Assembly: GCF_014203365.1 (NCBI RefSeq)
Contig: NZ_JACHIS010000001.1
Coordinates: 1,426,001-1,490,000, forward strand
Direction of reading: 5' to 3'
DNA: 64,000 nucleotides
Source: Actinoalloteichus hymeniacidonis
Lineage (GTDB): Bacteria; Actinomycetota; Actinomycetes; Mycobacteriales; Pseudonocardiaceae
Below the pieces are notes generated by a model. It was not told where the DNA came from. It did no database searches and was given only the letters and a program-made list of their open reading frames with translations. The position numbers and the translations under genes are program-made. Shown in pieces: positions 1 to 64,000 of this stretch (its first letter is position 1; every line of letters begins with the position of its first letter).

Positions 1-123
1 TCGTCTCCCGGTGCGGGTCCCGCTGTGTCCTCGGCTGCCCGGCAAACGGGTGGACGCACCGGATTCCCCCGCCGCGCCCATGGCACGACGGGCGGGTTTC
101 ATGACGACGAAGGGAACAGGCGC

Positions 124-1641
124 GTGAGTTCATCGGGGCCGAGCGGCGGCGGATCGACGGTGTCGTGCGCGGCGGTGGACCTCGGCGCGTCCAGCGGCCG
201 GGTCATCCTCGGGCGAGTCGGCGGAGGCGAACTGACCACCACCGAGGTCGCCCGATTCGACAACAAGCCGATCCGCGTGCCCCGCGGCGCGGACGACGAC
301 CGGCTGCACTGGGACATCCTGCGGCTTTACGCCGATGTGCTCGCCGGTCTGCGCCGGGCCTCGGAGCTGGGGCCGCTGGACGGCATCGGGATCGACTCCT
401 GGGCGGTGGACTACGGGCTGCTCGACGCGGGCGGTGAACTACTCGGCAACCCGATTCACTATCGAGACGCCCGCACCGACGGCGTCCTCGATCAGGTGCG
501 TGCCGAGCTCGGCGCCCGCCGGATCTATGCCACCACCGGCATCCAGTTCATGCAGATCAACACGCTGATCCAGCTGGTGGCGGCGCGGGACAGCCCGGCC
601 CTGGCCTCGGCGCGGCGGCTGTTGCTGATCCCCGACCTGCTCTGTTATTGGCTGACCGGCGAATTCGGCGCCGAGGTCACCAACGCGTCGACCACCCAGC
701 TGCTCGACGTCGGACAGCGGCGGTGGGCGCGGGAGTTGATCCGCGATGCGGGGATCGACGAGGCACTGCTGCCCCGGCTGCGCGAACCGGGCGAGACCAT
801 CGGCGTGCTCGCCGGGTCCGCCCGCGATCAGCTTGGCGGCCACGCAACACCGGTGGTGGCCGTCGGTTCCCATGACACGGCCTCGGCGATCGTCGCGGTG
901 CCCGCCACGGGGACCCGGTTCGGCTACATCTCCTGCGGCACCTGGTCGCTCGTCGGGTTGGAACTGGCCGCGCCGGTGTTGTCCGAGGCGAGTCGGGCCG
1001 CGAACTTCACCAACGAGCTCGGTGTCGACGGCACCACCCGCTATCTGCGCAACGTGATGGGCCTGTGGTTGCTCCAGGAGTCCCTGCGGACCTGGCAATC
1101 GCGGGGACAGCAGCCCGAGGTGGTCGAGCTGTTGAGCGGGGCGGCCGAGGCGGCGCCGTTCCGCTCGCTCATCGACCCGGACGACCCGAGGTTCCTAGCG
1201 CCGGGGGACATGCCCGCGCGGATCGCCGAGGTGTGCCGCGAGACCGGGCAACCGGTGCCCGCAGACCGATACCAATTGGTGCGATGCATCCTGGAAAGCC
1301 TCGCGCTGGCCTACCGCCGCACCTTGCGCACGGCCTGCGAACTGGCCGATCGCGAGGTCGACGTCCTGCACATCGTCGGTGGCGGCTCTCGCAACGAGCT
1401 GTTGTGCCGGTGGACCGCGGATGCCTGTGGCATTCCGGTGGTCGCCGGTCCCGTGGAGGCCACCGCGTTGGGCAACCTGCTGGTGCAGGCCAGGGCGGTG
1501 GGAGCGGCCGGGGTCGGTGATCTGACCGCGATGCGTGCCCTGGTCGCCGCGACGCAGGACGTGCACGAATACCGACCCGGTGGCGACATCCCCGCATGGG
1601 ATGCCGCCGCCCGCCGCTGGTCGGCGATCTTCGAGCGTTAG
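124..1641 (+). CDS. rhaB: Rhamnulokinase (FGGY carbohydrate kinase)
   Basis: A 505-residue FGGY-family sugar kinase, predicted to phosphorylate L-rhamnulose to L-rhamnulose 1-phosphate in the cytoplasm. The N-terminal phosphate-binding motif VDLGASSGRV is at about residues 18-27, GSHDTASA marks the middle, and the C-terminal ATP-binding region has HIVGGGSRNELLCRW. Length fits RhaB (about 480-500 aa). The GTG at 124 is chosen because GAAGGGA lies about 9 bases upstream; the frame stays open back to 25 but that extension looks non-coding. It converges on the broken binding-protein gene downstream. The pectate lyases and GH43 enzyme nearby fit rhamnose release from rhamnogalacturonan. The substrate is inferred from family resemblance; another deoxy-ketose is possible. 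Confidence 0.85.
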   Translation: MSSSGPSGGGSTVSCAAVDLGASSGRVILGRVGGGELTTTEVARFDNKPIRVPRGADDDRLHWDILRLYADVLAGLRRASELGPLDGIGIDSWAVDYGLLDAGGELLGNPIHYRDARTDGVLDQVRAELGARRIYATTGIQFMQINTLIQLVAARDSPALASARRLLLIPDLLCYWLTGEFGAEVTNASTTQLLDVGQRRWARELIRDAGIDEALLPRLREPGETIGVLAGSARDQLGGHATPVVAVGSHDTASAIVAVPATGTRFGYISCGTWSLVGLELAAPVLSEASRAANFTNELGVDGTTRYLRNVMGLWLLQESLRTWQSRGQQPEVVELLSGAAEAAPFRSLIDPDDPRFLAPGDMPARIAEVCRETGQPVPADRYQLVRCILESLALAYRRTLRTACELADREVDVLHIVGGGSRNELLCRWTADACGIPVVAGPVEATALGNLLVQARAVGAAGVGDLTAMRALVAATQDVHEYRPGGDIPAWDAAARRWSAIFER

Positions 1642-1664
1642 CCCGAGACCGCCGACCCGCTTGG

Positions 1665-2968
1665 TCAGCTGAGCAGCTGCTCGGCCTCGTTCATCACCTG
1701 CTCGGCGCCTTCCTCGATCGTGAGATCGCCGAAGTTGATCGAGTCGTAGATCCGGGTGAAGGTGCGCTTGAGCGAACCCCAGCCCGGCGGCGGCGAACTC
1801 GGCGCGGGGCTCATGACGTCGGCCATGCTCTCCTCGAAGTCGAAGAGGATCTTGTCCACGCCGTCCAGATCGGCGGCCACCGCGGCACGCACCTCGCTGT
1901 TGGGCGGCGTTCCCCGGACGGTGCCGAGAATCTCGCCGGCTTCGACGTCGTTCATCAGGAAGTCGATCAGCGCGGCCGATTCGGCGGGATGCTCGGTCTG
2001 ACTGCCGATGGCGATCTGAATCGAGGTCGAGGCGTAGATGCCCATCTCGCCGTCGGCGTTGCTCGGCCAGGGGCCAGTGCGACGTCATCGCCCATGGTCG
2101 GGAACAGCGATGCGGAGCTGCCGAGGTAGTTCAGTTCCGAGGCGGCGTCGCCCAACACCAGCGGGGAGGTGTCCACGGCCCCGGTGTGCTGGCTGGTGAT
2201 CTCGGCCGGGGTGAACACGCCGGACTCGCTGAGGTCCTGGGTGAAGGTCCAGTAGTCGACGACGTCCTGTTCGTCGAAACCGATGCCCTCCTCGGTGTAG
2301 AAATCGCGACCCTGTTGCCGGACGAAGAACTGGAACCAGTCGATGGCCCAGCCCGGGTCGGTCATCCCGTAGACCTCGCCGTCGGTGTTCTCGCTGATCG
2401 CCTCCGAGGCCTCGATCAGGTCGTCCCAGGTGAAGTCGCCGATCTCCGGCGGTTCCAGGCCCGCGTCCGCCCAGATGGTGGGGTTGTAGGCCATGGTCTG
2501 CGTGCTGCGGCCCAGCGGGACGGCGAACTGGCCGTCGGCGAGCGTGCCGGAACGCAGGCCGTTGGGGTCGACCAACTCGGTGTCGATCTCGGAGCCGATG
2601 TACTCGTTGAGATCCAGCAGCATCCCGCGTTCGGCGTATTCGCGCAGGTAGCCGGCGTCCATCTGCACCACGTCGGGGATGTTGCGGCCTGCGACCTGGG
2701 TGGAGAGCTTCTCGAAGTAGGCGTCGAACCCGGAGAACGAGGTGTTCACCGTGATGTTCGGGTTGCGCTCCTCGAACAGATCGATGGCCTGTTGGGTCGC
2801 CTCGGCCCTGCTGTCGTTGCCGTACCAGGTGAAGTCCAACGAGACTCGACCATCATCGGACCCCGAGCCGCCGCACCCGGCCAGCACTCCGCAGGCCGCC
2901 AGCAGCGACACGGCCGCAGCGGCTGGGCCGCGCGGTCCGACTCGGCTCTTCCGGATACTGGTCGGCAT
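1665..2968 (-). pseudogene. ABC sugar-binding lipoprotein, interrupted by a one-base frameshift
   Basis: Family 1 extracellular solute-binding protein. The lipoprotein signal peptide ends at LAGC (Cys32 from the ATG at 2968), and GGAGG lies about 8 bases upstream of that ATG. The reading frame is intact to GDDVALAP, then shifts at a run of four G (plus strand 2070-2073). Adding one base restores WPSNADGEMGIY and continuous homology to the end at 1665, matching the two intact paralogues at 5591 and 16738. The N-terminal fragment would otherwise end at 1967 in nonsense sequence. It may be a true pseudogene or a homopolymer sequencing error. No permease gene is adjacent; it is divergent from the DUF2264 gene. 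Confidence 0.88.
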
Positions 2969-3050
2969 CGTTGCCCTCCACGTCGTCGAGGCGAGCCCGA
3001 CTTCGGGCCCGCCAGGTGAATGGGAAGGCATCGGGCCGGCCGCTGTCGAG

Positions 3051-3069
3051 GATCTGACCGGATCAGGTC
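3051..3069. promoter_or_regulatory. Imperfect inverted repeat in the divergent promoter region
   Basis: GATCTGACCGGATCAGGTC matches its own reverse complement at 7 of 9 arm positions. It lies in the 177-base gap between the binding-protein gene (start 2968, minus) and the DUF2264 gene (start 3146, plus), where an operator would be expected. It differs from the AAAGCGCTTT palindromes elsewhere in the locus. Protein binding is only inferred. Confidence 0.3.
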
Positions 3070-3145
3070 GTGCGCCGACGGCGTCGACGCCATCCCGGCT
3101 CGCAAGCAGGCACTATCGGCCTCGTCACGAGGAGGTGCCATCGCC

Positions 3146-5158
3146 GTGCGAATGCCGGACGAGGATCGAGAGCTGTCCCCGATCACCGGGTGGACCAGGG
3201 ATCACTGGGCTCAGACCGCCGACCGGATGTTGCTCGGCGTGCGCCGACACGCGTCCTCGACCCATGCGCAGTTCCGGCTGCCCGGCTCCCCGTCGAGATC
3301 CGGCGAATGGAGCGATGGCCTGGAGGGATTCGCGCGGACCTTCCTGACCGCGGCCTTCCGCATCGCGGGCAGCGGCGGGGACGACCCGCACGACTTCCTC
3401 GGCCGGTATGCCGAGGGCTTGGCGGCGGGAACGGATCCTCGGCACGCGCAACGGTGGCCGACCTTCGCCGAGACCGGCCAGGCCAAGGTCGAGGCGGCAT
3501 CGGTCGTGATCGGACTCCACGAGACCCGCGAGTGGCTCTGGGACCGGCTCGACGACGACGTCCGACAGCGGGTGGTCGAGTGGCTCGCGCCGCAGGTCGG
3601 CGAGCCGGCCATCGATAACAACTGGATCTGGTTCCAGAACGTTACCGAGTCGTTCCTGCGTTCGGTGGGCGGGCCGTGGTCGCAGGCCGATCTGGACCGC
3701 AACTGCGAGCTGACCGAGTCCTGGCATCGCGGCGCGGGTTGGTACACCGACGGTGGACTGCGCAAGTACGACTTCTACAACGCCTGGGCCTTCCATCTCT
3801 ATCCACTGTGGTGGTGTCGGATGTCCCCGGGACTGCCTGCGGCGCAGGAATGGCGCTCGACCTACCTGGATCGCCTGCGGGAGTTCCTGCCCGGGCACGC
3901 CGCGTTGTTCGGCGGGGACGGTGCCCCGTTGTTCCAGGGCCGGTCGTTGACCTACCGGTGGGCCGCCCTGGCGCCGGTCTGGGCCTCGGCGGTGTTCGAC
4001 TCCGGACCGTTCGAGCCCGGTGTGTTGCGGCGTTGGGCCAGCGGAACGCTGCGGTACTTCCTGGACCGGGGTGCCTTGGACGCCGACGACGTGCTCACCA
4101 CCGGATGGCACGGCTCCTACCCCCCGTTGGCCCAGTGGTATTCCGGGCCTGCCTCGCCGTATTGGGCGAGCAAGGGAATGTTGGGGCTGTTGCTGCCTGC
4201 GGACCATCCGGTGTGGACGGCCACCGAGGCGCCGATGCCGGTGGAGGAGTCGGATTTCGAACTCGATCTCCCCGCGCCGGGTTGGTTGGTCTCGGGCACC
4301 AAATCGGACGGTGTCGTCCGCGTGGTCAACCACGGCACCGACCGGGCTTCGGACGAGCGGCTCGCCGTCGAGCTGCCGGTCTACACCGCCTACGCGTACT
4401 CCACCCACACCGCCGTGCAGCTGGATCCGGCGCTCGAACTGCGGCGGGGCCGGGGGCTGGCCGCCGAGCCGACCGACGCCACGGTGGCCTTGGTGGATGC
4501 GGCGGGCTCGCCCTCGATGCGGCCACCGGTGACGCCGCTGGGCGTGGTCGACGGCGTGGGCTTCTCCCGACACCGGGCGCACTGGTCGGTGGACGAGGAG
4601 GGCACCGAGTTCCGGATCGGCCCGGTGGTGACGGTCGGGTCGGTCCTGCGAGGCGCGTGGGAGGTTCGGCTGGTCCGGATCACCGAGTCCGACGACGCAG
4701 CCGCCGGGTTGCCCGCCGCCCAGCCCGCCACCGGTGATCCGGTCGGCGTCGACGCGGTGTCGTTGCGGGTGACCGGTTGGCCGTTGGCAGGCGCGCAACC
4801 GCCGCAGGTCGAGTCGGGGACCGTTGCGCAGGGGGAGTCCCAGATGCGCGAGGAGACGATGGTGGCCGGTGGGCTGCGGGCGCGGTCCAGGGGACTGCGC
4901 GGGCTGATCTCGGCGCCTGCGCTGCGGGCCGAGGGCGCCTCGGCGCTGGACCGGTTCTCGGCGACCTCGGTACTGGTCGGTGCGGCGCCGCTCGAGTTGG
5001 GCGCGGTGTATGCGGCGGCGTTCGAACTCGCGGGACAGGACAGCGAGTCCACGCTGTCGGTGCTCTCCGTGGCCGTCGTCGAGTCGGACGGTGCCACGCC
5101 GGTGATCACGGTGCGTTGGAGCGACGGACGGGATCAGTCCTTCGCCTGGCCGGACTGA
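3146..5158 (+). CDS. DUF2264 protein, six-hairpin glycosidase-like, probable glycoside hydrolase
   Basis: A 670-residue soluble protein. The N-terminal 400 residues carry the DUF2264 signature: EWSDGLEGFARTF, NNWIWFQNVTE, DGGLRKYDFYNAWAFH and TGWHGSYPP, rich in Trp and Tyr as in (alpha/alpha)6-barrel glycosidases. The C-terminal part looks beta-rich. No signal peptide is seen, so it probably acts in the cytoplasm on imported oligosaccharides, like the unsaturated uronyl hydrolases next to bacterial rhamnogalacturonan lyases. The GTG start at 3146 has AGGAGG ten bases upstream; ATG 3152 is the alternative. Some relatives are, from memory, assigned to uronic-acid-releasing glycosidases, but the exact activity cannot be read from sequence. 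A terminator-like hairpin follows. Confidence 0.78.
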   Translation: MRMPDEDRELSPITGWTRDHWAQTADRMLLGVRRHASSTHAQFRLPGSPSRSGEWSDGLEGFARTFLTAAFRIAGSGGDDPHDFLGRYAEGLAAGTDPRHAQRWPTFAETGQAKVEAASVVIGLHETREWLWDRLDDDVRQRVVEWLAPQVGEPAIDNNWIWFQNVTESFLRSVGGPWSQADLDRNCELTESWHRGAGWYTDGGLRKYDFYNAWAFHLYPLWWCRMSPGLPAAQEWRSTYLDRLREFLPGHAALFGGDGAPLFQGRSLTYRWAALAPVWASAVFDSGPFEPGVLRRWASGTLRYFLDRGALDADDVLTTGWHGSYPPLAQWYSGPASPYWASKGMLGLLLPADHPVWTATEAPMPVEESDFELDLPAPGWLVSGTKSDGVVRVVNHGTDRASDERLAVELPVYTAYAYSTHTAVQLDPALELRRGRGLAAEPTDATVALVDAAGSPSMRPPVTPLGVVDGVGFSRHRAHWSVDEEGTEFRIGPVVTVGSVLRGAWEVRLVRITESDDAAAGLPAAQPATGDPVGVDAVSLRVTGWPLAGAQPPQVESGTVAQGESQMREETMVAGGLRARSRGLRGLISAPALRAEGASALDRFSATSVLVGAAPLELGAVYAAAFELAGQDSESTLSVLSVAVVESDGATPVITVRWSDGRDQSFAWPD

Positions 5159-5173
5159 GGGCCGCCGCGATTG

Positions 5174-5201
5174 CGCCCCGGCCGCCGAGGTGGTCGGGGC
5201 G
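5174..5201 (+). terminator. Probable intrinsic terminator after the DUF2264 gene
   Basis: The 7-base arms CGCCCCG (5174-5180) and CGGGGCG (5195-5201) enclose further CC/GG pairs, and TTGTTCTG follows. It begins 16 bases after the DUF2264 stop codon. Confidence 0.6.
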
Positions 5202-5590
5202 TTGTTCTGCGTAAACCGGGCTCGGCGTGCTGCCGTGTCGTCGCGGGGATTGTGCGGGCCGACTGTGGCCGAATTCGCCAGACCTGTGCGCGGATGTCTG
5301 CCGCGACACGCCGGGTAGGGACTTTTGTGTAATCGATCACTGGTTCTGGGTTGCCGTAAACCGAATGGAGCACTCGGAGTCACATAACGTCGGAATTAGT
5401 GCCGCCGTAGTAACGATGCGTCATGAATCATTGATCCATTCGGCGGAAATATCAGTACCAAATCCGTTAAGGAAATGATACGAGCGGGTCAAGTTTGTGC
5501 CCGGTCGCAACGGTCTGATGAGGACTGCTTAGCATCTGTGACCCAGGCAATACGAAGCATTCTCAGCTTAGTGTCGAGAGGGAGGTGCCG
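5202..5590. other. AT-richer intergenic region upstream of the second sugar-binding protein
   Basis: No convincing gene. From about 5320 the base composition drops well below the window average (for example around 5355-5480), as expected for a promoter/control region of the plus-strand binding-protein gene at 5591. No clear copy of the AAAGCG-type palindrome was found in it. Confidence 0.5.
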
Positions 5591-6868
5591 GTGTCTCGGT
5601 CACGAAGACAACGGGCTGGTGCGATTGTGGCGGTGTTCGCCCTGGGGAGCGCATTGACGGCGTGCGCGGACACCCCGGACGACGGCACGGTGGAACTCTC
5701 CTTCCAATGGTGGGGCAACGACGAGCGTGCCCAGGCGACCCAGGCGGCGATCGACCTCTTCATGGCCGAGAACCCCGATATCAGGGTCGAGGTGTCCTAC
5801 GCCGACTACAACGCCTACGTCGAGCGGCTTTCCACCCAGGTCGCGGGCGGCAACAGCCCCGACGTCATCCAGACGGACACCCCGTTCCTCCGGGAGTTCG
5901 CCGATCGGGGAGTGCTTCGCGACCTCGGCGAATACGTCGGTGAGGGAATCGACACCGGCAGCCTGCCCACCGAGCTGATCGATGCGGGCAGCATCAACGG
6001 CATTCTGTACGGCCTGCCCGCCGGACAGAACACCCAGGCGATCCTGCTCGACAACGCCATCTGGGAGGAAGCCGGAGTCACGCCGCCCGAGGCAGGCTGG
6101 ACCTGGGCGCAATTCGAGGCCGCGGGCGCCGAGCTGCACGAGGCCACCGACGGCGAGGTCTACGGCTACACCGACGTCGGCGGATTCTCCGACTGGTTCG
6201 ACTTCTGGCTGCGTCAGGACGGCAAGGCGCTCTACAACCCGGACGGCACCCTCGGCTTCGAGGAAGCCGACCTGGTCGCCTTCTGGACCTGGACCAAGGG
6301 CCTGCAGGACAACGGAACCTTCACCCCTGCCGAGGTGACGACCACCTTCACCGGCGGTACCGACACCTCGCCATTATTGGCGGGCCGTGCGGGCGGCGAG
6401 TTCAACTACGACTCCACCGCGCCCGGCTACCACGCGGCCTTCGACGGTGAGATCACGCTGTCGCCGTGGCCCACCGACACCGGCAGCAGCGGGATGACCG
6501 CGGGCGCCGCCTCGATGTACAGCATCGGTACCGCCAGCGAGCACCCGGAAGAAGCAGCGCAGCTGATCGACTTCATGGTGAACAACGTCGAGGCGGGTCA
6601 GGAATTGGGCGTGGTGCGCAGCATGCCGCCCAACAGCGCGGTCCGCGAGGCCATCGCCTCGGAGTTGGACGGCCCCAATCAACAGGTCTTCGAGTACCAG
6701 GAAAGCGTGGCGGGGATGCTGAGCGGTGCGCCGCCCGCGCCGCCTGCTGGCGCCGGATCGGTGAAGCGTTCCTTCACCGTCGTCTACGATTCCTTCAACT
6801 TCGGCGGGATGTCCGTCGAGGAGGCCGCCGCACAGTTGATCGGCGAGGCGGAACAATCGATCGGCTGA
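5591..6868 (+). CDS. ABC transporter sugar-binding lipoprotein (second paralogue)
   Basis: A 425-residue family 1 extracellular solute-binding protein. The GTG at 5591 is preceded by GAGGGAGG with 5-base spacing (an upstream GTG at 5585 overlaps that site). Basic residues, a hydrophobic stretch and lipobox ALTAC (Cys25) show an exported lipoprotein. Mature motifs such as FQWWGNDERAQATQAAIDLF, DTPFLREFADRGVLRDL and TASEHPEEAAQLIDFMVNNV match the paralogues at 1665 and 16738 point for point. It probably presents pectin-derived oligosaccharides to an ABC permease. No permease is adjacent, so it may share the pair at 14810-16675. Ligand unknown. Confidence 0.88.
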   Translation: MSRSRRQRAGAIVAVFALGSALTACADTPDDGTVELSFQWWGNDERAQATQAAIDLFMAENPDIRVEVSYADYNAYVERLSTQVAGGNSPDVIQTDTPFLREFADRGVLRDLGEYVGEGIDTGSLPTELIDAGSINGILYGLPAGQNTQAILLDNAIWEEAGVTPPEAGWTWAQFEAAGAELHEATDGEVYGYTDVGGFSDWFDFWLRQDGKALYNPDGTLGFEEADLVAFWTWTKGLQDNGTFTPAEVTTTFTGGTDTSPLLAGRAGGEFNYDSTAPGYHAAFDGEITLSPWPTDTGSSGMTAGAASMYSIGTASEHPEEAAQLIDFMVNNVEAGQELGVVRSMPPNSAVREAIASELDGPNQQVFEYQESVAGMLSGAPPAPPAGAGSVKRSFTVVYDSFNFGGMSVEEAAAQLIGEAEQSIG

Positions 6869-7133
6869 CGAGAACCTCACACGGTTCGATGGCGTGAACG
6901 CCGGTTCGTCGAGTGCGAATCCGTATTCGTCCTCGGGGCGATCGATAGCGAGGGCGGGTCGTCGCGACGACGATGATCCAACCGTCCCGATGAACGCCGA
7001 AGACGATATGTCGCCCACCGTCGAACCGTGCGAGATGGTGCCGGACGCAGTCGTGGGGATCGTGTCTTCAAGTGGCCGATCTACCACCGCGCCGCACCAT
7101 CGATGCCCACTCACCTGATCGAGTAGTACACCG

Positions 7134-7169
7134 GGCGGCCGGGGTCGAGCACCTTCGACCCCGGCCGCC
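7134..7169. terminator. Perfect 15-bp hairpin in the gap ahead of the GH43 gene
   Basis: The arms GGCGGCCGGGGTCGA (7134-7148) and its exact reverse complement (7155-7169) enclose a 6-base loop; TGACTTTCCTC follows. It sits 265 bases after the upstream binding-protein stop and 40 bases before the GH43 start. It may be a terminator for read-through or an attenuator in the GH43 leader. The rest of 6869-7133 contains nothing recognisable. Confidence 0.65.
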
Positions 7170-7209
7170 TGACTTTCCTCCGGCCGCAACCGAACGAGAG
7201 GTCGCCTTC

Positions 7210-8856
7210 GTGTCGAACAGCGCAGAACCGACGGTCACCGAGATCGAGGGCGACGAACCGCCGTGGGTGGCCGATCTGGGCGACGGGACGTACCGGAACC
7301 CGGTCCTCTTCACCGATCTGTCCGATCCGGACGTCATCCGCGTCGGCGAGGACTTCTACCTCGTCGCCTCGACCTTCGCCTGCGTGCCGGGGCTGGTGCT
7401 GGCGACCTCCCGCAACCTCGTCGACTGGCGACTGATCGCCAACGCACTACCCGAGCAGCAGCCCACCGAGGTCTATGCCACGCCGCAACCGGGCAAGGGC
7501 GTGTGGGCGCCCGCCCTGCGCCATCACGCCGGGCGGTTCTACATCTTCTACGGCGACCCCGACTTCGGGATCCGGGTGCTGGACGCGGAGCACATCGAGG
7601 GCCCGTGGTCGGAACCGAGGTTGATCAAGCCGGGTCTCGGACTGATCGACCCTTGCCCGTTCTGGGACGCCGACGGGACCGCCTACCTGGTGCACGGCTG
7701 GGCGGCCAGCCGATCCGGGATCAAGAACCGGTTGACACTGCACCGGATGAACGAGGCCGCCACCGAGTTGCTCGACGACGGACACCTGGTGATCGACGGC
7801 GACCAGGTACCGGGCTGTAACACCCTGGAGGGTCCCAAGCTGTATCGCCGCGGGGACTGGTACTACATCTTCGCCCCAGCAGGCGGGGTGGCCACCGGCT
7901 GGCAGTCGGTGTTCCGATCCCGCTCCATCGACGGTCCCTACGAGCACCGGATCGTGCTCGCGCAGCGCGACACCGAGGTCAACGGGCCGCACCAGGGCGC
8001 CTGGGTGGACACCCCGGCAGGCGAGGACTGGTTCCTACACTTCCAGGACCGGGGGGTCTACGGCCGGATCGTGCATCTGCAGCCGATGCAGTGGCTGCCG
8101 TCCGAATGGCCGGTCATCGGTGTCGACCCGGATGAGAACGGCTGCGGACGGCCGGTGTTGGTCCACCCCAAGCCCGCCCTGCCCTCGATCGACCCGGCCG
8201 ACCGCGTCGTCGAGGAGACCTTCGCTCCCGGCGAACTGGGTCCGCAGTGGTCCTGGCAGGCCAATCCGGACCCGCGTTGGTGGTCGCTGTCCGAGGAGCC
8301 GGGCACCCTGCGGTTGGCGGCGCTACCGGAGGAGAACGCGGGCGATCTGCGGTCCCTCGGTCAGGTGCTCACCCGACGGATGCCCGCCGAGGAGTTCGTG
8401 GTCACCGTCGACCTGGGCCTGAATTCCGGTGCGACGGAGGCCGACCGGCGGGGCGGGGTGGTCGTGATCGGCTACGACTACGCCTGGGCCGGGATCGTCG
8501 CGGGCCCGGATGGTCAGCGCGTGGTGCTGCGACGCAGGCGCGCGGACGAGGACGTGGAGACCGAACTGGACTCCAGGAACCTGGCCACCGAGAATCTCGC
8601 GACCAGCGTGCGTATTCGGCTGGTGGTGACCGCAGGCGGTCACTGCCGGTTCGCGGTCGCGGGTGCGGATGGGGAGTTCGTCGGACTCGGTGGCGGCGCC
8701 GACGCGATCTTCGCGGCGACCGCCGGTCGTTGGGTGGGCGCCAAGATCGGGCTGTTCGCGGTCGCCGAGCCTGCTGCCGAGCCTGCGGCGACGGAACCCG
8801 GTTTCCTTGCTGTCGACAGGGTTCGGGTGACCGCTCTGCCTGCGGATTCGCAGTAG
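7210..8856 (+). CDS. Glycoside hydrolase family 43 (arabinosidase/xylosidase type)
   Basis: A 548-residue GH43 enzyme: an N-terminal five-bladed propeller (to about residue 320) followed by a concanavalin-like beta-sandwich. The expected acidic triad is visible: D39 in SDPDVIR, D147 in GLIDPCPFWDADG and E207 in NTLEGPKLYRR. Family members remove arabinose or xylose from side chains of plant polysaccharides. No signal peptide is evident, so it probably trims imported oligosaccharides. The GTG start at 7210 has GAGAGG 8 bases upstream; the open frame extends further back through the 7134-7169 hairpin and is not used. It lies in tandem with the binding-protein gene 341 bases upstream. Exact specificity is unknown. 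Confidence 0.88.
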   Translation: MSNSAEPTVTEIEGDEPPWVADLGDGTYRNPVLFTDLSDPDVIRVGEDFYLVASTFACVPGLVLATSRNLVDWRLIANALPEQQPTEVYATPQPGKGVWAPALRHHAGRFYIFYGDPDFGIRVLDAEHIEGPWSEPRLIKPGLGLIDPCPFWDADGTAYLVHGWAASRSGIKNRLTLHRMNEAATELLDDGHLVIDGDQVPGCNTLEGPKLYRRGDWYYIFAPAGGVATGWQSVFRSRSIDGPYEHRIVLAQRDTEVNGPHQGAWVDTPAGEDWFLHFQDRGVYGRIVHLQPMQWLPSEWPVIGVDPDENGCGRPVLVHPKPALPSIDPADRVVEETFAPGELGPQWSWQANPDPRWWSLSEEPGTLRLAALPEENAGDLRSLGQVLTRRMPAEEFVVTVDLGLNSGATEADRRGGVVVIGYDYAWAGIVAGPDGQRVVLRRRRADEDVETELDSRNLATENLATSVRIRLVVTAGGHCRFAVAGADGEFVGLGGGADAIFAATAGRWVGAKIGLFAVAEPAAEPAATEPGFLAVDRVRVTALPADSQ

Positions 8857-8905
8857 GACGGCGATTCGGCACGACTAGCCTGCGTCAGTCACCCCCCGGC
8901 AACGG

Positions 8906-8945
8906 CCGCGACCCGCAGCGCCCTGACGGCGGCTGCGGGTCGCGG
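8906..8945. terminator. Bidirectional terminator hairpin between GH43 and pectate lyase genes
   Basis: The 14-base arms CCGCGACCCGCAGC (8906-8919) and GCTGCGGGTCGCGG (8932-8945) are perfectly complementary, with a 12-base loop. They lie between the convergent genes ending at 8856 and 8984. Confidence 0.78.
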
Positions 8946-8983
8946 TCATGCAGTCATGGTGTGGCTGGGAGGAATTGCTCGCG

Positions 8984-9973
8984 TCAGGACACGCCCGCGC
9001 CGTTGCCGACGATCGAGGGGATGCTCGACGCGGAGTCCGCGTTGTAGGAGTAGGGCACTCCGACGAAGCTGCCTCGGGTGTTGGGCGAACCGGAGTTCGA
9101 GTAGACGTTGTTGCGCTCGACCAGGTCGCCCGGGTCGGAGCTGGCGTAGCCGACCTCGGTGGGGGTGTCGACGCCCTGGAAGTAGTTGCCCTCGACCAGC
9201 ACCGAGGCGTTCTCGGTCGACGCGATGCCGTACTCGTTGCTGTTGAGGTAGTAGTTGTTGAACACGTGCACGCCCCGGCCGTAGCGGATGCGCGGGTTAC
9301 GGGTGTTGGTGTTGTCGTAGAAGTTGTGGTGGTACGTCACCCGCAGGTGGTTCGCGTCCGCGCTGTGGTTGTCGCTGTGGCCGAGCAGCGAGGTCTTGTC
9401 CGTTCCGTCGAAGTGGTTCCACGAGACGGTGACGAAGTCCGACTCCCGCTTGATGTCGAGCGAGCCGTCATAGCCGGGCAGGAACGTGTTGTGGTCGATC
9501 CAGATGTTGGTCGAACCGTCCTGCACGTTGACCGAGTCGTCGTCGGCATTGGCGAAGGTGATGTTGCGGATGATCACATTGTGCGCGCCGTCGACGTCGA
9601 TGCCGCCGCCGTTGATCCGGGCGTTGTTGATGCCGATCAACGTCTTGTCCGAGGCGATGTCGTTCATCCCGCTCAGGTTGATCGTGCCGCTGACCTGGAT
9701 GATCCGGGAACCGCTGGCCTGCATGTTGCTGATGAGCTGGGAGGCGGAGGTCACGGTGACGGTGCTCCCGCCCGCGCCGCCGGTGGTGCCGCCGTTGGTG
9801 GAGGCCCAACCGATGGGGCCCGCCTGCAGCACGCCGGGGTCGGCGGTGGGCTCGGCCGGATCGGCCTGAGCGGCGGTCACGCTGGTGATGGCGAGCAGGA
9901 GGGCACCTGCGGCGGCGAACGCGGCGGTCAACCGTCTGTTCGGGCGCGAGGTACGTACTGAGGAAGACGTCAT
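8984..9973 (-). CDS. Secreted pectate lyase, polysaccharide lyase family 1
   Basis: A 329-residue secreted protein. A signal peptide with basic residues (RPNRR), a hydrophobic core and an AQA cleavage-like site precedes a right-handed parallel beta-helix with repeated NVIIRNITFAN / NIWIDHNTFLPG / FVTVSWNHFDG segments typical of PL1. The conserved RNPRIRYGRGVHVFNNYY segment carries the catalytic-type Arg. The enzyme would cleave polygalacturonate by beta-elimination outside the cell. The ATG at 9973 has AAAGGG about 8 bases upstream. It is divergent from a second, only distantly similar PL1 gene at 10474, with operator-like palindromes in between. Length is normal and no extra carbohydrate-binding module is present. 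Confidence 0.92.
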   Translation of the reverse strand: MTSSSVRTSRPNRRLTAAFAAAGALLLAITSVTAAQADPAEPTADPGVLQAGPIGWASTNGGTTGGAGGSTVTVTSASQLISNMQASGSRIIQVSGTINLSGMNDIASDKTLIGINNARINGGGIDVDGAHNVIIRNITFANADDDSVNVQDGSTNIWIDHNTFLPGYDGSLDIKRESDFVTVSWNHFDGTDKTSLLGHSDNHSADANHLRVTYHHNFYDNTNTRNPRIRYGRGVHVFNNYYLNSNEYGIASTENASVLVEGNYFQGVDTPTEVGYASSDPGDLVERNNVYSNSGSPNTRGSFVGVPYSYNADSASSIPSIVGNGAGVS

Positions 9974-10070
9974 TGTCAATCCCTTTCCACGTGCAGCCGA
10001 TGGGGGATAGCGGGGGTCGCTGCGAACCTTCGGTGGCTATTCGGGGGAATGGAAACCATATGCCGAAGGA

Positions 10071-10090
10071 CTTGGAAAACGTTATCCAAG
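10071..10090. promoter_or_regulatory. LacI-family-type operator palindrome
   Basis: CTTGGAAAACGTTATCCAAG is a 20-base palindrome with 9 of 10 arm positions matching and a central CG. This is the architecture of LacI/GalR-family and catabolite-responsive operators. It lies 98 bases upstream of the minus-strand pectate lyase start at 9973. Confidence 0.6.
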
Positions 10091-10253
10091 TTCCGTCATT
10101 CTTACCATCACTCCGCGCGATCGCTCAATGAGCCGAACGGTCCAAATTGTTGGTCCGCCGAGCGTATTCTCGCTCGTTTCGGTCTAGATGGGGAGCGGTT
10201 GGCTACCACCGTAGTCGGGTGTTGACCAGGAGTTCCCCGGCCAATAGGGTGAC

Positions 10254-10267
10254 GGAAAGCGCTTACT
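10254..10267. promoter_or_regulatory. LacI-family-type operator (partial palindrome)
   Basis: GGAAAGCGCTTACT shares GGAAAGCGCTT with the perfect palindrome at 18234-18247; the right arm is degenerate. It lies in the divergent region of the pectate lyases. Confidence 0.5.
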
Positions 10268-10308
10268 CGGCTGAGATTGGGGCATGGGTGGACTCGCTGA
10301 ACCGAATG

Positions 10309-10325
10309 CGAGAAAGCGTTTCTCG
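10309..10325. promoter_or_regulatory. LacI-family-type operator palindrome
   Basis: CGAGAAAGCGTTTCTCG has perfect 7-base arms (CGAGAAA/TTTCTCG) around GCG. The AAAGCGTTT core is the same as in the site at 18085-18099. It lies 149 bases upstream of the plus-strand pectate lyase start. Confidence 0.58.
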
Positions 10326-10473
10326 TGACCCGATTCCCCGGTTTGCACGGCGGGTGTCCCGAATGGCGAGAAATATAGTGCTGCTCCGGTTGAGTTTGCG
10401 GTCGTGCATCGTCGATATTCGACGATGCGGGCATTGTTGATAGATCGAATTGATCGAATGAATAAGGAGCACC

Positions 10474-11808
10474 ATGCGAAGAGCGATTGTCATCGCGCTG
10501 GCATCGGCCCTGGCCGTGCCCGCAGCGGGACTGGCCGGGTCGATTACCGCCTCGGCGGACGATGCCATCGAACCCGGTCCGGGCCACCACGGCGAACTCG
10601 GTAGACAGGTCCTGCCCGCCAACGACGGGTGGGCCTCGGCCGACGGCGGCACCACCGGCGGCGCGGGCGCAGCCGGCGAGGACGTGTACCGCGTGACCGA
10701 CCATGCCGAACTCACCGAGGCATTGCGTGCGGCGCAGGACAGGCCGAGCATCATCGAGGTCGAGGGGATCATCGACGGCGACATCGATGCCGAGGGCAAT
10801 CAGCTGACCTGCCAGGATCACGCAGACCCCGGCTACACCCTCGACGCCTATCTCCAGGCCTACGACCCGGAGACCTGGGGCGATGCCGACCCGAGTGGGC
10901 CGCTGGAAGAGGCCCGAGCCCGCTCGGCCACCAACCAGGCCGCGCACCTTCGCCTGGATGTACCCGCGGACACCACCATCGTCGGGGTAGGCGACGACGC
11001 CGAGATCCGAGGCACCAGTCTGCGGGTGTCCGGTGTGGACAACGTGATCATCCGCAACATCGAGTTCGAGGCACCCGTCGACTGTTTCCCGCAATGGGAC
11101 CCCACCGACGGCGAGCTGGGCGCCTGGAACTCCGAGTACGACGCGATCTCACTGGTGGAGGCGACCCACGTTTGGATCGACCACAACACCTTCCACGACG
11201 GTCGATTCCCCGACAGTGAACTGCCCGACTACTACGGCGTGCCCTACCAGGTTCACGACGGGCTGGCCGACATCACCAACGGATCAGACCTGGTGACGGT
11301 GTCCTGGAACGTGTTCCGCGACCATGACAAGACGATGCTGATCGGCTCCTCGAACACCCGCTTCACCGACCGGGGCAAGCTGCGCGTCACGTTGCACCAC
11401 AACCTCTTCGACGGCATCCTGCAGCGCGCACCGAGGGTTCGCTTCGGACAGGTGCACATCTACAACAACCACTACGTGATCCGCGAGGGCGAGGGATACC
11501 TGTACAGCTACGGCGTCGGCGTCGAGTCGGCGATCCGCTCGGATCGGAACTTCTTCCGGATGTCCGGTGTGCCCGCGGGCGACGTGATCTACAACTGGGG
11601 CGGGACCACCGTGCACAGCACGGGCGACATGGTCGCCGACGACCGGGGACGGCGTCGAGTCGACCTGCGAGCAGCGCACAACGACGCACACGGCGGTGAA
11701 CTGTCCGACGCGGTCGGCTGGAACCCCACCCGGCACACCCGGATCTGGCCTGCGGTCGCGGTGCCCGCTCTAGTGAATGCCAAGGCGGGCTCGGGGCAGC
11801 TGCGCTGA
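10474..11808 (+). CDS. Secreted pectate lyase, polysaccharide lyase family 1 (long form)
   Basis: A 444-residue secreted PL1 enzyme. The signal peptide is MRRAIVIALASALAVPA with an alanine-rich end near TASA. The beta-helix body has NVIIRNIEFEAPVDCF, HVWIDHNTFHDG, DLVTVSWNVFRDHDK and the catalytic segment QRAPRVRFGQVHIYNNHY. It is longer than the divergent partner because of loops between residues 100-150 and 220-260, the arrangement seen in larger Streptomyces and Bacillus pectate lyases. Expected reaction: beta-elimination of de-esterified homogalacturonan outside the cell. The ATG at 10474 follows AAGGAG with 6-base spacing. A bulged hairpin after the stop probably terminates transcription. 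Confidence 0.92.
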   Translation: MRRAIVIALASALAVPAAGLAGSITASADDAIEPGPGHHGELGRQVLPANDGWASADGGTTGGAGAAGEDVYRVTDHAELTEALRAAQDRPSIIEVEGIIDGDIDAEGNQLTCQDHADPGYTLDAYLQAYDPETWGDADPSGPLEEARARSATNQAAHLRLDVPADTTIVGVGDDAEIRGTSLRVSGVDNVIIRNIEFEAPVDCFPQWDPTDGELGAWNSEYDAISLVEATHVWIDHNTFHDGRFPDSELPDYYGVPYQVHDGLADITNGSDLVTVSWNVFRDHDKTMLIGSSNTRFTDRGKLRVTLHHNLFDGILQRAPRVRFGQVHIYNNHYVIREGEGYLYSYGVGVESAIRSDRNFFRMSGVPAGDVIYNWGGTTVHSTGDMVADDRGRRRVDLRAAHNDAHGGELSDAVGWNPTRHTRIWPAVAVPALVNAKAGSGQLR

Positions 11809-11852
11809 TCCAGCGTGATCGACGGACCGGCGCGTGCGAAGAGCCGGTCTGA

Positions 11853-11891
11853 GTCGGAGGCTCCGGGTTCGAGCGACCCGTTGCCTCCGAC
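11853..11891 (+). terminator. Probable terminator after the pectate lyase gene
   Basis: The outer arms GTCGGAGGC (11853-11861) and GCCTCCGAC (11883-11891) and the inner arms CGGGT/ACCCG form a bulged long hairpin. It lies between the pectate lyase stop (11808) and the convergent small gene ending at 11921. Confidence 0.6.
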
Positions 11892-11920
11892 ACTCGATCC
11901 TGCGGGGCCGCTCGGCGGCC

Positions 11921-12262
11921 TCAGTCCTGCGGCGGCTGCGCTGTGGCAGGCAGGTCGAACCAGCAGATCTGGCCGGGCATGGGGCTGATGCCGTCGCGGA
12001 TCATGGCGGCGACCTCGTGTTCGATGCGGTCGGCGGATTCGGTGGGGGAGGTGGGCCAGGGTGTGAAGCCCTCGGTCTCGGTGAGGGTGCCCGGGACGAT
12101 GGTCTGCTCTCGGACGAACTGCACCGCTGCCTCGCCTGCCTGTTGCAGCAGGTCATCGGATGAGCCGGTGACCTCACGGATCATGCTCAGCATGTCGTCG
12201 AAGGAGAACCAGTCCTCCTCGGCTTCCTCGACGACGTAGCGACGAAGCTCAGCCAGCATCAT
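11921..12262 (-). CDS. Small acidic protein, possible immunity partner of the upstream toxin-like protein
   Basis: A 113-residue acidic soluble protein with no signal peptide or membrane segment. It begins MMLAELRRYVVEEAEEDWFS and ends in the WFDLP region. Two consecutive ATGs occur (12262 and 12259); AAGGGTGG lies just upstream. It overlaps the end of the upstream gene by 14 bases, so the two are translationally coupled. Family not recognised. Small size, acidity, overlap and position directly downstream of a protein with a toxin-like C-terminal domain fit an immunity protein. That role is inference; it could equally be an unrelated subunit. Confidence 0.6.
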   Translation of the reverse strand: MMLAELRRYVVEEAEEDWFSFDDMLSMIREVTGSSDDLLQQAGEAAVQFVREQTIVPGTLTETEGFTPWPTSPTESADRIEHEVAAMIRDGISPMPGQICWFDLPATAQPPQD

Positions 12263-12971
12263 CGATCCACCCTTCAGTATTGACGTGAATCTTCAACCGT
12301 CGCTGATCGGGAAGTTTGATGTCGATAGTGGGCTCGACCGTCGTCTTCGACTTCGTTCGGTACCCGATGCGCGTTCCGTCCGGCAACAAGACCGACGATC
12401 CAGCGTAGGTCGCATCGTGTAACCGCTCGCCACCACTACTGAGGGCGTCGAATAGGGCATCAAGCTCCTCGACCGACCGCACCTCCCGTATCGCATATTT
12501 CTTTCGGCGCGCAGGGTGCCGACCGATGGCACGTCCCGCATCGATCACATGCTCGGCCGCAGTGAGACCGTCCCAGGCGCCGACTCCTAACGCTGCGGTG
12601 ACCTCACGTTGGGAACGACGAGTGTGAGCGCCCGGTTCCGACGAGGCGCGTGGTCCGGCAGCAGCCTGTGTTTCGTGTGTATAGGTCGCGCCACCCACCC
12701 CATCGGTTAACGCAAGGGCGGCATGGAAACCAAGCACGACGCCTTCGGCCTGGGCGAGACGGTGCTGCTCCTCCGTGATGGTCTGTCGAGCGCGCACGAG
12801 CAGCGCGAGGCCCTGTGCTGCGCTCGTGGCCCGTGCCCCCTCCAGGGCTCTCGTGGCGATGTCCAGCGCCTCATCGAGGCGTACGGCCGCTACCGATAGC
12901 GCCTGACGAGCCTGCTCGGTCCGCTGTGCGGCGGCCAGCGTTCGCGCGGCCACCTGCCGAAGAATGGACAT
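12249..12971 (-). CDS. Helical N-terminus plus toxin-like C-terminal domain protein
   Basis: A 240-residue cytoplasm-type protein. Residues 1-90 are Ala/Gln/Glu/Arg-rich and strongly helical (possible coiled-coil or WXG-like bundle). After a variable linker, the last 80 residues (from about RRKKYAIREVRSVEEL to KIHVN) are basic, strand-rich and contain GTRIGYRTKSKTT and TIDIKLP. That segment resembles compact C-terminal nuclease domains of polymorphic toxins (BECR-like RNase fold). This is pattern recognition, not a database match. ATG at 12971 with GGGGGTG upstream. It couples to the small acidic gene downstream. It has no clear link to pectin use and may be a mobile accessory cassette. Confidence 0.6.
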   Translation of the reverse strand: MSILRQVAARTLAAAQRTEQARQALSVAAVRLDEALDIATRALEGARATSAAQGLALLVRARQTITEEQHRLAQAEGVVLGFHAALALTDGVGGATYTHETQAAAGPRASSEPGAHTRRSQREVTAALGVGAWDGLTAAEHVIDAGRAIGRHPARRKKYAIREVRSVEELDALFDALSSGGERLHDATYAGSSVLLPDGTRIGYRTKSKTTVEPTIDIKLPDQRRLKIHVNTEGWIDDAG

Positions 12972-13049
12972 ATCGCACCCCCATGATCACGTTAAGCGAT
13001 CAGAGGTGACGGACCGGCGATCATTTCCCGGGTTCACCCGGTCGGGACC

Positions 13050-13069
13050 GGTCCGCGCGACCGCGGACC
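13050..13069 (-). terminator. Terminator hairpin after the five-gene transport operon
   Basis: GGTCCGCG (13050-13057), tetraloop CGAC and CGCGGACC (13062-13069) form a perfect 8-bp stem. It lies just past the stop of the minus-strand oxidoreductase gene (13087). Confidence 0.6.
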
Positions 13070-13086
13070 ACGGGACCCGCAGCCCG

Positions 13087-14223
13087 CTAGGACCAGCCGA
13101 TGCCCAGATCCGAGAACAACGCGACCCGCTCCGCGCTGGCCTGCACCACCGCGTCGACGCCGTCGATGATCGGGCGACGGGTCGGTCCCTCTCCGACCAT
13201 CCGATAGTGCTCGGCCGCGAGCTCCGTCGCCGGTCCGTCCAGCCGGATCGCCTCCAGCACCGCCATGAACGAATGGCAGCGGGTGGCGGGCGACAGCAGA
13301 GCGACCGATGGATCCGCGACGTGCTCGACGAGATTGCCCAGCAGGTTGGTGCGCGGCCACACCCCGCTCTCCTGCTCGATGCCGTCGACCTCCAGCCGCA
13401 GTTCGTCGCGGGTGTACCAGAGACGCACGGTGCCCGTGCTGCCATGCAGCAGGAGAACCGGGTCCCGGGTCTGCTCGGCGCACAGGGTGACCGCGATGGT
13501 CACCGGCAGGCCCGCAGCGGTCACCACCCGGACGCAGGCGGTGTCGTCGGTCTCGATCGGATGAGCGCGGAAGCGTTCCACCTCGATGGACCGCACGCTG
13601 CCCTGCTCCTGGGCATCGGCGATCCGCAACGCCGAGGCGACGGCGTGGGCGAACGGGTTGGTGAGCGCCCCATCGGTGACGGCGACTCCGTCGAGCACCA
13701 GCTTGCCCGCCCAGGCCGAACGCCCGTAGTAGGACGCATCCCGGATCCAGGTTCCCGCGCCGCCGATGCCGCGTAGCTCGCCGATCGTGCCGTCGGCGAT
13801 CAACTCGCGGGCCCGGTCCAGCGCGGTGGAACCCAGACTCTGGAAGCCGATCTGGCAGGCCCGTCCGGTCTCGGCCGACACCGCGAGCAGTTCCTCGAAC
13901 TCGGCGAGCGTCGCGGTCGGGGGCTTCTCCACCAGGACGTGCGAACCCGCGCGCATGGCCTGCACCGCGAGTGGCACATGGGTGTGGATCGGGGTGGCGA
14001 TCACAGTGATGTCGGGGACCTGCCGCGCCAGCAGTTCATCGAGCGAGCCCGTCACCCTCGGCCCACCGAGCCGATCGACGAGTTCGGCGTGCGGCGGGGT
14101 GGGGTCGGCGATGCCGATCACCTGGATGGCGCCTCGGTCGGTGAGCCCGATCTGATTGTCCAGGTGGACCCGGCCGTAGCCGTGCGCGCCGACCTGGGCC
14201 ACCGTCACCGTATTGCCGTTCAC
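13087..14223 (-). CDS. Gfo/Idh/MocA-family sugar oxidoreductase (first)
   Basis: A 378-residue NAD(P)-dependent oxidoreductase. The N-terminal Rossmann fold begins VAQVGAHGYGRVH; the EKPPTATLAEFEEL segment carries the family's EKP lysine; the C-terminal half is the alpha/beta substrate domain. Members oxidise or epimerise sugars and sugar acids; the substrate is not identifiable. The GTG start at 14223 overlaps the upstream stop (GTGA), so translation is coupled to the YesL-like gene. It is the last gene of the operon binding protein - permease - permease - YesL-like - oxidoreductase, which suggests it handles the imported sugar. Confidence 0.85.
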   Translation of the reverse strand: MNGNTVTVAQVGAHGYGRVHLDNQIGLTDRGAIQVIGIADPTPPHAELVDRLGGPRVTGSLDELLARQVPDITVIATPIHTHVPLAVQAMRAGSHVLVEKPPTATLAEFEELLAVSAETGRACQIGFQSLGSTALDRARELIADGTIGELRGIGGAGTWIRDASYYGRSAWAGKLVLDGVAVTDGALTNPFAHAVASALRIADAQEQGSVRSIEVERFRAHPIETDDTACVRVVTAAGLPVTIAVTLCAEQTRDPVLLLHGSTGTVRLWYTRDELRLEVDGIEQESGVWPRTNLLGNLVEHVADPSVALLSPATRCHSFMAVLEAIRLDGPATELAAEHYRMVGEGPTRRPIIDGVDAVVQASAERVALFSDLGIGWS

Positions 14224-14807
14224 TTTCGCCCTCGCATCGTCACGGCCACCGCGGCGAGCAGCATGAGGCCGGTCACCAACGGCAGCATCAACCAGGTCTG
14301 TCCGATGATGACGACCGACGCCACCAGCGCACCCAACAGCAGTGCGCTGCCACCCGGATCCCGAACGGTGGTCAGCATGGCCTCGCGTACCGCACTGGTC
14401 CAGCCGCTCTCGGCCGTCCAGAGCAGCGCGGCGCGGAGACCGATCACGACACCGATCGCGGACAGTCCGATGAGCACCGGCCGATAGAACTCGGCGCCGG
14501 GCATCCCCGCCGCCAGCGCGATCGAATTGAGCACGTACACCGCGAGCACGCCGAGCGGGGCCAGCAGCACGGCCTTCTGCGCGCCGATGATCGCGCCGAC
14601 GCGCCGCAGATACTGGCCGATCGTGAAGGTGCTGTCGTCGCGGACGCGATGCCGCAACAGATCCGCGCCCGCCGTCACCGCGGCGAAGGCGGTGACCACG
14701 GGCAGCGCGGCGAAGAACACCAGCACCCCCAGATAGAGGGTGTCGGCGAACAGCACGAACCGGCCGCCGAAGATGTTGCCACGCCCACCCGTGGTCACCG
14801 AGGCCAT
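14220..14807 (-). CDS. YesL/DUF624-like integral membrane protein
   Basis: A 195-residue protein with about five hydrophobic segments, resembling the YesL (DUF624) family (FVLFADTLYLGVLVFFAALPVVTAF; DDSTFTIGQYLRRV; GLRAALLWTAESGW). In Bacillus, YesL is encoded with ABC permeases for rhamnogalacturonan oligosaccharides, and here the gene lies 2 bases after a permease gene, so it may assist transport. Molecular function of the family is not established. Start ATG at 14807. It overlaps the next gene by 4 bases. Confidence 0.75.
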   Translation of the reverse strand: MASVTTGGRGNIFGGRFVLFADTLYLGVLVFFAALPVVTAFAAVTAGADLLRHRVRDDSTFTIGQYLRRVGAIIGAQKAVLLAPLGVLAVYVLNSIALAAGMPGAEFYRPVLIGLSAIGVVIGLRAALLWTAESGWTSAVREAMLTTVRDPGGSALLLGALVASVVIIGQTWLMLPLVTGLMLLAAVAVTMRGRK

Positions 14808-14809
14808 GG

Positions 14810-15715
14810 TCAGCCCTTCAATCCCGAGGTTGCCAAGCCTTCGACCAGGTATCGCTGGAAGGCGAAGAAGAACAGGCCGATCGGCACCAGCGTCAACACC
14901 GACATGGCGAACATCGGGCCGTAGGCCGAGACACTCGTCTGGTCGATGAACAACCGCAGCGCCAACGGCAACGTGTAGTTGTCCGGGGTGCTGAGGTAGA
15001 TCAACTGGCTGAAGAAGTCGTTCCAGGTCCAGATGAACGTGAAGATCGCCGTGGTGATCAACGCGGGTCGGGCCAGCGGCAGGATGATGTAGTAGAACAG
15101 CCGCAGCGGGCCACAGCCGTCGATCGTCGCGGCCTCGTCCAACTCACGCGGTAGACCGCGCATGAACTGGATGATCAGGAAGACGAAGAACGCCTCGGTG
15201 GCGAGGAACTTCGGCAGGATCAACGGCCAGAACGTGTCGACCATGTCGAGGTTCTGGAAGATGATGTACTGCGGGATCAGCACGACGTGGTGCGGCAGCA
15301 TGAGCGTCATCAGCATGAAGCCGAACATCGGCTTGCTCAGCTTGAAGCGAAGCCTGGCGAAGGCGTACGCCGCCAACACACAGGACAACACGTTGCCGAT
15401 CACCGAACCACCCGCGATGAACAGCGAGTTGAACAGGTAGGTGCCGAAACTGGTGCCACCGATGCCCTGCAGGGCATCGTCGAAGTTCTGCCAGGTCGGG
15501 TTCTCGGGAAGCAACGACAGGCTGGTGATGACCTCGTCGGCGGGCTTCAGCGAGGCGCCCAGCAGCCAGGCGATCGGGTAGAGCAGTACGGCGATGATCG
15601 CCAGGATCGAGATATGCCAGATGATGCTGCGCACCCGGCCGGGCTTCTTACTGCTCTTCGGGACGACGGGGGAGGGCCCCCGGTTCTCGGGTGCGCTCAG
15701 GGTCGCGGTCGTCAT
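14810..15715 (-). CDS. ABC sugar transporter permease (MalG/YesQ type)
   Basis: A 301-residue inner-membrane permease of the carbohydrate uptake CUT1 family. It has a cytoplasmic Pro/Lys-rich N-terminus and about six transmembrane segments. The cytoplasmic EAA loop EAATIDGCGPLRLFYYIILP would dock the ATPase. The start ATG (15715) follows the upstream permease stop with no gap. It would pair with the 15716-16675 permease and one of the binding proteins. The ATPase (usually a shared MsmK-like protein in actinobacteria) is not in this window. Confidence 0.92.
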   Translation of the reverse strand: MTTATLSAPENRGPSPVVPKSSKKPGRVRSIIWHISILAIIAVLLYPIAWLLGASLKPADEVITSLSLLPENPTWQNFDDALQGIGGTSFGTYLFNSLFIAGGSVIGNVLSCVLAAYAFARLRFKLSKPMFGFMLMTLMLPHHVVLIPQYIIFQNLDMVDTFWPLILPKFLATEAFFVFLIIQFMRGLPRELDEAATIDGCGPLRLFYYIILPLARPALITTAIFTFIWTWNDFFSQLIYLSTPDNYTLPLALRLFIDQTSVSAYGPMFAMSVLTLVPIGLFFFAFQRYLVEGLATSGLKG

Positions 15716-16675
15716 CTACTTGTCCTCTCCGGCGTAGAACACCCACCGGCCGGACGTCTTGAAGAGCAGTCCGGTGAACAGTGCGATGGTCAGGAGCAGC
15801 AGCCACGCCATCGCCGAGGCGTAGCCCATCTGGAAGTCTTGGAACCCGCGCTGATACAGGTACAGCGTGTAGAACAGCGTCGAGTCGGCGGGGCCGCCCT
15901 GCCCGTTGCTGACCACGAACGCGCCGGTGAAGGACTGGAACGAGTTGATGATCTCCATCACGAGGTTGAAGAAGATCACCGGCGACAGCATCGGCAGCGT
16001 CACCGAGGTGAAGGTCTTCCAGGTGCTCGCGCCGTCCACGGCCGCGGCGTCGTAGAGGTCCTGCGGGATCTGCTTGAGGCCCGCGAGGAAGATGACCATC
16101 GGGGCGCCGAACTGCCAGACCGCCAGGATGACGATGACGTACATGGCGTAGTCGGGCTGATTGATCCAGCCGCCGGTGTTGATGCCGATGAACCCGAGGA
16201 CATTGTCGACCGCACCGTCGTCGGTGAACAGCGACCGCCACACCAGAGCGATGCTGACGCTGGCACCCAGCAGCGAGGGCGCGTAGAACGCGGACCGGTA
16301 GAAGCCCTGGCCCTTCCTCGGTCGGTTGAGCAATAACGCGACACCGAGTGCGGCCGCCAGCTTCAGCGGCGCCGAGAGGAAGACGTACTGGAAAGTCACG
16401 CCCACCGAGGACATGAACCGGTCGTCCTGGGTGAACAGTCGGATGTAGTTGTCCAGACCGACCCATTCGGGCGCGGTGAACAGGTTGTAGTCCGTGAAGG
16501 ACAGGTACAGCGAGGCCACCATCGGACCGATGGTGAGCAGCACCGCTCCGGCGATCCACGGGGAGAGGAACAGATAGGCGATGCCCGTCTGATCCTTCTT
16601 CTTCGACCCCTTGCCAGCGGCGCCAGCCTTATTGGGCTCTGGTGATGCCACTTCTTTGACTTGTTGCGCGACCAT
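15716..16675 (-). CDS. ABC sugar transporter permease (MalF/YesP type)
   Basis: A 319-residue CUT1 permease. A Lys/Gly-rich cytoplasmic N-terminus (GAAGKGSKKKDQTGIAYLF) leads into the first membrane helix, with about six helices in total. The EAA loop reads YDAAAVDGASTWKTFTSVTLP. The ATG at 16675 follows the binding-protein stop (16738) by 62 bases; the stop TAG directly abuts the next gene's ATG. It forms a heterodimeric channel with the downstream permease for oligosaccharide import. Confidence 0.92.
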   Translation of the reverse strand: MVAQQVKEVASPEPNKAGAAGKGSKKKDQTGIAYLFLSPWIAGAVLLTIGPMVASLYLSFTDYNLFTAPEWVGLDNYIRLFTQDDRFMSSVGVTFQYVFLSAPLKLAAALGVALLLNRPRKGQGFYRSAFYAPSLLGASVSIALVWRSLFTDDGAVDNVLGFIGINTGGWINQPDYAMYVIVILAVWQFGAPMVIFLAGLKQIPQDLYDAAAVDGASTWKTFTSVTLPMLSPVIFFNLVMEIINSFQSFTGAFVVSNGQGGPADSTLFYTLYLYQRGFQDFQMGYASAMAWLLLLTIALFTGLLFKTSGRWVFYAGEDK

Positions 16676-16737
16676 GACCTTACCTATCCCGGGGGTGCGG
16701 CCGCCGATGGCGACCGCACCCGCACAACGGGCTCTCC

Positions 16738-18036
16738 TCAGAGCTCTTGCTCAGCGCGTTCTAGGAACTGGTCCACCGCGTCGTCGATGGACAGTTGTCC
16801 GAAGCCGACCACCGAGTTGAGGCGTTGCCACTCGCGTTTGAGTGCGCTGTTGCCCGGTGGTGGGGCGGACGGGGGTTCTTCGAGTTGGTCGGCCAGGGCC
16901 TCCTCGTATTCGTAGACGAGTTGGTCGGGGCCTTGGAGTTCGGCGCCGACGGCCTCGCGGACCTCGGTGTTGACGGGCATGCCTCGGGAGGTGCCCAGGA
17001 TCTGTCCGGCTTCGACGTCGTTGAGCAGGAAGTCGACCAGGGCGGCCGATTCCTCCGGGTGCTCGCTGTTGGCTGCGATGCTGATCAGCATGCCGGGCTT
17101 GGCGAACTGCCCGACCCGGTCACTGCCCTCGATCCGAGGCATCGGCGCCAGATTGATGCCGTCGGGCAACACCGAGAAGAAGCTGACCGCGGTGCTGTCC
17201 CAGGTGAAGTCGGCGAAGGCCGTGCCCTGGGCCAGTGGGGAGTTCTCCACCGCGCCATCGATCTCGGAGGTGATGTTGGCCGGGGTCGATGCCTCGGTGC
17301 TGCGGAATTCGTCGAGGAGTTCGAGGTAGGCGGTCAGGTCGTCGCGGTCGAAGCCGAGTTGGTTGTCCTCGGTGTAGAGGTCCTTGTCCTGCTGACGCAA
17401 CCACACCTGGAACGTCTCCCAGGACCACCCGAAGTCCGTGGTCCCGAACGTCTCACCACCCGAGGCCTCGGTCAGCTCCTGACTGCGCTGCAACAACTCG
17501 TCCCAGGTCCAGCCCTCGGCCGGTAACTCCACCCCGGTCTCGGCCCACGCCTGCTCGTTATACGCCCACGCATGGGTGTTCTGCGCCATCGGCAACGCGA
17601 ACATGCTGCCCTCGATCTCACCCGAGGACGCCAGCAACGGGGTGATATCCGCGGTCCGCAACACGTCCTCATCGAACTCGTGCAAATCCGCCAACACCCC
17701 CCGATCCCCGTACTCCCGCAGATACGCATAATCCATCTGGATCACATCAGGAGCGTTACCCCCGGCCACCTCCGTGGCCAACCGCTCGAAATACCCCGAG
17801 AACGCCGCATACGACGTGTTCACCGTGATATTCGGATGCCGCTGCTCGAACAACGCAACAGCCTCCTCGGTGATCTCCGCACGATCATCACTACCCCACC
17901 AGGTGAATCGCAACTCCACCTGACCGTCGGCGCCATCGCCGCCGTTGCCACCGCAAGCCGCTACCAGTCCAGCCACTGCGATCACCGCGAGCGCCGATCT
18001 TCCCCGTCGTAACGGTGAGCGTCGCTGCACACCCAT
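16738..18036 (-). CDS. ABC transporter sugar-binding lipoprotein (third paralogue)
   Basis: A 432-residue family 1 solute-binding protein. Twin basic stretches precede a hydrophobic core and lipobox LVAAC (Cys28), giving a membrane-anchored extracellular receptor. It shares FTWWGSDDRAEITEEAVALF, MDYAYLREYGDRGVLADL and NSEHPEESAALVDFLLNDV with the other two receptors. It is the only intact receptor directly linked to permease genes (five-gene operon to 13087). A LacI-type palindrome lies 49-63 bases upstream of its ATG, so it is probably induced by the imported sugar. Confidence 0.92.
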   Translation of the reverse strand: MGVQRRSPLRRGRSALAVIAVAGLVAACGGNGGDGADGQVELRFTWWGSDDRAEITEEAVALFEQRHPNITVNTSYAAFSGYFERLATEVAGGNAPDVIQMDYAYLREYGDRGVLADLHEFDEDVLRTADITPLLASSGEIEGSMFALPMAQNTHAWAYNEQAWAETGVELPAEGWTWDELLQRSQELTEASGGETFGTTDFGWSWETFQVWLRQQDKDLYTEDNQLGFDRDDLTAYLELLDEFRSTEASTPANITSEIDGAVENSPLAQGTAFADFTWDSTAVSFFSVLPDGINLAPMPRIEGSDRVGQFAKPGMLISIAANSEHPEESAALVDFLLNDVEAGQILGTSRGMPVNTEVREAVGAELQGPDQLVYEYEEALADQLEEPPSAPPPGNSALKREWQRLNSVVGFGQLSIDDAVDQFLERAEQEL

Positions 18037-18084
18037 CCGGGCCTCCTGTTTAGGACAAGTGCCGGCCAGGGTGACCGAGCACTC

Positions 18085-18099
18085 TGGAAAGCGTTTACC
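18085..18099. promoter_or_regulatory. LacI-family-type operator upstream of the transport operon
   Basis: TGGAAAGCGTTTACC shares the GGAAAGCG half-site with 18234-18247 and the AAAGCGTTT core with 10309-10325. It lies 49 bases upstream of the binding-protein ATG at 18036. Confidence 0.6.
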
Positions 18100-18233
18100 G
18101 AAAACTAGGCGGCCTATCCGGTGGTGTCAATCACACGGCCGAAACAAGACGGACTCGTGATCAGAGCTGGTGTCGGACTACTTGCGCGCTCACCAAGTCG
18201 GGGCTTGGCGCGCGGTCGCGCACCGGTTACGGT

Positions 18234-18247
18234 GGAAAGCGCTTTCC
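18234..18247. promoter_or_regulatory. Perfect LacI-family-type operator palindrome
   Basis: GGAAAGCGCTTTCC is a perfect 14-base palindrome with the central CG of LacI/GalR-family operators. It ends 19 bases before the oxidoreductase ATG at 18267, so bound protein would block that promoter or early transcription. It is the best copy of the motif shared with 18085 and the pectate lyase region. Confidence 0.72.
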
Positions 18248-18266
18248 TGCTGAGAGGTAAGGACGT

Positions 18267-19418
18267 ATGGACACTCAAGTGCTGGGTATCGCGATGAACG
18301 GGATCACCGGACGGATGGGCTATCGCCAGCATCTGCTCCGCTCGATCCTGGCCATCCGGGAGGCGGGCGGCGTCGCGCTGTCCGATGGGACACGGGTCAT
18401 GCCCGAGCCGATCCTCGTGGGGCGCAGCGAGCAGAAGCTCCGCGAATTGGCCAGGCGGCACAAGCTGGATCGGTGGACCACCGACCTCGGTGAGGCCCTG
18501 GCCGCCGACGACGTGTCGATCTACTTCGACGCGCAGGTGACCAGCGCGCGCGAGGAGGCGGTGCGCCGGGCCGTGGAGGCGGGCAAACACGTCTACACCG
18601 AGAAGCCGACCGCCACCTCCCTGGAGGGTGCGATCGCCCTGGCCAAGGTGGCGAAGGCGGCAGGCGTGAAAACCGGTGTCGTGCAGGACAAACTGTTCCT
18701 GCCCGGCCTGATGAAGCTCAAGCGGCTCGTCGAGGGCGGCTTCTTCGGTCGCATTCTCTCGGTGCGCGGCGAATTCGGATACTGGGTGTTCGAGGGCGAT
18801 TGGCAGCCCGCTCAGCGCCCGAGCTGGAACTATCGGGCCGAGGACGGCGGCGGCATCGTCGTCGACATGTTCCCGCACTGGCACTACGTGCTGGAGGACC
18901 TGTTCGGCACGGTCGAGGCGGTCACCGCCAAGGCGGTCACGCATATCGACCGCCGCTGGGACGAGCAGAACCAGGAATACCGCGCCACCGCAGACGATTC
19001 GGCCTACGGGATCTTCGAGCTCGAAGGCGGGATCATCGCGCAGATCAACTCCTCCTGGTCGGTCCGGGTCAACCGGGACGAGCTGGTGGAGTTCCAGGTC
19101 GACGGCACCGAGGGCAGCGCCGTCGCCGGACTGCGTTCCTGCCGCGTGCAGCACCGCTCGGCCACTCCCAAGCCGGTGTGGGACCCGGACGTCGCGCAGC
19201 CCGAGCCCTTCCGCGACCAGTGGCAGGCCGTGCCGGACAACGGCGAGCTGGAGAACGGCTTCCGTGTCCAGTGGGAGATGTTCCTCCGGCACGTCTGCGA
19301 GGACGCCCCCTTCCCGTACGACTTCCTGGCAGGCGCACGGGGCGTGCAGCTCGCCGAGGCGGGACTGCAGTCCTCGCGCAGTGGCAGCCGGGTGGAGATC
19401 CAACCCATCGCACCCTAG
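18267..19418 (+). CDS. Gfo/Idh/MocA-family sugar oxidoreductase (second)
   Basis: A 383-residue NAD(P)-dependent oxidoreductase with an atypical N-terminal motif (LGIAMNGITGRMGYRQHL), a long first loop (residues 15-50), the EKPTATSLEGAIALAK segment carrying the catalytic-type lysine, and DMFPHWHYVLEDLFG in the substrate domain. It is distinct from the family member at 13087 and belongs to the subgroup with an inserted loop after the dinucleotide motif. The substrate is unknown; a sugar or sugar acid is likely from context. The ATG at 18267 is preceded by GAGAGG. It is divergent from the transport operon across two operator-like sites and likely co-transcribed with the SDR and racemase-like genes downstream. 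Confidence 0.82.
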   Translation: MDTQVLGIAMNGITGRMGYRQHLLRSILAIREAGGVALSDGTRVMPEPILVGRSEQKLRELARRHKLDRWTTDLGEALAADDVSIYFDAQVTSAREEAVRRAVEAGKHVYTEKPTATSLEGAIALAKVAKAAGVKTGVVQDKLFLPGLMKLKRLVEGGFFGRILSVRGEFGYWVFEGDWQPAQRPSWNYRAEDGGGIVVDMFPHWHYVLEDLFGTVEAVTAKAVTHIDRRWDEQNQEYRATADDSAYGIFELEGGIIAQINSSWSVRVNRDELVEFQVDGTEGSAVAGLRSCRVQHRSATPKPVWDPDVAQPEPFRDQWQAVPDNGELENGFRVQWEMFLRHVCEDAPFPYDFLAGARGVQLAEAGLQSSRSGSRVEIQPIAP

Positions 19419-19563
19419 GGATGCGTGCCGGTTCGGCGGTTGCCCCTGCGTCCGTCGAACCGGGATCCTGCATTCGGACACCATGGACGGACACAGCCGA
19501 TGCGTGGTGTCAGGTGTGTGAAGAGCGAGAACACAGGCCAGAACGAGACCAGGAGGTCGACCA

Positions 19564-20451
19564 GTGCGGGTGCTCGTCACCGGAGGCAGCGGCAGACTCG
19601 GGCGAAGCGTGCTGACCGCAGTGGCCGAAGCAGGCCACGAACCCGTGTGCGTCGACCTGGTCCGCCCACCCGCCGGGCAGGTCCCCTACGAGTCCTTCGC
19701 GGTGGACCTGCTCGACACCGGCGAGTGCTTCAGCACGGTCGCCCGGTACCGGCCGGACGCGATCGTGCACCTCGCGGCGGTGCCCGTCCCGTTCCTGCGC
19801 ACCGACGTTGCGACCTTCCGCACCAACACACAGATGGTCTTCAACGTGTGCCAGGCCGCAGCCGACCTGGGTGTCGGCACGGTGCTCGCAGCCAGCAGCC
19901 CCACCCTGATGGGCTACGGCAACCCGGCGGGCTGGCAGCCTGACTACCTGCCGCTGGACGAGGAGCATCCGACCAAGCCGTGGAACGCCTACGCGTTGTC
20001 CAAGGTCGTCGCGGAGGAGACGATCCAGGCCTTCGCGCGGCGTTGGCCCGATCGCATCGCCTGCCACGCCTTCCGGCCCTGCTTCGTGGTCTCGCCGGAG
20101 GAATGGTCGGGGGCGCCGACCCAGACCGGCGACACGATCGAGCAGCGCCTGGATCGGCCGGAACTGGCCTCGGTGTCGCTGTTCAACTACCTCGACGCCC
20201 GTGACGCCGGTGATTTCGTCGCCGCGCTGCTGGCCAAGGCACGAGACATCCCGCCGGGACAGGTCTTCTTCGCAGGCGCGCAGGACGCGTTGGCCAGGGA
20301 GCCGCTTGCTCGGCTGCTCCCCGAGCACGCCGGGGTGTCGGCGGAGTCGGCCTCGGGGCTGACCGGCACGGCTCCCGCCTTCAGCAGCGCCAAGGCCGAG
20401 CGGCTGCTCGGTTGGCGGGCGAAGCGGAGTTGGCGCACCGAACTCCGGTAG
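19564..20451 (+). CDS. NAD-dependent epimerase/dehydratase-family SDR, candidate uronate dehydrogenase
   Basis: A 295-residue extended SDR with cofactor motif VLVTGGSGRLGRS at the N-terminus and the catalytic pair Y143-x3-K147 (YALSK) with the serine in ASSPTLMGYG. The GTG start at 19564 has AGGAGG about 9 bases upstream. Family members act on nucleotide sugars or free uronic acids. The short substrate domain and an enolase-superfamily gene 65 bases downstream fit a uronate dehydrogenase making an aldarolactone from galacturonate or glucuronate, which the next enzyme could process. That pathway assignment is inference; a sugar epimerase is the main alternative. Confidence 0.75.
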   Translation: MRVLVTGGSGRLGRSVLTAVAEAGHEPVCVDLVRPPAGQVPYESFAVDLLDTGECFSTVARYRPDAIVHLAAVPVPFLRTDVATFRTNTQMVFNVCQAAADLGVGTVLAASSPTLMGYGNPAGWQPDYLPLDEEHPTKPWNAYALSKVVAEETIQAFARRWPDRIACHAFRPCFVVSPEEWSGAPTQTGDTIEQRLDRPELASVSLFNYLDARDAGDFVAALLAKARDIPPGQVFFAGAQDALAREPLARLLPEHAGVSAESASGLTGTAPAFSSAKAERLLGWRAKRSWRTELR

Positions 20452-20516
20452 GGCCCACAACACCGCCGATTCGTCGAGACCACGACGCCTTGTTCGAGAA
20501 GGGGACGCACGACCGC

Positions 20517-21602
20517 ATGCGCATCACCGAGCTGACCAGCCAGGCCTACACCGTGCCGCTGGAGCGATCGTGGGGTCCGGGCGTCGACCAACACCATCTG
20601 ATCGTCACCACGATTCGCACCGAGGACGGGCAGACCGGCACCGGCTTCAGCTGGACACCGCTGGTCGGCGCGCATTCCGTGCTCGCCATGCTCGAACACG
20701 ATCTGCCCAGGCTGGTCGTGGGCGCCGAACTCGCGCCTGCCTGCGTGCTGTGGGATCGCTGGTGGGCCGGACTGCACGAGGGCGGCTCGGGCGGCATCAC
20801 CACGATGGCGATCGCCGCCGTGGACATCGCGTTGTGGGATCTGCGGGCGAAGGCGGCGGGCCTGCCCCTGGTCGATTTCATCGGCAGGCGCCGGGAGAGC
20901 GTCGGGGTGTACGGCAGCGGCGTCAACCTCTACTACGAACTCGACGAACTCCTCGATCAGGTGCGCGGGTTCGTCGCGGCAGGCCAGCGTGCGGTGAAGA
21001 TCAAGGTCGGTTCCCCCGAGCTGGAACGGGATCTCGAACGGGTGGCCGAGGTTCGCGGGATCCTCGGCGAGCATCGGTTGCTGATGATCGACGCCAATCA
21101 GCGTTGGGATCACCCCACCGCCGTGCGGGCGATCCGGTCCCTGGCCGCCTACGACCCGTATTGGATCGAGGAACCGCTGCTGGCCGACGAACTGCCCGGA
21201 CTGGCTCGGTTGCGTGCCGAGGTACCGGTTCCGGTGGCCGTCGGGGAGAACCTTCGCACCGTCTACCAGTTCCGGGACGCGCTCACGGCGGGAGCGGTGG
21301 ACTTCGTGCAGCCCAACGCCGTGCGCGTCGGTGGGATCACCCCGTTCCTACGGATCGCCGAGTTGGCCGCGACCTTCGGGGTCCCGACCGCCCCACATCT
21401 GCTTCCGGAGCTGTCCGGTCAGTTGGCGATGTGCGTCGGTGCGGTGTCCATGGTGGAGGACATCGACAACGCATCGTTCCAGGCGCTCGGCGCGCTCGCC
21501 CAGCCCAGCGGGGTGACGGTGCAGGCCCCGGTGGTGCACACGGCGACCGCACCGGGCCACGGCCTGATCTTCGCTACGGAGCGGCTCACTCCGCTGAACT
21601 GA
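20517..21602 (+). CDS. Enolase-superfamily sugar-acid enzyme (mandelate racemase/muconate lactonising type)
   Basis: A 361-residue enzyme with capping domain and (beta/alpha)7 barrel. Metal ligands are visible as D192 (MIDANQRW), E218 (IEEPL) and E244 (VGEN). The K161-x-K163 base pair (AVKIKVG) and H294 (PHLLPEL) complete the mandelate-racemase-type acid/base set. Members dehydrate or isomerise sugar acids (rhamnonate, galactarate, galactarolactone). The ATG at 20517 is chosen at the start of the conserved domain; GAAGGGG lies about 12 bases upstream. The third gene of the plus-strand metabolic set, it probably acts on the product of the SDR. Substrate unproven. Confidence 0.86.
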   Translation: MRITELTSQAYTVPLERSWGPGVDQHHLIVTTIRTEDGQTGTGFSWTPLVGAHSVLAMLEHDLPRLVVGAELAPACVLWDRWWAGLHEGGSGGITTMAIAAVDIALWDLRAKAAGLPLVDFIGRRRESVGVYGSGVNLYYELDELLDQVRGFVAAGQRAVKIKVGSPELERDLERVAEVRGILGEHRLLMIDANQRWDHPTAVRAIRSLAAYDPYWIEEPLLADELPGLARLRAEVPVPVAVGENLRTVYQFRDALTAGAVDFVQPNAVRVGGITPFLRIAELAATFGVPTAPHLLPELSGQLAMCVGAVSMVEDIDNASFQALGALAQPSGVTVQAPVVHTATAPGHGLIFATERLTPLN

Positions 21603-21620
21603 GTCGTCGCCGCGCGGTGT

Positions 21621-22049
21621 TCACCGGGCGGCCAGCGCGGCGCGGAACCGTTCGTCGTGCTCGTCGACGATCGGGTCCGCCTGGTCGCCGACGAAGACCG
21701 CGACCGCCGAGCCACCATGCGCCAGCGTCTCGCGGATCTCGCGCCAGGCCGCGAGATTGGGATGGTCGTAGTCCCGACATGCCTCGGCCGGGCTGAGCAT
21801 CATGATGGCCTCGTCGAGAGTGGCCGCGTCGACCGGATAGACGGCCGTGCCCGCCGAATGGCCGCACACCGTGGCCAGCACCACAGCCGACAGGAAACCC
21901 TCGTCGACGTTGACGGCGGGGAACGAGGCGACACCGTCGACCACACCGCCCAATCCGAAAGCGCTGGGGCGAACCCACCCGGGAAGTGCCTGTTCGAGAA
22001 GGCCTCGTGCGGTGGCGATCGCATCGACGGTAGACCATTGCTCGGCCAT
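21621..22049 (-). CDS. Conserved hypothetical protein
   Basis: A 142-residue soluble acidic protein beginning MAEQWSTVDAIATARGLLEQ. The ATG at 22049 has AGAGAGGAA about 8 bases upstream; the frame is open further upstream but that part looks non-coding. No signal peptide, membrane helix or recognised motif. The sequence alternates hydrophobic strands (FLSAVVLATVCG, GGSAVAVFVGD) with helices, consistent with a small alpha/beta domain. It converges on the racemase-like gene with an 18-base gap. Function not recognised. Confidence 0.6.
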   Translation of the reverse strand: MAEQWSTVDAIATARGLLEQALPGWVRPSAFGLGGVVDGVASFPAVNVDEGFLSAVVLATVCGHSAGTAVYPVDAATLDEAIMMLSPAEACRDYDHPNLAAWREIRETLAHGGSAVAVFVGDQADPIVDEHDERFRAALAAR

Positions 22050-22495
22050 TTCCACGTTCCTCTCTGCAGCTTCGGGGCAAAGCCTAGGCCCGCCCGCCGC
22101 GTCCGCTACTCCGGCGCAGCAGAGCATTGACCGGCTCGGATGTCGACCGGCGAACGGGTGAGCCTGCCTGCCCCGATGCGTGATCCGCGGCAACGTCGAC
22201 CCGGTGGGTTTGCCCCGCGCGAACCGGGATTCGGTCGAGAATGTTCCACCGTCCACCATGGCGCACTTCTGCGGATACCCGCAGGCGCGATAACGTAGGC
22301 ACATACCACAGGCTGCTCTGTTTGGCTGTGGTAAAGCCGACTATGTCGGTGCAAACCCGTCAATGGTCCGGTGCGTCTTATTGCTAGTCAGATAGATCGT
22401 GCTTTCGCTCGGGGGCGATTCACGAAGGCGGCCTGTGTGGTGGCGATCGCCGTCGCGCGGCCTTGGTGATCCGGCTGTCGAGGAGAGGTTTCCAG
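22050..22495. other. Intergenic region with an inverted repeat upstream of the penicillin-binding protein gene
   Basis: No gene seen. TACCACAG (22304-22311) and CTGTGGTA (22326-22333) form a perfect 8-base inverted repeat with a 14-base loop, immediately followed by a short CCGAC/GTCGG hairpin near 22338-22350. The segment is AT-richer than its surroundings, as expected of a promoter. Confidence 0.4.
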
Positions 22496-24379
22496 ATGCG
22501 CGTTGGTAGACGGTCGGCGGTGATCGCCGGCGTCGCGATTCTGATCGGCGGCGGACTCGCCGCGTGTTCCAGCGGTCGATCCGGTGCGGAGGCCGCCGCC
22601 GAGGAGTTCGCCGAGGCCTGGCAGGCGGGCAACCTCGACGGACCCGCCTATCTCGACCACTCCGGCGAAGAGGCCCAGGAGTGGTACAACGAGATCGTCG
22701 ACAAGGTGAGCGGCGAGGTGAGCCAGATATCCGTCGGCGAGATCACCATCGACGATGCATCGGCCGAGGCTCGACTCGATGTGTCCTGGGATCTGGGCGC
22801 GGGCGGGCAATGGGAGTACGAGAGCACCCTCGACCTGCGCCAGCAGGGCGATGACTGGCGGATCGCCCTCGATGTGGGGGCGATCCATCCGGATCTCGTG
22901 GACGGCGAACGGCTGCGGACGCAGACCGCCTCGGCGCAACGCGGTGAGATCGTGGACTTGGACGGCGAGCCCATCGTGGCGGCGCGGCCCGTGGTGGTGG
23001 TCGGCGTGCAGCCCAGCGCCGTGACCGACGCCGTCGCACTCGCGGACGTCCTCGGCGCGGCGCTGGCCGCCGACGGGGTCGACACCGGTGACCTCCCGGA
23101 CCGGATCGCCTCGGCGGATCCGGAGAGTTTCGTGGAGGTGGTCACGCTTCGCGAGGAGCGCTATCGGGAGATCCGCGACCAGATCTACGAGCAGCCCGGC
23201 ACCGTCTTCCGTGAGGAGACCATGGAACTGGCCCCGACCAGGGAGTTCGCCAGGGCGTTCCTCGGCAGCGCGGGCCCGGTGACCGAGGAGATCATGGAGG
23301 ACAACCCCGGCCGCTATCGGGTGGGTGACATCGTCGGCCTCAGCGGCCTGCAACGGACTCTGGACGAGCGACTGCGGGGCACCGAGGGCGTCACGGTCCT
23401 GATCGACGGAACCGAACGCGAGCTGTACAGCTCGGAGCCCGTCGCGGGGGACACGATCACCCTGACCCTGGACGCCGAGGTGCAGAACGCCGCCGACCGG
23501 GCCCTGGCCGCCGAGCCGAGGCTCAGCGCACTGGTGGCCGTGCGGATCAGCGACGGCAACGTACTCGCGGTCGCGGGCGGCCCCGACGGCGGCTACGGCG
23601 ATGTCGCGCTGCACGGCCGCGTGCCGCCCGGCTCCACCTTCAAGATGGTCAGCGCGCTGGCGTTGCTGGAACAGGGCTCCGTCGACATCGATCAGCCCGT
23701 CGCCTGCCCGGCCACGATCGAGGTCGAGGGCTACACCATCAAGAACGCCTTCCCGGAGCCCTTGGGTGAGGTGCCCTTCCGGGAGGACTTCGCGCGCTCC
23801 TGCAACACGGCCTTCGTCGCGTTGGCCCCGGAACTGGGCACCGACGGACTCACCCGCGCAGCGGCCGATCTGGGCATCGGCGGCGACTGGGGCGTCGGCA
23901 TCGACGTCTTCACCGGCTCGGTGCCGCACACCGAGACGGCCTCGGCCCAGGCCGCCTCGGCCTTCGGTCAGGGTGAGACCACGGTCAGCCCCATGACGAT
24001 GGCCGCCGCCACCGCAGGCGTCGCCGCAGGAAAGTGGAAGCAGCCGAGGTTGGTGGTGGAGCCGGATCAGCCCGCCGTCACCGAGGAACTCGGGGAGCCG
24101 CTGGACCAGGAGGCGGTCGACGGTCTGCACACGATGATGCGGGAGGTCGTCACCGACGGCACCGCGACTCGGTTGGCGGAGGTGCCCGGCGAGCCGGTGC
24201 ACGGCAAGACCGGTACCGCCGAATACGGCACCGAGGACCCGCCGCGCAGCCACAGCTGGTTCGTCGGTTGGCAGGGCGATGTGGCCCTGGCCAGTTTCGT
24301 CGAGGACGGCGGGGACGCGGGCGGCCCGGCCACCGCCGCCGCCGAACGGTTCCTTCGCGATCTCAACGAGGACGACTAG
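22496..24379 (+). CDS. Lipoprotein class B penicillin-binding protein (MecA_N-type)
   Basis: A 627-residue cell-wall transpeptidase. The signal peptide ends at lipobox GLAAC (Cys24), so it is anchored as a lipoprotein rather than by a membrane helix. Residues 30-140 look like the NTF2-like MecA_N domain, followed by a dimerisation region and the transpeptidase domain with S380-T-F-K383, S435-C-N437 and K571-T-G-T574, the three penicillin-binding motifs. It would cross-link peptidoglycan stems; MecA_N proteins often have low beta-lactam affinity, but resistance cannot be concluded here. The ATG at 22496 follows GGAGAGG with 7-base spacing; an upstream start at 22463 is less likely. Confidence 0.9.
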   Translation: MRVGRRSAVIAGVAILIGGGLAACSSGRSGAEAAAEEFAEAWQAGNLDGPAYLDHSGEEAQEWYNEIVDKVSGEVSQISVGEITIDDASAEARLDVSWDLGAGGQWEYESTLDLRQQGDDWRIALDVGAIHPDLVDGERLRTQTASAQRGEIVDLDGEPIVAARPVVVVGVQPSAVTDAVALADVLGAALAADGVDTGDLPDRIASADPESFVEVVTLREERYREIRDQIYEQPGTVFREETMELAPTREFARAFLGSAGPVTEEIMEDNPGRYRVGDIVGLSGLQRTLDERLRGTEGVTVLIDGTERELYSSEPVAGDTITLTLDAEVQNAADRALAAEPRLSALVAVRISDGNVLAVAGGPDGGYGDVALHGRVPPGSTFKMVSALALLEQGSVDIDQPVACPATIEVEGYTIKNAFPEPLGEVPFREDFARSCNTAFVALAPELGTDGLTRAAADLGIGGDWGVGIDVFTGSVPHTETASAQAASAFGQGETTVSPMTMAAATAGVAAGKWKQPRLVVEPDQPAVTEELGEPLDQEAVDGLHTMMREVVTDGTATRLAEVPGEPVHGKTGTAEYGTEDPPRSHSWFVGWQGDVALASFVEDGGDAGGPATAAAERFLRDLNEDD

Positions 24380-24391
24380 GCCCACAGCCGA

Positions 24392-24437
24392 CGAACGCCC
24401 CGTCCACCCGAGAACATCCGGGTGGACGGGGCGTTCG
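24392..24437. terminator. Perfect 19-bp bidirectional terminator hairpin
   Basis: CGAACGCCCCGTCCACCCG (24392-24410) and its exact reverse complement (24419-24437) enclose an 8-base loop. They lie midway between the convergent penicillin-binding protein gene (ends 24379) and fadB (ends 24479). Confidence 0.85.
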
Positions 24438-24478
24438 ACGTTCGACCGAAGCCGGTGGCCCGCGAGTCGCGGACGACG

Positions 24479-26593
24479 TCAGCTACTGGGCGAAGCGACT
24501 CCGGGTGCGAGGAACCTGCGCTCGTTGACCTGCTCGGAGATCCCCGCCCGGTCCAGATACGGCGTGATGCCGCCCAGCCAGAACGGCCAACCCGCACCCA
24601 GGATCATGCAGAGGTCGAGGTCCTGAGCCTCGGCGACCACACCCTCGTCGAGCATGATCGCGGACTCCTCGGCCAGGGCCGACAGCGCGCGACGACGCAC
24701 GTCCTCCTCGGTGAGCACCGTGGAACCCTGCTGCCAGAGTTCGGCCACCTCGGGGTCGATGCGCTGGTTGCCCTGCTCGTCCCAGGTCCACACCGCGGGC
24801 TTGCCCGCAGCGACCAGCCGCCGCATGTTCTCGCTGACACCGAAGCGCTCCGGGAACGCCTCGTGCAGCGTCTCGGCGACGTGCGTCGCCACGGCGGGAC
24901 CCACCAGCTGAACCAGTACCAGCGGGCTCATCGGCAGGCCCAGCGGTGCCAGCGCGCGGTCGGCGACGTCGAAGGGGGTGCCTTCGTCGATCGCGCGGAT
25001 GACCTCGCCGAGGAAGCGTGTGAGCAACCGGTTGACCACGAACGCAGGGGCGTCCTTGACCAGGACACACGACTTCTTGAGGTTCTTGCCGGTGGCGAAG
25101 GCGGTGGCCAGGGCGGCGTCGTCGGTGCGCTCGCCGCGCACGATCTCCAACAGCGGCAGCACGGCCACCGGGTTGAAGAAGTGGAAGCCCACCACTCGCT
25201 CGGGGTGCTGTAGCTTCGCGGCCATCTCGGTGATGGACAGCGAGGACGTGTTGGTCGCCAGGATCGCCTCGGGGGAGACGTGCTCCTCCAGTTCGGCGAA
25301 GATCTGCTGCTTGAGCGACAGCTCCTCGAAGACCGCCTCGATGACGAAGTCGGCGTCGGAGAAGGCGGCCTTGTCCAGCGAACCGGTGACCAGTTCCTTC
25401 AGTCGGTTGGCCTCGTCCGGCGAGATCCGGCCCTTGCCCAGCAGCTTGTCGACCTCGGCGTGGACGTATCCGACGCCCTTGTCGATCCTGGCCTGGTCGA
25501 TGTCGGTGAGGACCACCGGCACCTTCAGCCGTCGGACGAACAGCAGCGCGAGCTGGCTGGCCATCAGGCCCGCGCCCACCACGCCGACCTTGCCGACCGT
25601 CCTGGCCAGGCCCTTGTCCGGGGCACCGGCAGGCCGCTTGACCCGACGCTGCACCAGGTCGAAGGAGTACAGGCCCGCTCTGGTCTCGTCGGACATCAGC
25701 ACGTCGGCCAATGCCTCGGTCTCGGCGGCGAAGCCGACGTCGAGGTTGTTCTCCCTGGCCAGTTCAAGCAGGTCGACGGCGTGCTGCGGGCCGGGGGCCG
25801 CACCCTGGGTCTTGCCGGTGACCAACGCCTGGGCCCTGGCCACGGCGGCATCCCAGCCCGCACCCCGATCGATCTCGGGACGCTCGACGGTGATCTCACC
25901 ACGCACCACGGCCGCGGCCCAGTCCAGCGACCGTTCCAGGTAGTCCGCCGACTCCAACAGCACGTCGACGATGCCCAGCTTCGCCGCCTGGGCGGGCTTG
26001 AGCATCCGGTTCTGGTTGAGCGAGTTCTCCACCATCACCGTGACGGCCGCGTCCGGGCCGATCAGGTTGGGCAGCAGCTGGGTGCCACCCCAACCCGGGA
26101 ACAACCCGAGGAAGGTCTCCGGCAGGGCGATCACGCCCGCGTTGCTGGCGATGGTCCGGTACTGGCACGACAGCGCCAGTTCCAGGCCGCCACCCAGCGC
26201 CGCGCCGTTGACGAAGGCGAAGGTGGGGACCGGCGAGTCGATCAGCCTGCGGAACACCCGGTGGCCGGTCGCGGCGATCCAGTCCGCCTGATCCCGGGAG
26301 GTGAGCTTGCCGATGCCCGAGAGGTCGGCGCCCGCAGCGAAGACGAAGGGCTTGCCGGTGACCGCGATGGCCGCAGGCTCGGCGGCGAACGCCGTGTCCA
26401 GCGCCTCGTCGAGGCTGATCAGGCTCTGCGGCCCGAGGGTGGACGGCCGGGTGTGGTCGTGCCCGTTGTCGATGGTGATGAGCGCGAACGGGCCGTCCAG
26501 ACCCGGTACCCGGATGATCCGGGTGAACGCGTGGGTGACGACCTCGTCGGGCATTGCCGCCTTGAGGTCCTCGATGGACAGTGTGCTGCTCAC
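24479..26593 (-). CDS. fadB: Fatty-acid oxidation multifunctional protein (enoyl-CoA hydratase / 3-hydroxyacyl-CoA dehydrogenase)
   Basis: A 704-residue bifunctional beta-oxidation enzyme. Residues 1-300 form the crotonase domain with the oxyanion/catalytic region FAAGADLSGI, LGGGLELAL and ALPETFLGLFPGWGG. The NAD-binding domain starts at VGVVGAGLMASQLAL, followed by two 3-hydroxyacyl-CoA dehydrogenase C-terminal repeats (VGFHFFNPVAVLPLLEIV). It hydrates enoyl-CoA and oxidises the product to 3-ketoacyl-CoA for the thiolase encoded by the preceding gene. The GTG start at 26593 overlaps the thiolase stop (GTGA). A strong hairpin ends the operon. Confidence 0.95.
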   Translation of the reverse strand: MSSTLSIEDLKAAMPDEVVTHAFTRIIRVPGLDGPFALITIDNGHDHTRPSTLGPQSLISLDEALDTAFAAEPAAIAVTGKPFVFAAGADLSGIGKLTSRDQADWIAATGHRVFRRLIDSPVPTFAFVNGAALGGGLELALSCQYRTIASNAGVIALPETFLGLFPGWGGTQLLPNLIGPDAAVTVMVENSLNQNRMLKPAQAAKLGIVDVLLESADYLERSLDWAAAVVRGEITVERPEIDRGAGWDAAVARAQALVTGKTQGAAPGPQHAVDLLELARENNLDVGFAAETEALADVLMSDETRAGLYSFDLVQRRVKRPAGAPDKGLARTVGKVGVVGAGLMASQLALLFVRRLKVPVVLTDIDQARIDKGVGYVHAEVDKLLGKGRISPDEANRLKELVTGSLDKAAFSDADFVIEAVFEELSLKQQIFAELEEHVSPEAILATNTSSLSITEMAAKLQHPERVVGFHFFNPVAVLPLLEIVRGERTDDAALATAFATGKNLKKSCVLVKDAPAFVVNRLLTRFLGEVIRAIDEGTPFDVADRALAPLGLPMSPLVLVQLVGPAVATHVAETLHEAFPERFGVSENMRRLVAAGKPAVWTWDEQGNQRIDPEVAELWQQGSTVLTEEDVRRRALSALAEESAIMLDEGVVAEAQDLDLCMILGAGWPFWLGGITPYLDRAGISEQVNERRFLAPGVASPSS

Positions 26594-27810
26594 TTGTCGC
26601 CCCCGTTCCATGCAGGGTTCTCCCAGATCACGGTGCCGCCCATGCCGATGCCGATGCACATCGTCGTGATGCCGTAACGGACGTCGGGACGCTCGGCGAA
26701 CTGGCGGGCCAGCTGGGTCATCAACCGAACGCCGGAGGAGGCCAGCGGGTGGCCGCAGGCGATCGCGCCGCCCCACTGGTTGACCCTGGGGTCGTCGTCG
26801 GCGATGTCGAAGTGGTCGAGGAAGGCCAGCACCTGGACGGCGAAGGCCTCGTTGATCTCGAAGAGACCGATGTCGTCGATGCTCAGGCCTGCCCGGGACA
26901 GCGCCTTCTCGGTGGCGGGCACCGGTCCGACGCCCATCACCTCCGGCTCGACGCCCGCGAAGGAGTAGCCGACCAACCGCATCGCGACCGGCAGACCGAG
27001 TTCGACGGCGGTCTCCTCGGCGGCCAGCAGTGCGCTGGTCGCGCCGTCGTTGAGGCCTGCGGCGTTACCCGCGGTGATCCGACCGTGCGGGCGGAACGGG
27101 GTACGCAGCGACGCGAGGGTCTCCACGGTGGTGCCCGGTCGGGGTGCCTCGTCCTCGGTGGCCAGGCCCCAGCCCAGCGTGCTCGAACGGGTCGCCACCG
27201 GCACGAGGTCCTGGCTGATCTTCCCGGCCTTGACCGCGTCGGCGAACCGCTCCTGGCTCGCGGCGGCGTAGGCGTCGGTGCGGGCCTTGGTCAGGTGCGG
27301 GAAGCGGTCGTGCAGGTTCTCGGCGGTCTGGCCCATGACCAACGCGGAGGGGTCGACCAGCTTGTCGGCCAGGAAGCGGGGGTTCGGGTCGACGCCCTCG
27401 CCCATCGGGTGCCTGCCCATGTGCTCCACGCCACCGGCGATGGTGACGTCGTAGGCGCCGAGCGCGATACCGCCGGCGGTCGCGGTCACGGCGGTCATCG
27501 CGCCCGCACACATCCGGTCGATCGAGAAACCGGGGACCGAGCGGGGCAGACCCGCCAGGAGGGCGGCGGTGCGGCCGATGGTCAGACCCTGGTCGCCGAT
27601 CTGGGTCGTGGCGGCGATGGCGACCTCGTCGATGCGCTCCGCAGGCAGCTGGGGGTTGCGGCGGAGCAGTTCCCGGATGGCCTTGACGACGAGGTCATCG
27701 GCTCGGGTCTCCGCATAGATGCCTTTCGGGCCTGCCTTGCCGAACGGCGTGCGCACGCCGTCGACGAAGACCACGTCCCGAAGTGCACGTCCTGCGACGT
27801 TTGCGGCCAC
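26590..27810 (-). CDS. fadA: Acetyl-CoA acyltransferase (3-ketoacyl-CoA thiolase)
   Basis: A 406-residue thiolase completing beta-oxidation by cleaving 3-ketoacyl-CoA with CoA. The nucleophile Cys is in DRMCAGAMTA, the His in CGHPLASSG and the second Cys in TMCIGIGMGG. The GTG start at 27810 has GAGGAGGA about 8 bases upstream. It is the first gene of the fadA-fadB operon, as in other actinobacteria. Two tandem palindromes at 27881-27928 lie 70-118 bases upstream, so the operon is probably repressed by a TetR-type fatty-acid regulator encoded elsewhere. Confidence 0.95.
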   Translation of the reverse strand: MAANVAGRALRDVVFVDGVRTPFGKAGPKGIYAETRADDLVVKAIRELLRRNPQLPAERIDEVAIAATTQIGDQGLTIGRTAALLAGLPRSVPGFSIDRMCAGAMTAVTATAGGIALGAYDVTIAGGVEHMGRHPMGEGVDPNPRFLADKLVDPSALVMGQTAENLHDRFPHLTKARTDAYAAASQERFADAVKAGKISQDLVPVATRSSTLGWGLATEDEAPRPGTTVETLASLRTPFRPHGRITAGNAAGLNDGATSALLAAEETAVELGLPVAMRLVGYSFAGVEPEVMGVGPVPATEKALSRAGLSIDDIGLFEINEAFAVQVLAFLDHFDIADDDPRVNQWGGAIACGHPLASSGVRLMTQLARQFAERPDVRYGITTMCIGIGMGGTVIWENPAWNGGDK

Positions 27811-27880
27811 GGCGTGCTCCTCCTCAAAAGCTCGGGGTCGGCTGTTCGCAGGCGGCGCGGTGGCGTGAGGGGCCAGCCGT

Positions 27881-27896
27881 GCTACCCGCCGGTAAC
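27881..27896. promoter_or_regulatory. Operator palindrome upstream of fadA (copy 1)
   Basis: GCTACCCGCCGGTAAC is a near-palindrome (GCTACC against GGTAAC) and shares 14 of 16 positions with the copy at 27913-27928. It is the proximal of two tandem sites 70 bases upstream of fadA. Confidence 0.65.
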
Positions 27897-27912
27897 AATC
27901 ACTCTAGCCCTT

Positions 27913-27928
27913 GCTACCGGCTGGTAAC
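27913..27928. promoter_or_regulatory. Operator palindrome upstream of fadA (copy 2)
   Basis: GCTACCGGCTGGTAAC, offset 32 bases (three helical turns) from copy 1. The spacing suggests both repressor dimers bind the same face of the DNA. Confidence 0.65.
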
Positions 27929-28004
27929 CAGTGGTTGGCGACTAGCCGTTCGAGATTTGCAGGCAGGCCGGAGCACGTCGAACCTACCTTGACGTCTGCG
28001 CAGG

Positions 28005-28253
28005 TCAGGGCGCGGTGGGGACGTCGTCGGCCGCGCTGCGCTGCGCAATGCCCGCGAGCGAGACCTTCCGCTGGTGATCAAGGATCAGAAACACCAGCGC
28101 ACCGAGTACCGGAATGGCGAAGATCACCAGTACCCAGATCAGGGTCTGCCCGAGGTTCCATCTCTCGGTGGTGACCACGATGAGTAGAGCGAGGATGATC
28201 ACGGCGCCCCCGGCGCTGATCAACCCCGCTATCACGAGTCCGGAAGTGTCCAC
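28005..28253 (-). CDS. Small membrane protein with PLDc_N-type domain
   Basis: An 82-residue protein with two transmembrane helices (residues about 5-28 and 38-60) joined by a short hydrophilic loop with RWNLGQ. IWVLVIFAIPVLGALVFLIL followed by a basic DHQRK stop-transfer is characteristic of the phospholipase-D-nuclease N-terminal (PLDc_N) family found as stand-alone proteins in actinobacteria. Function unknown; often considered membrane-stress related. ATG at 28253. It is transcribed from its own region, divergent from the CPBP protease gene; 28254-28480 contains nothing recognised. Confidence 0.75.
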   Translation of the reverse strand: MDTSGLVIAGLISAGGAVIILALLIVVTTERWNLGQTLIWVLVIFAIPVLGALVFLILDHQRKVSLAGIAQRSAADDVPTAP

Positions 28254-28480
28254 GCTGATCTCCCGTCGACGAGTGAAGGCGGATCGTCGGCGCGAATCCG
28301 ATGGCTGCAGCCGGGATGACCCGCCACCTCCAGGGTGCCGTCAGTGCCTCCGGATTACTACCCTGCGTAGATAATCATGAAACTCGCTGTCGGGGCGCCA
28401 ACGACGCGGCTGCTCGGCCCGCCCGATCGGTCGCAATGCGCTCCAGCGGTGGTTCGGGTGCCCGGCGCAGGCAATAGCGT

Positions 28481-28511
28481 TTGAGTCTGCCCCGGGGCAT
28501 GGCTTTCTACT
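28481..28511 (+). promoter_or_regulatory. MerR-type promoter with 19-base spacer (CPBP gene)
   Basis: -35 TTGAGT (28481-28486) and -10 TCTACT (28506-28511) are separated by 19 bases, the overlong spacer typical of MerR-activated promoters. The spacer contains the perfect palindrome TGCCCCGGGGCA (28488-28499). Only 6 bases separate the -10 from the ATG at 28518, so the mRNA is probably leaderless. An almost identical promoter lies at 29240-29270. Confidence 0.82.
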
Positions 28512-28517
28512 CTGCCT

Positions 28518-29231
28518 ATGAATCAAGAGTCTCTGCCTTCCGCGCCCTTCGCCCCGCCGGGATCCGGGCGGCCCGACCGCCCGGGCTGGCCCGAGATCAT
28601 CGCAGGCGTGTTGACCGCGCTCGCAGCTCTGGCGGCGACTCCGCTCCTGCTCAGCCTGTTGTCGGAGGCCGATGCCGCCATGCAGGGGCTCGCCCTCGCG
28701 GCATGGTCGGTGTTCACTCCGTTCGCGGGCTTCGCGGTCGCGGCACTCGTGCGCATCCGAGGCTGGGCGGCCTTCGGCGTCACACGCACGACGTGGCGGT
28801 GGCTGCTGATCGCCGTTGCGGTCGGTGTCGGCACCTTCATTGTCAAGGGCTTCGTCAACATGGGTGCGGCCGCGGTGTTCGGTATCGACGGAGAGGCCCA
28901 GCTGCCCTATGTCGAAGCGGCCGGGAGCGGCCTGCTCCCACTTATCCTGACCTTCGCGTTCATCTCCCTTTTCGTGCCGATCGGCGAGGAACTGCTTTTC
29001 CGTGGCGTCCTGATGCGAGGATTGCTTCGCTACGGACCGGTTGTCGCGGTCCTGTCCAGCACGATCGTGTTCGCGCTTTTTCATGGTGTGAACCTCGCAT
29101 TGCCGAGTGCGGTCGTCTTCGGCATTGCGACCGCAGAGATTGCGCGGCGCAGCGGCTCTATCTGGCCTGCCGTCGTCGTGCACGTGATCAATAACCTTGC
29201 GCTGCCGGTGTTCGCCATCCTCGCAATGTGA
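28518..29231 (+). CDS. CPBP-family intramembrane metalloprotease
   Basis: A 237-residue polytopic membrane protein of the CPBP (Abi/CAAX-protease-like) family, with about seven hydrophobic helices. The three active-site motifs are present: GEELLFRGVLMRG (EExxxR), FALFHG and HVINN. Members cleave peptides or prenylated proteins in the membrane, often in peptide maturation or self-immunity. No ribosome-binding site precedes the ATG; the MerR-type promoter abuts it, so translation is probably leaderless. It is co-regulated with the lipoprotein peptidase gene that follows behind its own identical promoter. Confidence 0.88.
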   Translation: MNQESLPSAPFAPPGSGRPDRPGWPEIIAGVLTALAALAATPLLLSLLSEADAAMQGLALAAWSVFTPFAGFAVAALVRIRGWAAFGVTRTTWRWLLIAVAVGVGTFIVKGFVNMGAAAVFGIDGEAQLPYVEAAGSGLLPLILTFAFISLFVPIGEELLFRGVLMRGLLRYGPVVAVLSSTIVFALFHGVNLALPSAVVFGIATAEIARRSGSIWPAVVVHVINNLALPVFAILAM

Positions 29232-29239
29232 CATCGAAC

Positions 29240-29270
29240 TTGAGTCTGCCCTGGGGCAAGCAGTTCTACT
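29240..29270 (+). promoter_or_regulatory. MerR-type promoter with 19-base spacer (peptidase gene)
   Basis: -35 TTGAGT (29240-29245), a 19-base spacer carrying CTGCCCTGGGGCA, and -10 TCTACT (29265-29270), with 6 bases to the ATG at 29277. Spacing, hexamers and dyad match the promoter at 28481-28511 base for base except at a few spacer positions. A shared regulator, most likely the MerR protein encoded at 30979, is inferred. Confidence 0.82.
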
Positions 29271-29276
29271 GGGTTC

Positions 29277-30851
29277 ATGACCAAGAATAAATCGCGAGCC
29301 GGGGATCACCCCGGGCGGCGCCGGTGGAAACGTATCGCTACGGTACTCCCACTTCTCCTCGTCGCCGTCGCCTGCAATTCCGGGGATTCCGAGCCTGCGG
29401 CCGCGAATGCCGAATCGAACCCGGCGGAGTTCTACGATCAGCAATTGGAATTCGGCAGCTGTGAGGGTTTCGCCGTCACTCCGCTGGACGAACAGGCCTT
29501 CGCCTCGGATCCGACGATCGAGTGCAGCAGACTCAGCGTGCCCATCGATTACGAGGATCCGGCCGGGGGGACGGCACGTATCGCCGTGCTGCGGGTCCCG
29601 GCACGCGGCGAGGCGCAGGGGTCGGTGGTCCTCAACCCGGGCGGACCCGGTTACGGGGGCACTCACATGGCTCCGATGCTCGGTGCAGCCTGGGCCGACA
29701 CCCCGATCGGGGAGGACTTCGATCTCGTCGGCTTCGACCCGAGGGGCACCGGCGCCTCCGAACCGGCCCTGGACTGCTACACCGACGCGATGCGTGATGA
29801 CGACGCCACGCCGGGGTCCCTGGTCGGGGACGGCAGTGTCGATCCCGTTCCGTTGGCCGAGCGCTGCGCTGACAGCGTCGGCGGACGCGACGCACTCGCT
29901 CACTTCGGGACTCGGGATGCCGCCCGAGACATGGACGTGCTGCGGGCGGCGCTGGGCGACGAGCAGCTCACCTACGTCGGGGCGAGTTACGGCACGCGTC
30001 TCGGGCCGGTCTACGCCGAGATGTTCCCGCAGAATGTCCGCGCCATGGTCTTGGACGGCGCGATCGATCCGCAGTTGGGCACCGTCGACGGGCGGATACT
30101 CCAGTTCTCCGGGTTGCAGCGTTCCTTCGACGGGATGGCCGAGTACTGCGCGGCAGATCCAGCCTGCCCGTTGGGCACCGACCCGTCCAAGGCCGCGACG
30201 GTCCTGCATGAGACCGTTCGCCCGCTGTTGGACACGCCGCTTCCCGTGTCCGACGGGCGCGAGCTCTCCTTCATCGCCGCAATCGACGGGATTCTCATCG
30301 GCCTGTACAGCGAGGAGATCTGGCCCGTGGCCATCGATGCGCTGGCTCGACTCCAGGAGGGCCACGGCGATGCGCTGCTCGCCCTGCGGGATGGGTACCA
30401 GGGGCGCGGCGCCGACGGCTCCTACGACGATTCGTTGGAGGCGTCACTCGCGATCAAGTGCGCCGACGAGGAGCGGCTGGACCCGGCGGCCAACGCCGAG
30501 TATCTGACGGCGCTCATCACTGCCGCCCCCTTCCTCGACTCGGGTAAGGACCTCGGCGACGGCATCCCGTCGCACTGCGAGGGCTGGCCCGGCGAACCCG
30601 GCCTGCCCGGGCCGTACGCCACCGACATCCCGGATCTACCGACCACGTTGACGATCTCCGTCACCGGTGATGCCACGACACCGCACGAGGGCGGTATCAG
30701 CCTCGCCGAGACCCTCGACGGCAGTCTGCTGACGGTGGACGGCAATCAGCACGGGACCGTTCTCGCGGGCAACTCCTGCATCAACGAGGTGATTGCCGAC
30801 TACCTGATCGACCTGACCGCACCAGCGGCCGGAGCGCGCTGCTCGCTCTGA
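29277..30851 (+). CDS. Lipoprotein alpha/beta-hydrolase, TAP-like secreted aminopeptidase family
   Basis: A 524-residue exported protein. A basic N-terminus (RRRWKR), hydrophobic core and lipobox AVAC (about Cys36) indicate a lipoprotein. The catalytic domain has NPGGPGYGG (oxyanion region), GFDPRGTGAS, nucleophile S237 in GASYGT, and C-terminal TAP-like TVTGD-type aspartate (VTGDATTPHEGG) and His (NQHGTVL). It resembles the tripeptidyl aminopeptidases and esterases of Streptomyces; substrates may be peptides or ester antibiotics. The leaderless start at ATG 29277 lies directly behind a MerR-type promoter. A hairpin follows the stop. Confidence 0.88.
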   Translation: MTKNKSRAGDHPGRRRWKRIATVLPLLLVAVACNSGDSEPAAANAESNPAEFYDQQLEFGSCEGFAVTPLDEQAFASDPTIECSRLSVPIDYEDPAGGTARIAVLRVPARGEAQGSVVLNPGGPGYGGTHMAPMLGAAWADTPIGEDFDLVGFDPRGTGASEPALDCYTDAMRDDDATPGSLVGDGSVDPVPLAERCADSVGGRDALAHFGTRDAARDMDVLRAALGDEQLTYVGASYGTRLGPVYAEMFPQNVRAMVLDGAIDPQLGTVDGRILQFSGLQRSFDGMAEYCAADPACPLGTDPSKAATVLHETVRPLLDTPLPVSDGRELSFIAAIDGILIGLYSEEIWPVAIDALARLQEGHGDALLALRDGYQGRGADGSYDDSLEASLAIKCADEERLDPAANAEYLTALITAAPFLDSGKDLGDGIPSHCEGWPGEPGLPGPYATDIPDLPTTLTISVTGDATTPHEGGISLAETLDGSLLTVDGNQHGTVLAGNSCINEVIADYLIDLTAPAAGARCSL

Positions 30852-30875
30852 GCACGCGAAGAACCAAGACGGTGG

Positions 30876-30915
30876 GGCCCGTGCGGCTCGGCTGATCCGC
30901 CGAGTCTCACGGGCC
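30876..30915 (+). terminator. Terminator hairpin between the peptidase and merR-type genes
   Basis: GGCCCGTG (30876-30883) pairs with CACGGGCC (30908-30915), enclosing an inner CTCGG/CCGAG stem. A TTGACG hexamer at 30917 just beyond may belong to the regulator's own promoter. Confidence 0.6.
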
Positions 30916-30978
30916 ATTGACGTAACATGGTCGCTCGAATGCGCGCCAAACTCACCGTCATCAAGATGAAAGCACGCC

Positions 30979-31707
30979 GTGTGGAGCACCAAGCAACTCG
31001 CCGACCTCGCCGGAACGACCACCAAGGCGATCCGCTACTATCACCGCGCTCAATTATTGGATGAACCGGAGCGCGGTCACAACGGGTACAAGCAGTACCG
31101 CGCACAACATCTGCTTCAGCTGCTTCGGATCCGACGGCTTACGGAACTGGGCCTCTCGCCGGCTAGCGCGGCATCGGCCCTGGAGAACGACAATTCGAGC
31201 GAGCTCTACGAGGCCCTGACCGCAGCCGAGCGAGAACTCACGGCTGCCATCGATAAATTCAATGCGATGCGGGAAGACGTTCGAGGTGCGCTGGCGGGCC
31301 GCAGCTTCGGGGATCTCGCTCTGCAACTTTCCGATAAGCCGCCGGGGCTGTCCGAGAAGGACTTCGCCGTGCTTCTCGTCATGTCGCGTTTGTTCGACGC
31401 CGAGACCGTCCTGACATTCCAGGAAATTCTCCATTCCAGTCCGCGGACTCCGGTCGATGAAGCGTTCGATGCGCTGTCGCCCAACGCCGATCGGAAAGAA
31501 CGAGAAGCCGTTGCCGAGATGCTAGCCGAACAAACCCGCACCCGAACGCCCGAGAATCCGCCGTATAGCACCCGTGGACAAGGACTGGCCGAAGCAGTCG
31601 AGATCATGGAGAAGTCGATAGCGCATCTGTACAACGACGCGCAGATCGAGGCGATCCGCCGCTCCTGGGAGCTCCTTCGCGCGCAGAAGACCGCGTCCGA
31701 CACCTGA
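30979..31707 (+). CDS. MerR-family transcriptional regulator
   Basis: A 242-residue regulator. The N-terminal winged helix WSTKQLADLAGTTTKAIRYYHRAQLL and the NGYKQYRAQHLLQLLRIRRLTELGL wing and helix are classic MerR. A dimerisation helix is followed by a roughly 130-residue C-terminal domain with no recognised metal- or drug-binding motif. The GTG start at 30979 has only a weak GAAAG ahead; TCATC-AA-GATGA at 30958-30969 may be autoregulatory. The two upstream genes have 19-base-spacer MerR promoters, so it very likely activates them. The signal is unknown. Confidence 0.88.
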   Translation: MWSTKQLADLAGTTTKAIRYYHRAQLLDEPERGHNGYKQYRAQHLLQLLRIRRLTELGLSPASAASALENDNSSELYEALTAAERELTAAIDKFNAMREDVRGALAGRSFGDLALQLSDKPPGLSEKDFAVLLVMSRLFDAETVLTFQEILHSSPRTPVDEAFDALSPNADRKEREAVAEMLAEQTRTRTPENPPYSTRGQGLAEAVEIMEKSIAHLYNDAQIEAIRRSWELLRAQKTASDT

Positions 31708-31775
31708 GTCCCCGTCCCGCCGCCAGGGCGCGATGCGCGACCACCGAGGACGGTGCGCACGACCGTCCGGCATCG

Positions 31776-31808
31776 GTGGGTCGACGAATCTGAAGCTCGT
31801 CGACCCAC
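31776..31808. terminator. Bidirectional terminator hairpin
   Basis: GTGGGTCGACGA (31776-31787) and TCGTCGACCCAC (31797-31808) form a perfect 12-bp stem with a 9-base loop. They lie between the convergent merR-type gene and rnd. Confidence 0.75.
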
Positions 31809-31846
31809 GGCGGCACCCCTGTAGCGAGGACTTCGTCCGCTTCCCG

Positions 31847-33148
31847 TCAGGGCGTCGCGGCGAGCGCTTCACTCACCTTCGCGGCGGTCAACTCGACCTG
31901 CCACGGTCGGGCGCCCCCGGCGCGCAGTGCCGCCGAGGTGCCCTCGACGCTGCGGTCGGCAGGCGGCGTCCAGCAGGTCCGGCGTAGTAGATCCGGCTGC
32001 AACAGGTTCTCCACGGGAAGCGAGTGGTGCTCGGCCAGTTCCGTGAGCGAGGCCCGGGCCGAGGTCAGCCGCGCGGCGGCCTCCGGGTCGCGGTCCGCCC
32101 ACCGGTTGGGCGGCGGCGGGCCGTCATTGGCAGGCGAGGAGGAGGGGAGCTCGGAGTTCGGTAGCGCGGCGGCGGTCCGCAGCGCCGTCATCCAGACGTC
32201 CGCGCGTCGCCGCTGGGCCCGGCCGCCGAAGATCGGCAGCGCCACCAACGCAGCCTCGTCGGCGGGCTGCGTCTGCGCGGCCTCGATGATCGCCTTGTCC
32301 GGGAGCACCCGCCCCGGCGCGATGTCCTTGGTCCTGGCCAGTTCGTCGCGCGCCTGCCACAACGCTCGCACCGTCGCCAGCTTGCGGGGCGCGTGCATCC
32401 GATGGATGCCGGAGGTCCGACGCCACGGCTCGGGGCGCGGAGCGGGCGGCGGCGCGGTGCGCACGGCCTCGAACTCCTGAAGCGCCCATTCGAGCTTGCC
32501 CTGGGACCGCAGCTCCGCCTTCAGCGACTCCCGGAGCTGCAGCAGCAGCTCCACGTCCAGCGCCGCGTAGTTCAACCAGTCGGCAGGCAGCGGACGGCGG
32601 GACCAATCCGCCGCGCCATGCCCCTTCTCCAACCGGAAACCGAGCTGCTGCTCGACCAGCGCGCCCAACGCGACCCGCGGATAGCCCGCCAATCTGCCCG
32701 CTAGCTCGGTGTCGAACAACGTGCCGGGTCGCAGTTCGAGCTCGGCGAGACAGGGCAGATCCTGTGACGCGGCATGCAGTACCCAATCCTGACCGCCGAT
32801 CGCATCGATCAGCGGGGCGAGTCTGCCGCGCAGCGGAATCGGGTCGACCAAGACGGTGCCCGCGCCCTCACGGCGCAGCTGCACCAGGTAGGCCCTGGCG
32901 GAGTAGCGGTAGCCGGAGGCCCGCTCGGTATCCACCGCGATCGGACCCGTGCCCGCCGCGAGTGCCGTGGCGGCCACCCGCAGCGCCGCGGCATCCGTCA
33001 CCACCGGCGGTACGCCTTCGGCGGGTTCGGTCAGCTCGACGACTTCCCGATCCGACTGACCGACGGGTTCGGAGGCGGGCTCGCAACGGTGTGCATCCAC
33101 GGCCGCTGACCCTACGTCGAAGTCGACGGCGACGACGAGCAAGGTCAT
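31847..33148 (-). CDS. rnd: Ribonuclease D (3'-5' exoribonuclease with HRDC domain)
   Basis: A 433-residue DEDD-family exonuclease. The exonuclease motifs are AVDTERASGYRY (D, E), LHAASQDLPCL (D) and LNYAALDVELL (Y, D); an HRDC domain follows from about residue 225 (RKLATVRALWQARDELAR). It trims tRNA and other small RNA 3' ends. The ATG at 33148 is chosen as the last plausible start before the conserved region; the ribosome-binding site is weak, so an internal GTG is possible. It lies beside the response regulator and DUF3000 genes, an order also remembered from Streptomyces. Confidence 0.9.
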   Translation of the reverse strand: MTLLVVAVDFDVGSAAVDAHRCEPASEPVGQSDREVVELTEPAEGVPPVVTDAAALRVAATALAAGTGPIAVDTERASGYRYSARAYLVQLRREGAGTVLVDPIPLRGRLAPLIDAIGGQDWVLHAASQDLPCLAELELRPGTLFDTELAGRLAGYPRVALGALVEQQLGFRLEKGHGAADWSRRPLPADWLNYAALDVELLLQLRESLKAELRSQGKLEWALQEFEAVRTAPPPAPRPEPWRRTSGIHRMHAPRKLATVRALWQARDELARTKDIAPGRVLPDKAIIEAAQTQPADEAALVALPIFGGRAQRRRADVWMTALRTAAALPNSELPSSSPANDGPPPPNRWADRDPEAAARLTSARASLTELAEHHSLPVENLLQPDLLRRTCWTPPADRSVEGTSAALRAGGARPWQVELTAAKVSEALAATP

Positions 33149-33214
33149 GCGACACGGGATGCGAGCACCTTCTGGAGCCGTGTGAAACACCACGGACTCC
33201 AGAAGGCGCCGGAC

Positions 33215-33931
33215 TTATCTGATGACACCTGCGCGCATAGCCAGAGCGACCATCTGGGCACGATCTCCCGTGCCCAGCTTTCGGCCGATCCGCGACAGGT
33301 GGCTCTTCACTGTGAGTGCGGACAGGTTCAACGCCTCGCCGATCTCCTTGTTCGATCGACCGTCGGCGACTAACTGCAATACCTCGACCTCGCGTGCGGA
33401 AAGCTCACGCGGCGTGTTGTCCGTGCCCGGCACACGCGTGCCCGCAGCAAGGACGGGTGCCACGCTCGGATCGGCATACACGCCACCGTCGAGGACCCTG
33501 CGAACCCCATCGGTGACCACCATCGGTGAGGCGGACTTCAGCAGGTACGCCTGAGCGCCTGCCTGAAATGCCGCCCTGACCGCGTAGGGGTCGTCAGAGG
33601 ACGCCAAGACCACGATCCGAGGCCAACCATGGCCACGGAGTTCCGTGACCAGGTCGATGCCACTCCCATCCGGAAGCCCGAGATCGAGGATCGCGAGGTC
33701 GCACGGACCTGTCGCCAGGGCTCGCGCCCTGGCCTCGGCCAGCGATGCGGCCTCATGCACGGTGCCTGCGCCCATCTGCTGCAACCGAGCGGCGATCGCC
33801 TCTCGGAGCAGCGGGTGATCGTCAACCACCAATACCGAGAACAGCTCTTCCCGCGGGTGCGGGACCATGTTGGCCGGCAAAGCACCGGCTGGCGTGGTAC
33901 GAACGGCCTGACCTAAGCCGACGGCAGCCAC
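33215..33931 (-). CDS. NarL/FixJ-type response regulator (orphan)
   Basis: A 238-residue two-component regulator. The receiver domain has the acidic pair VVDDHPLL, phospho-acceptor Asp in ILDLGLPDGSG and conserved Lys in YLLKSAS; the LuxR-type helix-turn-helix is LSAREVEVLQLVADGRSNKEIGEALN. The GTG at 33931 has GGAGG with 7-base spacing, better than the ATG at 33868. No histidine kinase is adjacent. An inverted repeat 52-81 bases upstream may be an autoregulatory site. Conserved neighbour of rnd and DUF3000 in actinobacteria; targets unknown. Confidence 0.9.
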   Translation of the reverse strand: MAAVGLGQAVRTTPAGALPANMVPHPREELFSVLVVDDHPLLREAIAARLQQMGAGTVHEAASLAEARARALATGPCDLAILDLGLPDGSGIDLVTELRGHGWPRIVVLASSDDPYAVRAAFQAGAQAYLLKSASPMVVTDGVRRVLDGGVYADPSVAPVLAAGTRVPGTDNTPRELSAREVEVLQLVADGRSNKEIGEALNLSALTVKSHLSRIGRKLGTGDRAQMVALAMRAGVIR

Positions 33932-33982
33932 GTCACTACCTCCCTGGAGTCGGTCGTGCCCCCCGACCGGCACCGGGACTCT

Positions 33983-34012
33983 CGGTCAATCAGCCGCGCC
34001 ACTGATCGACCG
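33983..34012. promoter_or_regulatory. Inverted repeat upstream of the response regulator
   Basis: CGGTCAATCAG (33983-33993) and CTGATCGACCG (34002-34012) match at 10 of 11 positions with an 8-base centre. It lies 52 bases upstream of the GTG at 33931. It could be an operator or a leader hairpin. Confidence 0.45.
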
Positions 34013-34586
34013 AAAGTGGTGTCGACTGGGGCAGCGTAGCCGCCAAACGGCGCCAGCGGGACGGTCAATGTGCGATCTATCCCGATTGGGTTGTCACCGA
34101 GGTGACTTCTGATAACACGATCGGTGTACAGGCTCGTGACTGGCTAACGCCACGGCGTCGAAGAACGACATTAGTGTCCGACATTGGTCCAGACCTGCGC
34201 CGCGACTCCCGCTGTGGATGGCATCCGAGCCGTCCGATGGGCTCAGTCGCGTCTCGCCCGACCGGACCAGTGACCTCGGCATCTCACGGCCGTCCCACCT
34301 GCCTGCCGCGCCCATGGAAAGCATCGGCAGCCGGACGTGGCTTCGATAGGCCGCGCGGTGGAGTGTGATCCATCCAACGATCTTCGAACCGACAGCCGTT
34401 CGCGTACGAAGGGCAGTCGATCGACGGTGCCCTTCAGTGCCCGAGAACGGGCTGACGGATCGATTTACACCCACCCGAGCGGCCTTCAGAAGTCCGACCA
34501 TGACGAAACAGCCGGGCGAGGCGACGGAGAGGGACCACGGGGAGCCGGCAACCCGGCCCGGTCGGGGGAACGCGCGACGGTCGTCG
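34013..34586. other. Intergenic region between DUF3000 and the response regulator
   Basis: About 570 bases with no convincing gene on either strand; short open frames here lack ribosome-binding sites and actinobacterial codon bias. I see no tRNA or recognised RNA motif. Confidence 0.4.
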
Positions 34587-35132
34587 TCAGCGAGGGCGGA
34601 GCTCGACCACGCCGATCGGCGGCAGTCCCGCAGCGCTGGCCAGCACCTCGCACAACGCCTCGCCATGCGGAGCCAGCTCCGAGTCCGATGCGGTCCAGGA
34701 GGCCCGCAACTCCAGGTCATGGGTGTGCGCGGGACCCTCGATCTCGCCGAATCGGGCCGAGGACGTCACGGTGACCGTGCCGCCGAGCGTCGTCCAGCGT
34801 GCCCCGCAGCCCTCCAGGGCATCGGTCAGCCACGACCAACCGACCTGCGGCAGCAGCGGATCGCTGGCGAACTCCGAATCGAGCTCCGCCTGGAGATAGA
34901 CCACGACGCGCAGTTCGCCGTTCCAGATGTCGATGTTGTCCGGATCGTGGAGCACCACCAACCTGCCGGAGGCGAACTCATTGGTCGGGCCGGTCACCTC
35001 GGCACTGAGTGCATAGGCCCAAGGAGCGAGGCGCTGCGGCGGCCGGACCTCCTCGAAGGTCAGTTCCGACCGAGGCCGAACCGACTTCAAGGTGCTCACG
35101 GCGTGCCGGAACACCTCAGGTACTGGCGTCAT
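34587..35132 (-). CDS. DUF3000 family protein
   Basis: A 181-residue cytoplasmic protein matching the actinobacterial DUF3000 family: VFRHAVSTLKSVRPRSELTF near the start, ERL-type LAPWAYALSAEV, GRLVVLHDPDNIDIWNG in the middle and GWSWLTDALEGCGA later. ATG at 35132 is at the conserved start; an in-frame GTG at 35141 is the alternative. Its function is unknown. It is divergent from hemE across 149 bases, and the pairing DUF3000/hemE is widely conserved in this phylum, hinting at a link with haem synthesis. Confidence 0.85.
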   Translation of the reverse strand: MTPVPEVFRHAVSTLKSVRPRSELTFEEVRPPQRLAPWAYALSAEVTGPTNEFASGRLVVLHDPDNIDIWNGELRVVVYLQAELDSEFASDPLLPQVGWSWLTDALEGCGARWTTLGGTVTVTSSARFGEIEGPAHTHDLELRASWTASDSELAPHGEALCEVLASAAGLPPIGVVELRPR

Positions 35133-35281
35133 CCCGGTCACGAATCGCGACTGTAGAGGCAATCGGGGATGATGCGGGGTTCGCCACGCCGAGCGGGGCC
35201 CGGTGATCTCATCATGGCTGGAGCGCCGTACCTCACATTCGGCGCAGGTCGCGCCGCAAGGCCGGCACAACTCGTGGGAAA

Positions 35282-36415
35282 ATGGTGGACGACATGACGA
35301 ACGCTGCGCTGGTGCCCGCTCGTAGGGACCTCTCCGATGCCCCGTTCCTGATCGCCGCTGCGGGCGGTCGTCCCAGCCGTCCGCCGGTGTGGTTCATGCG
35401 GCAGGCCGGACGATCTCTGCCCGAGTACCGCAAGGTGCGAGCGGGGATCCCGATGCTCCAGGCGTGCCTCACGCCCGATCTGGCCTGCGAGGTCACGCTG
35501 CAACCGGTGCGCCGCCACGGCGTCGACGCCGCGATCCTGTTCAGCGACATCGTGGTGCCGCTGTTCGCCTCCGGCGTCGACCTGGACATCGTGCCGGGGA
35601 CCGGACCGGTGATCGCCGCCCCGGTGCGCACGGCCGCCGACGTCGCGGCCCTGCCCGTCCTGGATGAGAAGGGCGTCGAGCCCGTCGCCGAGGCGATCCG
35701 GCTCATCACCGCAGAACTCCAGGACACGCCGCTGATCGGCTTCTCCGGCGCGCCGTTCACCCTGGCCTCCTATCTGGTGGAGGGCGGGCCGAGCCGCAAC
35801 CACGAGCGCACCAAGGCGTTGATGCACTCCGAGCCGGCCATCTGGCACGCGTTGCTCGATCGTCTCGCCGACGTCGCCCTCGGATTCCTTCGGGGCCAGA
35901 TCGCGGCAGGCGTCGACGCCGTCCAGCTCTTCGACTCCTGGGCGGGCGCGCTGAGCGAGCGCGACTACCGCGAGTTCGTCCTGCCGCATTCGGCGAAGGT
36001 GCTCCACGGACTGGCCGACGCGGGGGTGCCCCGGATCCATTTCGGAGTCGGTACCGGCGAACTGCTGGTCGCCATGCGCGAGGCGGGCGCCGACGTCGTG
36101 GGCGTCGATTGGCGAGTGCCCTTGGACGTGGCCGCGGACCGACTGTCGGCCGCCGCTCCGGACGCACCCGCCCCGGTCGTGCAGGGCAATCTCGACCCGG
36201 CCGTGCTCTTCGCGGGCGAGGATGCGATCGAGCGCGAGGTCGACCGCATCCTCGCCGAGGGCAGGCATGCGGGCGGACACATCTTCAATCTCGGTCACGG
36301 TGTGCTGCCGGACACCGACCCCGAGATGATCACCCAGGTGGTCCGGTTGGTCCACGAGCGTGGCGCAGGCCTCGTCGCATCCGACGGGGCAGGCCCGGAA
36401 GTCGAAACTCGGTGA
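35282..36415 (+). CDS. hemE: Uroporphyrinogen decarboxylase
   Basis: A 377-residue enzyme converting uroporphyrinogen III to coproporphyrinogen III. The family signatures [19 protein letters not shown] and [17 protein letters not shown] are intact, and LFSDIVVPL carries the catalytic-type Asp. The start is ATG 35282 or 35294; GGGAA precedes the first. It is the first gene of hemE-cgoX-chdC, overlapping the next by GTGA, and divergent from DUF3000. Confidence 0.96.
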
Positions 36416-37881
36416 CCAGGACGACTCTGGGCCCGCACGTCGCGGTCGTCGGCGGTGGCGTCTCCGGACTCACCGCCGCCTACGAGCTACGTCGGCTGCT
36501 CGGCCGCTCGGCACGGATCACGGTGTTGGAGCAGAGCCGCCGTCTCGGCGGGAAACTCGCCACCGCGCAGTTCGGCGGTGGCGCCTTCGACGTCGGTGCC
36601 GAGGCATTCCTGGTGCGCAGGCCCGAGGTCGTCCAGCTACTCACCGAACTCGGCGCCACCGACGATCTGGTCAATCCGACCTCGGCGGGGCCCACGGTAC
36701 GAGCCGGTGGCCGGACCGTCGCGCTGCCCGCCGCCGGAACTGTGCAGGGAGTGCCCGGCTCCGTCGAGTCGGTGCGTCACGTGTTGTCGCCGCAGGCCTT
36801 GGCCCGGGTGGCAGGCGAGCCCGATGCGCCGCCGCTGCGGCTCGACGGCGGGGACGTGTCCCTCGGCGAGATGCTGCGTGCTCGATTCGGCTCCGAGCTG
36901 ACCGATCGGCTGGTCGACCCGATGCTGGGCGGGGTCTACGCGGGCAGCGCCGACCGGTTGGGGCTGCGGGCCACCATGCCCGCCCTGGCCAAGGCCATCG
37001 AGGACGGCGACGGCTCGGTGCTGCACGCTGCGGCGGGCCTCCTGCCGCCCGCGCCACAGCCCGGACAGGTCCGTCCGCCGGTCTTCGGCACCTTGCGCGG
37101 CGGTCTGATCCGCTTGATCGACCGGTTGGCCGAGGCCGCCGGTGCGACGGTCCGGCTCGGACTGCCCGTGCACGCCCTCACCAGAGGTGATGTCGGCTGG
37201 CGGCTGGCCTTCGGCGCGGTCCCCAGTCCGGAGTTGCTGGAGGTCGACGCGGTACTGCTCGCGGTGCCGCCGCCTGCGGCCCGCCGACTGCTCTCCGTGG
37301 CCGCCCCGGCCGCTTCCGCCGCCTATGGGGCGATCGACGTCGCCTCGACTGTCGTGGTCAGCCTGGCACTGCCGCCCGGTTCATCCCTGCCGGATGCCAG
37401 CGGGGTGCTGATCGCCAAGGGCGAGCGGCACGACGACGGGACCCCGTTCACGGCCAAGGCGTTCACCTTCTCCAGCCGGAAGTGGGAGCACCTCGGTGCG
37501 GGGCGGGAGTCCTCGGCGCCGCTGTTGGTGCGTGGCTCGATCGGCCGCTTCGGCGAGATCGAGACGATGCAGCGTGATGACGAGGAGCTGATCGCCTCGG
37601 TACGCGCCGATCTAGCGGAGCTGACGGGGATTCGGGCCGATCCGGTGGAGAGCCTGGTCACCCGGTGGGGCGGTGCGCTGCCGCAGTATGGAGTCGGTCA
37701 CGTCGAGGTGGTGCGGCGAATCAGAGCCGAGGTCGCCTGTCTGGCGGGTCTGGAGGTGGCGGGTGCGTCCTTCGACGGTATCGGCCTGGCGGCCTGTGTC
37801 GGCGGCGCTCGATCGGCCGCCGCGGCGTTGGCCTCGGGGTTGACCTCGGCTCCGAGCCCAGCCGAGGCGGTGCGAGGATGA
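36412..37881 (+). CDS. cgoX: Coproporphyrinogen III / protoporphyrinogen oxidase (HemY type)
   Basis: A 489-residue FAD flavoprotein. The dinucleotide motif [17 protein letters not shown] and [23 protein letters not shown] are typical of HemY-type oxidases; the FAD C-terminal motif ([15 protein letters not shown]) is present. With a chlorite-dismutase-type decarboxylase gene next to it, the physiological substrate is expected to be coproporphyrinogen III, as in other Gram-positive bacteria. The GTG start at 36412 overlaps the hemE stop; the frame is open earlier inside hemE, but that part is a shadow. Confidence 0.92.
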
Positions 37882-37885
37882 GGTC

Positions 37886-38578
37886 ATGTCTGGCGTGAAC
37901 GCGGACGAGATCAACTCGTCCATTCGGTACACCATGTGGTCGGTCTTCCGTATCGAGCAGGGCATGCTGCCCGCCGATCGAGCCGAGGCCGCCCGGGAGG
38001 CGGAGGAGTACCTCGCGGGCCTGGCCGATAAGGGTGTCGTCGTCCGGGGCGTCTACGACGTGTCCGGGCTGCGTGCCGACGCGGACTACATGATCTGGTG
38101 GCACGCCGAGGACGTCGACGCCGTGCAGGCCGCGTACAACGGCATCCGGCACACGATCCTCGGTGGGGCCTCCGAGCCGGTGTGGAGCAGCGTGGGCGTG
38201 CACCGCCCCGCCGAGTTCAACCGGGCGCACATCCCTGCCTTCCTTGCGGGGGAGGAGCCGCAGAAGTACCTCTGCGTGTACCCCTTCGTGCGCTCCTACG
38301 ACTGGTACCTGCTGCCGGACGACGAACGCCGCACCATGCTCGCCGACCACGGCAAGGCCGCCCGACCGTTCCCCGACGTGCGAGCCAACACGGTGGCCTC
38401 GTTCGCGCTGGGCGACTACGAGTGGCTGCTGGCTTTCGAGGCCGCCGAGCTGTACCGGATCGTGGACCTGATGCGGGAGCTGCGGGCCACCGAGGCGCGC
38501 AGGCACGTTCGTGAGGAACTGCCCTTCTACACCGGAATCCGCGTTCCGATCGGCGAGTTGGTCTCCCGACTGCCGTGA
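37886..38578 (+). CDS. chdC: Coproheme decarboxylase (chlorite dismutase family, HemQ)
   Basis: A 230-residue enzyme of the chlorite-dismutase fold that converts coproheme to haem b with peroxide. SYDWYLLP holds the catalytic-type Tyr and [12 protein letters not shown] the proximal haem His; it lacks the distal-arginine pattern of true chlorite dismutases as far as can be judged. The ATG at 37886 lies 4 bases after the cgoX stop, so it is in the same operon and completes the coproporphyrin-dependent branch apart from the ferrochelatase gene, which is elsewhere. Confidence 0.94.
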
Positions 38579-38589
38579 TTGCCGCTGTG

Positions 38590-38615
38590 CCGTGCCGACC
38601 CGCCGGTCGGCACGG
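38590..38615. terminator. Bidirectional terminator hairpin after the haem operon
   Basis: CCGTGCCGACC (38590-38600), loop CGCC and GGTCGGCACGG (38605-38615) form a perfect 11-bp stem between the convergent chdC and lipoprotein genes. Confidence 0.8.
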
Positions 38616-38630
38616 TAGGCGCCGGGCGGG

Positions 38631-39170
38631 TCAGGACGCGACCAGCACACCCTGATCGGTGACGCTGACGGCGGCCGAGACGCCGCGGGCTCCGCAGTCC
38701 GGCCCGTTCGGGTAGGTCGCCTCGGCGGCTGCCGTGATGGTCTCGCTGAGGATCTGGGTGTCCCGCCGGTCGGTCAGGGTCACCGTGACCTCCGCCGGGC
38801 CCGTGGCCAGTTCGGTGTAGTCGACGAATCCGGTCAGTTCCCCGGTGGGCACCGCCGACGCTCCACAGACATCCGAGGGGTCATCACCCGAGCAGCCGGT
38901 GTCCACGGTCTCGGAACCGGGGCGCAGCCCGTTGCTCGTGCAGTCGCCCGCATCGCGGCACACCGGCAGCTCGATATCGACACAGTCGTCCTGACACAGC
39001 CGGACCGTGGCTCCGGAGAGCTCCGATGCCACCTGCGCGGCGATCGTCAGCCCGATCCCGGTGCGTCCGGCTATCGCCGTGCATGCCGTTCCCGCACCGC
39101 CCTGCGCCCCACAGCCCGTCAGGACGGCCAAGGAGAACGCGACCGCCAACGATCGAGTCGATCTCTTCAT
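38631..39170 (-). CDS. Small Cys-rich lipoprotein of unknown function
   Basis: A 179-residue exported protein with lipobox AVLTGC (about Cys20). The mature part has about nine Cys residues (CTAIAG, CQDDCVDIELPVCRDAGDC, DTGCSGDDPSDVC, PDCG), suggesting several disulfides outside the cell. The C-terminal half is strand-rich (EVTVTLTDRR, SAAVSVTDQGVLV). Family not recognised. ATG at 39170. It lies 70 bases after msrB and may be co-transcribed with it, which would fit an envelope redox theme, but that is inference. Confidence 0.7.
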   Translation of the reverse strand: MKRSTRSLAVAFSLAVLTGCGAQGGAGTACTAIAGRTGIGLTIAAQVASELSGATVRLCQDDCVDIELPVCRDAGDCTSNGLRPGSETVDTGCSGDDPSDVCGASAVPTGELTGFVDYTELATGPAEVTVTLTDRRDTQILSETITAAAEATYPNGPDCGARGVSAAVSVTDQGVLVAS

Positions 39171-39240
39171 GGCCCTCAGACGGAGACGCTCGCAGGGGCG
39201 GTTGCAGTCCGGCGGGCGATAGCGAAGCCCGTGGCGTTTT

Positions 39241-39669
39241 CTACTCGGCGGGCAGCAGCTTCATCGACACCGAGTTGATGCAGTACCGCTGGTCGGTCGG
39301 GGTCTGGTAGCCCTCGCCCTCGAAGACGTGTCCGAGATGGCTGTGGCAGCTCGCGCACAGCACCTCGGTCCGGCGCGACCCGAAGCTCAGGTCCTCGCGC
39401 AGGATCACGTTGTCGCCGTCGGACGGGGTGTAGAAGGACGGCCAGCCGCAGTTGGACTCGAACTTGGTGTCGCTGTTGAACAACTCCGCGCCACAGGCCC
39501 GGCAGATGTAGACACCCCGAGTCTTGGTGTCGGTGTACTCACCCGTCCAGGCCGGTTCGGTGCCCGCCTGCCGCAGGACCGCGTACTCGACCGGGGTGAG
39601 TTCTTCCCGCCACTCCTCGTCGGACTTGACGACCTTCGGAGTGCTCCCACGGACTGGTTCCATGCTCAT
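39241..39669 (-). CDS. msrB: Peptide-methionine (R)-S-oxide reductase
   Basis: A 142-residue cytoplasmic repair enzyme that reduces methionine-R-sulfoxide in proteins. The zinc-binding pairs CRAC and CASC are present, with catalytic Cys in QRYCINS and the GWPSFY and SHLGHVFEGEG motifs. The ATG at 39669 has GAGGAGG about 9 bases upstream; the frame is open further upstream but not coding. Neighbour of the haem genes as in other actinobacteria. Confidence 0.95.
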   Translation of the reverse strand: MSMEPVRGSTPKVVKSDEEWREELTPVEYAVLRQAGTEPAWTGEYTDTKTRGVYICRACGAELFNSDTKFESNCGWPSFYTPSDGDNVILREDLSFGSRRTEVLCASCHSHLGHVFEGEGYQTPTDQRYCINSVSMKLLPAE

Positions 39670-39728
39670 CACGGTAGTCCTCCTCGGCCTACGCGCCCGT
39701 TCTTCAGTCGATCTTCGGCTGCGGACGC

Positions 39729-40076
39729 CTAGAAGAGAACGGTGCTGGCCAGCACGAGAATGTGCCAGACCAACAGCAGGAACGCGGTCAGGATCAGTGT
39801 GACCACCACCACGGCGACCAGCCGCCGCCCGCCCCCGGCCCGATTGGCGGAGTCGGTGAACTCCTCCAGCGCGGACAGCGAACCCTCGATCGTCATATCC
39901 GGCCGACGGCGTTCCATCCGGTCCAGATGTGCCGCGAACGCCATCGCCTCCGGATCGTCGCGGTCGAGTCCGATCAGGTCCTCGGTGAACCGGTCCGAGG
40001 GAGCAGCCGGACTGAACGCGTTCATCTCGTGGCGGCGAGCGTCGTCGGAATCCATCCACCGACTGCTCTCACCCAT
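39729..40076 (-). CDS. Hypothetical protein with C-terminal membrane anchor
   Basis: A 115-residue protein with an acidic cytoplasmic N-terminal part (DRFTEDLIGLDRDDPEAMAFAAHLDRMERRRPD) and a single C-terminal transmembrane helix (about residues 80-112), giving a tail-anchored topology. The ATG at 40076 follows GTGGGGGC; ATGs at 40055 and 40025 are alternatives. Function not recognised. It is upstream of msrB on the same strand (60-base gap) and divergent from the LigD-type polymerase gene. Confidence 0.6.
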   Translation of the reverse strand: MGESSRWMDSDDARRHEMNAFSPAAPSDRFTEDLIGLDRDDPEAMAFAAHLDRMERRRPDMTIEGSLSALEEFTDSANRAGGGRRLVAVVVVTLILTAFLLLVWHILVLASTVLF

Positions 40077-40277
40077 GCCCCCACGGTAGCGGGTTCGCCG
40101 GTGGCCGCCTGTGGACTCCGGCGGCAATCACCTACCCCGGGCCGGGGCGATACCCGGGTCGCCCGATGCCGGGACCGGCGGTGTGTCACCCACCTCGGGG
40201 ACCGGCTGCTCGGCCGATCCGATCGGGTCGAATCCGGCTCGACGGCGAGGGGCGCGATTGGCATTTACGCTGGTCCG

Positions 40278-41303
40278 ATGGCGGATGCTGTCGAGATTCT
40301 CGTCCCAGGACCGCACGGTGACCGACGGGTTCGGGTGACCAATCCAGACAAGATCTACTTCCCCGAACCGGGTATCACCAAGCGGGAGTTGGTGGACTAC
40401 TACCTCGCCGTCGCCGAACCGTTGCTCGCCGCGTTGCTGCACCGCCCGACGACCCTGAAGCGCTTTCCCGACGGCGTGAGCGGCGACCCCTTCTACGCCA
40501 AGCGCGTCCCGAAGGGCGCCCCGAGCTGGGTGGAGGGCGTCCAGATCACCTTCCCCTCCGGGCGCACGGCCGTGGAGGTCTGCCCGACCGAGCCTGCCGT
40601 GCTGGCCTGGGCCGCGAACCTCGGCACCTTCGACTTCCATCCCTGGCCGGTCCGCCGGTCCGACGTCGATCGGCCCGACGAACTGCGGATCGATCTCGAC
40701 CCGCAGCCCGGAACCGACTTCGACGACGCGGTGCGCGTGGCCATGGTGCTGGGCGAGGTGCTCCGTGAGGCGGGCATCATCGGCTACCCCAAGACCTCCG
40801 GCGGTCGCGGGGTGCACGTGCTGGCCCGGATCCGCCCCGACCACGACTTCGTCGGGGTACGTCGGGCGGTGATCGCGCTGGCTCGCGAGGTGGTGCGCCG
40901 GGCGCCGGACCTCGCCACGGTGTCCTGGTGGAAGGAGCAGCGCGGCGAGCGGGTCTTCCTCGACTTCAACCAGACCGCCAGAGATCGCACGATCGCCTCG
41001 TCCTGGTCGGTGCGAGGCACGCCCCGCGCCACGGTGTCCACCCCGGTGCGTTGGGACCAACTGGAGTCGGTGCAACCCGACGACTTCACGCTGCGCACCG
41101 TGCCGGACTGGTTCGCCGAGAACGGCGACGCGCACGCGGGCATCGACGAGCGGGCCTATGACCTGGCCACGCTGCTGGACTGGGCGGATCGGGACGCACG
41201 GGACCACGGACTCGGCGACATGCCCTATCCGCCGGACCACCCGAAGATGCCGGGCGAACCGCCCAGGGTGCAGCCGAGTCGGGAGCGACGGCCCGAAGGA
41301 TGA
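40278..41303 (+). CDS. LigD-type non-homologous end-joining polymerase (stand-alone primase-polymerase)
   Basis: A 341-residue archaeo-eukaryotic-primase-family polymerase like the polymerase domain of bacterial LigD. Conserved features: RVTNPDKIYFPEPGITKRELVDYY, TTLKRFPDGVSGDPFYAKR, the catalytic acidic pair in RIDLDPQPG, and SGGRGVHVLARI. It would fill gaps and add ribonucleotides during double-strand break repair. It has no fused ligase or nuclease domain and no Ku gene alongside; an ATP-dependent ligase gene is at 52727. The ATG at 40278 has no ribosome-binding site and may be leaderless. Confidence 0.88.
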   Translation: MADAVEILVPGPHGDRRVRVTNPDKIYFPEPGITKRELVDYYLAVAEPLLAALLHRPTTLKRFPDGVSGDPFYAKRVPKGAPSWVEGVQITFPSGRTAVEVCPTEPAVLAWAANLGTFDFHPWPVRRSDVDRPDELRIDLDPQPGTDFDDAVRVAMVLGEVLREAGIIGYPKTSGGRGVHVLARIRPDHDFVGVRRAVIALAREVVRRAPDLATVSWWKEQRGERVFLDFNQTARDRTIASSWSVRGTPRATVSTPVRWDQLESVQPDDFTLRTVPDWFAENGDAHAGIDERAYDLATLLDWADRDARDHGLGDMPYPPDHPKMPGEPPRVQPSRERRPEG

Positions 41304-41776
41304 GGCGGTTGGCGGCTGCTACTCGATGGTGCTGAGCTGTGGCTGTCCGAACCGAGCGTGACCAGACACGGACCGTGGGGCGTTGAATCTTCTCGTGTTC
41401 ACCGTCATCGGCGGACGCGGCCATCGGCCTCACCCGAGCCGTACCGAGGCGAACAGGGGGAATCGATCGTCCGCTGCGCTTGTTTGCATCCCGGCGATCG
41501 GGCATCGCCATCAAGTCGGCAATCGCTCTCCTACTCGCGATCATCAAGAGCGTCGGCCGTGCACGACGGTTGCTCGATTCCTGACCTCGTACAGCCCGAT
41601 GGCACCGTCGGCTCATAGGCGTCGCGGATCGTGGTGAGATCTCGCGTTCGCCAGGTCTACCGATCCCGGTTGTGTACACGTCCATCTGGTCATCCGAGAA
41701 AAAGGAGACATTTCAGTCGGGTCCAGTCGTCTGATACGTTCCTTCACAACTTCTACACTTCGCGAGGGGAGGGGCA
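41304..41776. other. Intergenic region upstream of the Mrp operon leader
   Basis: About 470 bases with no convincing gene. Its right end (41690-41776) is AT-richer and probably contains the promoter for the short ORF and the antiporter operon. Confidence 0.4.
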
Positions 41777-42001
41777 ATGATCGACACCACCGATCTGCGA
41801 GCTGACTGCAGTACGCACGGTCCGCAGAGCGCGCCTGGTGTATCCGCTCCTGTCTCCTCGACACTGCGGCGGAGCCGCTTCTCCGAACGTCACAAGCTGC
41901 CGGTAGGTAACAGGATGCCGCCGGGCACCAACGGCTACACCACATCGTGGGGAACCAATGCCCACGGCGAGTTGAGCGCGTGCCCGCCGGGATCTCGCTG
42001 A
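41777..42001 (+). CDS. Short ORF with strong ribosome-binding site, possible leader peptide
   Basis: A 74-residue predicted peptide beginning MIDTTDLRADCSTHGPQSAPG, with no recognisable domain. The ATG is preceded by AGGGGAGGGG at ideal spacing. Codon choice and composition are less biased than in the neighbouring genes, so translation is plausible but unproven. A terminator-like hairpin with a T-rich tail follows, ahead of mrpA, so it could act as a leader peptide or be an independent small gene. Confidence 0.4.
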   Translation: MIDTTDLRADCSTHGPQSAPGVSAPVSSTLRRSRFSERHKLPVGNRMPPGTNGYTTSWGTNAHGELSACPPGSR

Positions 42002-42059
42002 TCCTGTTCCCGCAGCCATCCCCTTCCTGCTCATCGGGTGACCGCACGGTCTTACCGTT

Positions 42060-42097
42060 CGCAGGGAGGGGCCACCCTGCGTTCTTTCGTCATCTTT
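42060..42097 (+). terminator. Terminator- or attenuator-like hairpin ahead of mrpA
   Basis: CGCAGGG (42060-42066), loop AGGGGCCA and CCCTGCG (42075-42081), followed by TTCTTTCGTCATCTTT. It lies 58 bases after the short ORF and 120 bases before mrpA. It may end the short transcript or attenuate the antiporter operon. Confidence 0.55.
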
Positions 42098-42201
42098 GAC
42101 GCTCACCGCTAACCCTTTGCCGTCGGTGCTGGTGTTCTCAGCGGTGGGCTGTCGTTCGCTGTAACGCCTCATGGCGAGACGAATCGTGAAGGGACCATGA
42201 C

Positions 42202-45060
42202 GTGTTGCTGGTCGTGTTGGTGGTGGCGCTTGTTCTCACCACCCTGAGCACACCCTTGCTCGACCGCCTGCTCGGGCGTGCTGCAGGTTGGCCGATCATG
42301 GCTGTCTTCGTGGCCCTGACGGTGGCCGTTGCCATTCAGGGGCGGCACGTCTTGGTCGGTGGCGGAACGCTCGAGTTCTCCCAACCTTGGATGCCCGAGA
42401 TCGGTGTGAACCTCGACCTGCGGATGGACGGTCTCGGCTGGCTGTTCTGCATGTTGGTGCTCGCGGTGGGTGCGCTGATCATCGCCTATTCGACGCGGTA
42501 CTTCCCGCCTGGACGTCGGGGCGGTTTCTACTTCCTGATGACGGCCTTCGCTACGGCGATGACCGGTCTGGTTCTTGCCGACGATCTGGTGCTGCTCTTC
42601 GTGTTCTGGGAGCTCACCACGATCTGCTCGTTCTATCTGATCGGTCTGTCCGGGCCGTCGGCGAATCGTCCTGCGGTGCGCACCTTCCTCGTCACCGCCT
42701 TGGGCGGGCTGGCGCTGTTGACCGCCGTCGTTCTGCTGATCGTGCGGACCGGGACCAGCAGCCTGAGCGCGATCCTGGCCGATACATCCTGGATGCAGGA
42801 CACCGGCTTCGCGACCGTGGTCGCGTTGCTGGTGATGCTGGCGGTCTTCACCAAGTCGGCTCAGTTCCCCTTCCATTACTGGCTGCCCGACGCGATGGCG
42901 GCCAGCACTCCGGTCAGCGCCTATCTCCATGCCGCGACGATGGTCAAGGCCGGGGTGTACGTCGCCATGCGGTTCTCCGCAGCGTTCGGTGACTTCGCTG
43001 TGTGGAACCTCGGACTCATCTCGATCGGCTTGCTCACCGCTCTGATAGGGGCCGTCTTCGCGCTTCAGCGACACGACCTCAAGGAGCTCGCGGCGTACTC
43101 GACCGTCAGCCAGCTCGGCTTCCTCATCATGGTGATCGGCATCGGTACTCCTGCCGCGTTGATCGCAGCGGCTGTGCACACCGTGGCACATGCGTTGTTC
43201 AAATCGGCGCTGTTCATGACGGTCGGAATCATCGATCGTCAAGCCGGTACCCGAGACATCCGAAGGCTCAGCGGGCTGCGTTCCGCGATGCCCGTCACCG
43301 CGATCGTGGCCAGTCTGGCGGCGTTGTCGATGGCGGGGATACCGCCGTTCCTCGGCTTCGTGAGCAAGGAGACCCTGTTCGACGCACTGCTCGCGGCACC
43401 AGGGCCTGCTTGGGTGGTCCCGGCTGTGGGCGTCGGAGCTGTGATCGCGGCGGCGTTCACCTTCGCCTACGCGTTCCGATTCGTCGTCGGCGTGTTCGGC
43501 GGCCCGCCGAACGAGGCATCGCCTCGCGAGGCCGGTGTCTGGTTCCTCGCTGCGCCTGCGGTGGCCGTCGTCGGCGGCCTGCTCCTCGGCCTGGGCGCTC
43601 AGTGGCTCAATCCACTCGTCGACCGAGTCGCGGTCGACGCCGCCCCCGGGAGTGGGCACGCCGACCTGAGCCTGTGGCACGGATTCAATGCGGCGCTGTT
43701 GATGTCGGCTGCCGCCATCGGGCTGGGCGCGCTTCTCACCTGGCGTTCGGCCTCTGGTGAGGCCTTGGCGGGCCGTCGGTTCTTCCCCGTGTCTGGCACG
43801 GCGGTCTTCGAGGTGCTGTATCGAGGGGTGATCGCGTTGGGCGTCCGGGTGGGCGATCTCACCCGCAGCGACTCGCCAGGGCGACACATGGCGGTGCCGA
43901 TCGTGTTGATCGGCGCTCTCACCGCCGTCGTCGCCACTGCGAACCTCGACTTCGGATCTTTCACGGCACCCACGTCCAGGACGCTGGACTGGATCCTGGT
44001 GGTGTTGGTGGTGGCCGCAGTGCTCTCCGCGACTATCACCCGCTCGCGGCTGGCGGGCCTGGTCCTAGTGGGCGTGGCCGGTTTCACCGTTGCGCTGTGG
44101 TTCCTGTTCCTCGGGGCGTTCGACGTCGCGCTGACCCAGCTGCTGGTGGAGATCCTCACCGTCGTCGTCGCGGTGCTCGTCCTGCGGCGGCTGCCCCGGA
44201 GGTTCCATCGAGCAACCCGGCGAAGGACGGTGCTGACGGCTGGAATCGCCATTGTGGCCGGACTCAGCGCGGGCCTAGCCGCTTATCTGATGACAGGTCG
44301 TCGAGAGCTCTCACAGGCTGCGGAGTACTTCCTCTCCCACGTCGAAGACGACACCGGCGGTACCAACGTCGTCAACACGATCCTGGTCGACTACCGGGCG
44401 ATGGACACGATGGGTGAGCTCACCGTTCTCGGCGTCGCAGGCCTGGTGATCATCTCGGTGTTGAAGTCCAGCGGCCTGATCTCCGGAGGTGGAGAACGGC
44501 AACCGAAGGTTCCCCCGAGCAGCGCGGTCTGGAACGCCGACGAGAACACCGTCATCGTGCGGACTGTGGCGCGATGGCTGATGCCGCTGTTGGTGCTCTG
44601 GTCGCTCTACTTGCTCCTGCGGGGACATTACGAGCCCGGCGGCGGATTCATCGCCGGGCTGGTCGGGGGCGCGGGATTCGCGCTGGTCTACCTGACGGCG
44701 GCGAGCGAATCGGCCGCCCGTATCCGACTGTCGTCGCCTGGGCTCATTGCAACCGGAATCGTCGTAGCGGCAGGCTCCGGGCTGCTGGGCTATTTCGACG
44801 GATCCTTCCTGCGCCCACTGCACGCCGACATCTGGATGCCCTGGGGCGACTTCCATTTCACCACTGCGCTGATCTTCGACGTCGGCGTCTATCTCGCGGT
44901 CATCGGTGTGCTGCTCACCGCGCTCAACCATCTCGGACTGCGGCAGCCGCAGACGATGGGAGTCCGTCCCCGTCCCCCTCGGGGCCGTAGCAGTTCACGA
45001 CGAGGACGCGCCGCAACAGGTCGGTCCTCGAAGGGCCGCGCGACTGGAGGTTCCCGATGA
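42202..45060 (+). CDS. mrpA: Na+/H+ antiporter subunit A with fused MrpB domain
   Basis: A 952-residue polytopic membrane protein, the largest Mrp subunit. The N-terminal 500 residues are NuoL/ND5-like with the proton-path region ending in KSAQFPFHYWLPDAMAASTPVSAYLHAATMVKAG. The C-terminal part from about residue 790 is the MrpB domain (RWLMPLLVLWSLYLLLRGHYEPGGGFIAGL). The GTG at 42202 has GAAGGGA 7 bases upstream. First gene of mrpA-C-D-E-F-G, each joined by an ATGA overlap, giving stoichiometric translation. The complex exports Na+ in exchange for H+ and supports alkali and salt tolerance. Confidence 0.94.
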   Translation: MLLVVLVVALVLTTLSTPLLDRLLGRAAGWPIMAVFVALTVAVAIQGRHVLVGGGTLEFSQPWMPEIGVNLDLRMDGLGWLFCMLVLAVGALIIAYSTRYFPPGRRGGFYFLMTAFATAMTGLVLADDLVLLFVFWELTTICSFYLIGLSGPSANRPAVRTFLVTALGGLALLTAVVLLIVRTGTSSLSAILADTSWMQDTGFATVVALLVMLAVFTKSAQFPFHYWLPDAMAASTPVSAYLHAATMVKAGVYVAMRFSAAFGDFAVWNLGLISIGLLTALIGAVFALQRHDLKELAAYSTVSQLGFLIMVIGIGTPAALIAAAVHTVAHALFKSALFMTVGIIDRQAGTRDIRRLSGLRSAMPVTAIVASLAALSMAGIPPFLGFVSKETLFDALLAAPGPAWVVPAVGVGAVIAAAFTFAYAFRFVVGVFGGPPNEASPREAGVWFLAAPAVAVVGGLLLGLGAQWLNPLVDRVAVDAAPGSGHADLSLWHGFNAALLMSAAAIGLGALLTWRSASGEALAGRRFFPVSGTAVFEVLYRGVIALGVRVGDLTRSDSPGRHMAVPIVLIGALTAVVATANLDFGSFTAPTSRTLDWILVVLVVAAVLSATITRSRLAGLVLVGVAGFTVALWFLFLGAFDVALTQLLVEILTVVVAVLVLRRLPRRFHRATRRRTVLTAGIAIVAGLSAGLAAYLMTGRRELSQAAEYFLSHVEDDTGGTNVVNTILVDYRAMDTMGELTVLGVAGLVIISVLKSSGLISGGGERQPKVPPSSAVWNADENTVIVRTVARWLMPLLVLWSLYLLLRGHYEPGGGFIAGLVGGAGFALVYLTAASESAARIRLSSPGLIATGIVVAAGSGLLGYFDGSFLRPLHADIWMPWGDFHFTTALIFDVGVYLAVIGVLLTALNHLGLRQPQTMGVRPRPPRGRSSSRRGRAATGRSSKGRATGGSR

Positions 45061-45365
45061 CGCTCGCCATCACGATCGGCGCTCTGATCGCCGGCGCGGT
45101 GTTCCTGATGCTGCAACGCGGCATGGTCCGCATCGTGCTGGGCTTCGTGCTCCTGGGACACGGGGTGAATCTGTTGCTGATGTCGGCAGGGGGCACGTTT
45201 CGGCGCGACCAGCCGCTACTGTCCTTCGGCTCCGCCGAGGCCGCCGCCGATCCGCTCCCACAGGCATTCGTGTTGACCGCGATCGTCATCGCCTTCTCGA
45301 TCACGATCTACATGCTGACCCTCGCCGCCACCGGCACCGACGACGACACCGAGGACGCCTCATGA
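45057..45365 (+). CDS. mrpC: Na+/H+ antiporter subunit C (NuoK-like)
   Basis: A 102-residue membrane protein with three helices, homologous to NuoK (VFLMLQRGMVRIVLGFVLLGHGVNLLLMS; DPLPQAFVLTAIVIAFSITIYMLTL). It overlaps the ends of mrpA and mrpD by ATGA at both sides. Required for assembly of the Mrp complex. Confidence 0.93.
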   Translation: MTLAITIGALIAGAVFLMLQRGMVRIVLGFVLLGHGVNLLLMSAGGTFRRDQPLLSFGSAEAAADPLPQAFVLTAIVIAFSITIYMLTLAATGTDDDTEDAS

Positions 45366-46891
45366 ACGCCGCGCTGCTGCCGCTCGTCGTGATGGTGCCC
45401 CTGATCAGCGCCGCCCTGCTCGCCATCGTGTCTCACCGGTGGCCGCGCAGGATCCTGCTGCTTGCGCCCAACCTCGGCGCGCTGGTGGCCGGGGTACTGC
45501 TGATCCAGGCCACTGGTGACGGCTCGGTCTACGCACACAACATCGGACTCTGGCAGGACGGGATCGCGATTCCGTTCGTCGTCGACGTGTTCAGCGCCCT
45601 GATGGTGACGACCACCGCGTTGCTCACCGTGACCTGCTCCGCGTTCGCCATCGCCACCGGCGAGGAGGAGCGTGGCCGGTTCTTCGGACCACTCGTCCTA
45701 GTGCTCTCGGCGGGGGTGTACGGGGCCCTGCTCACCGGCGACCTGTTCAACCTGTTCGTCTTCATCGAGGTCATGCTGCTGCCCTCGTACGGCCTGCTGG
45801 CGATGGCGGGTGCGCTGCGCAGTCTGCGGGGCGGACGGATCTACGTCACGGTCAACCTGCTCACCTCCACGATCTTCCTAGCCGGCGTCGCCTTGGTCTA
45901 CGGCGTGACGGGCACGGTGCACCTCGGTGAACTGGTCGGAGCGGCCAGAGAATCGCCCCTGGTGGCGTCGGCGATGGCGGTGGTCCTGCTTGCCTTGTCG
46001 ATCAAGGCGGCGGTGGTGCCAGTGCACGGCTGGCTAGCCCGCACCTATCCCGCGACCTCCCCTGCGGTAACCGCCCTGTTCTCCGGTCTGCACACCAAGG
46101 TTGCGATCTATGCGATCTACCGTCTGTACGCCCTGCTCTTCGAAGGCGACGCCACTTACCTGTGGATCGGCCTGGTCGCGTTCACCGTGACGATGCTCAT
46201 CGGAGTGCTGGGCGCGGTTGGCGAGAACACCACCAGGTCCATCCTGGTCTTCCACATGATCAGCCAGATCGGATACATCCTGCTCGGTGTCGCCCTGTTC
46301 ACCCCGCTGGGGTTGATGGCCGGAATCTTCTACCTGATCCATCACATGATCGTGAAGGCATCGTTGTTCCTGTCCACCGGAGCGATCGAGGACGCCTACG
46401 GGACGAGTCGCTTGGAACGTCTCGGTGGCATCGCACGACGCGAGCCGCTGCTGGCGCTGGTGTTCATGGGAGCCGCGCTGTCCTTGGCGGGCCTGCCGCC
46501 GTTCTCCGGGTTCGTCGCCAAGCTCACCCTGGTCAGCGCCACTATCGAGGACGGACAGTGGATCGTCGCCGCCGTCGCGGTGGCCGTCAGCTTGATCACG
46601 TTGATGTCGATGCTCAAGATCTGGGGTGGGCCATTCTGGGGCTCGGGGCCCGAGCCGGATGGTCAGCCGGATCGAGATCAGAGCAGTCCGTCAACGGGAG
46701 GGGTAGCGGCCCCAGCTCGGCCGACGGTCCACCCGAGGGTACGGCCAACCGTTCTGCTCCCGGCGCTGATACTCACCACCGCCACGCTCTGCATCGGGCT
46801 GGGCGCCCAAGTCCTGCTTGATCTCAGTGCCCAGGCGGCGTCCGGCTTGCTGGACCCCGCTGCCTACCTCGAAGCGGTGACGAACCGATGA
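45362..46891 (+). CDS. mrpD: Na+/H+ antiporter subunit D (NuoN/NuoM-like)
   Basis: A 509-residue membrane protein with about 14 helices, NuoM/NuoN-like. Conserved charged helices include LFNLFVFIEVMLLPSYGLL and ALSIKAAVVPVHGWLARTYP with the proton-channel Lys. A loop near residues 430-465 (EPDGQPDRDQSSPSTGG) is hydrophilic and probably variable. The ATG at 45362 overlaps the mrpC stop; the same frame is open upstream inside mrpC but not used. Core ion-translocating subunit with MrpA. Confidence 0.94.
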   Translation: MNAALLPLVVMVPLISAALLAIVSHRWPRRILLLAPNLGALVAGVLLIQATGDGSVYAHNIGLWQDGIAIPFVVDVFSALMVTTTALLTVTCSAFAIATGEEERGRFFGPLVLVLSAGVYGALLTGDLFNLFVFIEVMLLPSYGLLAMAGALRSLRGGRIYVTVNLLTSTIFLAGVALVYGVTGTVHLGELVGAARESPLVASAMAVVLLALSIKAAVVPVHGWLARTYPATSPAVTALFSGLHTKVAIYAIYRLYALLFEGDATYLWIGLVAFTVTMLIGVLGAVGENTTRSILVFHMISQIGYILLGVALFTPLGLMAGIFYLIHHMIVKASLFLSTGAIEDAYGTSRLERLGGIARREPLLALVFMGAALSLAGLPPFSGFVAKLTLVSATIEDGQWIVAAVAVAVSLITLMSMLKIWGGPFWGSGPEPDGQPDRDQSSPSTGGVAAPARPTVHPRVRPTVLLPALILTTATLCIGLGAQVLLDLSAQAASGLLDPAAYLEAVTNR

Positions 46892-47283
46892 CCTCACATC
46901 TGCGGTGGCTGATCCGCCTGCTGTGGTTCCCCGTCTACTACGCGCTGGAGGTCATCAAGTCCTCGACCACCGTCGCGCTCGACATCCTCACACCGGGCAG
47001 CCGAGCGACGCCCGCCTTCGTCGAAGTCCGGCTGCGGTGTACCACTGATCTGGAGATCACGATGCTGGCCAACATGATCTCCCTGACCCCGGGAACCGTG
47101 ACGGTCGCCGCCCGCAGGCGTCCCGCGACACTCTGGGTGCACGGGATGTACGTCGACGATCGCGATTCTTTCCAGGAGGAGTTGTATGCGATGGAGGACC
47201 GGCTCCTAGCGGTGACCCGCCGCAGCGGTGCGCCCGACCGCCTGCCCGCATCCCGACGGACCACGAGCGGGGGACCGGCATGA
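46888..47283 (+). CDS. mrpE: Na+/H+ antiporter subunit E
   Basis: A 131-residue protein with N-terminal hydrophobic segments (WLIRLLWFPVYYALEVIKSSTTVALDIL) and a cytoplasmic tail. LRCTTDLEITMLANMISLTPGTVTV is the MrpE signature. Slightly shorter than the usual 155-165 residues at its N-terminus. ATGA overlaps with both neighbours. Confidence 0.9.
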   Translation: MTSHLRWLIRLLWFPVYYALEVIKSSTTVALDILTPGSRATPAFVEVRLRCTTDLEITMLANMISLTPGTVTVAARRRPATLWVHGMYVDDRDSFQEELYAMEDRLLAVTRRSGAPDRLPASRRTTSGGPA

Positions 47284-47537
47284 CCATCATCGACATCGGC
47301 CTCGGAGCAGTCGGCCTAGCCATGATCATCGCGACCTACCGCATCCTCCGTGGTCCTTCGAGCGCCGATCGCGCCGCAGGCGCCGACGTCATCTTCTTCG
47401 GCTTCGTCGGCCTGGTCGCTCTCCTCGGACTGCGGCTGGAGACCGAGTTGGTGATCGATATCGTACTGGCCTGCACACTCGTCGGGTTCCTTGCTGCTTT
47501 GTCGCTGGCGCGTCTGATCGCGGGAGGCAAGCGATGA
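47280..47537 (+). CDS. mrpF: Na+/H+ antiporter subunit F
   Basis: An 85-residue protein with three helices and the MrpF motif RILRGPSSADRAAGADVIFF. ATGA overlaps with mrpE and mrpG. Confidence 0.93.
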   Translation: MTIIDIGLGAVGLAMIIATYRILRGPSSADRAAGADVIFFGFVGLVALLGLRLETELVIDIVLACTLVGFLAALSLARLIAGGKR

Positions 47538-47896
47538 ACTCGATCTTGGACGTTCTCGGTGTCATCTGCATGGTCACCGGCGCGATCGTCTTCGCCGTGG
47601 GCGCCTTCGGGCTGCTGCGCCTCCCCGATTTCTACTCTCGATTGAGCGGGGTGAGCATCGCAGCCGGCCTCGGTACAGCCTTGCTTCTGCTGGGACTTCT
47701 CCTGCACTTCCCGACGCTGGAGAACACACTGAAACTCGGGCTCGCCCTGCTCATCCAGCTCGCCACCGCAGCCGTGGGTGGCAATGCGATGGCCAGGGCC
47801 GGCTATATCGCCGGAACCCCCGCAAGCCCGAGGACCCGATACGACGACCTGGCGATCGGTAAGGCAAATCCGACGTCGGAGGCCGACGACTCCTGA
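47534..47896 (+). CDS. mrpG: Na+/H+ antiporter subunit G
   Basis: A 120-residue protein with three helices; GAFGLLRLPDFYSRLSGVSIAAGLGTALLLLGL is the MrpG signature, and the C-terminal tail is hydrophilic. The ATG at 47534 overlaps the mrpF stop. Last gene of the operon; the GIDE-domain gene follows 91 bases later. Confidence 0.93.
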   Translation: MNSILDVLGVICMVTGAIVFAVGAFGLLRLPDFYSRLSGVSIAAGLGTALLLLGLLLHFPTLENTLKLGLALLIQLATAAVGGNAMARAGYIAGTPASPRTRYDDLAIGKANPTSEADDS

Positions 47897-47987
47897 GGGG
47901 AATTCACCGCAGAACGGGCCTTCGTCATGGTGGTCGGCGCCAATCGAAATCCAGGTAGGCCGGGCATGGGGAAGGAGGAGATGCGAT

Positions 47988-48737
47988 ATGGCGGACCTTA
48001 CGACGATCCTGCAGCTGGTCACCCTGCTTTGTTGCGCTCCTGCGGTCTATCTGTTCCGCGCAGCCTGGCGGGCGAGGAAGCTCAGTGCGTCACTGGGCAA
48101 TGCCGAGGCTCTGCCGATCGGGTCGTTGTCCGCATACTGCGGCACCGACGTCGAGGTCAACATCAGTGGGAACGCCCTTTTCGGCTCGGCCGCCGAGCTG
48201 ACCGCCCCCTACTCCAAGCGGGCCTGCGTCTGGTACCGGTCCGAGGTGTGGTCCCATCAGCCGAGGGACGGCAGGCAGGGAAACCGGCTGAAGCTGGATC
48301 TGCTGTTCGTCGAACAGTCCCGTTCCTCGTTCGTACTTCGCGATCGCACGGGGGAGATTCTGTGCCGGCCGGGGGACGCGCAGCCGCACAAGCCCAAGGT
48401 GACACATGACTCCTTCGTTCCGGACGACGCCGCCGATTCCGGACAGGCTGAGATCGGGCCCGATCCCAACAATTCGTACCTGCCAGAAGAGGCACTCTTC
48501 TCCCCTGGCCACCGCTACCGAGAATGGTCGATCGCCCCTGGACAGCAGTTGTCCGTCAAGGGTGTCGTCAGATGCGATGCGGGACGCGTCGCCATCGAGG
48601 GACGAGGTGACGACGAACTCTTCTTCTCCCCGCATACCAGGCTCGGGATAAGGGCAACGAACTTTCTTCGACAATGGGTAGGTTTCACTTTACTGCCGCT
48701 GTCTGGAATCACCTTCCTGCTGATTTCATTGGAGTAG
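47988..48737 (+). CDS. GIDE-domain membrane protein (bacterial E3-ligase-like domain)
   Basis: A 249-residue protein with an N-terminal membrane helix (residues 5-28), a long soluble region and a C-terminal helix (about 225-247). The soluble part resembles the GIDE domain known from mitochondrial MULAN/MAPL and from bacterial proteins annotated E3 ubiquitin ligase-like: TAPYSKRACVWYRSEV, SRSSFVLRDRTGEILCRP and YREWSIAPGQQLSVKGVV. No RING domain is present, so ligase activity is not expected. The ATG at 47988 follows AAGGAGGAG. Function in bacteria is unknown; a membrane or envelope role is likely. Confidence 0.78.
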   Translation: MADLTTILQLVTLLCCAPAVYLFRAAWRARKLSASLGNAEALPIGSLSAYCGTDVEVNISGNALFGSAAELTAPYSKRACVWYRSEVWSHQPRDGRQGNRLKLDLLFVEQSRSSFVLRDRTGEILCRPGDAQPHKPKVTHDSFVPDDAADSGQAEIGPDPNNSYLPEEALFSPGHRYREWSIAPGQQLSVKGVVRCDAGRVAIEGRGDDELFFSPHTRLGIRATNFLRQWVGFTLLPLSGITFLLISLE

Positions 48738-48963
48738 ACAGGCCGCGCCGCCTACGCTGAGGGAGGACAGCGGCCTTGATCCGCATCACGAGAGTTGTTC
48801 CCTGACAGGGTCGGCTCGTCCACGCGGCGCTGCTCCCATGGAGCAGGACCCGATTCCAATAGGAGCAGTGGAGTCACCGGAGCCGACCTCGGGCGGCACC
48901 GGTCGCCATCGGACGGGGCATCTAGGATCGCCTCCGACCTCGTTCGTAGCGCAAGGATGATCG

Positions 48964-50238
48964 GTGAAAACTGACAACACCCCCCCGAGGGGCACCCGTG
49001 ACCTGCTTCCCGCCGCCGTCGCCGACCGCGATCATGTGCTGGCGGCCATCACGGAGGTCTACCGGCATCACGGCTACCACCGCATCGAGACCCCGGCGCT
49101 GGAGGACATCGGCAGGCTGACCGGCGGTCAGGGCGGCGAGAACGAGAAACTCATCTACCGGGTGCTGCGTCGTGGCATCACCGAACCGCTCGCCGAGGGC
49201 GTCGGACTCGCCGACCTGGTCGACCTTGGGCTGCGCTTCGACCTCACCGTGCCGTTGACCCGGTTCTACGGGGCGCACCACGCGCAACTTCCGATGCCGT
49301 TCCGCTCCTTCCAATTCGGACCGGTGTGGCGGGCCGAGCGTCCGCAGAAGGGCCGATACCGGCAGTTCAACCAGTGCGACATCGACATCATCGGCGAGGA
49401 GAGCGTGCTCGCCGAGGTGGAGTTGATCGAGGCGACCATCGGCGCGCTCGACGCCGTCGGGCTGACCGGGACCACGGTGCGGATCTCCGATCGGCGGTTG
49501 CTCGCCGCGCTGGCCGAGCACGCGGGGCTGCCCGCCGAGTCCTGGGATGGTCTCTTCATCACCCTCGACAAGTTGGACAAGATCGGCTGGGAGGGCGTCA
49601 CCAAGGAGCTCGTCGAGTCGCGTGGGCTGCCCGCCGAGTCCGTCGCCGTGGTGCGCACCCAGATCGAACGGCTGCAGGCGGTGTCGATCGACACGCTCGT
49701 CGACACCCTGGCCGACGCGCTGCCCACCATGGACGAGCGGGCGCTGACCGACCTGGGCACCACGGTCGCGGCCCTGGCGCCGCTGGCCGAGACCGCGGGC
49801 TCGAGCTGGGAGTTCGATCCGACGCTGGTCCGGGGCATGGGCTACTACACCGGCCAGGTCTTCGAGATCGTGCACCCGGATGCCGGTTCCTCGTTGGCCG
49901 GTGGCGGGCGGTACGACCGGTTGATCGGCCGTACCCTCGGCCGCGATGTGCCCGCCTGTGGCTTCTCCATCGGTTTCGAGCGCATCGTCGATCTGCTGGG
50001 CGGGACGCGGCGCGATCAGCAGGTCGCGGTGCTGCATGAATCCGAGGTGGGCATCGACGAGGTGCTGTCGGTGGCGCGGGCTTTGCGGGCCGAGGGGCGT
50101 TCGGTCGCGCCGGTTCGTCGACGCGGCAAGTTCGGTGCCCAGCTGGACCGGCTCACCGAATGGGGCTTCACCTCGTTCGTGCACCTGAGCGCGCGCCGCG
50201 ACCCGGCCGCCGCCCTGGAGGAACGAACCCTCGGCTGA
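48964..50238 (+). CDS. hisS: Histidyl-tRNA synthetase, atypical subfamily
   Basis: A 424-residue class II synthetase that charges tRNA-His. Motif 1 begins PRGTRDLLP, motif 2 is FQFGPVWRAERPQKGRYRQFNQCDIDIIG, the histidine signature is RGMGYYTGQVFEIV, and motif 3 includes GFSIGFERI. The FDLTVPLTRF and NQCDIDIIG text looks closer to the archaeal/eukaryotic-like branch than to the usual actinobacterial enzyme. The GTG at 48964 follows AAGGA at 8 bases, and CATCTAGGAT upstream may hold the -10. It may be a second, divergent HisRS. The 228 bases upstream contain no gene. Confidence 0.88.
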   Translation: MKTDNTPPRGTRDLLPAAVADRDHVLAAITEVYRHHGYHRIETPALEDIGRLTGGQGGENEKLIYRVLRRGITEPLAEGVGLADLVDLGLRFDLTVPLTRFYGAHHAQLPMPFRSFQFGPVWRAERPQKGRYRQFNQCDIDIIGEESVLAEVELIEATIGALDAVGLTGTTVRISDRRLLAALAEHAGLPAESWDGLFITLDKLDKIGWEGVTKELVESRGLPAESVAVVRTQIERLQAVSIDTLVDTLADALPTMDERALTDLGTTVAALAPLAETAGSSWEFDPTLVRGMGYYTGQVFEIVHPDAGSSLAGGGRYDRLIGRTLGRDVPACGFSIGFERIVDLLGGTRRDQQVAVLHESEVGIDEVLSVARALRAEGRSVAPVRRRGKFGAQLDRLTEWGFTSFVHLSARRDPAAALEERTLG

Positions 50239-50602
50239 CCGGCCGCGCCGGATGATTCGACGTCGGTGCCCCGCCTGCCATCGCGCCGGTGAGGGGCACC
50301 GACGGGTCGATGCGTCGGACATTCACTCATACGCACCCGACGATATGCACGGTGGCGCACCTGCCGAAGTCGCCCCACCGTTCGGAAAGGCCCGGTCGCG
50401 GGTGGTGCAACGGCACGAAGGCGCGCCGGGCGGCCCACTCGGCGTCCATCAGGTGAGAAGAATCAGCCGAGGGAATCTCACGTTCGGTGATGTCGTCGAC
50501 TACTCAGTGGTGGCGAGGTGTTCAGTCGGGCGGTGGTGTCCGGTACTCGGCGTGCGCGGCAGCATCGGGAGACGTCCGTTGGTCGCTGTCCCGGAGGTCA
50601 TC
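50239..50602. other. Intergenic region upstream of the cysteine-rich micro-gene
   Basis: About 360 bases without a supported gene; the frame of the micro-gene is open here but lacks a good start. The part from 50465 to 50520 is AT-richer and probably contains the micro-gene promoter. Confidence 0.4.
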
Positions 50603-50698
50603 ATGAGCGAAGTTCGAACCCCGCCGCCCGCACTCGATGGCTGCGGCTGTTGTTCGGGGTGCACCGGCCCCGGTTGTGGTTGTTGCCAGGGCTGTTGA
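50603..50698 (+). CDS. 31-residue peptide with eight cysteines in two CGCCxGC blocks
   Basis: The predicted product is MSEVRTPPPALDG followed by CGCCSGCTGPGCGCCQGC. Eight of the last 18 residues are Cys, arranged as two near-identical blocks CGCCSGC and CGCCQGC joined by TGPG. The ATG at 50603 has GGAGG with 5-base spacing (50593-50597), and the stop TGA comes right after the last Cys. Such clustering suggests metal binding (metallothionein-like) or a modified peptide precursor; no maturation enzymes are adjacent. Translation is supported by the start signal and the repeat structure, not by homology I can name. Confidence 0.62.
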   Translation: MSEVRTPPPALDGCGCCSGCTGPGCGCCQGC

Positions 50699-50794
50699 GC
50701 ACGAGGCCTGCCAATGCGGTCGAGGTGGCGAGCCGGACGGGCTCGGAACGGGTCGGCATGGGCGTGGATCGCGGGGGCAGGCCACACCTGCCGG

Positions 50795-52366
50795 TCACGG
50801 CGGGCAGACGACCGTCTCGTCAGGCAGTGCGCCGTCGACGAGGTAGTCCTCGGCGATCTCCGTGGCGCAGGTCGAGGCACCGAGCGCTCCATGCCCGGCG
50901 CCCTGCCAGTCCACCAACACACTGCTCGACAGTGCCTCGGCTGCATTGGCGGTGCCCAGACCCGGGGTGACCGGGTCGAGGGCGGTGGCGATCACCGGGA
51001 TCGGCGGCAGCGCGTCCGTGTCCGCGATCTCGGGTTCCTCGGCGGGAATGGGCCATGAACTGCACAGCATCAGCTGTTGCGCCATGATCCCGCCGAAATG
51101 GGCATGCCGACCGCTCCACTCGGTGACCAGCTCGGCCACCCGCGTCGGCGGAATCCGATCGCGTGTGTCGTTGCAACCGTTGATCAGCATGGCCTCGAAG
51201 CGTGCCTGGTCACCGTTGACCGAGCCCAACAGCGGGGCGACCAGTTCCAGGAGGCCGTCGCCCGAGCCGTCCCCGGCCTGAGCGATCCGGTCCGCCAATC
51301 CGGGCCAGGATGCCCGGTCACCGAGCCCGAGCAGGATGGCATTGATCGCCAATCCCTCGGTGAGCGGCGGCCCGTCGGTGATCAACGGCTGTTCGGCAAG
51401 ACGGTCGAGTAGCTCGCGCAATGCCGCCGACGGGTCCGTTCCGAGCGGACAGTCCGGACGATTCGCGCACTCGGTCAGGAAGGCGTCCAACACCGCCTCT
51501 GCGGAGCGGGCCCGTTCCTCGGCGAGTCCGATCGCGTCGAGATTCGGATCCGGCGCGCCATCGAGGATCAGCCTGCCGACCGTCTCGGGAAACCGCTGGG
51601 CGTAGTTGGCCAACACCTGGGAGCCCTCGCCCCGACCGATGGCATGCAGCCGATCCAGGTCGAGTTCGGCCCGGAGCTGTTCGAGATCCCCAGCCGAACG
51701 GATTCCATCGAATGCCCTGGTCAGCTCGTCCAGGATGAGCGTGCATTCCTTCGCGGCGGTCTCGGTGGCGTTCTGCAGGCCGGCCAGCTCCTCGGGGGTG
51801 GCGGCCCGAGGGCTGTAGGACAGCGCGGTGGTGCGGTCGTCGGGCGGTACGCAGCTGGTGTCGAAGGAGCTTCCGGTGCCTCTTCGGTCCATTCCGATGA
51901 TCGAGAAGGTCGACAACAGTTCGGGTGACAGTGTCTCGGCCAATCGCGCGGCGAACAGGGTGCCCGGCTCACCGGCCACGTCGTTGACCACCACCAGCGG
52001 GGTCGGCCCGTCACCGACCCGCATCAGATTCACCGGAGTCGAACCCATCCCGGGTAGCCCGGGGGCCTCCAGCGGCGCGACGAGTTGAGCGCAGTCATAG
52101 GTGGTGTCGGTAGGTCCGGTTCCGCCCATCCGCGCCCTGATCACCTCGGTGCAGTCCGCCCACTGGAGTCGGCTGCTCTGGGGAACCTGCAGATCGGGCA
52201 CCGGCACCTCGACCTCGACGTCGGTATCGAAGCTCTCCTGCTCGGACTCGTCGAGCAACAGCGGCACGGGCGGCCGTTCGGATCCGCCGACCGTGCAGGA
52301 AGCCGAGGTGAGAAGCACGGCCATCGCGGTGCACACCACGGTGACCCACCGATTCGTTCGCGGCAC
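50795..52366 (-). CDS. Lipoprotein alpha/beta-hydrolase homologue lacking the nucleophile serine
   Basis: A 523-residue exported homologue of the peptidase at 29277 (TAP-like family). The GTG at 52366 has AAGGAGG with 6-base spacing and gives a signal peptide ending at TSASC; earlier in-frame starts lack that signal. GMDRRGTGSS, ILDGAPDPN, ATALDPVTPG (Asp) and GAGHGA (His) are conserved, but the nucleophile elbow reads GRGEG: Gly246 (codon 51629-51631) replaces Ser. One transition (AGC to GGC) would explain it. It is thus probably a non-catalytic or mechanistically altered, surface-anchored protein. It lies downstream of ligC on the same strand. Confidence 0.82.
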   Translation of the reverse strand: MPRTNRWVTVVCTAMAVLLTSASCTVGGSERPPVPLLLDESEQESFDTDVEVEVPVPDLQVPQSSRLQWADCTEVIRARMGGTGPTDTTYDCAQLVAPLEAPGLPGMGSTPVNLMRVGDGPTPLVVVNDVAGEPGTLFAARLAETLSPELLSTFSIIGMDRRGTGSSFDTSCVPPDDRTTALSYSPRAATPEELAGLQNATETAAKECTLILDELTRAFDGIRSAGDLEQLRAELDLDRLHAIGRGEGSQVLANYAQRFPETVGRLILDGAPDPNLDAIGLAEERARSAEAVLDAFLTECANRPDCPLGTDPSAALRELLDRLAEQPLITDGPPLTEGLAINAILLGLGDRASWPGLADRIAQAGDGSGDGLLELVAPLLGSVNGDQARFEAMLINGCNDTRDRIPPTRVAELVTEWSGRHAHFGGIMAQQLMLCSSWPIPAEEPEIADTDALPPIPVIATALDPVTPGLGTANAAEALSSSVLVDWQGAGHGALGASTCATEIAEDYLVDGALPDETVVCPP

Positions 52367-52726
52367 GCGTTGCCTCCTTGCACTCTCGGATGTCGCTGTC
52401 GTATCGGTGTGACCGGCGGCGGGCGTCTCGACGGGGCTTGCGTCGGCCATCGTGGACGAGGCGGGCACACCCGCTCCGACGGCCGCTTTCGCGCCCCAGG
52501 CTACGCAGTCGGCGCTGTCGGGTTTCCCGGTGATCCAGCTCGATCGCCGTCACGGTCGGCCGTGCGCGTTCGATCCGACGAGGTCATGCCGCGTTCGACC
52601 GAGCGGCTACCCGGCGGACGTGTTCCCGACGCGGATCACCCGCCGTGCGCAGCTTGCCCGCTGCGAGGTGAGACGTGCATACGGTGCGCCGCGCTCTAGG
52701 TCTAGCGCGCCCGCAGACCGATGCGG
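52367..52726. other. Intergenic region between the DNA ligase and hydrolase-homologue genes
   Basis: 360 bases. The last part next to 52366 holds the ribosome-binding site of the hydrolase homologue and presumably its promoter; an in-frame upstream extension exists but is not supported. No other gene seen. Confidence 0.4.
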
Positions 52727-53848
52727 TCAGGATCCCGGCTGCTGCCGGACCTCCCCGGCGAGTACGGCGTTCACGTCGTAGCGGACCGGCTCGTCCAACT
52801 GGTCGTACCGACACGTTGCCGGCTCGCGATCCGGCCGCCAGCGGCGGAACCGGGTGGTGTGTCGGAATCGGGCGGGCTCGGCCCCCTCGGTGTGGTCGTA
52901 GGCGACCTCGACCACGCGCTCCGGCCGCAGCGGCACCCATTGCGCGCTGCCCTTGCGCCACCGACTCTCCCCGCCAGGAACCCGCCGTCCGTCCGAGGCG
53001 TGCTCGCCGAGCCAGGGATGCTCCTCGGTGGCCTCGACACCGCCGTCGGAATCGCGGTCGATCCGGAGTCCGTCGAATTCCTCGGCCAGCGCTCGCCGTC
53101 TCGCCGCCGTGAAGGCGCCGACCACACCGACGTGGTGCAGCACCCGGTGGTCGTCGTACAACCCGAGCAACAGCGAACCCACCGCCGTACCGGGCGGTGT
53201 CTTGGCGTGCCAGCGCAGCCCGGCGACCACACAATCGGCGGTCCGCTCGTGCTTGATCTTGATCATGCTGCGGCGCCCTGGGGTGTAACCACCGTCCAGC
53301 AGCTTGCAGACCACGCCGTCCAGACCGGCGCCCTCGAACAGATCGAACCAGACCAGCGCCGTATCGGGATCGGTGGTCGCCGGGGTCAGTCGCAGCGCCG
53401 AGCCACCAACTCGGGCGTCGAAATCGACGAGCAGGTCGCGCCGCAGGCTCAAGGGCTCACCACGTAGGTCCCGGCTGCCGAGCGCCAGAATGTCGAAAGC
53501 GATGAACTCGGCGGGGGTGGCCTCGGCGAGCATGCGAACCCGGCTCTGAGCCGGATGGATTCGCTCACCGAGGGCGTCGAAATCCAACCGGCCCGCTCGG
53601 GCGACCACCAACTCGCCGTCGAGGACGACATCCTCGGGTAGCGCCTCGGCCAAGCGATCGAGGACCTCGGGGAAATACCGATTCAACGAGCGCCCGGTGC
53701 GGGACTGCAACAGGATCTCCTCACCCGCGCGGAACACCAGACAGCGGAAGCCGTCCCACTTGGGCTCGAACAGATAGTCGCCCACGGGGAGTTCCGAGGC
53801 CGGGCTCGCCAACATCGGCTCGATCGGCGAGGACAGTGGAAGCGCCAT
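52727..53848 (-). CDS. ligC: ATP-dependent DNA ligase (LigC type)
   Basis: A 373-residue ATP-dependent ligase. The nucleotidyltransferase motif I lysine is in FEPKWDGFR; motif III-IV (VLDGELVV, GLDGVVCKLLDG) and motif V (SMIKIKHERTADCVV) are intact. The C-terminal OB-fold (GSLLLGLYDD to RFRRWRPDR) follows. LigC enzymes back up LigD in end joining and base-excision repair. The ATG at 53848 has only a weak ribosome-binding site. It lies 75 bases downstream of the Asp23 operon. A stand-alone LigD-type polymerase at 40278 could be its functional partner. Confidence 0.92.
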   Translation of the reverse strand: MALPLSSPIEPMLASPASELPVGDYLFEPKWDGFRCLVFRAGEEILLQSRTGRSLNRYFPEVLDRLAEALPEDVVLDGELVVARAGRLDFDALGERIHPAQSRVRMLAEATPAEFIAFDILALGSRDLRGEPLSLRRDLLVDFDARVGGSALRLTPATTDPDTALVWFDLFEGAGLDGVVCKLLDGGYTPGRRSMIKIKHERTADCVVAGLRWHAKTPPGTAVGSLLLGLYDDHRVLHHVGVVGAFTAARRRALAEEFDGLRIDRDSDGGVEATEEHPWLGEHASDGRRVPGGESRWRKGSAQWVPLRPERVVEVAYDHTEGAEPARFRHTTRFRRWRPDREPATCRYDQLDEPVRYDVNAVLAGEVRQQPGS

Positions 53849-53923
53849 TCGGTCATGTTCTCGCGGCCCGCCGATGCCGGCATGTTGGAAACCGGCGTTT
53901 CCGCAGGCAGTCCGGCGTCGAGC

Positions 53924-54538
53924 TCAGCGAACCCGGCTCGCGCGGGCGGTGTCGAGTTCCAGATGCACCACCGAGGCCAGCGTGGTCAGCCCCAGCGAGT
54001 CGCGGGCCCGTACGAGGACCCGGTGTTCGAGGTCCGACCAGACGCCACGCACGTCGGTGCCCTCGCGCAGCGCCACCACGAGGCGCAGGGTCGGCCGTCG
54101 GCGCTCGCCGACCAACATCGCGCGAACCCGATGGACGCCGGGGATTCGCTCCGCATCCGAACGCACGGCCTCGGCGATGGCGGCCGAGGTGACCACCAGC
54201 CGATCGTGGTTGTCGTCGACGAAGGTGAGGTCGGGATGCTGTTGAGGCCGCAAGGCGACCAGCAGGCCGCCGATGCCGAGCGCCAGCAGGAGCACCCCGA
54301 GGGCGATGGCGGCCGAGATGGCGGCCGTCGGATGCGTCCGAAGCCACTCCAGCGCCAGCGGATCGGCGATGGGACGCTGCGCACGGAAAGCCCCGAACAG
54401 GCCTCGGCCCACGAGCAGCGCCGTGCCGCCCGCCACGAGGCCCATGACGCCCACGGCCGCCACCAGCCCGCGCTCCACCGTGGCCGATCGCACCCCAGAG
54501 GTGCTGCGCAGCCGTTGCGAGCGGCGGGCGCGGCTCAT
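53924..54538 (-). CDS. AmaP/DUF6286-like membrane protein of the envelope-stress operon
   Basis: A 204-residue protein with two N-terminal membrane helices (about residues 25-50 and 75-95) and a cytoplasmic C-terminal domain with alternating strands (HRVRAMLVGERRRPTLRLVVAL), resembling the Asp23 membrane-anchor proteins (AmaP type). ATG 54538 overlaps the upstream stop. Last gene of the six-gene operon. Probably tethers Asp23/Gls24 proteins to the membrane. Confidence 0.7.
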   Translation of the reverse strand: MSRARRSQRLRSTSGVRSATVERGLVAAVGVMGLVAGGTALLVGRGLFGAFRAQRPIADPLALEWLRTHPTAAISAAIALGVLLLALGIGGLLVALRPQQHPDLTFVDDNHDRLVVTSAAIAEAVRSDAERIPGVHRVRAMLVGERRRPTLRLVVALREGTDVRGVWSDLEHRVLVRARDSLGLTTLASVVHLELDTARASRVR

Positions 54539-55071
54539 CGACGTGACCTGGGCGCCCGCAATGCCACCGAGACCCTCGGATACTCGCGCAGCGGGAGATC
54601 GGCCACTACGTCGCGGATGAGGAGCTGGAGCCGGGGCAACAGCTCGCCGTCCTCGTCATCGGAGCCGACGGCGCGCACCCGGATATGCCGATGGTCGGCG
54701 TTGACCCAGACATCCGAGACCCCGTCCTCGGCGCGCACCCGGCGCACGATCAGCCTGGCTATCGAGCGACCGGAGGTGGTGACCGAGACATCCGGGCCCG
54801 GATCGTGCAGGTGCAGCACCCGACGTCGCGCCATGATCGCCGCCACGCACAGCAACGCACCCACCCCGATCGCCAGCAGCGAGGCCAGGGTCGGCGTTCC
54901 AGCCGACCAGGAGAGTTCGCCGCCCAGATCGAGCCAGGCGCGCCACGGGACGATCAGCGGATCGGAGGCAGGGCGCAGCCGGGTCCAGCCGATCTCCAGC
55001 AGCAGTAGTGCTCCCATGATGGCGAGGACCAAGCCGATCAGGATGGCGAGCAGTCGGACGAGCAGTCGCAT
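54535..55071 (-). CDS. DUF6286-type membrane protein
   Basis: A 178-residue protein with two helices (residues 5-28 and about 60-82) followed by a cytoplasmic domain with RLIVRRVRAEDGVSDVWVNADHRHIRVRAV. It is paralogous in plan to the next gene. The ATG at 55071 has GAGAGG 7 bases upstream; the GTG two codons earlier is too close to that site. It likely acts with the Asp23-family proteins of the operon in envelope maintenance. Confidence 0.7.
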   Translation of the reverse strand: MRLLVRLLAILIGLVLAIMGALLLLEIGWTRLRPASDPLIVPWRAWLDLGGELSWSAGTPTLASLLAIGVGALLCVAAIMARRRVLHLHDPGPDVSVTTSGRSIARLIVRRVRAEDGVSDVWVNADHRHIRVRAVGSDDEDGELLPRLQLLIRDVVADLPLREYPRVSVALRAPRSRR

Positions 55072-55123
55072 CGGCACACCTCTCGGCTCGGTCGAATGTG
55101 GATGCTCGACGGGTGCGGTTCGC

Positions 55124-55711
55124 TCAGCGGACGCGACGGGTCTCCGGGCGCAGTCCGGACACGACGACCTCGACCGACAGCACCGAGATCCCGGTGATCC
55201 GACCGACCTCGGCGACCACCCGCTCGCGCACCTGCCAGGCGGCGGCGCGAATGTCGCAGGGATAGCGCAGGGTCACCTCGAGTCGGACCCGCAGGCCGGC
55301 CGCCGTCGCGGGATCGGTCCAGGTTCGAACCAGTACCCGTCGTCCGCCGTGCTGCCGATCGGTCAACACCTCGGGGACCTGTTCGGCGGCGCACCTGGCC
55401 ACGGTGCGCACGACGCCGGGGGCGATGGTGAGCGTGCCCGCCTCCGAGGTCGTCGACGGTCGTGGGCGCCCGCCTGCCTCGACCAGTGCCGTCGTGCCGA
55501 CGGGCCGCGACTCCTGCGGCGGGGCGGTCTGCTCCTCGCGGCGGCCTCGATCATCGGGTCGGGACCGGTTTCGTCTGCGGTCCAACCGGGATCGTCGTGC
55601 ACCGGTGGACTTCGTCGAGTCCGTGCCGGTCTCCGTCGCCGGCGCGGTGGAGGTGATGGTCCCGGCCGCAGGCCGGGGGAGCCTGCCCTCGTGGTCGGCG
55701 ACGGTGCTCAA
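55124..55711 (-). CDS. Asp23/Gls24-family protein (second in operon)
   Basis: A 195-residue protein: a disordered Arg/Thr/Pro-rich N-terminal 85 residues and a C-terminal Asp23/Gls24 domain (GTLTIAPGVVRTVARCAAEQVPEV; RVRLEVTLRYPCDIRAAAWQVRERVVAEVGRITGISVLSVEVVV). The start is probably TTG 55711 overlapping the upstream stop (TTGA). Asp23-family proteins form a cytoplasmic membrane-associated coat involved in cell-envelope stress. Confidence 0.78.
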   Translation of the reverse strand: MSTVADHEGRLPRPAAGTITSTAPATETGTDSTKSTGARRSRLDRRRNRSRPDDRGRREEQTAPPQESRPVGTTALVEAGGRPRPSTTSEAGTLTIAPGVVRTVARCAAEQVPEVLTDRQHGGRRVLVRTWTDPATAAGLRVRLEVTLRYPCDIRAAAWQVRERVVAEVGRITGISVLSVEVVVSGLRPETRRVR

Positions 55712-55893
55712 CGGTCCGCACCCCGATCCCGGCCGAGAAGTCCGGTGAGATCCAGTTCGCCCTCCAGCGCCCGGCCGACTCCCAGTCCGATCACCCCGAC
55801 GACCAGACAGATCACGAATGCGGAGAACCCGCCGAGGGAACCGGCCAAACCGAGGGCGAGTCCGGTGATCAGACCGGCTTGCGTGGTGGTCAT
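55708..55893 (-). CDS. Small membrane protein of the Asp23 operon
   Basis: A 61-residue protein with two closely spaced helices (GLITGLALGLAGSLGG; AFVICLVVGVIGLGVGRAL) and a charged tail, resembling DUF2273-type small proteins that accompany Asp23. ATG 55893 has AGGAGG 6 bases upstream; the longer frame to 55935 is not needed. Confidence 0.7.
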   Translation of the reverse strand: MTTTQAGLITGLALGLAGSLGGFSAFVICLVVGVIGLGVGRALEGELDLTGLLGRDRGADR

Positions 55894-55931
55894 AACGAGC
55901 CTCCTGGGGAATCTGGGCCGACTCGGCCCGC

Positions 55932-56237
55932 TCATCGGACGCGGGAGGGCCTGCCGCCGCCGGTGCCGGGTCCGCGGATCAGCTGCAGCAACCGGGTGAG
56001 CAGACCGACGCGACGGCGGAAGACGATCGGGCCGTCGAAACGGTTCGTGGAGTGGGTCTGCCCATTGCCGGACCCGATCGGCCCTGGTCCGAGTTCCGCG
56101 TGACGCCGGGCGTCCTGCAGTTCGCGTAGCCCCTCGGCGAATCGTGCGGGATCACCACCGAGGTCGGGATGGTGTCGGCGGACGAAGGCTCGCAGGGCCG
56201 CGCGTTCCTCGGCGCCGATCCGCCTGTCGCCGGTCAT
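55932..56237 (-). CDS. Small protein with J-domain-like HPD motif
   Basis: A 101-residue basic protein. Residues 1-45 (EERAALRAFVRRHHPDLGGDPARFAEGLRELQDARR) contain HPD flanked by helices, as in the core of J-domains, but helix I is missing. The rest is disordered and basic. ATG 56237 overlaps the stop of the first Asp23 gene. It might recruit Hsp70 or may just resemble a J-domain; function unknown. Confidence 0.6.
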   Translation of the reverse strand: MTGDRRIGAEERAALRAFVRRHHPDLGGDPARFAEGLRELQDARRHAELGPGPIGSGNGQTHSTNRFDGPIVFRRRVGLLTRLLQLIRGPGTGGGRPSRVR

Positions 56238-56803
56238 TCGACTCGGGGAGCGGCGGGCTCGGGCCGGTCCTCTTCCGGCAGCCGGATGTCGTTCACCGCG
56301 ATGTTGACCTCGATGACCTCCAGCCCGGTCATCCGCTCGACGGCCGTGGTGACGTTACGACGCACCGCTCTGGCCAGCTCCGCGATCGAGACGCCGTATT
56401 CGACGATGACGTCCAGGTCCACGGCGGCCTGGCGCTCGCCGACCTCCACCTGGACTCCTGCGGTGGCCGACGTGCCTCCGCCGGGGATGCGTTCCCGAAT
56501 GGCGCCGAAGGCGCGGGAGACACCGCCGCCCATCGCGGCCACCCCGGTGATCTCCCTGGCCGCGATGCCCGCGACCTTCTGCACCACGGCGGGCGAGATG
56601 CTGGTCTTGCCCGGCCCGCGCTCCGAGGTTCCCCAGGCCTGGGCCGAACCGCTCGGCAGGCTCGTGTCGACGGCGCCCGGCTCGCCGGTGTCGGTCGTCG
56701 GGATGCCCTGAATGATGGTGGCCCCTCGGATCGTCGTGCCGCCCAGCGCCGCCCGGTCGTTGCCCTGTCCGTTGCCCGCTGCCAGCCCGTTGCTCTGTGT
56801 CAC
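56234..56803 (-). CDS. Asp23/Gls24-family envelope stress protein (first in operon)
   Basis: A 189-residue protein. A flexible 75-residue N-terminus precedes the Asp23/Gls24 domain (KTSISPAVVQKVAGIAAREITGVAAMGG; QVEVGERQAAVDLDVIVEYGVSIAELARAVRRNV; GLEVIEVNIAVNDI). GTG 56803 has AAAGGGA 9 bases upstream and is preferred over the ATG at 56830. First gene of a six-gene operon (56803-53924) joined by 4-base overlaps at most junctions. Expected role: cell-envelope homeostasis under stress. The 256 bases upstream hold the promoter; no other gene seen there. Confidence 0.85.
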   Translation of the reverse strand: MTQSNGLAAGNGQGNDRAALGGTTIRGATIIQGIPTTDTGEPGAVDTSLPSGSAQAWGTSERGPGKTSISPAVVQKVAGIAAREITGVAAMGGGVSRAFGAIRERIPGGGTSATAGVQVEVGERQAAVDLDVIVEYGVSIAELARAVRRNVTTAVERMTGLEVIEVNIAVNDIRLPEEDRPEPAAPRVE

Positions 56804-57059
56804 GGCGGTGGTCCCTTTCCTCGCGACCATGCCCGCCGTCGAGTGGGCCCGACGTCGGTGAGCGCGAGTCGGCTCTGCCGATGCCGGGGGAGACGGGCCT
56901 GTCCGCCCCGTGGTGCCCGCTCGCGGACCGGCCTACCGACTCCCCACACCATCGGGTGGCGCCGGTCTCACCCGTTCTGGTCGTCGCGTGCGACTCGGCC
57001 CCGGGCGGCGATCCGCAGGCGTGGCCGAGTGTGGCTTGGGCCCCTTCAGACGCGATCGA

Positions 57060-57830
57060 TCAGTCGAGATCCCTGACATGCCGGAGGAAGAGCTGCCCGT
57101 CGGCATGCAGTACCGAGCGCAGCGTCATCGACCTCGGTGGGGCCACCGGGGGAGCCGCCGCCGAGATCCGGGGGGCCGCGCCGCCCTCCAACAGCGGCGC
57201 CATGGTGAGGCAGAGTTCATCCACCAGATCGGCCTCGATCAGCGAGCCCAACAACCGGGGCCCGCCTTCGCAGCAGATGCGGCGCAGCTCTCGCCGGTCC
57301 AGTTCGGCGCGCAGCTCGGACAGGTCGACGGTGTCGGTCCCGACGACCACGACGTCGGCGCCCGCCTCGGTCAGTGCCGCCCGCCGGGCCCAGGGCGCGG
57401 CGGAGGTGGTGAACACGATGGTCTGCGCGGTGGCCTGACCGATCAGCGGGCTCGCGGGGTCGATGTCGCCGCTGGCCGTCACCACCGCGATCGGCGGTAG
57501 TGGGCTTAGTCTCAGTCGGGCGCGTCGGTTGGCTCGGACCTCCCGGGGGCGCACCCCCTGATAGCCCTCCGTGATCGCCGTGCCCGCGCCGACCAGGATC
57601 ACGTCGGACAGGTCGCGCAGCAGGGCCAGTATCCGCCGGTCGGCAGGGCTGGACAGTGCCCGCGACCTGCCGTCACCTGCACTGACAGCGCCATCGAGAC
57701 TGCTCACGAAGTTGACCCGCAACCAGGGCCGGTCCAGTGGTTCCGGGTAGGCGTAGGCCGCCTCGACCTCGAGTTCGGTCAAGGCCTCCTCGGTACCGGC
57801 GGCGGGGGTGCTGGGGAAGAGACGCTGCAC
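57060..57830 (-). CDS. RibD C-terminal-domain reductase (pyrimidine reductase family)
   Basis: A 256-residue dihydrofolate-reductase-like protein similar to the reductase domain of RibD (RVNFVSSLDGAVSAGDGRS, DVILVGAGTAITEGY, RRICCEGGPRLLGSLIEADLVDELCLT). It would reduce an aminopyrimidine using NADPH, in riboflavin or related pteridine metabolism. Actinobacteria often carry such stand-alone paralogues of unknown substrate. GTG start at 57830 with GGATGG upstream; divergent from the ZapE-like gene. Confidence 0.82.
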   Translation of the reverse strand: MQRLFPSTPAAGTEEALTELEVEAAYAYPEPLDRPWLRVNFVSSLDGAVSAGDGRSRALSSPADRRILALLRDLSDVILVGAGTAITEGYQGVRPREVRANRRARLRLSPLPPIAVVTASGDIDPASPLIGQATAQTIVFTTSAAPWARRAALTEAGADVVVVGTDTVDLSELRAELDRRELRRICCEGGPRLLGSLIEADLVDELCLTMAPLLEGGAAPRISAAAPPVAPPRSMTLRSVLHADGQLFLRHVRDLD

Positions 57831-57865
57831 GATTCCATCCTGGTGCGAGGTTTAGGCTCAGGGGT

Positions 57866-58939
57866 ATGCCCGCCATCCATCTGACCGACCGTGCTCCCGA
57901 GGTCGGCGCGGACGAGCTGGTGGCGGCGATGTGTCCGCCCCCGAGATTCGACGGCGTCCGATTCGATACCTACCTGCCCGACCCGGCGCAGCCGAGCCAG
58001 TCGGCGGCGTTGGCCTCGTGCCGGGAGTTCGCCGGTCGGATCGGTACCGCGCCCGCACGACGGTCGTGGTGGCGATCGTTGACCGGTGGTGAACGCAAGC
58101 CCGCAGGCAAGCCAGGACTGTATCTCGACGGTGTCTTCGGCGTCGGCAAGACCCACTTGCTCGCCGCGATCTGGCATGCGGTTCCGGCGCCGAAGGCCTT
58201 CGGCACCTTCGTTGAACTCACCCACCTGGTCGGTGCGCTGGGCTTCGCCGAGACGGTCCGGCGGCTGTCGGGCTACCGGTTGCTGGCGATCGACGAGTTC
58301 GAGCTGGACGATCCGGGGGACACCATGCTGGTCACCCGGTTGATCGCCGAGCTGACCTCGGCGGGCGTGTGCGTCGCGGCGACGTCGAACACCCTGCCGG
58401 ATCGACTCGGCGAAGGCCGGTTCGCCGCCGGCGACTTCCTTCGCGAGATCCACGCGATGGCCGAGCGCTTCGAGATCGTGCGGGTCGACGGAGCCGATTA
58501 CCGACATCGCGGGCTGCCCGACGCGCCCGATCCGGTCTCGGACGCCGAACTGCTGGCGCGAGCCTCGGCCGCGCCCGGCGCGAGCTACGACGACTTCGAC
58601 GCGTTGTGCGCACACCTCGGCACGCTGCATCCCTCGCGTTACGGCAAGTTGGTCGAGGGCGTGAGCATCGTGCACCTGCGTGGGGTCCGACCGGCCACCG
58701 GGCAGGACGTCGCCCTGCGGTTGGTGTCCTTCGCCGACCGGCTCTATGACCGCGCGGTGCCGGTGGTGGTCTCCGGAACGCCGGTCTCGAAGCTGTTCAC
58801 CGAGGAGATGCTGCGCGGTGGTTACCGCAAGAAGTACCTCCGGGCGATCAGCCGGTTGATCTCGCTGTCGCGGGTCTCGACGGACCTCGACGCCGAGGAC
58901 GTCTCTCCGGCGCCCGCCTCGCCGCTGCGACCGGCCTGA
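57866..58939 (+). CDS. zapE: ZapE/AFG1-like P-loop ATPase
   Basis: A 357-residue ATPase of the AFG1/ZapE family. Walker A is GVFGVGKTH (GxxxxGKT/S) and Walker B LLAIDEFEL; the sensor is CVAATSNTLPDRLGEGRF. In other bacteria ZapE associates with the division ring, in mitochondria with protein quality control. ATG 57866 lies about 10 bases after a TTTAGGCT -10-like sequence, so the leader is very short. It converges on the aminotransferase gene. Confidence 0.88.
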   Translation: MPAIHLTDRAPEVGADELVAAMCPPPRFDGVRFDTYLPDPAQPSQSAALASCREFAGRIGTAPARRSWWRSLTGGERKPAGKPGLYLDGVFGVGKTHLLAAIWHAVPAPKAFGTFVELTHLVGALGFAETVRRLSGYRLLAIDEFELDDPGDTMLVTRLIAELTSAGVCVAATSNTLPDRLGEGRFAAGDFLREIHAMAERFEIVRVDGADYRHRGLPDAPDPVSDAELLARASAAPGASYDDFDALCAHLGTLHPSRYGKLVEGVSIVHLRGVRPATGQDVALRLVSFADRLYDRAVPVVVSGTPVSKLFTEEMLRGGYRKKYLRAISRLISLSRVSTDLDAEDVSPAPASPLRPA

Positions 58940-58970
58940 CCCCGGTTGGGCAGACCGGTCGCCTGCGACC

Positions 58971-60236
58971 TCAGCCTGCGAGGACCTCGCCGATCGCGTC
59001 GATACCGGAATCCAACTCCGCCTCGGTGATCACCAGCGGCGGAGCGATGCGCAAGGTCGTGTCCTGGGTTTCCTTGCACAGCACGCCTCGATCGAGCAGT
59101 GCGGCGGTGGCCTCCCGCCCGGTCGGGCCCTCGGGAGCGATCTCCACCCCCGCCCACAGCCCGCGCCCTCGGACCGAGGTGACACCGTGGCCGATCAGTT
59201 CGGCCAGGCGTCGGTGCAGATGGTCGCCCAGTTCCCTGGAGCGCTGTTGGAACTCGCCGGTGGCCAGCAATCGGATGACCGCCCGCCCGACGGCGCAGGC
59301 CAACGGGTTGCCGCCGAAGGTCGAACCGTGCTCGCCGGGGCGAAGGACTCCGAGGACCTCTCGACTGCCGACCACGGCCGAGACCGGCACGATTCCGCCG
59401 CCCAAGGCCTTGCCGAGGGTGTAGAGATCGGCTCGCACGCCATCGGCGGCGCTGGCCAGCAGCTCACCCGTCCTGGCAAGCCCGGACTGGATCTCATCGG
59501 CGATCAGCAACACCTGGTTGGCATCGCAGAGCGCGCGAAGCTCCGCCAGGTAGCCCGCTGGGGGGACCACCACACCGGCCTCGCCCTGGATCGGTTCCAC
59601 GAGCACGGCGGCGGTGCGGTCGGTGATCGCCTCGCCGACGGCCTGCGCCGAGCCGTAGTCCACCACGACGAAACCCGGGGTGAACGGACCGAAGTCGGCC
59701 CGTGCGGTCGGGTCGGTGGAGAAGGAGACGATGGTGGTCGTGCGGCCGTGGAAGTTCGATCCGGCGACGATGATCTCGGCTCGGCCGTCGGGAACCCCCT
59801 TGACCTGGTAGGCCCATTTCCTGGCCACCTTGATGGCTGATTCCACGGCCTCGGCGCCGGAATTCATCGGCAGCACCAGTTCCGTCTCGGTGAGCTCGGC
59901 CAGTTCCCGGCAGAACAGGCCGAGCTGATCGTGATGGAAGGCCCGGCTCGTCAGCGTCACCCTGCCCAGTTGCTCGACGGCCGCCGCGACGAGATCCGGA
60001 TGCCGATGGCCGAAGTTCAGTGCCGAGTAGCCCGCGAGCAGATCGAGGTAGCGCCTGCCGTGCACGTCGGTGACCCATGCGCCCGCCGCGTCGGCGATGA
60101 CCACCGGAAGCGGATGGTAGTTGTGCGTACTCCACTGCTCGTCGAGTGCGATGTACTCGTTCGCCGACAGCGGCCCGACCGTCCCGTCGCTCGCCGATGC
60201 CGTGATCGCATTCCTGGTGCTCGCCGTCATGGCCAT
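58971..60236 (-). CDS. rocD: Ornithine aminotransferase
   Basis: A 421-residue PLP-dependent class III aminotransferase. The PLP lysine is in LYTLGKALGGG; LIADEIQSG holds the PLP Asp, and GHRHPDLVAA and STFGGNPLACAV are conserved. It converts ornithine and 2-oxoglutarate to glutamate semialdehyde and glutamate. Start ATG 60236 (or 60230). It stands alone here, without arginase or dimethylarginine hydrolase genes alongside. Confidence 0.9.
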   Translation of the reverse strand: MAMTASTRNAITASASDGTVGPLSANEYIALDEQWSTHNYHPLPVVIADAAGAWVTDVHGRRYLDLLAGYSALNFGHRHPDLVAAAVEQLGRVTLTSRAFHHDQLGLFCRELAELTETELVLPMNSGAEAVESAIKVARKWAYQVKGVPDGRAEIIVAGSNFHGRTTTIVSFSTDPTARADFGPFTPGFVVVDYGSAQAVGEAITDRTAAVLVEPIQGEAGVVVPPAGYLAELRALCDANQVLLIADEIQSGLARTGELLASAADGVRADLYTLGKALGGGIVPVSAVVGSREVLGVLRPGEHGSTFGGNPLACAVGRAVIRLLATGEFQQRSRELGDHLHRRLAELIGHGVTSVRGRGLWAGVEIAPEGPTGREATAALLDRGVLCKETQDTTLRIAPPLVITEAELDSGIDAIGEVLAG

Positions 60237-60685
60237 CAGGCTAGAGGCACTCCACCGTCATTTCAGTGGGCGGATCCGGCTTATCGGCTGCGATTCATTG
60301 CGCGTAACAGAGCCGAGGCGGCGGTTTATTGTGATGGACTCTCGTGTTCCGGGAGCCGGCGGACCGCCGTGAATCCGCGCGCGGGTCGATGTCGAGATTC
60401 GATCTTCGGCGGCGGTGATCGGTGCAGTCCGGCCCTCTCGCGGTGATCGACACGCGATGAACGCGGCTCGGAATCTCTCAGCCTTTCCGACGAGAGCCTG
60501 GTCGGGTAGCGGCCATCCGGGGGTCGAATTATTGCGGTGGAGTTACGCATCGTCGCGGAATCCACTGTGTATCCCCGCTCTGCCGAGTGGATCTTCGGCC
60601 AGATGGTCATACCTGGCAACGGAAACTTCCTCCCCGAATGCACGCATGGTACGTAGTGATCTCACGTACTTACTGGGAGGTAACT
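60237..60685. other. Intergenic region upstream of the SGNH hydrolase gene
   Basis: About 450 bases with no convincing gene. The right end contains a near-palindrome (listed separately) and probably the hydrolase promoter. Confidence 0.4.
60649..60669. promoter_or_regulatory. Palindromic element upstream of the SGNH hydrolase gene
   Basis: Outer arms GTACGT (60649-60654) and ACGTAC (60664-60669) enclose AGTGATCTC, which contains part of a GTGA/TCAC dyad. It ends 16 bases before the GTG at 60686 and overlaps the likely promoter. Operator role is inferred. Confidence 0.4.
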
Positions 60686-61504
60686 GTGCGCCCTGCCCGC
60701 ATAGCCTGCGCATTCGCCGGAACATTGATGGCCCTCACCCTCGGCGCACCGGCCGCCTTGGCCGACTCGGACCCCGTCGACTACGTCGCCCTCGGCGATT
60801 CCTATGCCTCCGGCACGGGAATCGGCAACTATCACCCGGATAGTGGGGGCTGCCAACGCAGTCCGGGCGCCTACCCAGAGCTATGGGCGGCCGCCAACGA
60901 CGTCTCCTCCTTCACGTTCGCGGCCTGCTCCGGCGCGGTCACCGATGACGTGCTCGCCAACCAGCTCGGCGGGCTCAACGCCGACACCGACCTGGTGAGC
61001 CTGTCCATCGGCGGCAACGACGCGGGATTCGTCGAGGTCATCAGCACCTGCACGCTCCTGACCACCGAGGCCTGCCAGTCGGCGGTCAACCGGGCGAACA
61101 CCTTCATCGAGACCGAGCTGCCCACCAAGCTGGACAACACCTACGGGGCCATCGGCGCGGCCGCCCCCAACGCCCAGGTCGTCGTGCTCGGCTACCCGAG
61201 GCTCTACGAACTCGGCGGCAACTGCGTCATCTCCGAGACCAAGCGGACGATGCTGAACGAGACCGCCGACCTGCTCTCCGACGTCACCGCCGCCCGGGTC
61301 AGCGCGGCCGGATACTCCTATGTCGACGTACGCGACACCTTCGCGGGCCGGGGAGTCTGCTCCGCCAGCCCGTGGATCAACGGCATCTACTGGCCGATCG
61401 GTGAGTCCTTCCACCCCAACGCCGCAGGCCACACCAACGCCTACCTGCCCGCGTTCAGCGCGGCGGCGCCGACCTCCTCCACCGCCGTCCTCGCGGCGGG
61501 CTGA
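60686..61504 (+). CDS. Secreted SGNH/GDSL-family esterase or lipase
   Basis: A 272-residue secreted hydrolase. The signal peptide is RPARIACAFAGTLMALTLGAP with ALA cleavage. The SGNH blocks are YVALGDSYASGTG (nucleophile Ser), SIGGNDAGFV (Asn) and GESFHPNAAGH (His). The six Cys probably form three disulfides as in Streptomyces lipases of this type. GTG 60686 has GGGAGG 5 bases upstream; the longer frame is upstream promoter sequence. Substrate unknown (lipids or acetylated sugars). Confidence 0.9.
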   Translation: MRPARIACAFAGTLMALTLGAPAALADSDPVDYVALGDSYASGTGIGNYHPDSGGCQRSPGAYPELWAAANDVSSFTFAACSGAVTDDVLANQLGGLNADTDLVSLSIGGNDAGFVEVISTCTLLTTEACQSAVNRANTFIETELPTKLDNTYGAIGAAAPNAQVVVLGYPRLYELGGNCVISETKRTMLNETADLLSDVTAARVSAAGYSYVDVRDTFAGRGVCSASPWINGIYWPIGESFHPNAAGHTNAYLPAFSAAAPTSSTAVLAAG

Positions 61505-61529
61505 GTAGCCCGACCGCGAGCAGCGAACC

Positions 61530-61581
61530 CTGATCACCCTCGCCGAGGACTTCCGCGCTAGACCTCGGCGAGGGTGATCAG
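61530..61581. terminator. Perfect 19-bp bidirectional terminator overlapping a coding end
   Basis: CTGATCACCCTCGCCGAGG (61530-61548) and its exact reverse complement (61563-61581) enclose a 14-base loop. The right arm is made of the last codons of the minus-strand LuxR gene (LITLAEV), whose stop lies in the loop, so one hairpin ends both convergent genes. Confidence 0.85.
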
Positions 61582-62208
61582 TCCATCCTGCAGGGCTCGC
61601 GCCAGCAGGTCGGCCTTCGTGGAGGCGGTCCGGCCCGCGTGCTCGTACTTGAACCGGATGCGTTCGAGGTAGGAACTCACCGTCCTGGCGGAGAGCCCGA
61701 GTTCCTCGGCCACCGTGGACTTGGACGGGCAACGCAGCCAGGTGCGCAGCACATCGACCTCGCGGGGCGACAGCAGCGGTGGCGGCGGGGATGGCAGCGG
61801 CGTCGCATTCGAGCCACGAGCAGCCAGCCGCGTCGCATTCACCAGTTGGCTCCTGGTCACTCGGCGGGGCAGGCACCGCACCGCGCCCGAACCGGCCTCG
61901 TTCCACGGCCAGTTACCCGCATGGAGCAGGACCTGCCGACCGGATTGGGTCAGCTTGCGTACCTGCGCGGCCCGCATCACCGGGTCGCCCTGCTGGACGC
62001 CGTACAACACCACCTCGGCATCCAAGCCGGGGCGAGTCCACGCGACGGCGGGATCCGCCCCACCGGCGACCACCGAGATCCAGGGACTGGCCAGTTGGTA
62101 CCAGGCGGCGAAACCCGCGCTCACCGCAGGCTCGTCATGGACGATCACCACGGTGATGACAGCACTCTTGTTGACCACACTCTTGTTGACCACGGCAGTC
62201 TCGGACAT
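61558..62208 (-). CDS. LuxR-family regulator with degenerate receiver
   Basis: A 216-residue protein. Residues 15-125 look like a receiver fold but the phosphorylation site is lost: the strand VVLYGVQQGDP has Gly where the phospho-Asp belongs and the HDEP acidic patch is partial. The C-terminal HTH is intact (LSPREVDVLRTWLRCPSKSTVAEELGLSARTVSSYLERIRFKY). It is therefore likely phosphorylation-independent. The N-terminus repeats VNKS twice through a 15-base direct repeat. ATG 62208 follows GGGAGG. Targets unknown. Confidence 0.83.
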   Translation of the reverse strand: MSETAVVNKSVVNKSAVITVVIVHDEPAVSAGFAAWYQLASPWISVVAGGADPAVAWTRPGLDAEVVLYGVQQGDPVMRAAQVRKLTQSGRQVLLHAGNWPWNEAGSGAVRCLPRRVTRSQLVNATRLAARGSNATPLPSPPPPLLSPREVDVLRTWLRCPSKSTVAEELGLSARTVSSYLERIRFKYEHAGRTASTKADLLARALQDGLITLAEV

Positions 62209-62388
62209 GCACGCCTCCCAGCCCTAGCACCTCCAGGCCACCGCTTCCATGCGTCTCCCCCGAGGCGGTAGCCGAATCCGGCAGCGCACCGGATATGTCG
62301 ACGATGCTAGGAAGCGACGGTTAATAAATGGCTGGTGCTGTGTGGTCGCGGGTACAGGACGAGTTCGGCTGCACCGCCGGAAATCGGT

Positions 62389-63192
62389 TCAGTCCTGCAC
62401 GGTCACCGAGACCGAATGCCCGTCGAAGCTCAGGTGGCCCGCGACCGCACCGGCCTCGGGCAGCGGCTCCGGAATGCTCCAGGCGATGTCCTCGATGTTG
62501 TCGATCCCCTCCGGGGTTCCCTTGAGGTGGTAGTACACCGAGGCGCCCTTGTACGGGCACCGCGACGTGGCATCCGAGGGCGTGAGCAGCTCGACGGCGA
62601 CGTCGTCGACGGGCAGGTACCAGCGCACCGGCAAGCCGGTCTCGAAGAGCGCCACGGCATTCCGGCTGTCGCCGACCACCGTCCCATCGATCCGGACGAT
62701 CACCCGCCTGCCGGAACGACGGGTGTCGACGCGGTGGAAGGGGTCACGCGGATGGCCCACCAGCCGCTCGTCCTCCTCGAACCAGGCATCCATCCGTTCC
62801 TGATAGAACGCCACCAGCCCCCGGAGATCGGGGGAGCCCGGCAGCGGCTCCGGATACGACCAGGCGGCATCGTGGACCGTCCGACCATTGAGGCTCAGAT
62901 GCCAGTACCGGGCGTCGCCCTTGTAGGGGCAATGCGTGCGGCTGTCGCTCTCGATGAGAACGCCGGGGCGGACATCGGCCAACGGCAGGTACCACTGCGG
63001 GAGCAACCGGGTCTCGTGCACCATCGTGGCGCGCACGGTGTCCACGATGATCTCGCCCGCGAACTCGCCGCGGATTCGGCGATCCAGGCCGTACAGGTAG
63101 ATCACGCTGGCGGGCGCGGCCGCAGCCAGATCGAAGTTCAAGGTGCCCGCGAGCGGCTTCGCGAATGGCCCGTTGCCCATGGTCAGTGACAT
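62389..63192 (-). CDS. Tandem DUF427 protein
   Basis: A 267-residue cytoplasmic protein made of two DUF427 copies. The repeats are marked by ESDSRTHCPYKGDARYWHL and TPSDATSRCPYKGASVYYHL, each followed by AAWSYPEPLP or IAWSIPEPLP. DUF427 is widespread, with unknown function. Start ATG 63192 or 63180; the ribosome-binding site is weak. It lies 59 bases after the peroxiredoxin gene on the same strand, suggesting joint transcription. Confidence 0.85.
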   Translation of the reverse strand: MSLTMGNGPFAKPLAGTLNFDLAAAAPASVIYLYGLDRRIRGEFAGEIIVDTVRATMVHETRLLPQWYLPLADVRPGVLIESDSRTHCPYKGDARYWHLSLNGRTVHDAAWSYPEPLPGSPDLRGLVAFYQERMDAWFEEDERLVGHPRDPFHRVDTRRSGRRVIVRIDGTVVGDSRNAVALFETGLPVRWYLPVDDVAVELLTPSDATSRCPYKGASVYYHLKGTPEGIDNIEDIAWSIPEPLPEAGAVAGHLSFDGHSVSVTVQD

Positions 63193-63251
63193 GGATCGAC
63201 GATAGTGTCCGGCCGGGGGTTTCGTCAGGACGAAACCCATCGGGAATGCGC

Positions 63252-63728
63252 TCAGGTCTCGGTGGCCTCGGTATCGCGGTTGCGAGTCCGCAACGCCTCC
63301 AATGCCTTGTCGGCATGCACCGACATCCGAACCTCGCTCTTGATCACGGCGAGCACCCGTCGGTCCGTGTCGATGACGAAGGTATGCCGCTTGATGTCCA
63401 ACGGACCGAAGCGGCGGCGAACTCCGAAGAGCCGGGCGACCTCCCCGTCGGCATCCGACAGCAGCGGATAGTCGAAGGTGTGTTTGGCGGTGAACTCCTG
63501 TTGCCTGCTCACCGAGTCGCCGCTGATGCCGACCCGGACCGCGCCCTGCGCACCGAACTCCGCCGCGAGATCACGGAAGTGACAGGCCTCGGCGGTGCAG
63601 CCGACCGACATCGCGGCGGGGTAGAAGAACAGCACCACCGGGCCGGACTCCAGTAACCCCGTCAGACTCCGGGGATTGTCCTGCTCGTCGGGAAGAGTGA
63701 AATCGGGGACGACGTCTCCGGTCTGCAC
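63252..63728 (-). CDS. Peroxiredoxin (AhpC/TSA, BCP-like)
   Basis: A 158-residue thiol peroxidase. The peroxidatic Cys is in VGCTAEACHFRD with a second Cys four residues on, the 1-Cys/atypical 2-Cys BCP pattern, and FFYPAAMSVGCTAE replaces the usual TPG(C) entry with SVGC. It reduces peroxides in the cytoplasm. GTG start at 63728; ribosome-binding site weak. Confidence 0.88.
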   Translation of the reverse strand: MQTGDVVPDFTLPDEQDNPRSLTGLLESGPVVLFFYPAAMSVGCTAEACHFRDLAAEFGAQGAVRVGISGDSVSRQQEFTAKHTFDYPLLSDADGEVARLFGVRRRFGPLDIKRHTFVIDTDRRVLAVIKSEVRMSVHADKALEALRTRNRDTEATET

Positions 63729-64000
63729 CAGCGCACTCGCTTCCGGTCGGTGGTGGCGGGCGGCGGACGTCGTCGGCGCCGATACGTTGCGTACCGACGG
63801 CGATCGCCGAGGCCCTCGCGGTGCAGGCTCGCCTGCAAATCACTCGCGCGATCTCATCGCGTTTCCCGCCTGCGGATCGGCGAACCTGCGCCCCGCATCG
63901 TAGACCGATCAAGGAACCATCGGTAGGGCACGCCCCAAATCGTCACCCGAATGGGAGTCCGACGCGAAGCGGAATCCGGAATGTCGATCGCGTGCCGTGA
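63729..64000. other. Terminal 272 bases, no gene recognised
   Basis: No supported ORF. It may hold the promoter of the peroxiredoxin gene. Confidence 0.4.

Follow-up and report, generated by a model that had tools for sequence, protein, structure and literature searches.

We report that a 31-residue, Cys-rich microprotein gene of the Pseudonocardiaceae is, judging by comparison with its relatives, real, conserved and easily missed. The gene is conserved, is under selection at the protein level, stands autonomously in the genome and has a conserved promoter of its own. We read its product as a miniature metal-thiolate protein that would act like a metallothionein, a reading to which we give a probability of roughly 0.6. 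The copy described here lies in a 64-kb stretch of Actinoalloteichus hymeniacidonis DNA that was analyzed as a whole and is called the window below.

Occurrence of the microprotein gene

The ORF translates to MSEVRTPPPALDGCGCCSGCTGPGCGCCQGC followed by a stop, with eight Cys that all fall within the last 18 residues and form two CGCCxGC units with TGPG as the joint (Table 1). A sequence-only reading had picked out a 31-residue ORF with a well-placed ribosome-binding site and a duplicated CGCCxGC motif, and the sequence at 50603-50698 agrees. The spacing CxCCx2Cx4CxCCx2C has a single occurrence in the six frames of the window and was absent from all 20 first-order Markov resamples, and a search of the window genome for a second copy gave a next best match with an E value of only 0.52. 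Elsewhere in the window, a plus-strand ORF (47778-48737) matches GIDE (E3 ubiquitin ligase-like, PF12483) barely over the curated cut-off, an odd-sounding assignment for a bacterium.

Table 1. Features of the microprotein locus and its two neighbors, in window coordinates
Feature	Position	Strand	Basis and remarks
Histidyl-tRNA synthetase, upstream neighbor (context)	48964..50238	+	PF13393, TIGR00442
Conserved upstream element, window copy TTCAGTCGGGCGGTGGTGTC	50521..50540	+	De novo motif, score 19.8
Putative -10 hexamer CAGCAT	50560..50565	+	22 nt past the element's GTGGT; position read from the sequence
Ribosome-binding site GGAGGT	50593..50598	+	Sequence; ATG 4 nt downstream
Cys-rich microprotein gene	50603..50698	+	ATG to TGA, 31 aa; conservation, pN/pS
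18-residue module CGCCSGC-TGPG-CGCCQGC, 8 Cys	50642..50695	+	Conserved in alignment of 69 sequences
TAP-like alpha/beta hydrolase, convergent neighbor (context, outside the system)	50795..52468	-	Pfam PF08386, PF00561

Copies in two other genomes of the same genus are also 31 aa long, are 81% and 84% identical and use the same ATG behind GGAGG. A first profile matched 177 of 249 genomes of the family, representing 43 of 46 genera (E≤0.01), mostly with one match per genome among the genomes listed; with variants included, a second profile matched 189 of 249 Pseudonocardiaceae genomes under the same threshold, again in 43 of 46 genera. The microprotein is therefore not universal, 60 of the 249 genomes being without a copy at this threshold. 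The sequence-only reading had staked its case on the Cys pattern being conserved in relatives, and the matches of both profiles bear it out. When 80 listed matches to a degenerate DNA pattern were translated, at least 41 proved to be microproteins, one was an archaeal peroxiredoxin and 38 were low-complexity or unrelated frames. The genera among the matches listed include Lentzea, Amycolatopsis, Saccharothrix, Prauserella, Actinopolyspora, Saccharopolyspora, Actinoalloteichus and others, and two of these microproteins are from MAGs whose titles give no more than Actinomycetes or Actinobacteria. Saccharopolyspora spinosa is one species with a copy.

Sequence searches of class, phylum and order samples gave no convincing copy outside the Pseudonocardiaceae. 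Only 2 of 394 genomes matched in the class sample, both inside the family; 2 of 296 matched in the phylum sample, one of them the window genome and the other a weak partial match (E 0.006). The order sample gave 74 matching genomes out of 397, with 66 inside the family and eight outside, all of them weak (E 0.0018-0.0099), and a comparable short ORF was absent in five of these eight whose sequence was read. No match to the microprotein was found by tblastn in plasmid and phage records, no relative was found by sequence among PDB chains, and the locus has no Rfam match. None of 30 members (0/30) matched any family in Pfam or NCBIfam, metallothionein families included, at E≤10 within HMMER's filters. 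The titles and abstracts of openly licensed papers on metallothioneins and small Cys-rich proteins do not describe the family, which is weak evidence of novelty. A metallothionein has reportedly been found in the copper-resistant Amycolatopsis tucumanensis. This species carries a copy of the microprotein (L127), and the passages available from a paper on it draw no link between the metallothionein report and the microprotein.

Module, variants and selection

Family members are 20-36 residues long and share a constant C-terminal module, C-x-CC-xx-C-[TS]G-x-x-CGCC-xx-C, behind an N-terminal extension that varies in length and sequence and is missing in many members; MGGCSCCSSCTGPGCGCCGSC is an example of a 21-residue form. 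In an alignment of 69 sequences, whose rows were chosen to have the Cys but not the Gly, positions C14, C16, C17, C20, G22, C25, G26, C27, C28 and C31 are invariant, and beyond Cys and Gly there is no invariant residue. The linker has a conserved Gly, with Thr/Ser and Pro frequent. A set of 94 loci was picked by the Cys pattern plus Thr/Ser, and Cys invariance there is by construction. Across 88 distinct nucleotide cores, mean pS was 0.69 and mean pN 0.18, giving a pN/pS of 0.26. At Gly22 and Gly26, which lie outside the selection pattern, the residue never changes and the third codon position varies by about 1.8 bits. The low pN/pS, the two invariant Gly with their varying third positions and the lack of an Rfam match together indicate selection on the protein and not on the RNA.

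The Cys array itself tolerates rearrangement. Three other members relocate Cys within the first half and keep a total of eight (CGCGCASC..., CGCGCSNC... and CCGCSNC...), and a divergent member (L048) has its Cys shifted within the second half. Within one genus, a His-bearing query matched 51 of 60 genomes and left 9 of 60 without a match; in all 51 matches, retrieved by a query that finds what resembles it, the first Cys is replaced by His and the remaining seven Cys are kept. Nineteen of these His-type copies are the 20-residue MHGCCSKCTGQGCGCCGNCN with an A/G-rich ribosome-binding site upstream, and 11 of the 19 lack any alternative in-frame ATG or GTG. A further genome of the same genus, outside the 60-genome sample (G237), carries a 22-residue, Cys-type copy, MGGCNCCSSCTGASCGCCGSCG, showing that the genus is not uniformly of the His type. 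The effects on the odds of the 51/51 His copies and of this one Cys-type copy roughly cancel.

AlphaFold2, run with the 69 natural sequences and no metal, did not give a confident fold (mean pLDDT 62.9, pTM 0.17). Much of the same pattern would also be accounted for by a small regulator or chaperone subunit that, instead of buffering metal, binds a partner (protein or nucleic acid) through one or two Zn(Cys)4-type knuckles: the two CxCCxxC units suit it, as do the linker composition and the single match in most genomes listed. We nevertheless hold such a role to be quite unlikely, given that invariance is limited to Cys and Gly, that the N-terminal extension is dispensable and that 20-22 residues at 35-38% Cys leave little surface for binding.

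Promoter and genomic surroundings

A de novo search of 69 non-redundant upstream regions gave an element with the family consensus tTC.CtCG.gcgGCGGTgtc. It ends 62 nt ahead of the ATG in the window and a median of 64 nt ahead of the start codon across loci. Scores of at least 10 were obtained at 81 of 94 loci, compared with 7 of 470 shuffled regions; the shuffles preserved base composition only, and the loci scored were also those used to train the model; the -10 spacing played no part in the training. In 73 of the 81 element-bearing loci, a YANNNT hexamer follows after 22 or 23 nt; no other spacing is shared by more than two loci, and no single conserved -35 hexamer was found among these loci. 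All 94 chosen starts (94/94) are preceded by an SD-like stretch of at least four bases, on which the choice of start partly depended. The element is present at the commonest locus and at unrelated loci alike, so that the gene apparently moves as a unit with its promoter.

Searching 60 genomes with promoter patterns did not uncover a regulon. The element without the -10 gave 31 pattern matches, against 8 for a reversed control; among the 30 of these that had a locus, six precede the microprotein, and a correctly spaced -10-like site accompanies all six and none of the other 24. The element combined with the -10 gave 14 matches, against 11 for the reversed control, and 10 of the 14 precede the microprotein; the remaining four are within chance, the control alone giving 11. 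These patterns are strict and missed many true copies, the window copy among them, and a small regulon with weaker sites may exist. The promoter is non-canonical, lacks a recognizable -35 and is found mostly ahead of the microprotein gene. From its architecture, we read it as a putative activator-type site for a regulator with very few targets. Compared by eye, the element matches none of the known metal-regulator boxes. Inspection by eye pointed to a CueR-like dyad in some copies, which we set aside because it is not conserved. At three loci (L052, L099 and L141), GGTAAGGCTTACC or GGTTAGGCCTACC palindromes lie between the element and the -10; they are not conserved across the family and, judged by eye, resemble the box of the DtxR/IdeR iron regulators.

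We infer that the ORF is translated: conservation, codon-level purifying selection, the ribosome-binding site and the conserved promoter strongly support a real translated product, as the sequence-only reading had proposed. To a chance ORF or artefact we attach virtually no weight. The ORF is very short, has no family model and sits within a longer open frame, as such an artefact might; its conservation across the family (189 of 249 genomes, 43 of 46 genera) refutes this, purifying selection speaks against it as well, and the promoter-only pattern recovers the gene independently, 10 of its 14 matches lying ahead of the microprotein.

We then considered the surroundings of 30 loci, 7 of an original 37 having been dropped for lack of the pattern, including one His variant (L045). 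At 23 of the 30, the gene that comes next downstream lies on the other strand, within 300 bp at 18 of these, the window included. A same-strand ORF comes next at the other seven, within 300 bp at five; gene calls here were crude, and some same-strand "genes" are probably antisense shadows. A convergent TAP-like hydrolase marks the commonest locus, its cluster accompanying 16 of 30 copies; beyond the hydrolase, a cluster identified by eye as ATP-dependent DNA ligase is present at 13 of 30 loci. Other copies adjoin methionine synthase-like, cysteine dioxygenase, chaperonin-10, glycosyltransferase and further genes. No metal genes were seen among the neighbors scanned. Opposite-strand next genes at most loci and unrelated neighbors make the gene autonomous, and its neighborhood yields no function. 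Two paralogous second copies from two genera (L038 and L051) lie less than 8 kb from sulfur-related genes (cysteine desulfurase-like and MnmA-like, both by eye, and cobalamin-independent methionine synthase-like), which may be coincidence, and one copy (L041) is convergent with a cysteine dioxygenase gene (PF05995).

This solitary setting, with the next gene usually on the opposite strand, argues against both a peptide precursor and a leader peptide. That the gene makes a RiPP or a secreted Cys-rich precursor is very unlikely. The product is small and Cys-rich, and its variable N-terminal part could pass as a leader; members of 20-22 aa, however, are leaderless, 11 of 19 copies of the 20-aa form offer no other in-frame start, and no signal peptide is visible by eye. 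Pfam searches of 20 neighbors at 12 loci found no lanthionine, YcaO, radical-SAM or peptide-export protein, and a known RiPP enzyme in none of the 20 (5 of which had no Pfam match). One copy has a LysE-type amino-acid translocator at a distance of 2.3 kb. Operon or RiPP logic drawn from neighbors was rejected, the copies standing beside unrelated genes with no common partner. The "precursor peptide" option of the sequence-only reading is accordingly not supported, on account of these leaderless members and the lack of a modifying enzyme among the scanned neighbors.

Poly-Cys short ORFs in mycobacteria were reportedly described by Canestrari et al. in 2020. According to the available passages of one paper, mycobacterial poly-Cys leader peptides regulate a downstream gene (PMC9094748), and our ORF might likewise be a Cys-responsive leader peptide, or attenuator, whose translation matters and whose product does not. 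In keeping with this, one copy (L038) is followed after 81 bp by a same-strand gene resembling cobalamin-independent methionine synthase, and a same-strand ORF comes next at 7 of 30 loci, within 300 bp at five. We consider an attenuator extremely unlikely all the same: there is generally no co-directional downstream operon, an opposite-strand gene coming next at 23 of 30 loci (18 within 300 bp); the ORF appears not to be leaderless, with SD-like sites at 94 of 94 chosen starts and the -10-like site tens of nt upstream; two non-Cys residues, both Gly, are conserved; and Rfam is without a match.

A putative metal-thiolate protein and known systems

The sequence-only reading had suggested a small metallothionein buffering copper or zinc, and this is still the best functional reading, with metal binding putative. 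The family has the low mass and very high content of Cys in CxC, CC and CxxC arrangements that characterize metallothioneins (8 Cys in 18 residues; 20-36 aa), and the metallothionein reading gains support from the Cys-to-His replacement and from the autonomy of the gene. We propose that a free-standing cytosolic microprotein would fold only around metal. Each CxCCxxC half-site would give four thiolates, the Gly-containing TGPG turn would bring the two halves together and the eight thiolates would enclose a small cluster of soft metal ions, be it Cu(I), Zn(II) or a mimic, the microprotein thereby acting as an inducible buffer or sink in the manner of a metallothionein. Metal ligation is suggested by the Cys density, the tolerated rearrangement of Cys, the Cys-to-His exchange and the lack of a predicted fold, inducibility by a promoter with an upstream element in place of a recognizable -35, and a cytosolic location by visual inspection, which showed no signal peptide. 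Bacterial MTs commonly contain His according to passages of one paper (PMC10612145), and on this ground the His form in one genus tips the choice of metal weakly toward Zn(II).

The strongest of the alternatives is thiol-redox chemistry, in which the eight Cys would make and break disulfides so as to buffer stress of oxidative, nitrosative or electrophilic origin, or the microprotein would be a substrate for a mycothiol-based system. It would account for much of the same pattern: the Cys density is high, MsrB-like genes lie no more than several kb away at 8 of 30 loci (cluster identity by eye), and a closely similar Cys pattern, CNCCDECTGPGCGCCEDC, occurs in an archaeal peroxidase. We consider it unlikely, however, since His-type copies are left with seven Cys, and replacement of a Cys by another metal ligand fits coordination better than disulfide or thioether chemistry; a confident fold is not predicted either. 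The archaeal protein, from Thermoplasmata archaeon SIG8 (L171/L208/L240, contig SUTA01000013.1), is a peroxiredoxin with CNCCDECTGPGCGCCEDC as an N-terminal extension, which shares the Cys spacing and the TGPGCGCC core of the microprotein but is fused to the peroxiredoxin. We followed this peroxiredoxin in 61 genomes, 32 with a match, and related genomes carry other Cys-rich or Cys-poor tails in place of the extension. The fusion was rejected as a relative because its Cys-rich tail differs between genomes, and this free variation makes it most likely, on sequence grounds, that the likeness is convergent. Even on its own, such a Cys-rich tail is an unusual feature for a peroxiredoxin.

The metal-thiolate reading can be set beside several described metallothioneins, each known to us here from passages of the cited papers. 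The Cu-MTs of Neurospora crassa and Agaricus bisporus, with 26 aa and 7 Cys, were the shortest MTs reported when classes were proposed (PMC4755600). They resemble the microprotein in being very short and Cys-dense, but their pattern, CXC-X5-CXC-X3-CXC-X2-C (PMC4755600), differs from its CxCCxxC-x4-CxCCxxC. The microprotein is bacterial and goes down to 20-21 aa with 7-8 Cys; its 20-22-residue members are shorter than these 26-residue fungal proteins once called the shortest. SmtA-type bacterial MTs are likewise small and Cys-rich, and bacterial MTs also use His (PMC7558416, PMC10612145), as do the His-type copies. SmtA-type proteins have a zinc-finger-like fold (PMC7558416), whereas none of the 30 microprotein members matches any curated family model at E≤10. 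MymT, a 4.9-kDa mycobacterial copper metallothionein with a predicted capacity of up to six Cu(I), also comes from a non-annotated ORF (PMC7558416). Going by its description only, MymT shares with the microprotein an actinobacterial origin, small size, Cys richness and discovery outside annotation, and is larger. By the sequence comparisons made, the microprotein falls outside all metallothionein families tested, that is, the Pfam and NCBIfam models and the fungal pattern.

A broader proposal, which we hold with less than even confidence, is that these microproteins form a new, family-wide class of genetically encoded metal-cluster peptides for which 20-22 residues are enough, carried as an autonomous promoter-gene cassette under a dedicated regulator, the site of which, together with its -10, would precede little else in the genome. 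If confirmed, these would be among the smallest known metal-buffering proteins, absent from Pfam and NCBIfam, and would offer a natural 20-residue scaffold for metal-thiolate clusters together with a natural Cys-to-His series for probing metal selectivity. The Pseudonocardiaceae are rich in antibiotic producers, and the clean promoter would, on the same condition, provide a route to a stress or metal sensor. A whole conserved family can slip past family libraries when its protein is this short.
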